Below, in pieces: positions 1 to 64,000 of a stretch of DNA of 64,000 nucleotides. A model generated the notes under the pieces. It was given only the letters and a program-made list of their open reading frames with translations, searched no databases and was not told where the DNA came from. Source of the DNA: Megalonaias nervosa (lineage: Eukaryota; Mollusca; Bivalvia; Unionida; Unionidae). The number at the start of each line of letters is the position of its first letter. Position 1 is the stretch's first letter. The stretch is from assembly GCA_016617855.1 (NCBI GenBank), contig JAECUM010011048.1, positions 33,735-97,734 on the forward strand. Direction: 5' to 3'. Made by a program: the position numbers and the translations under genes.

Positions 1-2074
1 TAAAGAATTCAGACTGTTTCCTTTACCAGGAAAATAAAAATTACACACACAAAATAACGAAGGAAAAGGCTAACAGACGCGAAACTATTGAAGCAACAAA
101 AAGAGTTTTATGTGAGAGTGTTCTTACAAGTACATTGAAAAGAGAAAAGTAGGACAAAGAGAAAGAAGGAGGAGAGTGTCAGCACAGGTGAGCTCTGTCG
201 CATTATATATGATGAACCGGTGGAAAGAGAAATGCACACACACAATCATACTTCTTGCGACATCAACAGTTTCTAAGGAAGAGAGCAAAAGCGAAACCAG
301 AATTTGCATTCACCATATGATTTCTAGCCGAAATGTGGAGTCAGAATGATATTGCTTACATAAATACAACCATGACTCGAGTTGTGTTCAATATTGGCCA
401 CTTTCATAACTCTGTATTGAACAATGTTATTTTGAGCCAGAATTAACTAAACATTTACAACATAACCTAACTTTTTCGACAAAGTGAAAAAAAAAACACC
501 GTGATAATAATGGAATAATAAAACATATAGTATTAGAAAGAGACCGTGAAGCTGAAACCGCCATAAAAAGAAATACATGAAACTGATCCGTACATCCCCC
601 AAACGGAAATGAGGGCAATTTTGCAAAATGCCTGCATCAGACAAATAGGACAGTGCGTGAAGAGAAAAATGTTATTGTTGATGAAGGCAATAAAAAAAAA
701 CCCACATCCGCCATGCAAAGAAAGCATTATACTTACAAAACAAGGAACAGTGCTTACATTAAAGTTCTAAACTATTCTCCTATGACGTCCAAGAATACTA
801 CGCATGGAAATGGGCCTCGGAACAAAATAAAACCAAAAAAATAAGAAAAACATTGTTACGTATCGGCTTTTTCAAAAGTAACTAAAGAAAAGAGTGAAGA
901 CAACAAGCTTTGTAAGTTTTAACAAAAATAATTTATTTCCCTAGAAAACAAGATGAAAAGGGTGAAAATATGAAATAGGACTTACAGTTTGTGAAGAAAA
1001 TCCAAACATTTATCCTAGTGCTGAAAAAAATACAAGTCCTATCACTAAATAGTTTTAACTGAATCCAGGTTTGAATCTTGATAACGTTCCAAGATGGAGG
1101 ATGATGACGTCAGGTGAAGTCTTCACACAAATGTCCAGATTTTCACGTTGAACCACAATTTGTACTGTACTATTCCAACTTCGAATGAATTTCACTGAAT
1201 GTCTTTGTCCTAAACCACTTGTGTAGTTTTCCAGGGAAAAATAAATTATTATTTAAAAAGTAGATGAACTCCTATTGCTGTCATCTATAAGAAAACACAT
1301 CTCGAGCTCTACAGATGTAAAGAAAAATAAACTCTCTCCAGCACAAGAAAAGTAATACCTTCTTCTCAAGGTATAAGAACGACTCTGACTATTTCACAGG
1401 AACCTAAGTGTTTTTAAACCGAACCAAAACGTCATTTCATGCACACGCACGAAGAACGCGTGGGGTTTTTTTTATCATCTAACAATCGCAGTACATGATG
1501 TAATCACGTATGCTTAGGAAATGACCCTGGCCACAACCAATCGTTTACGCCGATGTTTATCCAGTCAGCAAACTAAAATAATGCTTACGCAAGCCAAGAG
1601 TCATATTTACGTTCTAAATAAACACGATGTTTCTTTCAAAAATATCAGATCCCGTGAATATAATCATCATCATAATAAAATATAATGATACAAAAATGAA
1701 ATAAAAAGAATTCAAATTTTAACACACAAGTATTAAACTACATGGTCGTAACAAACATACTTATATTGCAACAAAGCAGGGCTTACATCATAAGAATAAA
1801 ACGTCATTTTGTATTGAAATAGATAACATGCCATATAGTAAAGTCCAATCAAACTCGGTGATGCATGTCCTACGGTGAAACTTGCAGAGACGAGATAGTA
1901 GAGCACTCATAGTACAAGATAGATGTACTACGATTCTAGAAGCATAATATATTGAGCCCGACCTGAAAACACAACAGAGCAAGCAAAGTAAAGGGTACCT
2001 ATTAGGGATTGCAGTTTTCCAAGGGTAGTTTTACCCCTAACTACCTATGACTTTATCAACGTTAAACCAACTAG
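1..2074. other. Intergenic, no gene recognised
   Basis: No coding exon or recognisable element was found in the first 2 kb. Short open frames here lack family resemblance. About 885-1250 resembles the 5' half of the dispersed 0.74-kb repeat seen at 5703 and 34969 (shared 'acaacaagctttgtaa' and 'tttatttccctagaa' blocks, then an 'acttacag' block), but it is diverged. The stretch 1250-2074 shows nothing. Confidence 0.5.
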
Positions 2075-4175
2075 TTGTGACTAAAAGCAGATTACTAGTG
2101 GATTGGATGATGTGACTATCAGCAGATTACTAGTGCATTGGTGTGATTATCAGCAGATTACTAGTGCATTGGATGTGATTCAGCAGATTACTAGCGCATA
2201 GGATGATGTAACTATCAGCAGATTACTAGTGGATTGGATGATGTGACTATCAGCAGAATACTAGTGCATTGGATCAGATTACTAGTGCATTGGAGGATGT
2301 GACTCAGATTACTAGTGGATTAGATGATATGACTATCAGCAGATTATTAGTGGATTGGAAGATATGCCTATCAGCAGATTACTAGTGAATTGGATGATGT
2401 GACTTTCAGTAGATTACTAGTGGATTGGATGATGTGACTATCAGCAGATTACTAGTGAATTGGATGATGTGACTATCAGCAGATTACTAGTGCATTGGAT
2501 GATGTGACTATCAGTAGATTACTAGTGCATTGGATGATGTGACTATCAGCAGATTACTAGTGGATCTTGTGACTCTCAGAAGATTACTAGTGGATTGGAT
2601 GATGTGACTATCAGCAGATTAGTGCATTGGATGATGTGACTATCAGCAGATTACTAGTGAATTGGATGATGTGACTATCAGCAGATTACTAGTGGATTGG
2701 ATGATATGACTATCAGCAGATTACTAGTGAATTGGATGATGTGACTCTCAGCAGATCACTAGTGCATTGGATGATGTAACTATCAGCAGATTACTAGTGG
2801 ATCTTGTGACTATCAGCAGATTATTAGTGGATTGGATGATGTGACTATCATCAGATTACTAATGTATTGGATGATGTGACTATCAGCAGATTACTAGTGC
2901 ATTGGAGGATGTGACTCAGATTACTAGTGGATTGTATCATGTGACTATCAGCAGATTATTAGTGAATTGGATGATGTGATTATCAGCAGATTACTAATGC
3001 ATTGGATGTGACTATCAGCAGATTACTAGTGCATTGGATGATATAACTATCAGCAGATTACTAGTGAATTGGATGATGTGACTATCAGTAGATTACTAGT
3101 GCATTGGATGATGTGACTATCAGTAGATTACTAGTGCATTGGATGATGTGACTATCAGCAGATTACTAGTGGATCTTGTGACTCTCAGAAGATTACTAGT
3201 GGATTGGATGATGTGACTATCAGCAGATTAGTGCATTGGATGATGTGACTATCAGCAGGTTTGGACTAGTGCTAGTTTGGATGATGTGACTATCAGCAGA
3301 TTACTAGTGGATTGGATGATATGACTATCAGCAGATTACTAGTGAATTTGATGATATGACTCTCAGCAGATCACTAGTGCATTGGATGATGTAACTATCA
3401 GCAGATTACTAGTGGATCTTGTGACTATCAGCAGATTATTAGTGGATTGGATGATGTGACTATCATCAGATTACTAATGTATTGGATGATGTGACTATCA
3501 ACAGATTACTAGTGCATTGGAGGATGTGACTCAGATTACTAGTGGATTGTATGATGTAACTATCAGCAGATTACTAGTGAATTGGATGATGTGACTATCA
3601 GCAGATTACTAGTGCATTGGATGTGACTATCAGCAGATTACTAGTGCATTGGATGATGTAACTATCAGCAGATTACTAATGGATTGGAAGACGTGACTAT
3701 CAGCAGAATACTAGTGCACTGGATGTGAAAATCAGCAGATTGCTAGTACACTGGATGATGTGACTATCAGCAGATTACTAGTGTATTGGTGTGACTATCA
3801 ACAGATTACTAGTGCATGGATGTGACTATCAGCAGATTACTAGTGCATGGATGTGACTATCAACAGATTACTAGTGCATGGATGTGACTATCAGCAGATT
3901 ACTAGTGCATTGGATGATGTGACTATCAGCAGATTACTTGTGAATTGGATGATGTTACTATCAGCAGATCACTAGTGGATAGGATTATGTGACTATCAGT
4001 AGATTAACAGGCCTGTAGTGGATTGGGCAAGGAAATCCATGAATCATAATCTACTACCAATTCCACCATATTCTGATGTATTCTCCCCCAAAAGGAGGAC
4101 TAATGCAGATTACTAGTGCATTGGATGTGACTATCAGCAGATTACTAGTGGATAGGATGATGTAACTATCAGCAG
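2075..4175. repeat. 35-bp satellite array with higher-order structure
   Basis: About 60 copies of a 35-bp unit that reads gattactagtgcattggatg followed by atgtgactatcagca. Variants differ at 'tgcatt/tggatt/tgaatt' and by small deletions. A distinctive 'ggatcttgtgactctcaga' variant occurs at 2562 and again at 3171. A second, 'ggatcttgtgactatcagc', occurs at 2799 and 3414. A block of about 0.61 kb was therefore duplicated as a unit. No coding potential. Confidence 0.95.
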
Positions 4176-4281
4176 ATTAACAGGCCTGTAGTGGATTGGG
4201 CAAGGAAATCCATGAATCATAATCTACTAGCAATTCCACCATATTCTGATGTATTCTCCCCCAAAAGGAGGACTAATGCAG
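4002..4281. repeat. Direct duplication at the satellite edge
   Basis: A segment of about 105 bp beginning 'agattaacaggcctgtagtg' and ending 'aaaaggaggactaatgcag' occurs twice, from about 4002 and from about 4166, nearly identical (ctactacc versus ctactagc). The copies are separated by two satellite units. The array edge and its flank were duplicated together. Confidence 0.85.
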
Positions 4282-5702
4282 TTTTAACACAGTGACAAAT
4301 AAATGAATTAATTAAATAGTGTTCAATGTCAAAGCCATATATATGCAACTTCTGCCAGTATCTTATGGTCATGTAAGCTCAGTTTATATACTACTCACTG
4401 CAAAGTGTTGTCAGTTTTAAGCTGCTTATATTACACTTTGTGTCCAAGGTGACATAAAAAATACTAAATGTGGAAAATTCTAAGTATCAATTTGCACATC
4501 TGTGCAACATGCTTGACTTGTATATGATATCTGGTTGAACAGTCTGTGAACTATATTCCAGAAATGAGGATAAAAATGTTTATGGACAGGCAGATTACAG
4601 ACAGATAAAAAAGTAGCTTTGCTCTATCCCTGAATAAATAAAGGTGTCATGGATTGAAAGAAATCGTAATAAAAATTGCCATTCCATTTTTTTTTTTTTA
4701 TTGTAAGACACATAAGAATGAGAAAAGAAATAAAATATTGTAAAGATTGATTTACTATCAATATTATCAATATGTGGTGTGAGTGTAATAGCGAAGTTCA
4801 TAATTAAATAATATGGAATAACTCACACATAAAATTAACGTGGATACTATTACATCTATCTTTAAATCTGGTATTGTGCTTGTTTAAGGTACTTTGAAAC
4901 AAAACAAATTTATGTCTTTTAAAGAAATTTGGAACATTTTAATATAAATACTGTTACATTTTTTTAATTATGTAGCCAAACACCACACCAATGGAAAAGA
5001 ACGACAAAAGGAATATGTATGCTAACCTGTATTTTGAAACGTTAGATTTAACTGTAAACCATCAAATGATTATGATACATTTTTATGGAAAGGTAATAAA
5101 GGAAAATGTTTGTTGACCTAAAAAAATAAAAATCATATTGGCATATATTTTTTGCAGTATTTCTATAGGTATTTGGAAATGATTTTATCTCATGCCATTG
5201 AAAGTACATTCAAAATCAAATTAGGCAACTTTCAAAATCACATTTTTGCACAAAATTTTTCAAAGAACAAAATTTTGCAACAAAATATCAAAAGCAGACA
5301 CAAGTATGAGCTACTTTTTCTAAATAAACAATATTATTTGAATACATATTTTGGCACTGTACTGAAGCAAACTGCTTTTGGAAAAAATTAGAAAGGTAAT
5401 GTAAAATTGGATCCAGCATTGACAGACTTTTATGTGAATGCAAGTACACATCTGGCAATCAATTAATATACTGGAAACTTTACGGTAACTGCTCTGAGTG
5501 AAAGAATTACGAATAAGAATGCCACAATAACTTTATGGGCTGAAATAGATTACATATTGCAAGTAAAGTGACTCTAATTTTCATGGAATATTTTAAATTT
5601 TTTTTACTTAAGTACAAGTTTTCAATCATATTTTGCACAACCAAGTATTGGGGCTGCAACCGCAATGGAGAAATAATCTTAATATTTAGCGTTATAATTC
5701 TA
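4282..5702. other. Intergenic, nothing recognised
   Basis: AT-rich DNA with no exon, repeat array or mobile-element signature that I can support. The open frame at 5152-5391 (79 codons) has no recognisable family and biased AT-rich composition, so I treat it as chance. Confidence 0.4.
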
Positions 5703-6800
5703 TGGTCTTAAACTAAGTAACATAAAAGAGCAAAACCCAAATTTAGTAAAATTCAAAAAATAATTTATTTCCGGAGAATACAAAGTTAAAATTTTAAAGA
5801 AACTTACAGTATTGTGAATTAAATCCGCAACAGTCCTGAAAGTTCTATCACAACTCCAAAAGCATGGAGAGTTCAGAATGGATTTCAGCAGTGTTGCAAA
5901 TGAATTCCACTCTTGAATGTGCTGACCTAGCTTTGAATGTGGTGATGTGCTAACAGTCTTGATCACAATGATATAATCCAGAATGTCTTTAAATAAATTC
6001 ATGTTAATTCCAAAAAGTGATTTAGTCCAAAAGTGTCAATGAGCACTTTGTAATTCCAATGAATAATTTAAATACATGTACGTAAATAATCCTGAAGATC
6101 ACTATCAATAAAAGATTGATTCCACAAGACAATGATAAAATAGGAATAAAATAATTTTGTTGATCACTATCTTTACGTAAAAACCTAAAACACAATATGA
6201 GGACCAGGATGAAAGTAAAAAATTCACTTCCAGAACATTCTAAGTTGTAAACAAGGTTAGGTCTTTTACTGAAATTTTAATAAATGTCAAAACTCAGGTA
6301 GACCAAAGAATTTCCAAGGGTAAAACCTAAATGCTAAACTCAAACCCATGTAAATATTATTTTTTAAAAATGACATTAGTCAGGTAGGCTCAAATTCCTA
6401 CCCACAATTATGGGGTGTGTGTGTGGGTGATTGATTTGGATTTTTAATGTAGCTTTAACAATTTTTCAGTCATATCACTACGATGTGTGCAGTGTGGCAG
6501 TTTATAGTGATGTCTAGCACTGAGGCAGCATGTCGCAGACATTTAGGATAATGTCCCACCCAGTCACATTATCCTGACACCAGGCCAACAAGTCCTAACA
6601 CTAACGTCTTAATGCTGAGCGCCTAGCGAGGCAGTTGTTAGTACCATTTTTATAAGTCTTTGCTATGACTCGGGGGCGGGGGGGATGAACCTGCCACCAT
6701 CCGTATCCAAGGCAGACGCTCTATCCGCTAGACCACTGGAGCAGTCACTCAGTTATGGACAAAAGTCAATCATACAATACGAATTAAATATACATAGCAT
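5703..6800. repeat. Dispersed 0.74-kb repeat, copy 1, split by a SINE
   Basis: Starts 'ggtcttaaactaagtaa' and ends near 'aattaaatatacatag', like the copy at 34969-35695. Shared blocks include 'aacttacagtattgt', 'ccagaacattctaagttgta' and 'agtcaggtaggc'. Without the inserted SINE (6414-6750) both copies are about 0.73-0.76 kb. There is no obvious inverted or long terminal repeat and no coding frame, so the class is unknown. Confidence 0.7.
6414..6750 (-). mobile_element. tRNA-derived SINE, family A, copy 1
   Basis: Read on the minus strand it begins 'ctccagtggtctagcggata', a tRNA-like box A region. A weaker box B region follows, then a body shared with 36488-36836 ('gtgctagacatcactataaa') and a tail of 'attaaaaatccaaatc' plus CA repeats. 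Flanks are aattatgg (6406-6413) and agttatgg (6751-6758), a target-site duplication with one mismatch. It sits inside the dispersed repeat. Confidence 0.85.
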
Positions 6801-7529
6801 TAGAAGAAAAATTAAGAGACCACAAAAACACATGAAGTATACTACTCTATAATAAGGGTGTTAAGAAAAACAAATATTTAAGTGCAATTTAAATTGTAAT
6901 GTTTATGGAGTAAAAATGTTAGTGTGAGAGGGTTAAGTGGTGGCCCAGACAATTGATTGAGTGATGTCAAAGATATGATTATTTATTGGTTTATCAGGCT
7001 GACAACAGGAATGTTTTATATTTTTCTGAAATCTAAAATTCCTCAGACTTTATGCAGTGGACTATATCGAATGATGGCCATTTTCTGCCCCTTTATTATT
7101 TTCTTCATACTGATGTTATATTACATGCATGAGGTGGAGTTATTTTATTTCTTACATAAGTTTATAAGTTTGTGCTTATAATCCAGCTGCATTGGAACCT
7201 GCGTGTTGACAAAAGACTTGAAAATTGTCAAACTTTTCAATATTTTTCTCACTGATGAACCTACCGATATCTATAAATTATTCACCAAACTTAAAATGAT
7301 GATATAAAAATACTTTTGTCACTTTTATGCCATGAAGTTGTATATTAATATTTAATTAAAAGATAGTATTAACTTGCTCCTTGGAGTCCACAATGAATAT
7401 ATGCAAGTTTACAAAAGAACTTAATGATGGCTAAAGTTTCACTGCAAAATTAAAAGCTGTCATTATTTGCATTGAAAGTGAACACTGATGAAAATTAAAA
7501 TATAATAATGCTCCCCATCTGAGAATCAA
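6801..7529. other. Intergenic, nothing recognised
   Basis: No gene or repeat recognised. The 74-codon open frame at 6957-7181 has a hydrophobic, AT-driven composition, no family resemblance and no splice context. Confidence 0.35.
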
Positions 7530-8155
7530 AATCATGCTCTCCTGCATAGCAGGCAACCCCTTATCAACTGTGTTAACATCCCTATTGAAATTTGCATGGC
7601 ATGCTGGCTGCCTTCTTATCAACTATGTTAGCATTCCTACTGAACTCTGCATAGCAGGCAGCCCTCTTACCAACTGTGTTAGCATCCCATTGAACTTTGC
7701 ATGGCAGGCAGCCCTCTTACCAACTATGTTAGCATCCCTATTGAACTCTGCATAGCAAGCAGCCCTCTTACCAACTATGTTAGCATCCCTATTGAACTCT
7801 GCATAGCAGGCAGCCCTCTTACCAACTATGTTAGCATCCCTATTGAACTCTGCATAGCAGGCAGCCCTCTTACCAACTATGTTAGCATCCCCATTGAACT
7901 TTGCATGGCAGGCAGCCCTCTTACCAACTGTGCTAGCATCCCCATTGAACTTTGCATGGCAGGCAGCCCTCTTACTAACTGTGTTAGCATCCCCATTGTA
8001 CTTTGCATGGCAGGCAGACCCTTTACCAACTGTGTTAGCATCCCCATTGAAATTCTGTATGGCAAGCAGACCTTTTACCAACTGTGTTAGCATCCCCACT
8101 GAAATTCTGTATGGCAAGCAGACCTTTTACCAACTGTGTTAGCATCCTTATTAAC
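7530..8155. repeat. 51-bp minisatellite
   Basis: About 12 copies of a 51-bp unit containing 'ggcagccctcttaccaacta' and 'gttagcatccctattgaact'. Because 51 is a multiple of three and the unit lacks stops in several frames, it opens long frames on both strands (minus 7623-8117, 164 codons; plus 7701-8090, 129 codons) with a 17-residue period. I see no sign that either is a real gene. Confidence 0.95.
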
Positions 8156-8934
8156 CTTTGCAATTTAACTGAAAATGACATACCGATATATTGTGTTCAC
8201 AATGAAGCTCATGATGAGTTTACTCCGCTATTCTGTATCTTACGTTTATTCCAAAATTAATATTATACCCATGTGAAGAAAGATCAACTCATTAAAAATT
8301 TCTTAAATATACCAAGAGCATTTCCTTCCTCTTTAGAAATTCAGAACTTTTATTTCAGGAGATGGGAAAACCACCCCCACATGGAAAGTGATGGAAGAGA
8401 CTCATTAGGCATAAAACATCAGAATCTTTTAGTATGTTTTTATTGTGAAAACTAAACATATCTACTCATATTTCTTATAGCATAATTTCTGTGTCAACAA
8501 TATTCAGGTTTGTTGAACAACAAATTAAACTTAAAAAACATTCAGTTCCTTTCAAACTTGCCACTCACGAGGCCATGCTTGTGACATAAAACAAAAAGGG
8601 GATAGAGAAAGATAAATAACATTATTCCAACAATCTGAATTCATTTGCCTTCTTTATTTCAAATGTAGAATACTACTAGGAAAAAAATAAAGACACAGCG
8701 AGGAATGTAATCAAATTTCTTTACAAGCAGTGATTCTCCAACTCGGAGGTGAATATGATGATTCAGCAACAAATGTCAATGCTATGAGATACAATTTTTA
8801 AGCAGTTTAGTTCTTAGTTACCAATACAACCTTATGATATTTTGGGCATATGTTTGTCAATAATAGATACACCATGTCAAAATTTCTTCTTGGAGCACAC
8901 CTGCACTCATACCTAATATGGAGTATGATGTATC
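8156..8934. other. Intergenic, nothing recognised
   Basis: AT-rich spacer between two minisatellites. I found no exon, mobile-element end or structured repeat. Confidence 0.35.
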
Positions 8935-9335
8935 CTATGGTTTCCAATATACAAGTCCATGTTTAATGGTCCTTTCCAATATACAAGTCCATGTCTAATG
9001 GTCCTTTCCAATATACCAGTCCATGTCTAATGGTCCTTTCCAATATACAAGTCCATGTTTAATGGTCCTTTCCAATATACAAGTCCATGTCTAATGGTCC
9101 TTTCCAATATACCAGTCCATGTCTAATGGTCCTTTCCAATATACCAGCCCATGTCTAATGGTCCTTTCCAATATACCAGTCTATGTCTAATGGTCCTTTC
9201 CAATATACCAGTCTATGTCTAATGGTCCTTTCCAATATACCAGTCTATGTCTAATGGTCCTTAGCAATATACAAGCCCATGTCTAACGGTCCTTTCCAAT
9301 ATACCAGTCCATGCTTGATGGTCATTTCCATTACG
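8935..9335. repeat. 32-bp minisatellite
   Basis: About 12 copies of a 32-bp unit containing 'aataccagtccatgtctaat'-like sequence and 'ggtcctttcc'. Neighbouring copies differ by single bases (ccatgt/ctatgt, acaagt/accagt). The two ends are the most diverged. Confidence 0.95.
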
Positions 9336-9774
9336 TCAGTCCAGGTTCGATGGTTACTTTTTATATGAAATAGCCATCTACAAACAAAATTACTGTAAAA
9401 CCATTTAAATTTCTGTATTGACTGACACATTAATACAAAAGCTATTATATTTTTAAAAATAAAATGGGAAGTTAAAAATGATCAGTATCCATAGTCGTTT
9501 TGCGAATTTCCCATGATATGAAGTTCCATAATTGACAAGAGTTGTGTAAACTTAAAAATTGTCAAGGTTTGAGCCGATTTATTGTGGAAATAGCATTTTA
9601 TGACTATAACTGAGTAGAGCTGTTTTTCTCTTCATTTAACTACTTGATAATCTTGTATTCTAATCATGCTGACACTTCTACATGCATATGTTAGCACTAG
9701 ACAAGCATCTTTTTAAAATTAAAAGGTATTAAAGTTTATATTAAGGTCTATCATGAGGGAATTTATCTGAAAAT
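9336..9774. other. Spacer, nothing recognised
   Basis: AT-rich spacer between two minisatellites, with no supported feature. Confidence 0.35.
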
Positions 9775-10020
9775 AGGTTCAAATAATCCCTCCAAAGTTT
9801 GGTAGAATGGGTGCTTGTACCCCCTCCAAAGCTTGGTAGCATGAGTACTTGTACTCCCTCCAAAGCTTGGTAGCATAGGCACTTGTACCTCCTCCAAAGC
9901 TTGGTAGCATGGGTACTTGTACTCCCTTGGTAGCATGGGTACTTGTACCCCCTCCACGGCTTGGTAGCATGGGTACTTGTACCCCCTCCAAAGCTTGGTA
10001 GCATGGGTACTTGTACCTAA
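9775..10020. repeat. 34-bp minisatellite
   Basis: About seven copies of a 34-bp unit containing 'ggtagcatgggtacttgtac' and 'cccctccaaagctt'. One copy near 9925 is shortened to about 23 bp. Overlapping minus-strand open frames here are by-products of the repeat. Confidence 0.95.
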
Positions 10021-10179
10021 CATTTGTGGATATCTCTCAGTCTAAGTGTGGTCACCCAAACTCATGTTGCACTAGGGCTGTTCTCGTAAAATATAGCTGG
10101 AAACCAAAGAAGGAACTTTAATGTGGAGTAGTCCCTCATATATGCTATTTAGAATTCTGTATTGGTTTCATCGTTGAGT

Positions 10180-10860
10180 AATTAGAGCACCCTGGCATAT
10201 ATTTTCAAGGTCAAATGATCCTTTGCTGGTGAATAAATGCCAGTGGGTTCAATCCTGTGCTGTTCTTTCTAGCTTTGATAGTTTGAGGCCACACCACTTT
10301 AGGACATCTTTCAGGGTGTCTTTGGGGGCCCCAAGTAGCCGAGTGGTCTAAAGCACTCACCATTATGGATCATTACCATCTCACCTCTGTCTGTATGGGT
10401 TTGAGTCTCGGGTTTGGCCAATGTGGGTATGTGAGAAAGCTTGCCAGTAGCTTTTTGTGGGTTGTTGGTTCTTTCCGGGGTTTTCCTGGATTCTTCCTCC
10501 ACCATTTATACTGGTCACTATGTATAGCCTATCTTGTGCTGAAAAATGGCATTAAACCCTACAACAACAACAAACAACAAAATCAGGGTGTCTTTGTAGT
10601 GCTTGTGTGGTCGTCCTTGGTTTCTTCAGCCATATGGCAGTTCCCCAAAGATCTGTTTTGGCAAGTGGGTGCCATCCATTCTGATGACATGGCCTGACAA
10701 GCAAAGTTTAGCTTTGATCAGTATTGCCTTGATAGTTGTCTTGGCTTTATCCATGATTTTGAGTGTCTCCATCTTTATCCATGATTTAGTAAATTCCTCA
10801 TAGTGGATGATGTCAATTAACTGTCTGGTACTGGAGGACACACTAAGTTTATAGTTCTGT
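10180..10860 (-). pseudogene. 3' remnant of a LINE (RTE-like reverse transcriptase C-terminus), split by a SINE
   Basis: The minus strand encodes a peptide with the typical tail of invertebrate LINE polyproteins: 'LCLSGHVIRMDGTHLPKQIF' (about 10640-10715), then a stop, then 'QGRPHKHYKDTL' (about 10583-10620). Past the SINE it resumes with 'DVLKWCGLKLSKLE'. The 'GHV.RM...LPKQ...GEL...GRP..RYKDTLK' pattern is typical of RTE/BovB-like and related clades. In-frame stops and the insertion mark it as dead. The clade is inference from the motif. Confidence 0.75.
10325..10582 (+). mobile_element. tRNA-derived SINE, family B, full-length copy with CAA tail
   Basis: Begins 'ggggccccaagtagccgagt'. 'tagccgagtgg' fits a Pol III box A and 'gggtttgagtctcgg' lies where box B should be. 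The body includes 'gtgctgaaaaatggcattaa' and the tail is a CAA repeat. It is flanked by a perfect 14-bp duplication, tcagggtgtctttg, at 10311-10324 and 10583-10596. The same body occurs reversed at 38686-38857. Confidence 0.92.
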
Positions 10861-12469
10861 AAAGATTACATCATAGCAGCTTTATCATGACACAACAGTA
10901 TGTGAAATAACATCAAGTTGTACTATGCATTTCAGCCCAATTCAGTTGTCAAAAATAATTCTAAAAATTCTTTTCAAGAAAATTCTCATTCATTTAATTT
11001 TTGGGAAAAACACATCAAAATACAATTTATCATTTAAGCTATTGGTGGTATAAAATAACTAAATTGTAATGTTTGCACTGATGGATATTGTGGTTGTGCT
11101 GAAAGCACACAGGACTTGCAAGATATCAACATGGTACTACAGATCACAATATTCAACAGCGCAAACACTGTGATTGGTTATGCTCTGAGTCAAGTCAAAT
11201 CTACTAAAAGCTAGATGGATGGACTAAATTCTGGATCTGGAATTTCATGGATTAGTGGTCCACATGGATTGAGTTAGATAAATTAGGATTCCAACTGTGT
11301 TTATCTACAAATGGAAAAGAAAAAAATGTGATGCATTCCTGCACTGAAGGGAAAATGAATGGATATAAAATTACATGTACTATGTGTCATCCTACTTAAA
11401 AAACAGGAGAGAAAAGGAGTTTTAATGAACCAGTACTAAAACTCTGAATCTGGATGATCCACAAATAACTTTGAGAATTTCATTTTAATGCAGTACACAA
11501 ATCTCATTGTCCTAAGTGGTCAGACATAAAACCATTTACAAAAGTGTGGTATTAACATCACAGTTAATCAATTACATTTTGAAAGACAGCATTCACATTT
11601 ATATAAGCAATACATTTATACCACAATAAATAAACTTACCGTTCTTGGTAAAAATAAAAAAAAACTGTGTCAGAATATGTATAGTGTTTCTTACACAGAA
11701 AGGCAGGTAATGTTATACATCAACGGACTTTGCATCACCATAAATCCTCAATAGACAGTGGGTGTAAGGAATGATGTCTCATCCAAGAGCTGTGCTCTAA
11801 TACTTTTTGAAATTTTCTTTTCTTTATATTATATCACTAGATATTTTACATGAACATTTGAAACATTACTTAGGAAATGACAGTGATTTTCTTACAAAAC
11901 CAATTTCTACTACTGTTTCAAGTCAGTACATTTCCTGACAATATAAACTGACATTTCCATTTGTGAGTTTTACTTTAAATAAGATGGTCAGATATGAAAA
12001 TCAGAATTAATACTGTATTTATATAGCATGCTTTTTGTTAGGTTTTAAGAAGGGCAAGATTTCTTGTGTTCAATTATAGTCTAGGAGGATACGTAAAGTT
12101 AAGTTCTAAAATTGGCAACATTGCTTGCGTTCAATTATTGCCTGGAAGGATATGTAAAATTTACATGACTCAACATCCTTCGCTATAGACTTTCTATTTC
12201 ATCACTTCACTTCATAATGAGAATTCCCTAATCTGAGTGTGACATACTATTGATACAAACAGAAGACCCTATATCAATGAAAACTATTCAATGAACACGG
12301 TATTGAGACAAAATGTTGTAAACAAGAGTACTGAAAGTGACATGCCTGCTTCTTACCTTTTCCATTCACATCTGAGCTAGGTACATGACTGTTGTATAAG
12401 ATGTTGTGGACCTAGATAAAGTTTTAACAAAATATCTGTAGGGGTTGAAAAGATAAATCCTGGATAAGG
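10861..12469. other. Intergenic, one small duplication
   Basis: No gene recognised. At about 12046-12165 a 60-70-bp segment containing 'gttcaattat...ctaggaggatacgtaaa' is followed by a diverged copy ('gttcaattattgcctggaag'). The rest is unremarkable AT-rich DNA ending at the DIRS-like element. Confidence 0.4.
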
Positions 12470-12640
12470 AAACCAATTACTTTTAGAAAAATATGTTTCT
12501 TTCATAATATTTACCCAGTCATAATACCTCTTGAGAGCTACAACTACCTCACAAATCCAGCCATCCCAGGCTAAATCTTTATAGATAAAAAGATAAAAGT
12601 TATCTGCCCACCTAGGTGGCAGCTAGGTAGAAAGATCACT
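12470..12640 (-). repeat. DIRS element 3' inverted terminal repeat
   Basis: Read on the minus strand, this stretch has gatcwytcta...ctgccac, then 'tttagcctgggatggctgg', 'gtattatgactgggtaaata' and 'gaaagaaacatatttttcta'. Each block has a counterpart in the same order at 16890-17024 on the plus strand, with moderate divergence and a roughly 25-base insertion after 'tgaggtagt'. Confidence 0.75.
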
Positions 12641-12767
12641 AAATACAGCGGTTGGTGCCACATCTCATGAATTCTTCAGCTACTACTGGAGTGCCTTCCA
12701 TGCTTTCTATATGGATGTAACTGCAGGGAGGCTGGGAGGGTGTATGAGTATTATGTATTATGTTAGC

Positions 12768-12840
12768 ATTATTGAAAAAACATACTATACTAGAAAAAAA
12801 TTGGTTTCTTCTTCAAATATGTTTTTCCAATCACAGTACT
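12768..12840 (-). repeat. DIRS internal complementary region
   Basis: On the minus strand, 'gtactgtgattggaaaaaca' plus 'tatttgaagaagaaacc' matches the reverse complement of the element's 5' tip. The adjoining 'ccaatttttttctagtatag' plus 'tatgttttttcaataatg' matches the reverse complement of its 3' tip. In known DIRS elements this region is thought to template joining of the two ends in a circular intermediate. Confidence 0.75.
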
Positions 12841-13229
12841 TTAGGAAAATAGGTAAGAGGTAGAGGGAGATACATACCCTTACTGTACGTGGAGAGAGCG
12901 TCTAGAGTCCCAAAACTTATATTTAACAGATTCTAGATAACCTAGCTGGATAAATGATTCCCTGTCAGGGAATGGCTTCAAATGGGAAAATATTTGCCAC
13001 CCTACAAATCATGAAGCCATATCCTTATGAAGCTTTCAAAAAACCTGTGAAAGTAACCTGTTGTACCACATCTATATATTCCACTTGAATGAGTTGAGAA
13101 TTTTAGGTCAAAAGATCTCCAAGATAAAAGCTGGAGAAGTGTACTCGTATCTCCATCCCAAAGCTTGGATAATAAGAAAGAACGGTTTTGCTCATATACT
13201 ATGTTTGTGGCAACTTGTCCTAACTTAGT

Positions 13230-14150
13230 GTGCTGAGATGCAAAGCAAATTCATTTGGTGTGGGATTATTTTTGACAGGCGGAACAAAAAACCCACTGTC
13301 CATGACGAAAGTGTCTGTGTTGATGTCATCCTTTCCCTCTGAGAGGGTAAGAAGAGTGATCTCCCTTGCAGCAATGGCTCAGTCATTCTTAAGTACCACT
13401 TCAAAACTCAAACTGGGTCCTGTATATAACCTTGATGAAATATCCAGAGTAGACAATTTAGTACAAAAGTCTGACTCCCCATGAATGGAATCCTGTTCTT
13501 GGCAATGAAAGCAGAATGATACTGAACAATCTTGTCAGAACTGCATGTAGACAGGTGCACATGCATTTTGCTGATTCTGCCAACTATTCATTAATGCAGT
13601 GAGAAAGCAGGTCTTATACAAGAGGTAAACCAATGAAACTCTGGTAGATTCCACTTGGAATGGATCCAGCGTTGCTGTATGCGTGTAATCAAAACTCGAC
13701 AGAAGATTAAATAGGTCTTTGGTTTGTCCACTACTTTCTCTTCCATGATGATGCTGGTTATAGGTGATTGTGAAGCAGGCTTTTATTGTGATTGATGCTG
13801 TTTCTCATCAAAGAGCCACTGGATGTTAGCTATTGAGGTATGAATGCCTGCAGTGGTATAAAGTATTCTTGTGCACACCACTGTGAGAATATTTTCCAGT
13901 TTCTTTGTACGCATGTAAGGTGGAGGGTTATCTCACTTGAGCAATTTCTCTACAACTGGTTGTGACAACTCCTTGTTCCTGAGTGCATATTGTAATAAGA
14001 TCCTGATGTGCAAGTTCAGCAATTTCTGGGTTAGGATGAAACACCTGCTATCTTGGTTGCTTGAGCAGATGAGGGAATATCTCGATTTCAAGGTTATTGA
14101 TCCAAAATTTCAAGGTTATTGATCCAAAATTTCATGGTTCTTGATCCAAG
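13230..14150 (-). pseudogene. DIRS tyrosine-recombinase region, broken
   Basis: Minus-strand fragments match the arrangement of DIRS recombinase domains: 'NPEIAEL' and 'ALRNKELSQPVVEKLL' near 13950-14060, a 'WKIFSQWCAQEYFIPLQAFI' stretch near 13850-13900, 'RGRESSGQTKDLFNLLSSFD' near 13690-13750 and 'AKNRIPFMGSQTFVLN' near 13450-13505. They lie in more than one frame with stops between them. I did not locate a complete catalytic Arg/Tyr set. The assignment rests on family resemblance and position between reverse transcriptase and the 3' end. Confidence 0.65.
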
Positions 14151-14175
14151 ATTTCAAATTATTGATCCAAGATTT
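14085..14175. repeat. 22-bp short tandem repeat inside the DIRS element
   Basis: Four copies of a unit close to 'caaggttattgatccaaaat' plus 'tt'. It interrupts the recombinase/RNase H region and is a post-insertion expansion. Confidence 0.85.
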
Positions 14176-15350
14176 CTCATTTGAGTGAAGCAATCAGGGA
14201 GAGGAGACACTCTGATTCTCTTGCTATATGTAACAACTTTGAAACCAGAGGTGTTGGAGGGTAAGTATACATTTAGACCATTCCAATCAATAATTCCAAT
14301 CAATAGAATGAGCGCCAACTGTCGTGGGCTTTGGATCTGGGACTGGAGAGACAAAGGTTGGGTGTTTGACATTCCACCTTGTTGCAAACGAGTCCACTAT
14401 TGGTCAATTCCATCAGGCAACTATTAAGTGAAGGGATGAAAAGATCATACTCTTTGTATAAGTTGGTGTTTGCAGGATGAGACTGCTAATACATTTAGTC
14501 GGCCTTGAATATATCAAACTTGGATGTGGATTTGTCACTGAAGAAACAACTTTAGAAAATCCCAAACAAGAATACAAAGGTTGAGGACTTGTTTCTGCCT
14601 GGCCATTTGAGATAAGTCACCACAGTGAAGTTGTTGGCCAGAATGAGACTTCCATTCCCATGTAGGTTTTCCAGCCATCAATGAAAAGCTTGTAGAATGG
14701 TTTTCATCCTGAGAATGTTGACATGTAAATTACAATTGGGAGGGAACTACACTCTACTGGCATTCCATAATGGTAGAAGGAAGCTTGGCCATCCCACCCC
14801 AGGCCCTTGTTTTCGCATCCCTACAAATTGTGATTGCAGGGTTGTAGATGCAGAGATATCTCCAATGAGAGTCCCTGAGGTGTCCCACCTTCAAGATAGA
14901 ACCTCATATTGTGCAGAGTGTGAAAGTTGGTCAAATGGTCACAGCATCATTGTAATGGGAGCCCAAAATGGTGACCTAAGACTAAGAAGTCCACTGCTAC
15001 ATTGAGCAAATTCAGCAGATGAAAGAATTCTCTGGCAGGTGGATTGTTCCGCATAAGCAAAGGAGCCAACATTATACTTATTTAATTTTCGTTCCTGAGG
15101 GAGATATAATCTGTTACTCCAGTGTTGAGTTCCAAACCTGGATGACCAAAATCTTCAAATGGTATGAAGTTGGAGAGGTCCATTTTGACAAGGAGACCAA
15201 AGCCGAGAAGGAGAGTAACAAGGGATATCATGTCTTGCTCCAAGATAAAACTTGCCTGCTGTTTGTAGAATGTATTCTTTGTAGGTGAATCATATGACTT
15301 TCTGGAAGACTTATGAGTGGGGATGTGAAGTCACACCTCTTGCAAGCTTA
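14150..15350 (-). pseudogene. DIRS reverse transcriptase / RNase H region, broken
   Basis: Minus-strand fragments read like DIRS polymerase: 'ISLVTLLLGFGLLVKMDLSN' (about 15165-15225), 'LGLELNTGVTDYISL'-like sequence, 'LLMRNNPPAREFFHLLNLLN' (about 15000-15060), 'NNFTVVTYLKWPGRNKS' (about 14570-14640), 'YIQGRLNVLA' (about 14480-14510) and 'FATRWNVKHPTFVSPVPDPK' (about 14325-14385). The order equals that of intact DIRS polymerases from other animals. Stops and frame changes occur every 30-80 codons. Confidence 0.75.
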
Positions 15351-15369
15351 CACTAATACTGAGGCACCA

Positions 15370-15670
15370 TGTTGGATTTTGTATACAGGAAGTGAATGGC
15401 AGCACTATGCAGGTTGACTGATCCATGAGAGTGCCTGCATAAACTGGACATCATCCAAAGGAAGTGTCTAGTGGCACTATGTGGTTTAAACTGATCCACG
15501 AGAGTGCCTGTATAAACTGGACACTGACCACGGGAAGTGCCTAGCGTCACTATGCGGGTTAGACTGCTGGTATAAACTGGGTTCATGAAACTGGGTTCCT
15601 GGGTACCGAGGAACTAAGCTGGGCACCATACACAAGAAGTGCCTAGCAGTGCTGTGTGAGTTATGGAACT
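15370..15670. repeat. 78-bp tandem repeat inside the DIRS element
   Basis: About four diverged copies of a unit containing 'ctgatccatgagagtgcctg' and 'ggaagtgcctagcggcacta'-like sequence. It occupies the position expected for the N-terminal reverse-transcriptase motifs, which are therefore not readable. Confidence 0.75.
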
Positions 15671-16889
15671 GGACAAGGTTTGTTCTTCTGGTGGCTGATA
15701 GTGTATGATTGATTGAAGTCATAGATCATTGTGATTGGAAGTATATGGGCAAGTCTGGTCATGAAGGAACAGGGCAATCTTGAGTGGCATAATGTTGTCC
15801 AGTTATTGAGGTTGGGACAGGATATGGGATAGTGATAAATGTATCCAGTCCATAATTCTGTAATGCGAGATGGTAACTGAGGCTATTGTTGCTATTTATA
15901 TCGCTCCCCAGCAAGTGATATGGTACTGAACCCTTGCGTACAAACTGATGATGTCTTTGTCCCTCAAGGTGTGATTCCATGCCTTTCTCTTTAGCACCCC
16001 TAAAATTGCTGCCCGTTGACTTCTGTCCATAATAAGTCTGACATGTATTCATAGAAATCATAACTGTGATACACATGTAGAGTGGTTGTCAGTCTGGTCT
16101 CACCTATAGTCTAAATCTATAAGACAAAATAGAGCAGGTGTAGCGTGGCATGTGTCCTGCTTAATGAATCAGAGTGTCCATGCTCAGCTACACAGTCACT
16201 ATCATAGTTACCTAACTTTACTATTAATACTTATGAAGTGAATGCTATATTATCAGTTCTAACAAAAAGTTACCTGTAGGGAAGGTTAATTGACTGTCTG
16301 TAAAGGTAAAATCACAGAAATGTCACTTATAGTAACTAAACAATTAAAAAAAACTTGCTTGTATGTATCTGACAGCAGCAGAAACTCTACAGTAATACAA
16401 ATGAGTTTTCTATAAAGGTAAAATCAGTAAAACATCACATATATAACTATGCAATGGACACTAAGATTAGAGAATGTGGAAAACTTACATGTATGCATCC
16501 GTGCATAACAGAATTGATACAGCAATATTATATGAGTTTTCTATATTACACACCAAACCTGCGACTATTAAATATGGTTATAGCAATGTAAGGGGACACC
16601 ATCGTGACCTGTGCAGGTATGTACCAAAGGGGCCTAAGTGTATGAAGACAGCAAAGTGATAACACTGAAAAGTCAGAAACTTTGTCAGCAAAGAAAGAAA
16701 GAACTGAAAAGATGAAATTTATAGATGGAGTATACTTCTTGACAAAGATAAACCCCTCCAACCTGCTTTAAGATTGAAAACTTCCAAAATTCTTGTATGG
16801 ATTTTGCAAGTCTTCTGTTTGTAGAGAGTGTGCTACCTGGCACATGCATAAGTAGCAACTGTAGAATACATAGGATTTGGTGCCAATCC

Positions 16890-17024
16890 CCCCCCGTCAA
16901 GGGGAGATCACTCTATATACCTGCCACATAGCTAACTCTTGGCATTTTAGCTAAAATGTTTTAGCCTGAGAAGGCTGGATTTGCGAGGCAGTATTATGAT
17001 TGAGTAACATATCTGAAGAAGAAA
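16890..17024 (+). repeat. DIRS element 5' inverted terminal repeat
   Basis: Plus-strand sequence 'agatcactctatatacctgc', 'cacatagctaactctt', 'ttttagcctgagaaggctgg' and 'gtattatgattgagtaacat' pairs with the repeat at 12470-12640. The tip is 'atctgaagaagaaatagg'. A 44-bp minisatellite starts within a few bases of the tip. Confidence 0.75.
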
Positions 17025-17030
17025 TAGGCA

Positions 17031-17785
17031 TCTGATTTATATCATCCCTTATTGCCTTGATGGCATGTGGTATGACTGCTTTACATCATCCCTTATTGCC
17101 TTCATGGCAAGGGGTATGTATGACTGCATAACATCATCAAATATTGTCTTGATTGCATGGGGTAAGACTGGTTTACATCATCCCTTATTTCTTTAATGTC
17201 ATGAGGTATGATTGTTTTACATCATAAAATATTGCCTTTGATGGCATGGGACATGACTGCTTTATATCATCCCTTACTGACTTGCTGGCATTGGGTATGA
17301 CTGTTTTACATCTTCCCTTATTGCTTTGATGGTTGCATGTATGACTGCTTTACATTACCTCTTTCTGCCTTTCTGGCATGGGGTATGACTGCTTTACATC
17401 ATCAAATATTTCCTTGATGGCATGTGGTATAATTGCTTTAAATCATCCCTTATTGTCTAGATGGCATGGGGTATGACTGCTTTACATCATCCCTTACTGT
17501 ATTGATGGCATGGGGTATGAGTGGTTTATAGTATCCCTTATTGCCTTCATGGCATGGGGTATGACTGCTTTATATTATCCCTTACTGCCTTCATGGCATG
17601 GGCTATGACTGCTTTACATCATCAAATACTGCCTTCATGGCATGGGCTATGACTGCTTTACATCATCAAATACTGCCTTCATGGCATGGGCTATGACTGC
17701 TTTACATCATCAAATACTGCCTTCATGGTATTGGGTAAGATTGCTTTGTATCATCCCTTGTTGTGTTGGTGACACAGGGTATGAC
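17031..17785. repeat. 44-bp minisatellite
   Basis: About 17 copies of a 44-bp unit containing 'catcccttattgccttgatg' and 'gcatggggtatgactgcttt'. The last copies share a 'catcaaatactgccttcatg' variant, showing local homogenisation. It directly abuts the DIRS-like element. Confidence 0.93.
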
Positions 17786-18257
17786 TGAATGTGCAAGACA
17801 TTGTGAAATCAAGATAAGTAACAGGGTAGAGTTTCATTAAAATACCTTTATTGGCTCAAAAGGTATACCTATACATAAACAGAGATCACTGATTATATTT
17901 TCCTTGCTGTGACTTTACTCTGAGGCAGTGGACATGAATTTAGTTTGGGACACATTGTCTAGTCATGAGAAGTAACTGGTTCAAGTTTCATTAAAATAGC
18001 TTGTGGTTCAAAAACTTATACTTCAGACAAGGGTACCAGTGATACTTACATGTTCACTGGCTGTGACATTCACCTTGTGGCAGGGGACATGACTATAGTT
18101 TGTGATACACTTTCAATATTTGAGACTTTTTTTGCCTAAAATTGCATCTTAACATCTTCAAAAGTTCAAAGTATACTCTTGGACAGCAATACAAATCTGA
18201 GATGTACATTCCCCCCACCTTATTTTCACTTAGAGGATGTGAGCATAGCTAAAGTAT

Positions 18258-18330
<73 letters not shown>

Positions 18331-18439
18331 GCAAGGTGCCATTACAATATTTTCAGTGGCATACACTTCAAACTCTCGACAAGTATATAAGTGAAAGAAT
18401 TATATTTTCCGATGGCAATGACCTTGACCCTGAGACAAG
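17786..18439. repeat. Degenerate 'fttcattaaaatagc' direct repeats and AT microsatellite
   Basis: Two or three diverged units of about 145 bp each hold 'agtttcattaaaat', a 'ggttcaaaa' step and a 'ccttg...tgtgac' step. The pattern resumes at 19200-19580. An (AT)34 run lies at 18261-18328. The LINE fragment at 18440-19200 has inserted into this repeat field. Confidence 0.6.
18261..18328. repeat. (AT)n microsatellite
   Basis: A pure AT dinucleotide run of 68 bases. Confidence 0.98.
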
Positions 18440-19200
18440 GTGTATAATAATAATAATAATAATAATGAGGACTTTGTATAGCGCCTAATCTTTAGAAGCT
18501 CAAAGCACTTTACAACATTTGACAACACTTAAAAAAACATATTTAATGATATGATTACAAAATTAAAAACAAACACCACAAAAGTAGAAACAGAAAATAT
18601 GCTGTAAATATTTAAGGCAAGGATACATTATTAGGTCTTTAAGTCTGTTCTTGCAGTTGAAATAGGTGAGTTTTAAGAGCGCTCTTGAATGAGATCACTG
18701 TGTCTTTGTGTCTAAGTGCAGTGGGCAATTCGTTCCACGTTGCTGGGCCCTGGTATGCAAAAGAGCGTTGTCCATATGATTTCATCTTCATAGTGGGAAT
18801 AATGAGAATACGAGTGTCAGAAGAGGAGCGTAAGCATCTTGCAGGTGTGTACACATGGGTGAGGTCAGATAGGTATGTTGGACTGGAGCCCGTCAGTGAA
18901 ACGTAGCACAGAGAACAAATTTTGTGTTTAATTCTGGATCGTATGGATAGCCAGTGTAGGGTAGAGAGCAGGGGAGAGGCGTGCTCTGATCGTGGTACTC
19001 TAAGGATGATCCGAGCAGCTGCATTTTGAACTTTTTGAAGTTTCTGAAGTAGATATTGAGACGAACCAGACAGAATTGAGTTACAATAGTCCAGTCTTGA
19101 AAGTACTAAGGAACACACAAGTGTTTTAGTGGCATCAACTGAAAGATACTTGCGAATGGAGCTGATTCGTCTCAGCTCAAGATATATCCTATGGTATGCA
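18440..19200 (-). mobile_element. 5'-truncated CR1/L2-type LINE fragment with open frame
   Basis: The minus strand is open from about 19197 to 18639 (about 185 codons, no internal stop). It has motifs seen at the C-terminus of CR1/L2-group reverse transcriptases: 'LRRISSIRKYLS', 'VLSRLDYCNSIL', 'LLQKLQKVQNAAARII', 'LHWLSIRSRIKHKI', 'YTPARCLRSSSDTR' and 'GPATWNELPTALR'. A 3' untranslated region and a TTA-repeat tail (18447-18466) follow. No start codon is present because the copy lacks its endonuclease and polymerase core. The open frame suggests a fairly recent insertion. The exact clade is inference. Confidence 0.9.
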
Positions 19201-19580
19201 ACACAAACAACCAGTTACAATATATAACTGGCTAAAGTTTCATTAAGATATCTTTGGTGATTCAAACGTTATGCTCCAGACAAGGAAACATGTCACAGAA
19301 TTACATTATCCCATGCTTGGACCTTGACCCTGAGGTTGGGATCATGACAATCAACACAGTGTAGCCATAAGATATATATTTGGGCAGTCAAATATTTTCA
19401 GTGGTTCAAAAATTATACACCAGACAAGGATACAAGTCACAGAATTAGAGTCCTCCTTGCCATGACCTTGACCTTAAGGCAGGAATCCATACTATGGTAC
19501 TTGACTCACTGTCTAATCATGATATATACTCGGGCAAAGTTTCATTACAATGTTATGGGCCAGACAAATGTTAATGGACA
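19201..19580. repeat. Degenerate direct repeats with 'ccttgacc' core
   Basis: Units of about 145 bp with 'aaagtttcattaagatatct', 'gttatgctccagacaagga' and 'ggaccttgaccctgag' recur at 19205, 19370 and 19510 with drift. It continues the field at 17786-18439, split by the LINE. Confidence 0.6.
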
Positions 19581-21046
19581 GACAACAACATAACTTAATA
19601 TATCCAATTTTAAAATAGCTACATCAAAAGTCAGCAGCCCATTGGATCATATGTAAAAATAAATCATTTCAAGAACAAATTAAATAAATTTCTTAAAATT
19701 AAAAACAAATATAACAGAAGACACATATATTCTTTAACACAAGTAAAATTAAGTAGCACTATACATCAAAAGTATCTGCATCATCAACATAAGTCCATAT
19801 AGAGGTTTTATGAAAACAGTACCAGTACTGCCAATATTATCATGGTGATCCAACACCCAGATATGTATACAATTATTATCCTTTAAAGAAGACACTAACA
19901 AGCTTAATTACATCACTCCCTGTATGCCTTGCCTTTTAAAGAATAAAGCAAGCAAGCAATTAATATTGAAGTAAATGAATGAAGTCACAAAACATATATT
20001 ATGAACATACCACTCGTAGAGTTTCAAATGATCTACAGTAAGTTTTGGGAAATAAATAACATGATATAAAAACATTGCAGGTGAAATGATTACAACATTT
20101 AACTAATAATGTATTCTCTTAGACACAAGTGGTAAATAAAAAATTAGTTTTGATGCATACCACAGGCATTCAATTCATTATTATACAAACAACATGCCTC
20201 TGTCAGTATTAAATGGATTAAAATATAGTAAAATTTCCTCAAAATCATACATGCTACTGTGGAAATTTTGCAAAAATATTAAATGACTTGAAATAAACTG
20301 CCACAAGATGCATTGTAGAATGTAGAGATAGTACTATTTTATAACTAGAACTGTAATGGCTTGCTGTCACAGATTTCTGTGCTTCTAGTACAAATTTTAA
20401 CACACACTTTGTAATTACCCTTACCTCTCCCTAACAGTGATGAAAGAAAATTAATGCAAAATCCCTAACACTAACACATCTATTGATGCATCTTCCAGCT
20501 ACTGAAGTTTAGTCGGTAAATACATGAAAATATCAATAACTGAAATTTGTGTTTTTACCTCCAACAGGTGAGAGCTAAGGTGATATAGTCACTACTGAGA
20601 CAACACAGTACAAAGTTTCATGAAATCCCGTATCAAACATCTTTCCAGCATCTGTGTCACATAAATCACTATGCCCAAATTTAGCATGCCAAACAATTAT
20701 GAGACAGTATGGCAAAGTGGTTGGAACTATGGACTCCAGATCTGAAATCTTCTATTTAAACAGAATTCATCCTATATTAATATCTTGATTGATCAATCAA
20801 CATAGGCATTTATCAACTAAATAAGTCATCTAATAATCTGCAATCAGTTCATCAGCTTCAGGTGCTCCGTGTTTATGAGGGCCTAAAACATTTCCTCAAT
20901 CTTGTGGTTGCAACATAATCTTGCAACAAGGATACACTGACTAAATCTATGTGAAAAGACAAGACATAAAACTGCCATGACATGACAGAGCAACTTCTTG
21001 GAATGCCTGGACTACTACAAATCAGCAAATCGAACCAAATGTACAG
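19581..21046. other. 3' flank of MINDY4
   Basis: This region follows the MINDY4 stop codon on the minus strand and should include its 3' untranslated region. I see no clear AATAAA on the minus strand within about 1 kb of the stop, so the transcript end is not placed. A weak tRNA-like stretch at about 20700-20745 ('tatggcaaagtggttggaac') may be a SINE relic. No other gene seen. Confidence 0.45.
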
Positions 21047-21095
21047 CTAGAGAAGTGGTTCAGTTCCATTCCAGTCAATCTCAACATCATTCCAT
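21047..21095 (-). CDS. MINDY4: MINDY4 last coding exon
   Basis: Acceptor 'ctgtttcag' precedes the exon. It completes a split Lys codon, then encodes [15 protein letters not shown] and a TAG stop at 21047-21049. The terminal 'W....DWNG..P.L' ending is characteristic of MINDY-4. Confidence 0.93.
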
Positions 21096-24000
21096 CTGAA
21101 ACAGACAAAAGTCACAATTAAATAAACTCTTTGGTATGATAACTCTCCAAGTTATTTTTTATTAGAAAGAGACTAGTCTAGAAAAATACAAAGTTTGGAC
21201 TGAAGTCTGATTTTGTTACAACTTGTTTAAGGCTCATCTTATGTGACAAAAAGCATGAAAAACCCATGAAATAGGACTAATTACTCACTGACAAAATGTA
21301 AACTAATCCCATGAAATAAGGCTACTTCCCCATTCAAATAACAAACAAATCTCATAAAACAAGATCACATCCACATTCAAATAATGTAAATGAAACCCAT
21401 GTTAAGAGACTACTTCAACATTAAAAATATGCAAACATAACCCATGAGATAAGATCAAATTACTATTCAAATGATGAAAACAAATCTCATGAAATAAGAC
21501 AACTTCTACACTCAAATAATGTATACATAACCCATCAAATAAAACTACTTCCCCATTCAAATAATGTATACATACCCCATGAAATAAGACTAATTCCACA
21601 TTCAAATACTGTATACATACCCCATGAAATAAGACTACTTCCACATTCAAATAATATATACATACCCCATGAAATAAGCTTATCTTCCCCATTCAAATAA
21701 TGTAAATAAATCTCATGAAATAAGACTATTTCCCTGTTTGAATAATGTCAACAAACCCCATGAAATAAGACCACTTCCCCATCCAAAATAATGTAAACAA
21801 ATCCCATGAAATAAGACTACTTTCCCATTCAAGAAATGTATACAAACCGCATGAAATACAAGTACTTTCCCATTCAAAGAATGCATACAATATGCATGAA
21901 ATAAGATGATTTCCCCAATCAAATAATGTAAACAAATCCCATGAAATAAGAACACTTCATAATTTGTCTAAAGTAAACAAATCAAAGAAAAAAAGACCAC
22001 ATCCCCATTCAAGTAACATATACAAACTCCAAGAAATAAGACTACTTCCTCATTCAAAGAATGTAAATGAAACCCATGCAATAACATGAATTCCTATTTC
22101 AAATAATGTTGACCTAGTCAAGGTATTCTTACTAATAAGTCTAAATTGGAAGAAATCACAGTACATAAATCTTCATTAAATTATCTTCTGAAATCGATCA
22201 TTACAATGAAAGTACCATCAAATGTGAGTCATGATTCTATATTAGTCACATTCACCCAGTCACATAATATGAGACTCACTTAGTCCTAATGCAGAGTTCA
22301 AGAGGAGGCACCAACTGACCTTCATCTTCTGAGGGCCCTTTGTAGTGAACATTGGTTGTATCTGTGGGAGTAAATGAAATACTAACAATTCTTATTTTTA
22401 GTATCAATTTTTGTGCTTTTCTGAAAAAAATATCATTTAAATAAATAATTAAATCATTGTTGACGCATCAGATGGAAATGATATCCTATTGTCTTCACAG
22501 ATGGATCATAACAATAAGTACTGGATGGTTATTCTTACATCATCAGGCCAGGTTTAGCCAGTTTGACACACATCATTAAGCCAGTTTAAGCTGGTTTGAC
22601 ACACATCATCAAGCCAGTTTTATCAGGTTTGATACACATGATCAAGCCAGTTACAGCTGGTTTGACACACATCATCAAGCCAGGTTTAGTTGGTTTGACA
22701 CACATCATCAAATCAGTTTAAGCTGGTTTGACATAATATTGAACCAGTTTTAGCTGTTTTGATACACATCATCAAACCGGGTTTAGCTGGTTTGACACAT
22801 ATCATCAAGCCAGTTTTAGCTGATTTGATACAAATCATCAATCCCGTTATAGCTGGTTTGAGACACATCATCAAGCCAGTTTTAGCTGGTTTGACACATG
22901 TCATCAAGCCAGTTTTAGCTGGTTTGAGACACATCATCAAGCCAGTTTTAGCTGATTTGATACAAATCATCAAGCCCGTTATAGCTGGTTTGAGACACAT
23001 CATCAAGCCAGTTTTAGCTGGTTTGACACACGTCATCAAGCCAGTTTTAGCTGGTTTGATACACATCATCAGTCCTGTTATAGCTGGTTTGATACACATC
23101 ATCAAGCCAGTTATAGCTGGTTTGATACATATCATCAATCCTGTTATAGCTGGTTTGATACACATCATCAAGCCAGTTTTAGTTGGTTTGATACACATCA
23201 TCAAGCCAGTTACAGCTGGTTTGACAGATGTCATCAAGCCAGTTTTAGGTGGTTTGACACACATCATCAAGCCAGTTTTAGCTGGTTTGATACACATCAA
23301 TGAACCAGTTGTAGTTGGTTTGACACATATAATAAAGCCAGTTTTAGCTGGTTTGACACATATCATCAAGCCAGTTTTAGTTGGTTTGATACACATCATT
23401 GAACCAGTTTTAGCTGGTTTGACACACATCATCAAGCCAGTTTTAGGTGGTTTGACACACATCATTAAGCCAGTTTTAGTTGGTTTCACACACATCATCA
23501 AGCCAGTGTTAGCTAGTTTGACACACATCATCAAGCCGGTTTTAGCTAAGTTGACACACATCATCAAGCCGGTTTTAGCTAAGTTGACACACATCATCAA
23601 GCCGGTTTTAGCTAAGTTGACACACATCATCAAGCCAGTTTTAGTTGGATTGACACATATTATCAAGCCAGTTTTAGCTGAATTGATATATATCATCAGG
23701 ACAATTTTAGATGAATTTATGCACATCTGGTTTGAGGGGATATTCTACAGATATTATGAACTTCTGAGAGGGTAACAAGTATTTGGTAAAGTTGTTTACA
23801 TTTGCAACATGCATAATGGAGAGAGTATTGGCATACCTCTATGTTACTTTCATGCACTGTGACTGAAATTTTTTTTTACTTTGTACTTATAGAAATTGTA
23901 AATGATCTAAGAATGCAGTTATTGAAATAGGGAATGTATATGTTGCCAGACTGGACAATAACAGCTTCTGAAAGTGCAACAAATCAATTACAAAATATAT

Positions 24001-27000
24001 AAAATGCCAAAAAAGTTATCAGCTCCTTTATCACCTCTGAAGTCCATGAAATAAAAATGACCACGCTGAGCTAGCAGGTTTTTGATAGGTAAACATCTTT
24101 AGCAAGGCCAAGCTGTATACTCAATAACCCATGTTACACACAACAATCATACACTGAACTAAAGGAATTAAAAGTTCTTTTTACAATACCAAAGATATGA
24201 AAGGTTATTATTTAAATAGCCAGTATAACTGGTGAAGAAAACATGTGAATTTTGTTTTCTTTAAAAACTTAACACTGCAAAATAAGAAAATGTTGAGTAC
24301 CACTTTGATACACAACATTAGTCCAGTTTTTGATACAAGTCCAGTTTTTGATACACATCATTAGTCCAGTTTTTGATACAAGTCCAGTTTTTGATACACA
24401 TCTAGTTTGATACACATCATTAGGTCCCTTTTAGTTGGTTTGATACGCATCATTAGGTCCCCTTTAGTTGGTTTGATATGCATCATTAGGTCCTCTTTAG
24501 TTGGTTTGATATGCATCATTAAGTCCCTTTTAGTTGGTTTGATACACATCAATAGGTCCCTTTTAGTTGGTTTGATACGCATCATTAGGTCCCTTTAGTT
24601 GGTTTGATATGCATCATTACGTCCCTTTTAGTTGGTTTGATACACATCATTAGGTCCCTTTTAGTTGGTTTGATACACATCATTAGGTCCCTTCAGTTGG
24701 TTTGATATGCATCATTAGGTCCCTTTTAGTTGGTTTGATACTCATCATTAGGTTCGTTTTAGTTGGTTTGATATGCATCATTAGGTCCCTTTTAGTTGGT
24801 TTGATACGCATCATTAGGTCCGTTTTAGTTGGTTTGATATGCATCATTAGGTCCCTTTAGTTGGTTTGATACGCATCATTAAGCCCCTTTTAGTTGGCTT
24901 GATATGCATCAGTAGGTCCCTTTTAGTTGGTTTGATACACATCATTAGGTCCGTTTTATTTGGTTTGATACGCATCATTAGGTCCCTTTTAGTTGGTTTT
25001 ATACGCATCATTAGGTCTCTTTTAGTTGATACGCATGATCTTAAGCCATACTAACATTAGAAATGCAACTGCTGCTTGAGAAAGTGTTTCTTGTGTTTAA
25101 AATACTCCATTCCGTAGGTAAAAATTTTAAATACCAAGTAACTGATTACACACAAACATCAATCAGACAGTTTGCTGTGTATAAGAGCTTGCTGCAGTAT
25201 TCAGAAACAACTCTGAAGGCGTTGGCTCAATCCTATATCCTTTACAATTCCTGTCCTTGGTTCAATCCCATATCCTATATGATTCCACTCCTTGGATCAA
25301 ACTTGTATCATTTGTGATACCTGTCCTTGGCTCAATCCAATATCCTACATGATTACTCTCCTTGGCTCAAACTCATATCCTATATGATTCCACTCCTTGG
25401 CTCAAATTCATATCCTATATGATTCCTGTCCTTGGCTCAAATTCATATCCTATATGATTCCTGTCCTTGGCTCAAATTCATATCCTATATGATTCCTGTC
25501 CTTGGCTCAAACTCATATCCTATATGATTCCTGTCCTTGGCTCAAACTCATATCCTATATGATTCCTGTCCTTGGCTCAAATTCATATCCTATATGATTC
25601 CTGTCCTTGTCTCAAACACATATCCTGTATGATTCCTGTTCTTGGCTCAAACTCATATCCTATATGATTCCTGTCCTTGGTTTGGCACAAATTCATATCC
25701 TATATGATTCCTTTCCTTGGCTCAAACTTGTATCCTATAGGATTCCTGTCCTTGGCTCAAACTCATATCCTATGTGATTCCTGTCTTTGGCTCAAACACC
25801 CTTGTCCTTATTTCAAACTCATATCCTATATCATTCCTGTCCTGCTCAAAGTCATATTTTATGTGATTCCTATATAGTTATAACCTGTGGCTTAAATTTG
25901 GTCAAGAAAATTGCTCTAGAACACGAGTTTTTCTGCAATATCCATTTCTCTTTAACCCACAATGAGTTTCACACTGAATTGAGGCCTACTGAATTGGGGC
26001 TCAAAAGGTCAATGACCAGGGTGATGTTTGACCCATTGACCCCAATTCAATAGACCTTCACAAACTTTGATCAATATACATGGTCAAGAACTGAAATTAA
26101 CTGTAGATTTTGGAGAACTCAAATTATTGTGCAGAAACATTTTTCTTTCAATCACAGACTATGACCTTTCATCTTTCAAACATGAAATTGATAGGTTTTT
26201 CCTAACCCAAGTCGTCCACAAAGATTAGTAACTACAGACTGAGGAGAATTCAAGAAACTGTGTAGAAGTAAAACTAGTAAAAGAAGGATGGATGGATGGA
26301 AAACTTCACAACATAATCGAGTCTGTGGAAACTGGATCACCCAATATCAGGAATTAGTCTAATGTCTAAGTCATGAAACTGCCATAAAGCAAAAGTTTAG
26401 TCCCAAGCAAATGCATTTTTTCACAAGTGATATGTCAGACATGTGCTCATTTAAAACAATTAAACTAATTACTTGTAATGAACACTTCATTACTTATCCT
26501 TTTGCTTGAAAAACAAAACATGGACTATGAAATACCTTAACTGTTGTTTGCAGCAGCAATATAAAACACACTAATTCTAAGCAGATATCTTCTCCGGTGT
26601 GACTTGGAAAGCCAGTCAAAATATGGAGCGTCATGGAATTGGTTTTGCTACTCAAACATATCATGTTTTCAAAGGTTATCTTAGACATTGAAAAGCCAGA
26701 GAAAATTTGATAATCAGAAAAAAGGTAACACATGATAAGCATTGCATATTTAAAATAGTTTATTCTGTCCATTCCATATAATACATGGAGTCGGACCTGT
26801 CCATTTCAGCTGCTATTTAGTTGTGTCTCAGTTGATTCTGGAAACTCAGTTTGAACTCTGTGGTAGTAAGAAATGAATCTAAATTACAATGATAAATGAC
26901 AAATGTATTCTTTCTGTTTTAATTAACTTTAATTATATGATTTTATGCTGCAATCATTTTTCACCAAAATTTCCAATTTCAAAGACAGAGATGCTGCCCT

Positions 27001-30000
27001 GGAGTGGTCCTAGAGTTGAAAAAATTCATAGTGCCATAAACTTGTGCTGGGCAATAATTGGACAAGTAAAATATTGTCAGGACAAGTCATTTTCCAAAGT
27101 CTTTTGTCCTGGACAAGTGGGTGTAAACTATTTGTACAGCACTGGCAATATAATCAACCTTATATAGGTGTATAGAAATTTCAGTCAATTAACACAGGAA
27201 TCAAATTCATCAATATGCAGACAAGTTTTCTCTGACTTCAAAACTTACAAATAACTGTTGATGACATACCTATTGTCAGTTTAATCTCATGCTGTTGGCG
27301 AGCCATGCCATCAAAATAGTAGAGATGAAATCTTCTCTCCGCCTTCCAATCGCTGATAAGATCACGCTTGACTGAGAACAGTATGCTGAAGTGACTTTCA
27401 CTGCAGATGACCCATATAGGATATCTGGGAGTCTTGTAATATGTTCCGACCTGTAACAAGAAGAAGGTGAAATATTTCTACAGTTATGCACCTGATTAAA
27501 ACCTGAACTATCCAACACAATGGAAGATCCAATCAGATGTCATGTTCTGTTGACCTTTCGATTCACCATCAAAATTACAACTTTCATATCTATGAAACTG
27601 AAAAATACCATTCAGAACATAATGTTTCTATCAACATCTCTCTCTAACATGAAATGCAATGCTTTATCTAATAGAGTACCCTAAAAATATGTGGATCAAG
27701 AGTTATAAAGGTTATTAGAACAAAAAAAACTCTATTCATGCATGCAGAATCTACTTATTATGACTCTATTTTAATATGATTGCAGAGAGTGTATACACTG
27801 TATGAATAGGGTTTAAAAGCAAGCCAGCACAACACTGGCTATATAGTGCATATGAAAAGCTATGTTCTAAAAATTTAAAGATAAAAACACGCAAAAAATT
27901 AGGAAAATAAACCCTTCCAAATACAAGTAAACATCCAGCCATACAAGATAAAAGATAAAGATAATAAAATTCTTCAAATGCCATGTTTTATTAGGTCAAA
28001 AAATGTATTTTAAAAAAAGTCCTTAAAATTGTAGGGTCCAAGTTTGCCATATAAATTGTATATTTTTAAAAAGTTTAAAATTTCTCTGGTGGTAAATTAT
28101 CATAAAGTTACACATCTAGAGAAAAAATGCATCACTAATGCAAAATCTCATTTATCACAAACAATTTGTCTGCCTGGATCTAAGGTCTTCATATAGCAAG
28201 GGACTAAAGAAAAGGCATCAAAACTTTTTAAAAAAACATCCGATGTCACAAGATCAAGAAATGAACTAAGACGATAGATTTGTTAGTTACACACAGAGAC
28301 ACAAACACATCTAGCAGATTTGCAATCCCTACTTCTCTTGTCCCTGTCTGGTTGTCTTAGAACAACTGTCTCAGGTTGATTGTCATGTGATGGTCTGATA
28401 ACATAATATTTCAAGACAAATATGTCAAACTGTCCAACAAGATATTAATAGTTACCCTTTAGGCAAATCATTGATATGATGGAATACAGACAGGATATAC
28501 GAATCTGTTACATGTATTGGTATAGGATAGGGAAATCCCACCTGGTCACAATCCAAGGCATAGGGAAATTCCACCTGGTCACAATCTAAGGTATAGGGAA
28601 ATCCCACCTGGTCACAATCTAAGGCATAGGGAAATCCCACCTGGTCACAATCCAAGGCATAGAGAAATCCCACCTGGTCACAATCTAAGGCATAGGTAAA
28701 TCCCACCAGGTCACAATTTGAATCAAACTTTCAAATATGAAATGAATGGTTATATTTGAGGAAAATCATTGATGTGATGGAATTAATACACTCTGTCATG
28801 TGTGTTGGTATGGAATAAGGAAATTCCACTGGTTCACAATCCATATGACAGGGAAATCCCACCAGGTCACAATCCATGGGACAGGGAAATCCCACTCAAT
28901 CATAATTTGTTGGCAGGAAGAAGAAGTTCCTTCCATGAATTAAGACTGTGATGGTGGCAATTTTCAATCCCACAAAAAGAATACAGCTGATGATTTTTCA
29001 CACATCCCAGACCTGCCAACCCTAACGAGTCCGTCTCAGTAAGGCAGTTGATTTTTCTCCGTAAGATTGACCAGTTTTCAGTATGGTGTAACAAAATATC
29101 AATAACTGCTATTGTAAAGCTGGAAAATGTAAGTAAAAGTTCGATGCAGCGACAATAAACATCATGTTCAACTGAAAAGTTTGTAAAGTACGTGTAGACT
29201 TTATCTACCATTAGTACAGCTGCACAAACTTTAGTTCCAAACCCTAAGCAACTCAATGGCTTGTTGCTATCTCTCAGCTTGACATAATTCTTGGAAATTC
29301 TTTTTCCATTGTACATGACGACGGCAATCATATCTCCTGCCACGAGACATACTCAAATTGGCATGTGATGTCCAATGAACATAATTGTGTCCTTTCCAGA
29401 TTTTATTCACAAGAATCGGAATACTCCTTTTTATTCATCTGTGTTGATTATTAAGACTTTTTTAGAAGCTTATTTTCCCTTTCGTCTTAAGGACTCACAG
29501 TACTAATTCAGTTCCCATAGTAAACCTATGCAAACACCATGACATTAAAAATTCAATAACTTAAAATTTCTGAGTGCACATGATCAAATCTATATTTATC
29601 AGTATAGATGAAACCTGGAAGTCAGCTTTTGTGTAGAGGAAAGGATATGAGCCATGGCATTTTCTGGACCTGCATGTGTTTGAAACATGTGCTTTCAATT
29701 CCGCACCAAAGAGTCCGGTGCTAATTTTAGCAATGAGTGTTCCAAACTTAAGACTGTTAAAAGAGATAAATTCGATCAATAAAACAATGTCTGTATTTTC
29801 TTTCACTTACAACTAGGATAAGCTCTCAAAAGATTCTTTTTTCCAAAACATTACTTACATTATTAACCAATCCTGGCCACCCAAACCCATATATACTGTA
29901 TTTTATGTTCATAGATTTCCAGGCTGGTTCCCATTTTTCCATACCATTAGTACCATGTGTCCTTAAACATGCATCGCTTTCTGGATGCCATTTTAAAAAA

Positions 30001-33000
30001 ATTCTATAATCAAGAGTTTGATCATGTAGATGCTTTGCATGAAGAAATAGGTGCAGTTTAAAGCATCTGGGGTGCTGCTGTAAAGTTAGTCTGGTTCCCT
30101 CACTAATTTTACTAATTCTAATATGAAACCCTGATCCATATCAAACACAGGTGAACCAATTATCCTGATATTTTGGCAACGATCATTTTTCCGTAGTTTT
30201 TGCTTGTATGCCGTAAGTCCGTATTTTAAGGGTAATTTTCGTAAGACTTACAGCAAAATTGTAAGAGTTGGCAGGTCTGACATCCCTGGGTTAAGAAACA
30301 TAGGTTTTAAACAGAATGGTACCCCACTGATTTGGTTAAGCAATAAAAGGACCAAGTATCCATTGACATATTTTGTGATCTTTAGAAAATCTCTGTTGGA
30401 TACTGGTCTACATTGAAAAGCGTAACCTTGACAATATGTTTTACAAACAGATCAATAAGTTCTAAAAGTTAAATCAACAGAAAAGTAAAGGATGGCATGC
30501 TGTCAAGTATTCACATACATAACTGTTATAAAAACATGTTTATTTGATTTGCCCTTATGTGAGGTGAGGTAACAGGATAACAGTGTCTTTAATGAAAAGT
30601 AAGATAACAGTCACCTTAGGTACAATAAGGTTTTATCCCAAGGGAATTCTGCCTGGACAATCTCTATCCATTCTAACTGGGTATGTGAAACTTTTTTCTC
30701 CCTTCTAAAGCACAAATCAGTAAGAAAAATTAGCATAGGTGATTACAACTATGATAAGGGGATCAGTCTCAGCAAAGCTTCACAAAAGATATATAATGTA
30801 CAATCAAACCTTGAATAACACTTTTTTTTTTCTCTGTGCAAACCCAAATAAAGATTTGATTAATATCTACTTTATAAACCAAATGCATACCCGGAGGTCA
30901 TGTTTGCTGTGCAAAAAGAGTCCCTCAAAGGGACTGGCACTTTATGTACCAAAAGAGTCCCTCACTTGCAACCTATTTCTATTGACTGAAAAGAGATTCT
31001 AAAGAATCTAAGAAAAGTCTGTTTCTTCTTTATAACTGCTGAGAAACCATCTGATATTCTGAAAATACTGAACATACCCTATTTGTAAATAAAAAAAAAT
31101 ATTTTATAATGTTTGAGTTAACATGGTCATTAACTGAACCTGTTTTCAAAAATGTTAAGATAAAACCAAATGAGAAGTTTAGTAATATTTGGGTGGCTGG
31201 GTCAAAAAACAAAGCTATTTTAGTCATATCACTTAAAGTATTCTTCAGATATAAACCACAAACTTGGTTAAAACCTATAATCCATTCATACTTGTTTGTG
31301 TTATCATGCATATGTACTAGTGAAGCTAAAAATTCAAATCAAGTACTTTGACCTTAAAATCAATTTCAGTGTGTTCACTGGAATGCAGTTAAATACAAAA
31401 TATGGTCAAAATTCAATTGTACACATGTAGTACTGACTAAATTCACAAGCTCAGTGAAGTACAAACTTGCAAACAATTGCCTTTGATTTGAATTTAAGGT
31501 CAATTAGATCGAGTTTCCAAAACTCTTTCATAAAAGTACTGTTGTTATAAAATTTAATACTAATATAGTTTAACCAAAAGTATTATCAGTCCTGATTTAT
31601 TCAATGATCTGTACCTTAAATGTTGTAAACAATTATTGATGGCTATGAACTTTTACAATGGTGGCCAGGTATTAAAATGGGTCAATGTCAGGTCTGTCAT
31701 AACAAATAACAAGGTAGTACTAATTTTTTCAACACGGCTTTCACTGATATCACAGCACAAGACATTCAATCCAGTTTGTTCTGGATCACACCTTTATGTT
31801 GACTTCATCCAAAAATGTCCATATATTTTAACACTGATTTTATTTTTTTTCCATATGTATTTCTAGGGGGTGTAATAATGACCTTCCAAAGGAATATGGA
31901 TGTATGAGGATAAAAATCAAGTTAATAATCAGCATTTAAAGGTATGTGCAAACAATTTTTAAAAAATGACACCCATTCCCAAAATAGCTCACACAGAATG
32001 CCTATGTCACCAGTATGACTTGTACCATAATACAAAACATAACTATAATGAACATGAAATATTAAATCTGCCCAATGATCTTTTTTGCACTAAATAAATA
32101 ATGTTGCAAGAACCAAATCACCTGACAAGACTTATAATGTTCAAAGAGAGACAACAGTCCGATGTCACTGCGAGCACTAAGACCCTTAAGAATCACTGGC
32201 TTTTCACCATTTCCAGATTCCAGCTCCACAACATCATTGAACACATTGGATACGGCTCGCCCAGTCAGGTACAGGTTCACCATGTCCTAAAGGAGAACAG
32301 AAGAATGTTGATATCCATGGTTAATCTTGACATCATTCTGTACTAAAAAAAATGAAAAACCAATTCCTACCTTTCAAATATATCTGCCCTAATAAAAAAA
32401 AATAAAATAAAATAAAAACATAAATAAAATTACAAGAAAAACAAATCGCAAATATGCTTGGAACTACAAAAAACATAGACACTGGTTTGCCCTGGCAGAT
32501 CATGGTCTATGTTATTTGTTCTCCTGATTACTCATAACAAACTGCATAGACCCAGGTCTGAGAGTGCATTTTGCAATGACAGGTCTGGGTCTGTGCAGTC
32601 TACAGTTGGACTCGACTAATAAGTGAGTACATGTAACACTTTGGTCGTATCTGATTTTTGTGGTAATTTATGTTAGAGACAAAAGCATGAGCCTGTGTAT
32701 AATAGCCTATCAGCAAATCACTTCCTTCGTAAACCTATGAAAGTTGCTTACTAAGCCTGCAATAAGCGATACAGTGATCCCTCTCTTATAAGACACATTT
32801 TAATAAGAGTTGACCCCCCCCATGTATCCTGAACTTGGGTTGTTCATTTTCCAAAATTTTGCAACACATAAAAGCCACCCCTTTTATAAGATCATTTTTT
32901 GCAATGCAGAAGTGGTTGCCTGATTAGAGGGGGACCACTCTAATCAACTGATATAGTAGTATAGTATAATATTTCCCAAAATGATATATCCACACTAAGA

Positions 33001-36000
33001 TTTGTATGAATTACCCTAATAAGAAGATACCATAATGATTAAAATCAAGGTCTACTAATAATAAAGTACATCATACAGGCGCTTACCTTTGGCTTTTCCT
33101 GTCTACTTATAATACGCAGATCTAACAGGCACTTAACTTTGCATTTCCCTGTCTACATATAAAGGTACTTTTATGTGAGGGAGAAACAATATATTCCCAA
33201 TAAAGATTTTCACTTTCATAAATGTGAAAGCTGAAATGTGAATGGTAACTGCAAGGTCAAAAGAAAATGACCTTGCATCAATGATTTCTGTTATATCGGT
33301 GATCACAATTTGAATCAAACTGACAAAAATATGTGTGCATTATATTAAAAGCTTCTTTCAGTCACTTCCAATCTGGATATATGAGGTCATGAAAGAAACA
33401 AGAACACTGTTATTCGAATAAGTTTTTGGACATTAAATTCTGAAGTTTTCTAGAAAAGGACTTTTTTATATTCAAGAAATGAGGAATGGAGTCCACTGTT
33501 TCAATGAAGAATCAATGTTATTGGTTCTTTAAATCTTTCATTTGTAACAATCACAAAATCAACAAAAAAATTTACCACATGAATTCACCATATTATAAAA
33601 CAAACACAAGTTGCAATGGATGCTGGGAATGCTTCATGACAAGTTTCCTTCAAGTAATTTCTCCACCTACAGCAGTGTTTTCTCCAGGCATCATGACTGG
33701 AAAAATCCCATGTAAATCAATTCAATGAATCAGACCTTAAAAATGAGCTAGTACATGCTAATTGTGCACAGTTGATTTGCCAAGAGTATATTGAAAAGTG
33801 TAAAATTCCTGAATATTAACAAAGGTCGATCTTATCACCTGAGTGCTTGACTTCAAGGTCAACCAAATGCTTACCAAGTCAACACTTTCATCGATTATCT
33901 AGTTATAAAAAGCATTTTAGCAACTGCACTTGCCCTGATTGTACAACAGATGACATTGTTTTCAGTATTTGGTGATAATTTATCTGCAGTTACATTCAGT
34001 TCTAATGTATGCATTATAGTGCCACTGTCATAACATGACTGCTGCCATTGTACAAATAATGAAGATAAAAAACAACTATAAAGTTTAATTTTTATTCTTT
34101 ATAGTTATTTATCATATGTTTGTTGAAACATATTATAACTTGTCTGTTTATAAAAAGTGTGTTCATTTAAAAATTGCCCCAACCACAACTTAAACATTGA
34201 AGATTTTCCTTTATGGAAATGCCAGATGCAGAATTCAACCTCTGTGTGATAATCCTTCCGAAATCATATAATACAGTCATTAACATCTGTGCCTTCTACA
34301 TTCCATATAAACTGCACAGAACATATAAAGTAGTCATTGACATATCTGCTTTCTACATTAAATATAAACTGCACAGAACACAAAAACAGTCATTAATATC
34401 TGTGCTTTCTACATTCCATATAAACTGTCCAGAACACAAAAATCACAATAAAAAAAACTAGATAAATTTTTTAAAAATGAATATTAAAATTGTTACATGT
34501 TACTGGCAATTTCTATTTCCAATTAGGAGAAATGATTAATGATGCTTCATTGCCAGAATTTTTCTAGAAATGTTTAAAATATGTAGCAGCACAAAATATT
34601 AGACTTCCAAGGTTAATTTTATATATGTATATAACTTGTGAAAGATTGTTTAGGTGTCCCAGTTCTGAACTTAGATAAGAACTTAACTTCATATTTTACA
34701 GAATTCATGATAACATCAAGTTTGAAAATTTATTATCTTCTCAAATAACTGAATAATATATTTACAAACAGTCATGAAAATAATAATAAGTCTCAAGAAA
34801 TAAATAAGAGACCAATATTTTAATCATTGTTTATAACTATTGTTCAAAAATATTAATACAAAAATAGCTCCTTTCTGGTGTTATGAATAAATAACTTAAC
34901 ATTTCTTCCATCACATGCTACAATTTTAACCAATCTAAATGCTTGTTGCAATGCTTTAAGGTCTTAAACTAAGTAAACAAAAAAGAAAAAACCCAACAAG
35001 CTTTGTAAAATTCAACAAATAAATCATTCCCTAGAATACAAAGAATACAAACTAAAAATTGAAAAAGAACTTACAGTATTGTAAATTAAATTCTAAATAG
35101 TCCTAAAAGTTCTATTCAAAAGTATCGAGTATTCCAAATGAATTCCAGTCATGTTCCTAATGAATTCCAATCTTAAAAGTGCTGATGTACCAATAGCCTA
35201 AAATAGACCTAAAGTCAAAGACCACATTGTGATTCAAATGAATAATTATAATAAATAAATCTCTCATATTAAAATTGAACACAACTAAAAAACTGAGTCC
35301 ACTTCAGATGTTAAAGTAGAAATAAAGAATTTCTGTTTAGTTTTACCTTGTATAAAAACTAATACACAATATGGAAACCAGGATGAGGGTCAAAAGTTCA
35401 TTCCAGAACATTCTAAGTTGTAGATAAGATTAGCTCTATTACTAACACTTTAGTAAAGAATATGGCTAGCAACAGGTAGACCAGGAATTCCCGAGGGGAA
35501 AACCAATGTCCTAAACTCAAATCCAGGTAAACATGTTTACCTAGAAATAAAAATAATCTTGATATATCATCTACAATCATAAACAAAAATTAGTATGTTG
35601 TTTACAAAAAAAGACAATAGTCAGGTAGGCCAAAACTCATTTCCTCAATTACGAACAAAGGTCAATCACACAATACAAATTAAATATACCTAATAGTACT
35701 TTGTTTTTATGTGCAAACATCATATAGCTATATCATAAAAGAGTAGAGAGAAGGGACTTATTTTGTTACTGAATATTAGTGGTGCTGGGTAATCCAAATG
35801 AACATAAGTTTTCCATGTTGATCAGTTTAATTAAAATCAGATTGGAGGCTGGCTGTGTGAAAAAATGTCCTCTGACCCCATCCTAAATACCTTTATTTCT
35901 GAAATAGCCTTTCAATACTTCAGTGTCAGGCCAAGCCTGTAGATGACATTTGGATCAAAGACTATCACATATGACTATAAATGTATTGTCAGATGACATA

Positions 36001-36483
36001 AAATACCTGAGTACAATAACCATGGGCTCCCATTAGTTGTCCTCCAGGTTCATCCATATCTTCACGAACCCTATAAACAAATAAAAAGAAATAAGTCCAA
36101 CTCCGAGAACTCACATATCATGTACTGGTCATGAATACTTGCCATCACTCAAATGACTTTCTCAGTATCAGCATAAAGTTTTCTCTTGCAGGCGACTTTG
36201 AAAACTCCAAAGAATGATAAATCTGAATATAAGTTTTCAGTTCTTTTTAGTTCCTGCATGACCATAGACTACACACTTCTCCATCCTAATTTCACAGTAG
36301 TCAGAATGCATAGTTATCAACCATGTTATGTACTGAACCATGTTATAGTGAGAACAATGGTGTGTGCAGAATGGCAATAAACTGAGAACAGCATTATGTA
36401 CCAAACCGTGGTATAGCGGAAATGATCAAAATTTGTTAAATAATAGTGCTTTGAAAAGGAAATACAGACATAACACTGAGTTT

Positions 36484-36526
<43 letters not shown>

Positions 36527-39500
36527 CATTTGGATTTTTAATGTAGCTTTAACAATTTTTCAGTCATATTGCTATGATGTCTGCAGTGTAGCAGTTTATA
36601 GTGATGTCTAGCACTGGGGCATCATGCTGCAGACATGTAGCATCATGTCCCACCCAGTCACATTATCCTGAAACCAGGTTGACAAGTCCTAACACTAACC
36701 TCTTAATGCAGAGTGTCTAGCAAGGCAGCTGTTAGTACCATTTTTAGAAGTCTTTGGTATGACTCAGTCGGGGTTCAAACACGTGACCTCCTGCATCAGA
36801 GGTGGATGCTCTAACCACTAGGCCACTGGAGTTGACCTGAGCTTCATGTCACCTTTCAACCCATTCTTTATCTGTTAGCATAATTTTGGTCAAAAGGCCC
36901 ATATTGGTATCACATTATATCCAGAATCATGTTGTAAAGCTGGCCATAACAGCAAGGGAGAGCTTTGGATGCTTCAAGGTATAAATATTGTTTCACATGA
37001 CAAAGTTGTATGAATACAAACTAAATTCAGTCAGGCACCTCATGAAGTTTAGTGTAAAATACTGTCTATTAACCAGTAATGTGGCAAACCTAAAAATCTT
37101 CCTGACCCATCTGTCCAAAGGAAAGGGAACTGCAACCCATGGGAAAACCAGTAATATTGCAAACCCAATGCATAATGCTAGTCTAATCCCCTTTGGTTAA
37201 ATTTGTTTCTCCTGCACTCATACACATGGAAAATTTTATAACTGAATAGCAAGCATGCTGATTTTATTTAAAGACATTATCAAAGTATTGACAACACTTA
37301 TAAGTTTAATGTTTTTCTGAGTTTATCATGGTATAAACTGTCAGATGCAGAATCACACAGCAAATAATGCCTGAAGAGTGCTATGCAAGCTCTGTGAGTC
37401 AACAAACTGACAGTTTATACCATGATAGACTCAGAAAAAGACAACATTAAACTCTTATAATTGCATTTCTTTATAATTTTATTTATTCTTTATTTTTATT
37501 TTGTGTTTTGAAAGATATTTTATGTCAGTTTTAGACCCTTCTTTAAGTGTATGAACTCTTGTTGAGCGTGTCTGGTACATAGTTATTTATAGAACAGGGG
37601 ATTCCCCATCTGGAATATAATAGCTATGTCAGCATCAAACAAATTCTAAAAATGATAGGCAATCTAAGGTTTTGAAAATTCCACATTATAGTTTTAATAT
37701 CTTATCTAAACTGGCTTATGTGATCTGAGTAAAAGTTCAATATTCAAAACCCACTTTTGGCATTTTTTGCTGTGTGATTCAGCAACTGACAGTTTATATC
37801 AAAATAAACTTAGAAAAACAACAATAAACTCTTAAATAAATGCAGCTGGGTCTGATCACATGATTATGTTCTGAACAATAGAAAGCTTCTTTACATTTAT
37901 CAACTGATGCAACTGCAATTATTGATTGATTAGGACGGCTAAAGTGATACTAATTTACAAAAGATCAGAAGGAGGAACAATCTCCATGACCCCATTTCCT
38001 GTCATAAACAGATTAGTCTAAACAATCTCCATGTATAACACTATTCATGACCCCATTTCCTGTCATAAACAGATTAGTCTAAACAATCTCCATGTATAAC
38101 ACTATTCATGACCCCTTTTCCAGTTATAAACAGACTGGTCTAACAATCTTCACACATACTGCTATTCATGACCCCTATTCCTGTCGTATACAGACTGGTC
38201 TAAAGAATCTCCATGTATAACACTATTCATGACCCCTTTTCCTGTTGTAAACAGACTGGTCTAAAGAATCTCCATGTATAATGCTATTCACAACCCATTT
38301 TCTGTCACAAACAGACTGGTCTAAACAATCTCCATGTATAACGCTAGTCATAACCCTTTTTCCTGTCATAAACAGACTGTGCTAAACAATCTCCATAAAT
38401 ATTGCTATTCATGATCCCTTTTCCTGTCATAAACAGTCTGTTCTAAGCAACAAGTTTATAATATTATTACACATTTTATTTTCTTTTTATGTCAATGGAG
38501 AATTCATGTCAATATCTGAATTACTATTTGATGAATTAATGTAATGATTTCCCTTTAAAAGCACATTCTTTTATTGTTCAATGTAGTACCATCATTGGAA
38601 CAATATCCAAGGAAGATAACTGTTAAATGATCTTATCATATACCTAAATCTAAGTAGCCTCTCATGACATATAAAATTGACCTGATTTTGTTGTTGTTAT
38701 GGGATTTAATGTCATTTTTCAGCACATGATAGGCCACACATGGCAGCCAGCATAATTGGTGGAGAACCCAGAAAACCCCTGGAGAGAACCACCAACTCGA
38801 GGGTTGCTACTTGCAAGCTTCTCATGTACCCACACTGGCCAAGCCCAAGACCAAAACAAAACTGACCTGAGTGACCAGGGATATATACATACACTTTTGT
38901 TACTAATTTTAGTAAGACTACAATTTTTGTTACTATTATTATTAATGTAAAATATATTTGGGGAGAAAATAGATATTATGCCGTAATACACATGACAGGA
39001 CTAAAATCTCTTCAAATAAAAGTATGATGATCCCCACTCTACACCCAATTTGAACTGGAAATTGATCCAAAATATTTTGAAATTCAATTCTTGTTCATTT
39101 TACTTACACAGATCTTGATACCCTCGGCAAATTCAAGTTGTGTTTACCCAATTTTAAATGACCATGATAAAGTATTATGCATGGGTCATACTGCACTCAA
39201 AATTTCAGGTAAAGTGACTTCTTTCTCATGTCTAAATAGGGCAGATGCTGTGGTGGTTCGGTGGGTAAAGTGTTTGACCTGTTACCAGAAGGGTGCATGT
39301 TCTATTCCTACCATTGGATCAGCTTGAGTCCGATACTATGTATCCTTCAGCAAGGTACCTTTCTTGCCTCACCATGATATAAACTTAAAAAGAGTTCCTA
39401 ATCCACAAAAGAGCAAAATCCTAAATTGGGCAAATTGAGGGGAAACTGGATCAAGTGAGGGGAAACTTACAAGAAGTGAGTAATGGGAAAATAAATTTGT

Positions 39501-42500
39501 CAATAGGATTTGGCTAGCTCTGCAATTTAAAGGATTAAAATGCACAAAACACTCATCATACTCTATGAAAATATTAAAATCTTTTCTGTCCTGAATCCAA
39601 AAAGCTTCTATACAGGTTTGTTAAAACAGAATTAGATGGTAATTTTGAAATTATGTAACTGTTCCAGAAAATAGGTGACTGCCAGTAATACTTTCTGATG
39701 GCAAATCATTGCACCCTACTTTTTCAAGTCAAAGATTCAATAAATTCATTATTCTCTTCATAGCTTTAGTCTCAAATCTTCTTTAATAAAAATATGATTT
39801 TGTACTGTAGTTGAAAAACCTGAGGATTTTCCTAGCCTCACTGAATCAAACTACCCTTCAAATCTAAGAATTCTACTCTAAGCAAGATTTTGGAAAAGGT
39901 CAGCACAACTGATCGTTACAAATTGGTATCATTCATTTCTTTCTCTTCTGTCTGAAAAATACACCATCTATAATGAAACTTCCATTAGCAATACCTGTGA
40001 ACAAGCCATTAATGTAAACATATTTATACAATACTTTATAGGTCACAGTAGAATGTATTGGTACAAACGAAGGAAATTATGCCCCTTTCACTTACACAGG
40101 CACTTAGTGTTCCAGACTTACAATTTGCAATAATTTCATGCAGAATCAACCACCATTATTACCATACAGATTTTATGTGGTCAGTTCAAAATATAAACAA
40201 AAACATATTGTGCATTTACTTACGTAAGTGTAAGTTTGTAGTAAGAACACTGATTAACCTCTTAACCAATTAGTAACTTTATCACACTGATTAACCTCTC
40301 AACCAATTAGTGACTTTATCACATTTTTGGAAAACCTCATATAAGCATTAGTCATCTGCACTGAACTTTACCAGTCCCTTGTATGGCAAAGATCCCACAG
40401 TACCACATGAGAGGTCATGTTGAATAGGGTTAGGGCACCAGCAGTCACTAAACTCTGCATGTAAGTTTAATGCATATGTCTACCCATTTTTGCCTATAAT
40501 GATAAGTTTTTGTGCCTATCAACACGAGTTTTGTGTTGAAAAACTATACAAAGTTCATTATTTTGGGCAGAATATCAGCTGGGTCAAGTATGAAAGGGGG
40601 TGGAGTAAACAATTTGATTTGGGTAAAGGTTAAGTCAACTTTGCTTTCCTGTCATGCTTAAGTTAAATTTCATGGATAACAGTGATTATTTCACCTTAAC
40701 AACCATCCCAACCTCCTGTAACAAGACCGTTGATTATGATAAATAAACAATGTCATATTAGAGACCCAGTCCCATATTGTAAACATTTTGTTGACAACAA
40801 AAATCTAGTTCAATGTTACATCATTCAGACATTGTGCAATAACATTAAGATCTTACAGGTTTCCATGATCATTGTAAAGTCTGATTCATGTCAAGATACA
40901 GTCCTAGATCTGAGCTTCAGTTTCTTCCTCAAAGAATTTAGAGAATACAGAGCCTGATACGAGTATTATGGTTTTAAGTGAATACAGGGCCTCATATGGC
41001 AATTATAGTTTCAAGTGGATACAGGGCCTGATATGACAATTATGGTTTCAAGTGGATACAGGGCCTGATATGACAATTATGGTTTCAAGTGGATACAGGG
41101 CCTGATATGACAATTATGGTTTCCTCATATGACAATTATGTTTTCCACAGGACCCAATATGACAATTATGGTTTAAAATGGATACAGGGCCTGATATGAC
41201 AATTATGGTTTAAAATGGATACAGGGCCTGATATGACAATTATGGTTTCAAGTGGATACAGGGCCTGATATGAAAATTATGGTTTCAAGTGGATACAGGG
41301 CCTGATATGAAAATTATGGTTTCAAGTGGATACAGGGCCTAATATGACAATTATGGTTTCAAGTGGATACAGGGCCTGATATGACAATTATGGTTTCAAG
41401 TGGATACAGGGCCTGATATGACAATTATGGTTTCAAGTGGATACAGGGCCTGATATGACAATTATGGCTTCAAGTGGATACAGGGCCTGATATGAAAATT
41501 ATGGTTTCAAGTGGATACAGGGCCTCATATGACAATTGTGGGTTTAAGTGGAAACTAGAAGATCTGAAATAACAATTGTGGGTTTAAGTGGAGAATACAA
41601 GGCCTGATATGGCAAATGTGGTTTTAATAAGTGGAAACAGAAGAGGGTTATGTGACAATTGTGGTTTTAAGTGGAGACAACTGGGCCTGATTTGAGAATT
41701 GTAGATTTAAGTGGAGAATACAGGGCCTGGTATGTGAATTCTGGGTTTAAATGGAGAATACAGAGCCTTATTTAACAACTCTGGATTTAAGTGGTGCTTA
41801 CAGGGATGGATTACATGCCACTTGATTTAACAATTGTGGTTATAAGTTGAGAATGCATGGCCTGATTTGAGAATTAGAGGATTCAGGGCCTGATTTCAGA
41901 ATGGTGGGTTAAAATGGAGAGTACAGGATGCCTGATAAGACAATTCTGGTTTGAAGTGAAGAATACTAGCCCTGATTTGAGAATTGTGGGTTCAAGTGGA
42001 GAATACAGGCTGTCTTATATGACAATTGTGGTTTTAAGTGGAGAATATAGAGCCTGATTTGACAATGGTGGGTTCAAGTGAAGAATACTGGGCCTAATTT
42101 GAGAAATTTACCCTGAAGTGGAAAATACAGGGTCTGATAAGACAATGGTGGTTTTAAGTATAAAATACAGGGCTTCATATGACAATTGTGGTTTTAAGTG
42201 GAAAATACTGCGCCTGATATGGCAATTATAGTTTAAAGTGGAAATGTAGGGGGTGATATAATAATTGTGGTTTTAAGTGATGCCAACAGGCCCTCAATGA
42301 GAATTTTGACTTTAAGTGGAGACTTAAGGGCCTGATAGGAAAACTGTAGTCTTAAGTGGAGACAACAGGGCTAATGTAAGAATTGTGAGTTTAAGAGGAA
42401 AATACAGGGCCTGATTTGACAAGTGTGGGTTTAAGCTAAGAATATTGGATGCTTGATTTAAGAATAACTGGGGTTTTAAGTGGAAAATACAGGGCCTTAT

Positions 42501-45500
42501 ATGACAATTGTGGTTTTAAATGGAGAATATAGAGCCTGATATGACAATTGTGGTATTAAGTGGAGAATACAGCACCTGATATCACAATTATCATCTGAAG
42601 TGGAGAATACAGGGCCTGATATGACAATTGCAGTTTTAAGTGGAGAATACAGGTCCTGATTTGACCATTGTGGGTATAAAAAAAGAATACAGGCCATGAT
42701 TTGAAATTGTAGGTGTATTTGGAGAGTACATAGTCTGATTTTTCAGAACTATAGGTTCATGTGGAAAATACATAGCCTGTTTTTTCAGAATTGTGGGTTC
42801 ATGTGGAGAATTCAAAATGCCTAATAAAACAATTCTGGGTTTAAGTGGAAAATACAGGCCTGATATGAAAATTGTAGTTTTAGGTACAAAAAAACAAATG
42901 GGGCCCAGTATGACAATTGTGGGTTTAAGTAAAGAATACAGGGCCTGATATGAAAAAGATGTTTTTTCAGTAGAAAATGTAGAGACTGCTACAACAATTG
43001 TGGTTTTTAATAAGAATTACAAAGCTACATATTACATGTGGTTCTAAGAGGAGAATACAGAGCCAGATATGGAGGCTACAGGGCCTGATATGAGAAATGT
43101 GAATTAAAGTGGAGACTATAAAGGCCTGATATGAGAATTGTGGGTTTAAATGGAGAATTCAGGTTCTAATTTGACAACTGTGGATTAAACTGGAGAATAC
43201 AGGGCCTTATTTGACAACCGTTGGTTTTAGTGCAGAATAGAGGATGCCTAATTTGAGAACTGTGGGCTAAAGTGGAGAATACAGGGGCCTGATTTGACAA
43301 CTGTGGATTTAAGCAGAGAATACAGAGCCTAATATAATAATTGGGCTTTTAAGTGGAGAATATAGGGCCTGATTTGAGAATTGTGGTTTGAGGCGGAGAG
43401 TACAGGGCCTGATTTGACAATTATGGGTTTAAGTAGAATACAGGGCCTGATTTAAGATTTTTGTTTTGAAGTGAATAATTTAAATAAATAATTTCTAACA
43501 ACTACAGGTGACTCCACAGACTGATCATTAAACAGGAACTAATAATTGTTTAACTCATGCTATATATACTAATTTCACTTGCCTGAGGACACAATAGAAT
43601 TTCCTAAGGAAAAACCCAGGTCTTGGACTCAAATCCAAGTAAACATCTTGTTAGCTTCCTAGAATCATATCAAAAATAAGGTCGGCATTACCCTCAATCA
43701 TGGACACAAATAAACACACAATACAGACACACTGCTGTTACTGTTGCTGTATTTGAGTTTAATGTCACTTTACAGCATAGACATACATAACAATGGAAGA
43801 TACAATTAAATGTAGTTAAAAGTACATGTGAAATAAATTAGGTACTTTTAGCTACATTTAATGATGCTGACCTGAAAAATGACTCAGTTACAGATAGGAT
43901 AAAATTCACCATGCTGTGTGGAATGAACTATAGTTTCTGACATAATACCAAATAGCTCAACTTTGTGTGAGTGTGTGCCCATCTCTCAAAATATTTTGTA
44001 TGGTGTGTAATTAATGTTGGAGAGACCTTAAGTTGTTGTATGGGTGAATTTATTTTTGGTATATATCTTTTGTTGCTCTTGTTCTTTGATTTTATAACAA
44101 CTATATAAAGCACAGCAGAAGACGACATGGGTGCATTCTTTTTAAAAGTAGTTCCTAGTGCATGGGCACCATGACTGAGATGACCTTACTGAGACAACCA
44201 GACTGAGATAAGAAAAGTAAGGTTAACAAGACAGCTAGATTTCCCTACTGCTTGTGTGAGAATATTAAAGCATCTACTATGAATGAACAAATGTACTAGT
44301 AAACCTTAAAATTAGAACTTATGCTATATCAAAAATACTAATTTTATTGGAAATTTTTTCATCAGCACAAAAAATACAGTGAGTAGTAAATCCACAAACA
44401 TTATATTTATTTAATTTTGTTACAGTATTTACCTTTCATTCAAACTCTTAAAAAATATTTTCTTTTTTCACAGAAAAAATAAAAAGCCCTGGGTCAATGT
44501 AAGTTTTACTCAAACAGCATATTTTACTCAATGTATATAGTTTATGCAGACCTGCATTTGTACATTTTATCTAAAAATATTTCTATTTTATGAACTTTTT
44601 CTTCAATTATAAATTACAAATTATTCATCTGAACTCTATAGGCCTCAGATATACATCTGGTATCACTGTCTGATTTCTTCCGATACACATCTGGTATAAA
44701 CTTTTACCACCTCTATTAAAAGTTGAATTTTGGACAGATAAACACCCATATGATTCACCCAATCTTAAGACAGTAAAAAAACTGCATATTTTTCTAGGAA
44801 GAAGTAAAATTATAACAAAATCTAGGAATCAGATGAATTTTATTTATCAATTAAAACTTGTAAACACAACTGTAATACAAGTGCAATTCAAAATGGCACC
44901 CCCATAGCTGGAAACACATTTAAAGCTATTTAATTTTTAAAATTGCCATGAAATTGACATATTTATGTTGACTGAGGTCAGATGGCACAAAATAGTGTGT
45001 TTCTATTGTTAAATGGGTAAATGATTCTATGATTTTACATGGGTGCAAAACAGGTCTTGGAACTTTAAAAGATGTCCATTTGATGAATTAAATTTAACCA
45101 TCAAAAACCAGGAAAAATAATATTGTGGAAGTTTATACATCATGAATAAATTATATGTATTGAACGTACCAGTTCAGGTAATTTTTAAGTAACTGCTGAT
45201 AAATTAATAATCTGGAATTTATTCAGATTTTGGAGGGGTTTCCTCATGTTGCTAAAAATTAGTAAGATATGAAATGCCTGTTTATAATGGCTACAGATAA
45301 ACAATGTATATTTCTCTGCATTATGTATATATTCCTTATTGTATGGACACAAATGTTAAATTTCCTGAAATAAAAAGGCCAATCCAAAACCTGTGGTTCT
45401 AAAAAGTCAATGGCATGAGTTATCTCCCTTGCTTTCATTAAGTGAGAAGACAAGATACTTCAAATGAAAATAAACCGGATCATATTGCTTACTGTTCTAA

Positions 45501-47007
45501 CTATACTGAAAATCATTAACAGATGTAGACCATGCTCATAATGAAACTCATAAGGCATCTTCATGATACAAGTCTATTTACCAATTTTACTCAAAATCAG
45601 ATAAAATGTAGTCAGTAGAATTATAACAAATTGAACCAATCAGAACTAAGATAACCTCATTATTATAAATGGATCCCACCAAATATCAAACTCTTATGAG
45701 ATTTTGATTAAGCCTACATTCCAAGCTTGATCAGAAATATTTCTTCCAGAATGGTAACAAGATATAGGTTCACCTCATTAACATGTATCTTGCTTATTTT
45801 CAAATTTTTGTGAGACCATGAGCATGTTTATTCCAAGTTTGAACAAAGTCAGATTAAAAAAATATAGTTCAGTCAATCAGATGCAAGTTCAACTTATTAT
45901 TATGTACTTTTCTCACTCAATATAAAAATTTTATGAGATTTTGATGATATAAGGACTTATTCCGAGTTTGATCAAAATCAGATCAAAACCATAGTCTCCA
46001 GGGTAGTTACAAGGAAATGTTGATGGACAGATGGATGACAAACACAGCACAATACCATAATATAACAGGACATTATGGTCAAGTGAACTAAAATAGCACA
46101 AAATGGATACCAAGAGTATATGTTGTCCATCTAATTTATCTTGAGTATTTCACAGAGTAAGGTTTTTAAAAAACAGATTTTGCAGCTTGTCTATAATTAG
46201 AACTTTACTCTTTGTAGCAAAAGATAGAAAAATTAAAGAAACTTATTTTCAACCAGTAACATTGCCATACAAAGCATTTTCTGTAGATAAATCAAATATT
46301 CAGTTCTTAAAACATTTTTCTGATCAACAGAATTTGAACTCACCCTTCTACTGTCCTAGAGAGTGTGACTGAATATAATGACAAAACAACACCGCAGTAG
46401 CCATCAAGTTCAAACTGAAATGAAAATTAAAAAGAAGAATCTTAGTTTTGATAAATTCATCATGTTAGTAATATACTACTTCTAGGAATATTGTTAAGTG
46501 GCATACAACATGCATACTTTAATGCTTAGAAATGCCTTGAATGATAATATTCTCATTAAATGAAGATCTTGAATGAAAAAAAAAATTAAAATTCCATCCA
46601 GGATGCTATGAATATTGATTTTTGTGAGAGTAATTTTAACAAAAATGACATTACACCTTGTGATTATTCAAAAGGTGAAAACAGTTAAAATAGGTATAGA
46701 AAGAAATGAACAAAGAAAATATCATGTAGACTGACTTGATCCTTAGGTGAGTGTAATCACCTGCATTTTTCACCTTTGGGCAAGGGTAAGATGCACAGGC
46801 TTAAAATGCCATTATTCGACCACTATTTAAAATTAAATGTTGAGGACAGCATTACTGTTATAAAATTATGATACCAGGTAACAACAATATCGATTTACTC
46901 AGATGACAAAAATAATGATAATAATAAATGATAATGATGCTGCTGCTGGTGGTGATAATAATGTGGAGGGAGGATAAGAGAAAATGTTAATGCTCACCAC
47001 TCATGCC

Positions 47008-47066
<59 letters not shown>

Positions 47067-47694
47067 TTATAGTATGTACACTGTATCAATGATATACCAT
47101 GAGATGCATAAATTGTTCATTAAAAGAAAATGAGGCTTGCCGAGTTTCCTTTTAATGAAAAATTTATACAATGATTGGTATATTATTGATACAGCATACA
47201 TACTATACATATATTTTATTTATATCACATCAAATACATATATTTGCCATTTGAACAGAGTTAAGATTTACTACAGGCAGCTGTGTATTGGCTGAGTGAC
47301 TGAACTCCTCACATCCCCCAAGTGTGTCTGCTACAAAATGTAGTTCTATGCCTTTTGTGGCTATTCACAATCACCTTTACATATTAATAAGTTGATTGTT
47401 TTCTTTTTTTTAGTTTCTATTTTCTTCACATTGATTAAATCAATATAATACACAATTATGATTTAAACATGAAAGATGGTTTTAATGAAGAAAGTAAAGC
47501 ACTAGCAACACTTGGTTAGCTATGCCATTCACATGGACGTTAACCATTCACGTACCGGCGCATGGAAATTAATGTGGAATAGAAACTAAGCCAGATGATG
47601 AACCAACAAGAGGTAATTAAAATATTTTAATATATTTACAGTTGATCTAAGTCATTATTCTGCTTTAATAACAGTACCACCAATCATAAAACTT

Positions 47695-47732
<38 letters not shown>

Positions 47733-50700
47733 CTTTGGTCGGTTTGACTTTAAAACTCACTCTCTCGTCCTTTGGTCAGTTTGACTTAAATTTTACCATC
47801 ATTCATATGTCCAGAGACAACCTGGGATGACATAATCAAAAATCCTCTACGCTATTCTTTTCATAGATTTTCACCCATATCTTGCTACACTGGTTGGGGG
47901 GGGGGGGGCTTTGGACATTTTCATATTTAATTAATATTTTTTAGAACATTATAATAGGTTTAAGAAACAACAACAACAACATTAAACACATCACAGTATG
48001 TGTACTATGCAACCAAGAAATATACCGTATAATGTTGACAGTGTTTGCAAACTTGTATCTTTGATTATATAAACACTGTAGATAAATCCCAAAGAAAGTG
48101 CACACATACCATTACGACAAATCATATTCTTGTAGGTTACATGGTGTAAGTTCAATTTCAAGGTTTTCATCCAACTCAAAAACTTTTTCTCTCTCACTCC
48201 AGATTTCTGCGTAGTTTTTTTCCATTATGCATGAGAGGGGAGGGGGAAAAAGAAAGCAGAAAGGATTGCGATGAAATTGTGTACTATATTAAATTCATTT
48301 GGAAAACAGGGATTATTAATGCTTTTTATCGCTATTTTCATATGTCACTAATGATTGTGTGGAAATTCATCATTGATCTAGAATGAGTAGCACACAGTTG
48401 CGACAATGTTTATATATGCGCATTATTGCGCCATGGACAGATCACAATTTGATATACCAATAGTACTGGTATATCAAGTTGCTTTATACCAACACTTTAA
48501 ATGCCATGTTATTTTTAATAGGTGGGATAGATAGATAGATAGATAACTGTATCAAATATTCAAATATTACATATGTAGCATTTTCCATAGGTTTTGAAAT
48601 TTTACATGATTTCAAAGAAGTTAAAGAGGATGTATTCTCATGAATGCTGATTAAATAACAATTACAGAATTACAGAACTAGAACAAATGAAAATTGCAAG
48701 CATGTTTCCATGCAATCTGATATCACATGTCTCAATTTTGTTCAGTTACAGATGATGATAGTGAGGAAAGCTTTATATAATATATTTCCTTTCTTCTGAC
48801 AGGATCTTATATAAGAATTTTTTTATCACATTTTCATTATCCATTTCATAATGGAAATAGTTACTGTACAAAAGACAGTAATAGTTACTGTACAAATAAT
48901 GGAAATACAATGCTGTTTCTGTGTATCAAGCCATTCTATACCATTGTCATAGGAGCATAAAAGCAAATAATGTAATGTTCATGCTAGAAAACATAATCAC
49001 AAATCCTGCTGATATTTTGTCACTGACACGGAAAATGGATCCAAAATTTTCCACCTGCTGATCAAGGTATGTTTCAGACTTTTCTCTTTCATTTTCTCTA
49101 TGCTGCTGCTCCTACTTCTCTCAAAAATTGTAGATTTCAAGACATTATGATATAAATTGGAGGTGGAAAGAGGAGTCTCTCATCCCTCATTATTGTTTGT
49201 AGTATGGACAAGTTGAGTAGGAAATCAAGCATTTTTATCTGTATCATGCAAGTGCTTACTTTAATGATTATAAAATATAACAAAGCTCTTAACTTTAAGA
49301 GAGCAACTAAATTAAACAAATGAAACTTTTTTCTTTTGGGAAAAAAATGCAGACTGTGCCTCTTTAAACTGAGAAGTTTATTGAAAACATAACAAGTATC
49401 AAAGTTTCATCTTGAAGTATTCTATTAAAATAACATGTAAAATTGCGGACACATATATCAATCTCACAGTCTTGGACTACAGTGTTGTGAAATAAGTGTC
49501 TCATGAATGGACTGATGCTCTACTGTCTGAACTTAAAAAATTAAAAATAAGACCTTTTCTTCATTTTAACTGATAAATGCTCAAACCATATCTGATATTC
49601 CTGAGAGATAAGATGTTCAAATCAGCTATTGTGGCAGTGATACTGGATACAAGATCAGTACCATTTTCACTTAGGACAAACTAGACACCATTAAGCAACT
49701 TTTGGTGTTTATATGACCATCCATTCAGAATAATTATGTTTATATGACCATCCATTCAGAATAATTAGTAACCATATTTTCAATATGTTCATTGTGGCAG
49801 CCATATTTGAGGTCAGATCAGCACAATTTCATACAGGACAAACTAGATAGCCCAATTAGTCTTCTGTGAAACACCATGCTGATATAATCTTCATTTTGGA
49901 GAAGAAGCAATAACAAGATTTCCATGATGACTGTCATGATGGCCATACTTGATGTCAGACAGACACAATTTCATCTAGGACCAACTAGACATTATAAAGA
50001 CGTCTTTTAGTGAAAATCCCAGGTTGATATAACCATCCAGTCAGGAGCAGTAATGATAACAAGGCTTTACTGCATATCAGATTTCTACAATTTTATTTAG
50101 GATCAACTAGACCTTGGGATAAATGTGTATGTAAATTTTCATTGCAATCCTCCAAGTAATTTAGTTAGATTAGTGATAACAAACTGGTGGTTATGGATGT
50201 AACAGTGTAAGGCAGATAGCAGGCCATCTCATAAGCTATTAAGATCTACAGCTAGAAGAGCTAAACACATCCTGAAAATATATTCCGAGAATAGGACAGT
50301 CCCAATACCCCTCTTTCACAATATATGAATCCCATGACCTAAGTGCAAAACTTAACCAAGGATGATGGACAGACAGATCAATGAACAAATGGACAGACAA
50401 GATTAACATTTAATCTTATGTCCCTTCCATGTTTGAGACAGGGCATAAACAAGAGTGATGGCCAAAAGAATTTTCAGGAATCCAAGAAAAAAATCGTTTC
50501 TTCCTTTAAACTGCTGAGCTTAACACTCAGCAGTTTAAAGGAAGAAATGATTCCATCTCTGAAATTCTTGAGTGATAACAAGAACTTCAAGATGTCCATC
50601 CTAATCAAAAGCAGCAACAGACAGCAGGTTGGCATGATAAATGTACAGGTCAGGAACCAGGGGAGTGACACATAGGATCGACAGCTGGCAGAAAACTACT

Positions 50701-53700
50701 GCAAGATTAGCATAAAGCCCCATGTGCTAAGACTTATAGGCAATCTGGCATGTAGGGGGACAGATACCCACTGGGTTGCCAAAAAGAGGGAGCAAGATCT
50801 CCCATCATGTCTTTGGCAGTATTCGAAAAGACAGAAAGACAGTTGAGTAAGTCAACATCTGTGACAGAGTTTCTTGGATAAGTCAACTCCTCTAGGATTT
50901 TAGCAGCAAATGAGAAGATGGCAAAATGTTTGAAGCCCAAGTTTCCTGTTCCTCCTGCTCCATTTGTCCAGACAGTAGTCAGTGGCAAGATCCAGAGAAT
51001 CTGGAGAACAGTGTGTATATCACTTGGAGAACAGTGTGTATATCACTTGGAGAATAGTGTGTATATCACTTGGAGAATAGTGTGTATATCACTTGGAGAA
51101 TAGTGTGTATATCACTTGGAGAACAGTGTGTATATCACTTGGAGAAGAGTGTGTATATCACTTGGAGAAGAGTGTGTATATCACTTGGAGAACAGTGTGT
51201 ATATCACTTGGAGAAGAGTGTGTATATCACTTGGAGAAGAGTGTGTATATCACTTGGAGAATGTGTATATCACTCGGAGAATAGTGTGTATATCACTTGG
51301 AGAAGAGTGTGTATATCACTTGGAGAATAGTGTGTATATCACTTGGAGAAGAGTGTGTATATCACTAACCAATCTGGTTAAAAACTCAGTCTTGGAATGA
51401 AGAGTCTGAACTTCAACATCTGAAAACTTTAATGTTTTCCCCTGGCTTTCAATTGTTTAACAAAGAACAGGAGCCCAAGCCCCTTCCAACCAATCTGTGC
51501 AGGAACTGCATGGATTAAATAAATTGTACATCTTGTACATATAAGACAGTGTCCTCTCTCAGTGCATCTATAATGACAATGACTATGTAATGAAATGAAC
51601 AAAATGTACTAACCACCTGCAAATAAAACACTGAAATAGGTAAAATACTAAATTGTATTGAAATTCAACAGTAGCTGCAATAAAAATGATATTATGGACT
51701 GAATGCATACAACTAGACAGAATATGGTATGGCTGGTGACTAAGTTTACAATGGTGAAAAGAAAAATTTGAAAATTACTGATGCCAAAAAAAATCCCCAA
51801 ACAAACAATAAAGCTATCAAGGCTTAAAGCAAAGAATAGCCAAGAAAACAATAATAACTTTACAGGTAGATGGCTGCTATTTATGGCAGTATATCTATCC
51901 AATGTTGTTTGTACTGAGCAAAAACCTAAATGAAGCACAGCTAGGTTGGGAGATAATTATGGTATCTTTACAATTTCTATAGTCATTATGAGATATAGAT
52001 GGAAAAGATGAAAATTCGGCTTTCAAGAAGGACTAGATAAGTGCTAACATTACTTTACTCCAACTGTCTTGACACTAGATAACCTACTCGAGTTTCTCAT
52101 TCATAAAACACTGTACCAAACCAAATTTCTTTGCTCGGTTTTATTTAACTCTGTATGACTTTCTTTAAGAGATCATTGGCTGGCCACATACTCAGATTAA
52201 CGTTTGGCTGTCTGGGTTCAAATTAGTTTAAAATTGACCTTTTGGTACCAAAAATTTCTCTACTGTTCAGAGTTGTGGGGGTTTTGGTTTATCGAGTTAA
52301 AGTTTATTTAAATGCAAAAATGAAAAATGCATGACCAGAAACATATTTTGGTATCAAGGCCATTTTGGTTTACTGATGGTTTGACTGTATAATAATGCTG
52401 TTACATTAATAAATAAAACTGTTGTTAATCCAGTTCTAAAATGATCAAGACAACTACGTCCCCATTTTTGGCCATATGTAAATGAATAGTCCAAACTAAT
52501 CTTCTGCATCTTACTGTGAATACTTCTTCATTTGTAATGCTATTTTTCTCAAGAATCAAATATTGTAGTTTGCTCATTTTGTTATAAATGACCATCAACT
52601 TTACATTTTTATATACTGAATTGAAGCATCAAGTACATTCCATACATTTTTACATGTTTTTATTATGAATTTGTGGAGTCTGTCAAATAAATTCTGAATG
52701 CAGAATTCTGAATGACATTTAGAAACAAAACCTCAATACTCCAGCATGATTAACTGTTCAAAGTACCAACTATCTGGACAAAATATTTGTCTCCTACTAA
52801 GTGTGGATCATCAATACTATACTGTATGTGTGAAAATAACCACCTAACTGATGTATGTTCTGTTTTCAAAGGCCAGATCATCAATATTGTACTGTATGTG
52901 TGAAAATAACAACCTAACTGATGTGTGTTCTGTTTTCAAAGGCCAGATCATCAATATTGTACTGTATGTGTGAAAATAACAACCTAACTGATCTATGTTC
53001 TGGGTTACAAAGGCCAGATCATTAATACTGTACTGTATGTATGAAAATAACAACCTACCTGATAAATATTCTGCTTTACATAGGCCAGATCATCAATATT
53101 GTACTGTATGTGTGAAAATAACAACCTACCTGATATATGTTCTGTTTTACAAAGGCCTGATGATCAATATTGTACTGTATGTGTGAAAATAACAACTTAC
53201 CTGATGTATGTTCTGCTTTACAAAGGCCAGAAGATCGTCAAAATCTTTAAATGTGTATATCATAATCTGAAATGGAAACATATATCACAAGGTGAGAATG
53301 CAAGTTGTTCAAACAATTTACTTGTACTACCTCTGCTTCATGCAAAGTTTAAACAAAGCAAAGTAAATATTTGTGATAAAATATGAATTCCCATTTTTTT
53401 TATGTTCAGAGAGAGAGAGAGAGAGAGAATACTGTTGCTATATTTGTGATCAGTTTTCCAAAATAATAAAACATCAATGACAATTTCATAAAAATTTATA
53501 TACTAATAAAATAATGATGATACAATAAGGTCCAGTAGCCAGAGGCTTGGAATTAAAATATGATTAAAATGTTATAAGACTAGCACACACAAAAAAATTC
53601 TGGCTATCTGAACTATAACTTGCAAGATAGTATTAGCAGTTTGTGCAAAGTTACATCAGCTATAAATAATAAAGATCAGTGAAAGAAGTCAATATTAAAG

Positions 53701-55571
53701 CAACAAAAATCTTTCCTCAATTCCTTGTACAGGCTGAATGTCAATAGAAACCATGTTCATATTGCAAACCATAGCTGTCAGCTGGGTAGAAGCTGGGTAC
53801 AAGTCAGTATAATGCTTTAGCAGAATAACTTGCTTAGTTCATGTTTAATCCAAAAAGAAACTACCTACAGTTTTCAGCCTAGTGAAAATTTTAATTTGTT
53901 TTGTATTGTTATACTCTAAATGTTACAACTTTCGTCATTTTAGAGCCATAAAAAGTCAGCAAGTAGGTAAGAAGTAAAAAGGTATTTATTTTTTTCTGAA
54001 ATATATTTATGACTCAAAGTAAAATGCCTGATATCACCCTCAATGCCTGACTATGTATAATATTGATTGATGATGGCTCCCATTTTGCAACCAAAATATC
54101 CATTGGTAACCCTCTTGAAATGTATACTTTTTTAAAAGGCATAATGTAGGTGAAGTGAGAGAGAGAAAAGGAATGAGAAAAGTCAGAAAAATACAGTTCA
54201 GCAGGTGGAATGTGACACATCAATGTTTGAGTGCAATATCTGTATAAATAAATAATGTTTTCTACCATGAAATCATACTTTTAATTTTTATTTTCTTTAG
54301 AACAGTTTAAATGATGTTGCAAAAGCACAGAATGGAATGACTTGATATGTAAAAAAAAAGGCACTTAATTACCATTTTAAGTACATGTTTCAAGCATGAT
54401 GCATGCTTTTTCTGGGTTTTATATACTCATGCTCATTAGCAAAAGGTTCTGTTTACATCTTGGAATGAAAGGTGGATAATTAGGGTTCCACAACAATTTC
54501 CAGTACAAAATGGATAATGAAAATATGATTAAAAATGATGCTGTCATTATTATTATCACTCTTTTTGTTGTAATTGTTTTCTCATCTGGATCATTTAAAT
54601 GTTGTTTCAGAAACTGATGTGGTAATTTATAAAACCAATGTTTTGCTTAAAGGTCACTGGCCACCTGTATTGTACAAACATGTGATATTATTATAGTCAT
54701 AAACAAAACGCATTTGTTATGTATGCACACCATAAAAATGTTTAATTAGACTAAAAAATCCGCTTTTTTAAATGAAAAAATTATTCAGCAATCTCTGTAA
54801 ATAATCGGTAGTTTCTGCATGCCAAAAACGGATATGACGTACATTTATCCCTTCTATTCAACCTAGCCATTCAAGTGTTTAATTTCCCCATGTAAATGTC
54901 TGTGATATATCTTACGATCATGCTGTTTTGCACAGCAAATATGGTGCACTGTGTTGCATATGGATGTAACCAAAAGAGTGATGATGGGAAAAAGGGTTCT
55001 TTCTTTTTCCGAAAGACCCTTTCTGCCAGAAAAAAAGTAGATTCAAGCTGTGGGATCGAACAGGGTGAGGGATGGGAAAGTTGTATCATTTATGTCGGAT
55101 TATAGTCAATTTGGCCCAAAGACAATTCGGCCCAAATCGAAAGACAATTCAGCTCAACTTAACAATAGTTTGAACAAGTTCTTTTTCTTCAAACAACAAG
55201 TAGATACTATGTAAGACAGGTTTTAGGAAAAAAACTAAATTTAAACAAACTATCTTGATATTCTTTCAAAGAAAATAATCATACTTCATAATGTACATAT
55301 ATATGAGAGAAAACACAAACTGACATATCTTGCTCATTCTAATTAAAATATTTATATACATTTTTTATGCTAAAAAAATATATGCATCTGCACAACAACA
55401 TTCTCAATTTAAGTCTTTGGTCAAATTATCAATATTGATATATAAAACAATATTCTACAGAATACGTATACATTTTTCTAAGGGTAGTGTACAAGAGATA
55501 TTATAACAAATATATTTAATTTTAGGCTTCAGGTTGTAACACTGCTGCATATAATACACACTCGATTACAC

Positions 55572-55643
<72 letters not shown>

Positions 55644-58069
55644 ATAATGTTGACCATTTTGTCAGTGTATAGTTGCTGCAATATGAAGCTCTTACCAATT
55701 AATTTTATTGTTTGTTTTCATTTTTCAAGTTGTCTTTAGTGTGTGAGTGAGTAAATTAAAAGTTTGTCATTACTAGTCAATATCGTCAATCATATTTGCT
55801 CCATTATTCCATACAATTAAGAAAGGAAATAATTTTGTGTTGAATTTGTGCTCCCCCTTGCACTGTACAAAATAATTTATAAACATAACACTTATTTGAA
55901 AATAAAATGAAAGAAACTAACCTTGCATTGTTATCATTTATTCCTTCTTTTTTCATCATGCGAAATTTATTAAAGAAAAAAATATATCCACGATCTCCAT
56001 ATATGTAGCGGATGCCGGCTTGCATATACATCCTTACTGTAGTGTGTATCGCTTATGTCAAATAACAAAATCACAAACGAGACAAAAAAATATCACCCAA
56101 TTGCTTGAAGGCACCTGCCATTCACGCATGATAAGTTACAAGGTGCAAACTGACCAAGATTGTATTGTATCCAGGTTAACTATATGATGGTATCTCACAA
56201 ATAAAAATCATTATTTTAAAATACATTCACTGTGAGTGCAAATGATAATCTTTTCACTAGCATGGGTTACAAAAGTATTATTAAAGCAGTTATTGTTGTG
56301 TATACTATTTGCCCTGCAAGCATCAATTATGATTACATATGGCAAACAAATAGAAGACCGAGTGATGAATAAACAAAGCGAGCAATAAACTCCTTGCTTA
56401 AACTTACCAACAGGATATCAAATAGAAAGGTTATTTTATTACAAAGCAAACCAACCCTGGAAAGTGACTTTGGTATCTTTTAAGTGTGCCGATTTTTTCT
56501 TATGAAATCAGCCGACATAAGGAAGCCAAGTTTGGTTCCTTTGAATTTTTTTAAGTGTGCTGATTTCTTTATCTTTATAAAGTCAGCTGACATAGGGAAG
56601 CCAACACTGATTCCTTTTTACCTGTATTAACGGGAATTTTCAAAAGAAATTGAAACAATGGAACAGTTTTGAAAGCGACAGAATCTAGTGCGTTGTGCAC
56701 GCATATCAATATAAGGCTGAACAGTAAATTAGTTTTCAGTAGTTTCATCTAAATGTTCCCTATCCATAGTTTATAGTGTTTTATTTTTTGACAAGAAGAA
56801 GCATGTATTTCGTCTGGTGGGGATAAATGTATGTCATTTCTGGCTGGCGTCCTCTATAGGTGGGAAATCGTAGCTAAGGGGAAGTAACAGTGTTGTATAC
56901 TTCTATTTCGAGTAATTAAATTATTATTTCTTTTTTACACTTGATAATTTTTTTGTTATTTTTGTGCGAGTATAACTACTTTTAATCATGTAATGCAAAT
57001 CTGATGTAAAAAAATATGTTGGAGTATGGCCGGTGACCTTTAATGTTTCATTTACTGATGAATTCTGGGCAGAACATTGTGTAATGTGCGGTACACAAAA
57101 TTCTTATTAATGCTGGCTCTTTTCAACATTCAATCACTTTACTAAATATTCTCTTGCACCTAAAAGCGATGCAGAAATAAAACTCCTGATACATTTGTCA
57201 TAATTTTGTGTCCTAATCTGACAATCTCACTTAACATTTTCAAATTGGAAGCATCCAAAAGACTACAAATTTAGCAAGTAGAAAATGTGCCAAATTTGGA
57301 GAAACAGCCAAATTGGAATATTATTACTGGAAGGATTTAAAAGAATATAACTGTTGTTTTAAAGCATTCAATTATTTAATTGTATTGATCTCTGCTACCA
57401 CTGCAACAGTGCGAGTCATATTTAAAATATCAAAACTGTGAACACTTTGGCAGCAGAATCCTCCATAACATAATACTGCAATTTAAAGAATGCATGCTTT
57501 ACAATACATTACACTGATCACTGTCACAGGGGAGAAATGTCAGCAACAAATCTGGTACTCACTGTTTCTATCAAGTCATCTGATCTAAATCTCCCCCCTG
57601 CAGATATAAGTGTTCTCCCTGAGGGTCTGCAATACAAAGAAGCAATCATACAAAATAAGCAAAGCACCTGTTAGATTCAAGTCCTAATGAGATAATTCTC
57701 CTTCTTAATGGATCAATTGAGAGAAACAGCACCACAGACAAGCATATTTAGTGAATTTTTGTTGCCCCCAGGCACCATGATGAGGTTATACAAGTTAACA
57801 ATAATAAAACCTAATCATGACTTTAAGAGAGCTCTGTAAAGCTACTGGAAATGCAGTAATGATGATATATATGTATATGGAGTTTCATTCTTTCATCTCA
57901 AATAGTTCTAAAATTATAGAGTGGAAAAAAGTGAGTGCAATAGAAAAATTCAATATATCATACCATAACACTCACATTGAAGATGGAGATAGCTAGCCTT
58001 AGCCTTGCTTAGCCTTAGCCAGCAGCCAACCAGCAGCAGCATATACTTTTATATACTTGCTTATATATA

Positions 58070-58121
<52 letters not shown>

Positions 58122-61100
58122 TATGCATACCATGCTGCATTGCTTAATCTCAGAGTTCTAAGTTATAGAATGAAAAACAGTTCCAAAAATAAAACTGTGT
58201 CACAACTAAATATGCTATATAAGTAAACAAGTTTCATCCTTTAATCTCAAACATTATTGAGCAGAAAGGAACATGTTATACAAAATGTAAAATCTTGAGT
58301 CATGGCCTTGACCTTGAAGATATGACCTAAAATGTGGGATGTTACACACCTTCTAGTGATAGTGTGTAAGTACATCAAGCTTCATCCCTTAATTTCAAAT
58401 GGTTTGGCATTTCCGAGTGGAAGGAAAAGTGATAGATTGGCAGAGGTGCTGATACTATGTCCTCCACTTTCTTTGAGAAGATGTGAGAGACAATAAAGAG
58501 ATTAATCAAAGTGATAGATATACAGACAGGGCAATGGATAATGCTAACAGTAATGAATAAATGCTAATAGTAATAAATAAATGCTAATCATAATGGATAA
58601 ATGCTAATTGTAATGAATAAATGCTAATGGTAATGGAAAATTGCTAATTGTAATGAATAAATGCTAATGAATAAATGCTCAAGGTAATGAATAAATGCTA
58701 ATGAACAAATGCTAATGGTAATGGATAAATGCTAATGATAATGAAGAAATGCTAATGTTAATGAATAAATGTTAATGGATAAATGCTAATGAATAAATGT
58801 TAATGAATAAATGCTAATGAATAAATGCTAATGTTAATGAATAAATGTTAATGGATAAATGCTCATGGTAATGAATAAATGTTAATGGCAATGAATAAAT
58901 GCTAATGAATAAATGCTCATGGTCATGTATAAATGCTAATGGTAATGGTTAAATGATAACAGTAATGAATAAATGCTCATGGTAATGGATATATGCTAAC
59001 AGTAATGAATAAATCCTCATGGTAATAGATAAATGCTAATGGTAATGGATAAATGCTAATAGCAATGAATAATTGCTAATAGTAATGAATAAATGCTCAT
59101 GGTAATGGATAAATGCTAATGGTAATGGATAAATGCCAATAGTAATGAATAAATGCTCATGGTAATGGATAAATGCTAACTGTAATGAATAAATGCTAAT
59201 GGTAATGAATAAATGCTAATAGCAATTAATAATTGCTAATAGTAATGAATAAATGCTCATGGTAATGGATAAATGCTAATGGTAATGGATAAATGCTAAT
59301 AGTAATGATTATATGCTCATGGTAATGGATAAATGCTAACTGTAATGAATAAATGCTAATGGTAATGAATAAATGCTAATGGTAATGGATAAATGCTAAT
59401 AGCAATTAATAATTGCTAATAGTAATAAATAAATGCTCATGGTAATGGATAAATGCTAATGGTAATGGATAAATGTTAAAAGTAATGAATAAATGCTCAT
59501 GGTAATGGAAAATGCTAATGGTAATGGATCAATGCTAACAATAATGAATAAATGCTCATGGTAATGGATAAATGCTATTGGTAAGCCATAAATACTAAAT
59601 AATTAAGGATAAACCATAAATGCTGAACGAAAAACAAGTTACCGATAAACAAAACAAATCAAAAACACCAATAAACTGTAACGAATTCTTCCATTAAGAT
59701 ATGCTGTTTATTTATGAACATGAAGAGAGTTTAACTGAAAACAAAAATCAATATGAACAAATCCCTATATCAAACATGAAAGAAATCATATGCCTATGAC
59801 ACAATGGAAATTTTGAATCGAAAGTTAATAAATGTAAGAGACTGCACCAATTTTCCTTTTTTCATTTTCAAGTTTAATCTTTGTTCCATTTATATAAAGC
59901 TATAATATCCAACTTTCCATAAATTCTTTATTTTTCATGAACAAATAAAGTTATATGTATACACTATTTAATTTATGACTCCAAATCCTTTGAGATATCA
60001 AAAAAGGAATATCACATTGAAATATACTAAACAAAAAATGAAAGTAGTCTTCCCAAAAATTATTTTTTTCTTTTTCTTATTTATGCTTTTATTGTTTCAC
60101 TTATAACTATTTTCAAATTAGATTATATTTGATGAAGAGAAAGTAGAAGGCAAAACTAGAAGATAATGCCAACTGTTGTGCACAATCACACATACATCAG
60201 AAAAATCAAATATCTAAAAATAATTACAAACTATGAACAGATTGAATTTTCTGTTACAACTTTTACTCAATTAAGATTTTCTGCTTTAATCACTTTTCTT
60301 GTCTAAAAACAATGTCAACATTACAGTCAATATGCATTCTAAATGCATTCATAGATGACTGTAGACAATACAAATGCGGGAATTTGATTAAGATGTGTGG
60401 AGACTGCCAAGATGACAAACAATATCAAACTAGATTGTAGTTAACACACAAATGCTAAAGAAACACATAAATGATAAATGCTTAGATCATAAAAGATAAA
60501 CAATGAAATTTCAGCTAAAATACAAATGCAAAATGAATTTTCTGGGCACAAAAATGTTTTTAGGTTGATTGCAATAATCATGGTTCCAACAGTGGCTAGA
60601 AATGGTAAATAAAGAACAGGTAAGAAACAGCTCTTTCTGATCCATCTTCTTTATGTTTCACTAATTCAGTTTTCATTTTCAGCAGAAACAAGAATCCAAT
60701 TTAGCTATATCTTGCTTACTTTTTAAACCAATAAGTAATCTTTATCAATAAAGAATGGAATTCTTATGGAGGGTGTTGGTGACACTTACAAAGTTACAAC
60801 AGCTTGTTTCTTCTGTCCAGCTCTCCAAAAAATTTTACTCAAACCTGTGGCTAGTGCACTGGATCTTTCTTCATTATTAGGATCACCACTACAACAAATA
60901 TCAATGTTTTATTCTTCAATGATTTCAAAAACGTATAATGCAGAAATAATTTAATTAAAATGATTTCATTATTTTGGCAATAAACAGGCATGTTTTTGCT
61001 TGAAGCATTGGACTGGATTAAACACTGTATGCACAGCATAACAACAAACATTCAAATAATATTCAGCTGAACCTGATTTAGCAAATGTATAGCTAAATTA

Positions 61101-64000
61101 AATGCAAATTAAGGCCAGAGTTACAAAATAATTATAGGTTATTCCACATGTCATGTGACTGCCAGTTCCAAAACCATTCAGTGCCACATGAATGGAGACC
61201 AATAATACTTAATACTTGGTCACTAACCTTCTTATTACATTGGCTTGTGACCATTAATAACACTACTTTTTTAAAATGCATTATCAGGTATAATGCTGTA
61301 CATACTGTCTTTAGTTATTTGCAAGAAAAATGGTTAAAAGAGAAGTTATTATTTAAAGTAAGCTGTTAACTTTCCTCTTAACTTTCATCTTAATTCATCA
61401 TTGTCTATGAAAGTGATCATACATAAGCTTCACTTCTTTTTTCTTTTCTTTTCCTTGTAAATAGCACTTCTATAGAATGATTTACTCATAATGATTCAAT
61501 CATGAACAGATAATACCAGTATTAAATTATCTTGACTTCAGTAACAATTAAGTAGATGTTCCTTGCTGATCAAAATATTGACATAGGTAGGGTAATGTAA
61601 TGCAATTGTGCTGAAGAAACAATGCAACCCTGGATTCAGTTTTAAGCACAACTGGTGATACTTTTAGTCACAATTAGATGACTTCGGAGATGTTTAATTA
61701 CTCTGCCCAACAAAGCACACTTCAGAGGATGAAAATGCATAAACCAAATTAGAAAGTAAACACAATCTAGACTTTTTAAATAGACAAGTTTGTGTGCACT
61801 GACAGCAACAACATGGCATCCCTAAATGACAGAGTGGAATGAACAATTTATTTTCTGCAAATTCTGTGAAATCTGTAAGGAATTGATTTTATTTTTAAAA
61901 CCATTCTGTTGTGATGAATCTCTATGGTATACATGTAATATGGAGAAAAAAAGAAATCCTGACAATGGAGGAAATGTATAAGACTGGCTGTATACAGGAA
62001 GTGGCTGTTGAAGAGAACTTACCTTGATTATGAAAGGTTGCACAATACTTACTATCTACTGAGTGGGATTTTGTTCTTGGAGAACAAAAGCTCTTGCAGC
62101 ATACAGGCTTGGACAGAGGCAAGAACACCACAAGGACCACCCTGAATGGACAGACACAAAACAGTTACATGTGTCAAACACGTTAATGTCTGTTCTCCAA
62201 CTCTCTGTAGTGAATATATTCTCTGACCTTAATAATACAACATTACTAAGTTAGATTAACTCAAATAGGGCCAGACTAATTCCTATCTGATGCTCATTAA
62301 AAAGTTGCAACTGTTATCTTATTATAAGTATGACCTTTACTGAAATTAGAGGGATTTGAGAGAAAACAAACCTTAAAGGTTCACTGAAAGGAGGGGGATT
62401 TGAGAGAAGTCAGACCTTAAAGGTTTCCTGAAAGGAGGGGGATTTGAGAAAAGACAGACCTTAAGGTTTACTGAAAGGGGTCGGATTTGAGAGAAGACAT
62501 ACCATAAAGTTTATTAAAAGGGGGGGATTTGAGAGAAAACAAACCTTAAGGTTTATTGAAAGAGGTCAGATTTGAGAGAAGACAGACCTTAAGGTTTATT
62601 GAAAGGGGAGGGATTTGAGAGAAAACAGACCATAAAGGTTTATTGAAAGGGGTCAGATTTGAGAGAAAACAAACCTTAAGGTTTACTGAAAGGGGTCAGA
62701 TTTGAGAGAAGACAGACCTTAAGGTTTATTGAAAGGGGTCAGATTTGAGAGAAGACAGACCATAAGGTTTATTGAAAGGAGGGGGATTTGAGAGAAGACA
62801 GACCTTAAGGCTTATTGAAAGGGGTCGGATTTGACAGAAGACAGACCTTAAGGTTTATTGAAAGGGGTCGAATTTGAGAGAAGTCAGACTTTAAAGGTTT
62901 CCTGAAAGGAGGGGGATTTGAGAGAAAACAGACCTTAAGGTTTATTGAAAGGGGTTGGATTTGAGAGAAGACAGACCATAATGGTTTACTGAAACGAGGC
63001 GAGTATGAGAAAAAACAAACTATAATGTTTAATGAATGGAGAAGGGTGTGAGAGAAAACTGATTTTAAATGTTTACAAATAGAATTAGCAGAGAAAGATA
63101 ATCATCTGATGATTTTTGAAAAATATTTATGGTTTAAGCCTTTCAGATTCTGTAATATTTTCTCTGCTATATGTTACCTAGATACAAATTAAGCAATGTA
63201 AAACAGTAAATCTCCACCTGTGAAATAATTTCTTTGGTATGGTATGTCTGCAGATAATTGTTCTTAAAAATTTAAGGGAACCATGATTGCTAGTAAAACT
63301 GGAATCAATCATATGTGACATAAATCAATGCTTAATATTATGGCATCTTAAATTTGATAACTTTTGTACAATAGGGAACAAGGCTCTGGACTTAAGTATC
63401 AGGCAAAAGATAGCTGGAATTAAATAAATTATTCAGAAACAATGGGGATGTCTGCTAAATGGTTCTCATACATATAAAATCATTCTTTCACTGTATGCTA
63501 TTCATCTTTTGTAGTAAATTAACATCTGCTTTAACTATATATAATAACTGTAGTTGGATTCAGTCTCTGCTAGAAGCAATAAAGGTGCCTGTTTCAGTGA
63601 AGAGATAAAGGTGCCTGTGTCAGTGAAGAGTTAAGGTGCCTGTGTCAGTGAAGAGTAAAGGTGCCTGTCTCAGTGAAGATATAAAGGTGCCTGTTTCGAG
63701 GAAGAGATAAAAGTGCCTGTTTCAATAGTTTTATTACTTTCAATTATGTAAAGATCTGAATGAATTTTTTGCCACAATGTATTTTGTAAGCCACAAACTT
63801 TACAAAATTTGTGAGCTTTAAGTACAGTTTATTCTGTAAAAAGAGCTTAAAGAAACCAATTGAACAGCAACTGGTTTAAAAGTGATTCAATACTCACCTT
63901 TTTCTGTACAATTCCAAATTTGAGACCAGGAGTATCACAGAAACAAAAGCTTTGTAATCTCCATTCATCATTAAAGTTCTGCAATGCTGAACCAAATACA
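21047..64000 (-). CDS. MINDY4: Probable ubiquitin carboxyl-terminal hydrolase MINDY-4, catalytic domain (partial gene, 11 exons)
   Basis: Eleven exons (63898-64000, 62053-62141, 60790-60888, 57563-57626, 53201-53266, 46344-46414, 36007-36070, 32122-32286, 27270-27450, 22280-22361, 21047-21095) join in phase to 343 residues plus a stop. Each has an AG acceptor and a GT donor, apart from the window-cut first and the last. Family knowledge: MINDY proteins are cysteine proteases that trim ubiquitin chains, with Lys48 preference shown for MINDY-1/2; activity of MINDY-4 is inferred. Visible catalytic residues are Cys in [12 protein letters not shown] and His in CSESHFS. '[20 protein letters not shown]' and the C-terminal 'WNGTEPLL' separate it from MINDY-3, which has a different middle and end. 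The frame is intact, so the gene looks functional. The N-terminal half and promoter lie beyond 64000. Confidence 0.93.
21096..22279 (-). other. MINDY4 intron 10
   Basis: This 1.2-kb intron is dominated by the 46-bp minisatellite at 21290-22090. The remaining sequence shows no other feature. Confidence 0.85.
21290..22090. repeat. 46-bp minisatellite in MINDY4 intron 10
   Basis: About 17 copies of a 46-bp unit containing 'attcaaataatgtatacata' and 'ccccatgaaataagactact'. Copies are well diverged at both ends. Minus-strand open frames here are repeat by-products. Confidence 0.93.
22280..22361 (-). CDS. MINDY4: MINDY4 penultimate exon
   Basis: Acceptor 'ctcccacag', donor GTGAGT. It completes a split Asp codon, then reads [20 protein letters not shown] and ELCIRT, ending with two bases of a Lys codon. 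'[13 protein letters not shown]' is a conserved MINDY-4 C-terminal segment; the acidic stretch before it is variable in the family. Confidence 0.93.
22535..23715. repeat. 33-bp minisatellite A in MINDY4 intron 9
   Basis: About 36 copies of a 33-bp unit containing 'gccagttttagctggtttga' and 'cacacatcatcaa'. The period is a multiple of three without stops in several frames. It opens 337-codon frames on both strands (minus 22713-23726; plus 22759-23775) with an 11-residue period such as [11 protein letters not shown]. Three consecutive copies near 23530-23630 are identical ('gccggttttagctaagttga'), a recent expansion. Confidence 0.95.
24300..25040. repeat. 33-bp minisatellite B in MINDY4 intron 9
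   Basis: About 22 copies of a 33-bp unit containing 'ggtcccttttagttggtttg' and 'atacgcatcatta'. It aligns with the unit of the array at 22535-23715 (shared 'ttttagytggtttgayac.catcat'), so the two share an origin but have homogenised separately. Confidence 0.93.
25215..25870. repeat. 35-bp minisatellite in MINDY4 intron 9
   Basis: About 18 copies of a 35-bp unit containing 'ctcatatcctatatgattcc' and 'tgtccttggctcaaa'. The central copies (25430-25600) are nearly identical and the edges are diverged. Confidence 0.95.
25983..26052. repeat. Imperfect 70-bp palindrome
   Basis: 'ggcctactgaattggggctc' on the left pairs with 'ttgaccccaattcaatagac' plus 'c' on the right around a 'ggtcaatgaccagggtgatg' centre. 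It could be a small foldback relic. Confidence 0.6.
27270..27450 (-). CDS. MINDY4: MINDY4 exon with catalytic His
   Basis: Acceptor 'cttgttacag', donor GTATGT. The 60 codons begin [20 protein letters not shown] and continue [20 protein letters not shown], then [18 protein letters not shown]. His in SESHFS is the predicted catalytic base of the MINDY fold. The 'YY.DG...Q...I.LT' block is highly conserved in MINDY-4. The exon ends on the first base of a split Asp codon. Confidence 0.95.
28515..28905. repeat. 33-bp minisatellite in MINDY4 intron 8
   Basis: About six regular copies (28515-28715) of a unit containing 'tagggaaatcccacctggtc' and 'acaatctaaggca', then three decayed copies at 28800-28905. 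An intervening 'attgatgtgatggaat' segment (from about 28765) also repeats sequence found just before the array at about 28470. This suggests the whole block duplicated. Confidence 0.88.
29008..30279. mobile_element. 1.27-kb DNA transposon-like element with inverted ends, superfamily unassigned
   Basis: The left end reads 'cagacctgccaaccctaacg' and the right end, on the minus strand, 'cagacctgccaactcttaca': 13 identical terminal bases, then partial similarity. Both ends are flanked by the same six bases, acatcc (29002-29007 and 30280-30285), a clean target-site duplication. Open frames inside are short and I recognise no transposase, so it is probably non-autonomous. A 6-bp duplication argues against hAT (8), mariner (TA) and piggyBac/Kolobok (TTAA). 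Confidence 0.8.
32122..32286 (-). CDS. MINDY4: MINDY4 exon, conserved '[15 protein letters not shown]' block
   Basis: Acceptor 'tcctttag', donor GTGATT (weak). It is phase 0 at both ends with 55 codons: [20 protein letters not shown], then [20 protein letters not shown] and [15 protein letters not shown]. The longest run of clear MINDY-4 identity is here. MINDY-3 has a different sequence after 'TG.AVSNV', which supports the MINDY-4 assignment. Confidence 0.95.
32772..32940. mobile_element. pogo/Tigger-like MITE
   Basis: A 169-bp element with the left end 'cagtgatccctctcttataa'. The right end, read on the minus strand, is 'gagtggtccccctctaatca'. Imperfect inverted repeats extend about 25 bp. 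It is flanked by TA on both sides (32770-32771, 32941-32942), the target duplication of the mariner/pogo group. There is no coding capacity. Confidence 0.75.
34265..34440. repeat. 60-bp tandem repeat, three copies
   Basis: Three diverged copies of a unit containing 'acagtcattaacatctgtgc' and 'cttctacattccatataaac'. Confidence 0.85.
34969..35695. repeat. Dispersed 0.74-kb repeat, copy 2
   Basis: Uninterrupted counterpart of 5703-6800, from 'ggtcttaaactaagtaaaca' to 'caaattaaatatacctaat'. It gives the empty-site sequence for the SINE in copy 1 ('tttcctcaattacgaacaaa'). Partial relatives lie at about 885-1250 and 43575-43730. Confidence 0.75.
36007..36070 (-). CDS. MINDY4: MINDY4 exon ending GAHGYCTQ
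   Basis: Acceptor 'gtttatag', donor GTATTT. The first base completes a split Gly codon, then [21 protein letters not shown]. The 'HGYCTQ' step just before the 'LLLTG' block is conserved in MINDY-3 and MINDY-4. Confidence 0.93.
36488..36836 (-). mobile_element. tRNA-derived SINE, family A, copy 2
   Basis: On the minus strand 'cagtggcctagtggttagag' fits a tRNA box A and 'gtttgaaccccgac' box B. The body 'gtgctagacatcactataaa' matches 6414-6750. The tail ends in a (CA)n run (36486-36525 on the plus strand as TG). The flanking tgagtttcatgt (36476-36487) and tgagcttcatgt (36837-36848) form a 12-bp duplication with one mismatch. Confidence 0.92.
37300..37461. mobile_element. Foldback (hairpin) MITE
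   Basis: Left arm 'gtttaatgtttttctgagtt' plus 'tatcatggtataaactgtca' is mirrored by right arm 'tgacagtttataccatgata' plus 'gactcagaaaaagacaacat' with few mismatches. The arms are about 50 bp and the loop about 60 bp. A lone right arm of the same family is at 37783-37835 ('ctgacagtttatatcaaaat'). Confidence 0.8.
37985..38445. repeat. 61-bp minisatellite in MINDY4 intron 6
   Basis: About 7.5 copies of a unit containing 'catgaccccatttcctgtca', 'taaacagattagtctaaaca' and 'atctccatgtataacactat'. The first two copies are almost identical; later ones are diverged. Confidence 0.93.
38686..38857 (-). mobile_element. tRNA-derived SINE, family B, 5'-truncated copy
   Basis: Read on the minus strand it matches the body of 10325-10582: 'gcttggccagtgtgggtaca', 'gtgctgaaaaatgacattaa' and a CAA tail. 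It lacks the tRNA box A head. The flanking aaaattgacctga (38673-38685) and aaaactgacctga (38858-38870) form a 13-bp duplication with one mismatch. Confidence 0.88.
39243..39420 (+). mobile_element. Possible tRNA-derived SINE relic, third family
   Basis: 'gtggtggttcggtgggtaaa' plus 'gtgtttgacctgttaccaga' reads like a tRNA head with box A, and 'gcatgttctattcctacc' sits where box B should be. A segment 'cttcagcaaggtacctttct' follows. Ends are not defined and no duplication was found. Confidence 0.5.
40935..43470. repeat. 37-bp minisatellite with homogenised core
   Basis: About 65 copies of a unit containing 'aagtggatacagggcctgat' and 'atgacaattatggtttc'. Copies from about 40990 to 41530 are nearly identical. 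From 41540 to 43470 the unit drifts ('agaatacagggcctgatttg' / 'acaattgtgggttta') and varies in length. Confidence 0.95.
43575..43730. repeat. Dispersed repeat, partial 3' copy
   Basis: 'cctaaggaaaaacccaggtc' through 'aaatccaagtaaacat' and a final 'cacacaatac' block match the 3' third of the repeat at 34969-35695, with strong divergence. Confidence 0.5.
46344..46414 (-). CDS. MINDY4: MINDY4 exon '[20 protein letters not shown]'
   Basis: Acceptor 'atttcag', donor GTGAGT. It begins in phase 0 with [20 protein letters not shown], then TVE and two bases of a Gly codon. It corresponds to the MINDY-4 segment between the helical 'F...I.Q' exon and the 'HGYCTQ' exon. The family often has a Gly-Cys-Ile-Leu run where this sequence has Cys-Gly-Val-Val. 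Confidence 0.9.
47010..47064. repeat. (TA)n microsatellite
   Basis: About 27 TA units, abutting a foldback element. Confidence 0.97.
47050..47216. mobile_element. Foldback MITE next to the (TA)n run
   Basis: The left arm 'ggttatagtatgtacactgt', 'atcaatgatataccatgaga' and 'tgttcattaaaagaaaatga' pairs with the right arm 'ccttttaatgaaaaatttat', 'ggtatattattgatacagca' and 'tacatactatacatatat'. The arms are about 75 bp with roughly 80% pairing and the loop is about 12 bases. Its end merges into the TA repeat, as expected for insertion at TA. Confidence 0.8.
47695..47731. repeat. (TC)n microsatellite
   Basis: A TC dinucleotide run, followed by a short duplication of 'cctttggtcggtttgactt'. Confidence 0.97.
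48445..48481. repeat. Short near-perfect hairpin
   Basis: 'caatttgatataccaatagt' plus 'actggtatatcaagttg': 15-16-base arms around 'atagtac', one mismatch (t/g) near the base. Confidence 0.8.
50497..50547. repeat. Perfect 22-bp inverted repeat with 7-base loop
   Basis: The left arm 'tttcttcctttaaactgctg' plus 'ag' (50497-50518) is exactly complementary to 50526-50547. Pairing continues weakly outward for about four more bases (one G-T). No U-run follows and there is no gene context, so function is unknown. Confidence 0.9.
51000..51366. repeat. 23-bp minisatellite in MINDY4 intron 5
   Basis: About 16 copies of 'ttggagaacagtgtgtatat' plus 'cac'. Copies alternate between agaacagt, agaatagt and agaagagt, and one copy is shortened near 51262. 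Three units (69 bp) restore frame, so the same 23-residue repeat appears in all three plus-strand frames. Confidence 0.95.
52809..53200 (-). repeat. 70/71-bp minisatellite derived from a MINDY4 exon and its splice donor
   Basis: Five imperfect tandem copies (starts about 52809, 52878, 52948, 53019, 53090) plus the true exon end repeat the last roughly 30 bases of the adjacent MINDY4 exon and the first roughly 40 bases of the following intron. On the minus strand the copies still read 'FVKQNIYQ', 'YVKQNIYQ' or 'FVTQNIDQ' against the real FVKQNIHQ. The two copies nearest the exon keep a GTAGGT donor after CAG; the three farther copies have TTAGGT. Confidence 0.9.
53201..53266 (-). CDS. MINDY4: MINDY4 exon duplicated in part by the adjacent array
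   Basis: Acceptor 'ccatttcag', donor GTAAGT. Phase 0 at both ends, 22 codons: [20 protein letters not shown] and HQ. Its position and the 'L..F......I.Q' pattern match the MINDY-4 segment after 'D.L.ET'. It is chosen over the repeat copies because it alone has an acceptor, an intact 5' half and a consensus donor. Confidence 0.9.
54941..55090 (+). pseudogene. THAP zinc-finger N-terminus, frameshifted
   Basis: An ATG at 54941 opens [20 protein letters not shown], with the Cys-x4-Cys spacing that starts THAP domains. Within the following T-rich run the reading frame shifts. The conserved 'FPKDPF' and a downstream Lys/Trp-containing stretch are in the -1 frame (about 55005-55065), then a stop. 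The distal Cys-x2-His pair was not found. A splice donor-like 'gggtgagg' near 55066 leaves open that this was a first exon. One missing base, by mutation or sequencing error, explains the shift. Confidence 0.6.
55574..55643. repeat. (GA)n microsatellite
   Basis: A GA run of about 70 bases with one interruption, inside the Kolobok-like element. Confidence 0.97.
56467..56635. repeat. Duplicated 85-bp segment with internal palindrome
   Basis: Two copies of a unit with 'aagtgtgccgattttttctt' and 'aaatcagccgacataaggaa'. In each, 'gccgatttttt' faces 'aaatcagccgac' as a small hairpin. Both copies lie within the Kolobok-like element. Confidence 0.75.
57563..57626 (-). CDS. MINDY4: MINDY4 exon '[21 protein letters not shown]'
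   Basis: Acceptor 'tattgcag', donor GTGAGT. One base completes a split Leu codon, then [20 protein letters not shown] and T. In vertebrate MINDY-4 the matching segment also ends in a '.D...ET' motif before the next helical exon. Confidence 0.9.
58071..58111. repeat. (TA)n microsatellite
   Basis: A TA dinucleotide run of about 40 bases with related TATATAC sequence on both sides. Confidence 0.95.
58545..59585. repeat. 20-bp AT-rich satellite in MINDY4 intron 3
   Basis: About 50 copies of 'aatgaataaatgctaatggt'-type units, often alternating gaataaatgctcatggtaat and ggataaatgctaatagtaat, which gives a 40-bp dimer and longer mixed periods. A 114-120-bp block containing 'agcaattaataattgctaat' recurs near 59060, 59220 and 59400. 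Confidence 0.95.
60790..60888 (-). CDS. MINDY4: MINDY4 exon '[18 protein letters not shown]'
   Basis: Acceptor 'tttgttgtag', donor GTAAGT. It finishes a split Tyr codon, then [20 protein letters not shown] and [12 protein letters not shown], ending two bases into a Leu codon. The 'I.WRAG...RAVV.L' pattern is a conserved MINDY-4 segment. Confidence 0.93.
60889..62052 (-). other. MINDY4 intron 2
   Basis: This 1.2-kb AT-rich intron has no repeat array or element that I can recognise. Confidence 0.8.
62053..62141 (-). CDS. MINDY4: MINDY4 exon with catalytic Cys
   Basis: Acceptor 'ctgtccattcag', donor GTAAGT. The 29 codons begin [20 protein letters not shown] and continue SKNKIPLSR. The Cys in GGPCGVLA is the predicted nucleophile of the MINDY family, at the head of the catalytic helix, and the Q of SVQA lies in the same conserved helix. 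Confidence 0.95.
62345..63060. repeat. 43-bp minisatellite in MINDY4 intron 1
   Basis: About 17 copies of a unit containing 'ggggtcagatttgagagaag' and 'acagaccttaaggtttattg'. Two subtypes (ggggtc.gattt and ggagggggattt) alternate irregularly. Confidence 0.95.
63575..63725. repeat. 26-bp minisatellite in MINDY4 intron 1
   Basis: About six copies of 'aaaggtgcctgtttcagtga' plus 'agagat'. Confidence 0.92.
63898..64000 (-). CDS. MINDY4: MINDY4 exon, cut by the window end
   Basis: Donor GTGAGT at 63892-63897. The visible 34 codons read [20 protein letters not shown] and [14 protein letters not shown]. This is the start of the MINDY-4 catalytic domain, where 'FG.....F..EW..QSF.F' leads into 'L.(Y/F)GIVQKKGGPCG'. 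The acceptor is beyond the window. Confidence 0.93.

Follow-up and report, generated by a model that had tools for sequence, protein, structure and literature searches.

A minisatellite beside a MINDY4 exon in Megalonaias nervosa, apparently built from the exon end and its splice donor

In the 64,000-nucleotide stretch of Megalonaias nervosa DNA analysed here (the window), a minisatellite adjoins a coding exon of a gene on the minus strand, and its units resemble the end of that exon followed by the start of the intron. This arrangement raises the questions of where the array came from, what its donor-like copies could do to splicing, and whether the array serves the gene that hosts it. The explanation that we regard as likely as a whole combines duplication of an exon border, mostly normal splicing with low-level competition from decoy donors, and an array that is carried along as a tolerated passenger.

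The identity of the host gene was established by rebuilding it from the window. The joined model comprises 11 exons with a single open frame of 343 codons plus a stop; the window ends with the contig at exon A, and the model covers MINDY4 without its N-terminal part. The exons, including the two that flank the intron with the array, are as follows.

21047 to 63999, minus strand: MINDY4 catalytic-domain exons A to K, 343 aa, 10 introns, all GT-AG
63999 to 63898, minus strand: exon A, truncated by the contig end
62141 to 62053, minus strand: exon B
60888 to 60790, minus strand: exon C
57626 to 57563, minus strand: exon D
53266 to 53201, minus strand: exon E, 66 nt, 22 codons, phase 0 in and out; ends CAG/GTAAGT, and its last 29-30 nt are part of unit c0 of the array
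46344 to 46414, minus strand: exon F, the next exon and the acceptor for exon E or any decoy
36070 to 36007, minus strand: exon G
32286 to 32122, minus strand: exon H
27450 to 27270, minus strand: exon I
22361 to 22280, minus strand: exon J
21095 to 21047, minus strand: exon K

The model matches positions 4-344 of 344 of PF13898, the full MINDY-3/4 domain, with an E value of 1.2e-127. Of the 1466 candidates in a protein search confined to sequences of 0.55-1.75 times the query length, 338 had E <= 0.001, and among the best 120 of these 338 the best named matches are MINDY-4 / FAM188B of animals. High-identity homologues among the matches listed include annelid and mollusc proteins, from Lamellibrachia and Plakobranchus (60% each over the whole query) and from Lottia (69% over 58%), as would fit a gene of a lophotrochozoan; MINDY-3 (9rmd) was the single solved relative found. 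The proposal of the initial annotation that the array lies next to a MINDY4 exon is borne out by this domain and these best named matches. When exon E was taken alone, neither Pfam nor the PDB nor the family search of the assembly returned a MINDY match, and its assignment to MINDY4 rests on where it lies in the gene model, on its phase and on its alignment. Exon F was first recognised by a weak match amid chance ones, and its assignment is supported by its splice sites, phase and position in the protein. The family search of the assembly (11 matches) also revealed MINDY-3/4-like exons on two other contigs, three on C5007 and one, weak, on C23881, which perhaps belong to MINDY3 or to a second copy.

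Tandem Repeats Finder, applied to the 64-kb window, places the array at 52806-53231 with a period of 71, 6.0 copies and 91% matches. The unit of 71 bp consists of the last 29-30 nt of exon E and the first 42 bases of the intron. One of the six units is the authentic exon end itself, which holds the strongest donor of the array, and five additional copies extend into the intron over 52807-53159 with spacings of 71, 71, 71, 70 and 70. The units were cut at their donor and then aligned on the minus strand.

52807 to 53230, minus strand: whole array with a 71-bp period, c0 (exon copy) plus c1-c5 (decoys)
53160 to 53230, minus strand: c0, authentic end of exon E with the start of its intron, GTAAGT donor at 53200-53195
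53089 to 53159, minus strand: c1, decoy, CAG/GTAGGT, GT at 53129-53128
53018 to 53088, minus strand: c2, decoy, CAG/GTAGGT, GT at 53058-53057
52947 to 53017, minus strand: c3, dead donor CAG/TTAGGT, hexamer at 52987-52982
52877 to 52946, minus strand: c4, dead donor CAG/TTAGGT, hexamer at 52917-52912, one nucleotide deleted from the exon-derived part
52807 to 52876, minus strand: c5, the distal edge, dead donor CAG/TTAGGT, hexamer at 52847-52842, same 1-nt deletion as c4

From c0 to c5 the last 'exonic' bases are 53201, 53130, 53059, 52988, 52918 and 52848, and the first intron-side bases are 53200, 53129, 53058, 52987, 52917 and 52847. Over the whole unit, c1-c5 are identical to c0 in 66/71, 62/71, 65/71, 65/72 and 63/72 alignment columns, and in the exon-derived part in 26/29, 25/29, 26/29, 26/30 and 27/30. 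Compared without gaps to the last 30 bases of exon E, c1-c3 match at 27, 26 and 27 positions and c4-c5 at 21 and 22; the best score among 300 simulated 450-mers is 19, and the best ungapped match elsewhere in the intron is 17. The alignment agrees almost to the base with the initial description of five 70/71-bp copies that each carry about 30 terminal coding bases plus the start of the intron, and the donors that it had placed near 53058, 53129 and 53200 are the first intron-side bases of c2, c1 and c0. The GTAGGT of the two nearest copies and the TTAGGT of the three farther ones were likewise read in the aligned units. At 21-27 of 30 positions against at most 19 in the simulations, the shared block lies far above chance, and the proposed origin from the exon came through this comparison.

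The direction of copying is indicated by the homologues. Among the 120 homologues listed, 20 were aligned with the gene model, of which 19 cover exon E and one (P0074) is a fragment that lacks it. In all 19, exon E has no internal gap and no insertion at its end, and several homologues have gaps of one to three residues slightly inside exon F. The individual covering homologues share 0 to 7 of its last 10 residues (0 in P0068). Because the exon end aligns without insertion in 19 of 19 homologues, we take the exon to be the source of the array; judged by this alignment, the end of exon E is old MINDY4 coding sequence from which the array was made. In the assembly of 2,190,679,487 bases in 54,709 contigs, all six matches to the 71-bp unit fall in this array, a rarity that holds within the limit of a search that skips very common words. 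The upstream flank (561 bases, 53240-53800) has one full-length match, which is itself, and four matches of 30-33 bp to its simple-repeat part. Neither the 71-mer nor this flank led to a second allele of the array in the assembly.

The edges of the array point to how the first copy could have arisen. The intron past c5 reads ...TTGATGATC and then continues with other sequence, and exon E reads ...TTGACGATCTTC ahead of the TGGCC of the unit. These two join ends have in common a short imperfect stretch, TTGAYGATC, with TC at the breakpoint, and such short similar ends suggest slippage or exchange between them. A tandem duplication that reached 29-30 nt back into exon E and 42 nt forward into the next intron would have carried exon end, donor and intron start along together in a single unit of 71 bp, and later tandem rounds, presumably by unequal exchange or slippage, would have produced the five extra units. 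The initial annotation had invoked unequal exchange seeded at the exon-intron border. The border origin stands, given the ancestral exon end and a unit found at this locus alone; unequal exchange itself is a reasonable inference, but slippage or microhomology repair may instead have been at work. The copies share their changes in a nested way, with G at +4 in c1-c5, T at +1 in c3-c5 and a 1-base deletion in c4 and c5. This nesting probably reflects stepwise tandem copying, in which, since c3-c5 have the +1 T in common, the donor was probably lost once before the final rounds and then copied.

The strength of the donors was scored with a human matrix that was not trained on this species and that ranks the real sites of this gene poorly, as seen from the very low values of the donors of exon C (-0.41) and exon G (0.90). 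By this rough guide the log-odds are 8.76 for c0 and 7.15 for c1 and c2, and the two decoys outscore 7 of the 10 real MINDY4 donors, those of exons A, E and F being above 7.15. With the same human matrix, the value of 7.15 is reached by none of the 354 GTs at 52800-46440, the rest of intron E, and by 7 of the 3541 minus-strand GTs in the window, including exons A, E and F and the two decoys. By this measure the c1 and c2 donors do not appear to be the usual weak look-alikes. The A-to-G change at +4, present in every decoy, weakens the decoys relative to c0. Of the five further units, two keep the donor-like CAG/GTAGGT and three do not, and the 'ladder of decoy donors' of the initial annotation is retained as anatomy for c1 and c2, the three other rungs being dead.

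Use of a decoy would lengthen exon E by 71 (c1) or 142 (c2) nt. In translation the stop is the 18th codon after exon E for every decoy, with 17 extra residues, in line with the earlier expectation of 71 bases per step and an early stop. The CAG/GTAAGT of c0 is both the strongest donor and the first on the transcript, and exon E would mostly be spliced normally; c1 and c2, judging from their score, would be minor competitors for U1 snRNP, and c3-c5, with a donor that lacks GT, would be inert. Six exon junctions lie downstream of the decoy stop, and a premature stop in such a position is expected to trigger nonsense-mediated decay (NMD) because of them. Decoy transcripts would then be lost by this route or would yield a protein without exons F-K, which make up ~60% of the modelled domain. 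The catalytic histidine region of the MINDY family, which we take to fall in exon I, would be lost on decoy use. Most probably the array is no regulatory device but a passenger that the gene tolerates at a small cost.

Donor-carrying minisatellites are known from human genes. In the ABCA7 intron 18 VNTR, the minisatellite begins at the exon 18 donor, the first of its GTs being the authentic site; splicing from the donor of the next unit leaves one unit in the mRNA, with a frameshift and a premature stop, and the unit-retaining transcripts rise under NMD block, as outlined in PMC5954066. The MINDY4 array resembles this system in that the authentic exon E donor is itself part of the array, in c0. 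The ABCA7 unit, as described there, is 25 bp long, begins at the GT and is present in about 12 to about 427 copies, whereas the unit here has 71 bp and five extra copies, carries ~30 coding bases, and has live donors in two of the extra copies only. The splicing of ABCA7 was measured, and the MINDY4 array is known from its sequence. In the human IFI6 (G1P3, 6-16) minisatellite, two downstream units act as donors and give rise to three mRNA species, according to PMC4526556. The likeness lies in tandem units that offer donors beside an exon; the IFI6 variants described encode different isoforms, whereas use of the MINDY4 decoys would bring an early stop, and IFI6 is another gene in another animal group. 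The IFI6 minisatellite with its multiple splice donors is reportedly that of Turri et al. 1995, with a unit of 12 bp.

More distant parallels concern competing donors and duplicated borders. Competing 5' splice sites of the DOK7 type, under SR protein control (PMC5585400), are similar in that an exon has two serial donors and splicing from one of them shifts the frame of the transcript; the abstract of that report mentions no tandem repeat, whereas in MINDY4 each competitor is a copy of the authentic donor. New splice sites are likewise placed in a gene by tandem duplication when introns are gained through genomic duplication (PMC3443670) and where variable repeats lie at the junction of exon and intron (PMC2812944). 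In the cases outlined there, new introns come from duplicated exonic or boundary sequence; in contrast, the MINDY4 duplication created no new intron, an existing border having been duplicated and its donor multiplied within the old intron E-F. With its tandem units, authentic donor and donor-like copies, the array is, by its anatomy, a donor-carrying minisatellite of the ABCA7 / IFI6 kind. Among the titles and abstract openings of the literature matches listed, no earlier description of it was found. It is a new example of a known principle, which ABCA7 and IFI6 had already demonstrated at the transcript level, and for this reason it founds no new class of system. Its interest lies in a natural series on one transcript, in which the real donor is followed in order by two copies that are live and three that are dead, all with similar flanks. 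Splicing workers build duplicated-donor substrates by hand, and the MINDY4 series comes close to these. It also shows how minisatellites that grow in a genome rich in repeats can extend into coding sequence and leave the reading frame intact.

The surroundings are rich in such repeats. From the tandem-repeat table 26 minisatellite arrays were picked by hand, with dinucleotide runs and some short low-copy rows omitted, and together they cover ~22% of the window. When the 19 arrays of the gene span were placed at random in 20,000 trials against the 20 internal exon borders, with at least 20 bp required on each side, at least one border fell inside an array in 92% of trials, with a mean of 3.8 borders against the one observed. 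An array over an exon border is unsurprising, given that 92% of random placements produce one. Another contig, C1386, which overlaps the window at 62049-64000 with about 94-98% identity and includes exons A and B of MINDY4, may represent the alternative haplotype or a closely similar copy. The 43-bp array between these exons has 18.9 units in C1386 and 14.9 here, and the two exons lie 173 bp farther apart in C1386, a difference which suggests that arrays in MINDY4 change length. An abalone gene provides a parallel, with an intronic minisatellite of differing repeat numbers mentioned in PMC6905558.

Several other explanations were weighed against this background. The array could have come first, as an intronic or dispersed satellite that then reached into or replaced the exon end, and the wealth of arrays of other origin in the window speaks for such a course. 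We find it scarcely credible: the exon end aligns in place and in length with MINDY4 of other animals, and no other locus of the unit was found in the assembly within the limits of the search. The dispersed version, with unit matches confined to this array in that search, was dropped as unsupported. It is also quite unlikely that the number or order of the repeats is an assembly artefact caused by reads shorter than the array. The division of the assembly, which gives one allele of the array, into its 54,709 contigs and the different length of the 43-bp array on the overlapping contig C1386 are consistent with such an error, but the six units differ by several partly nested substitutions that simple stutter would not make, and their derivation from the exon is independent of their number. 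A functional role as a regulatory dimmer of MINDY4 would have an SRSF1-like factor balance shift use towards c1 and c2 and thereby send the transcript to NMD, with the number of live copies setting the strength. The two high-scoring decoys 71 and 142 nt downstream, with the same early stop from either, could serve in this way, and SRSF1, when bound immediately upstream of a competing donor pair, suppresses the intron-distal member in hundreds of human genes (as summarised in PMC5585400). However, three of the five copies have dead donors, the live ones carry the weakening +4 change, and no conservation or selection was seen at the array; in ABCA7, moreover, retention of one unit is described as constant across VNTR lengths and it was exon 19 skipping that rose (PMC5954066). 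We therefore hold the dimmer to be unlikely, and its copy-number-variable form, with alleles that differ in live decoys and so set the share of early stops, and with selection having favoured the spread of the dead-donor unit, to be very unlikely.

The remaining alternative is an incipient mini-exon, in which c2 would be spliced in as an in-frame cassette of 45 nt that encodes an altered repeat of the exon end.

53059 to 53103, minus strand: potential pseudo-exon of c2, 45 nt, open and in frame, from the weak, acceptor-like CATACAG to the c2 donor

The acceptor-like TTATTTTCACACATACAG is present in each unit, with one base different in one of them. In c1, c2 and c3 the cassette is open, of phase 0 and 45 nt long, with live donors in c1 and c2, and the c2 cassette would leave an intron of 97 nt from the exon E donor. 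Against this, the acceptor scores 0.12 on a rough matrix, below 9 of the 10 real MINDY4 acceptors and matched by 472 of 3465 minus-strand AGs; the donor of the supposed mini-exon is comparable to real sites and its acceptor is not. The c1 cassette would need an intron of 26 nt, those of c4 and c5 measure 44 nt, and the donors of c3, c4 and c5 are all dead. Open frames are expected here, as the exon-derived part is open by descent. Between c1-c3 and the exon 9 codons differ, 6 of them with a change of amino acid, without clear coding constraint, and an insertion at this junction occurs in 0 of the 19 homologues that cover it. The pseudo-exon was accordingly reduced to a weak rival, its acceptor being near background and its frame inherited from the exon, and we rate the mini-exon as highly improbable.

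Two further patterns within the units were considered and set aside. The count for coding constraint covered c1-c3, c4 and c5 being left out for their frameshift, and its 3 synonymous codons among the 9 that differ, compared with 18 of 90 possible single changes, are too few to say. Between c3 and c4, 24 of 30 bases are identical in the exon-derived part and 42 of 42 in the intron-derived part. Variable columns number 8/30 in the exon-derived versus 8/41 in the intron-derived part across the six units (Fisher p 0.57), and 8/30 versus 6/41 across the five decoys (p 0.24), and a faster change of the exon-derived part was dropped on these tests.

Other repeats of the window were noted in passing. 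An array of 37-40 bp units and its decayed relatives at 40945-43457 make up about a quarter of intron F-G (46343-36071). An open frame of 191 aa on the minus strand at 18639-19214 resembles, by eye, the terminal part of a LINE-type reverse transcriptase ORF. A 33-bp array has long open frames on both strands, of 343 aa at 22713-23744 (minus strand) and of 347 aa at 22732-23775 (plus strand), which a unit length divisible by three allows and which are probably not coding.
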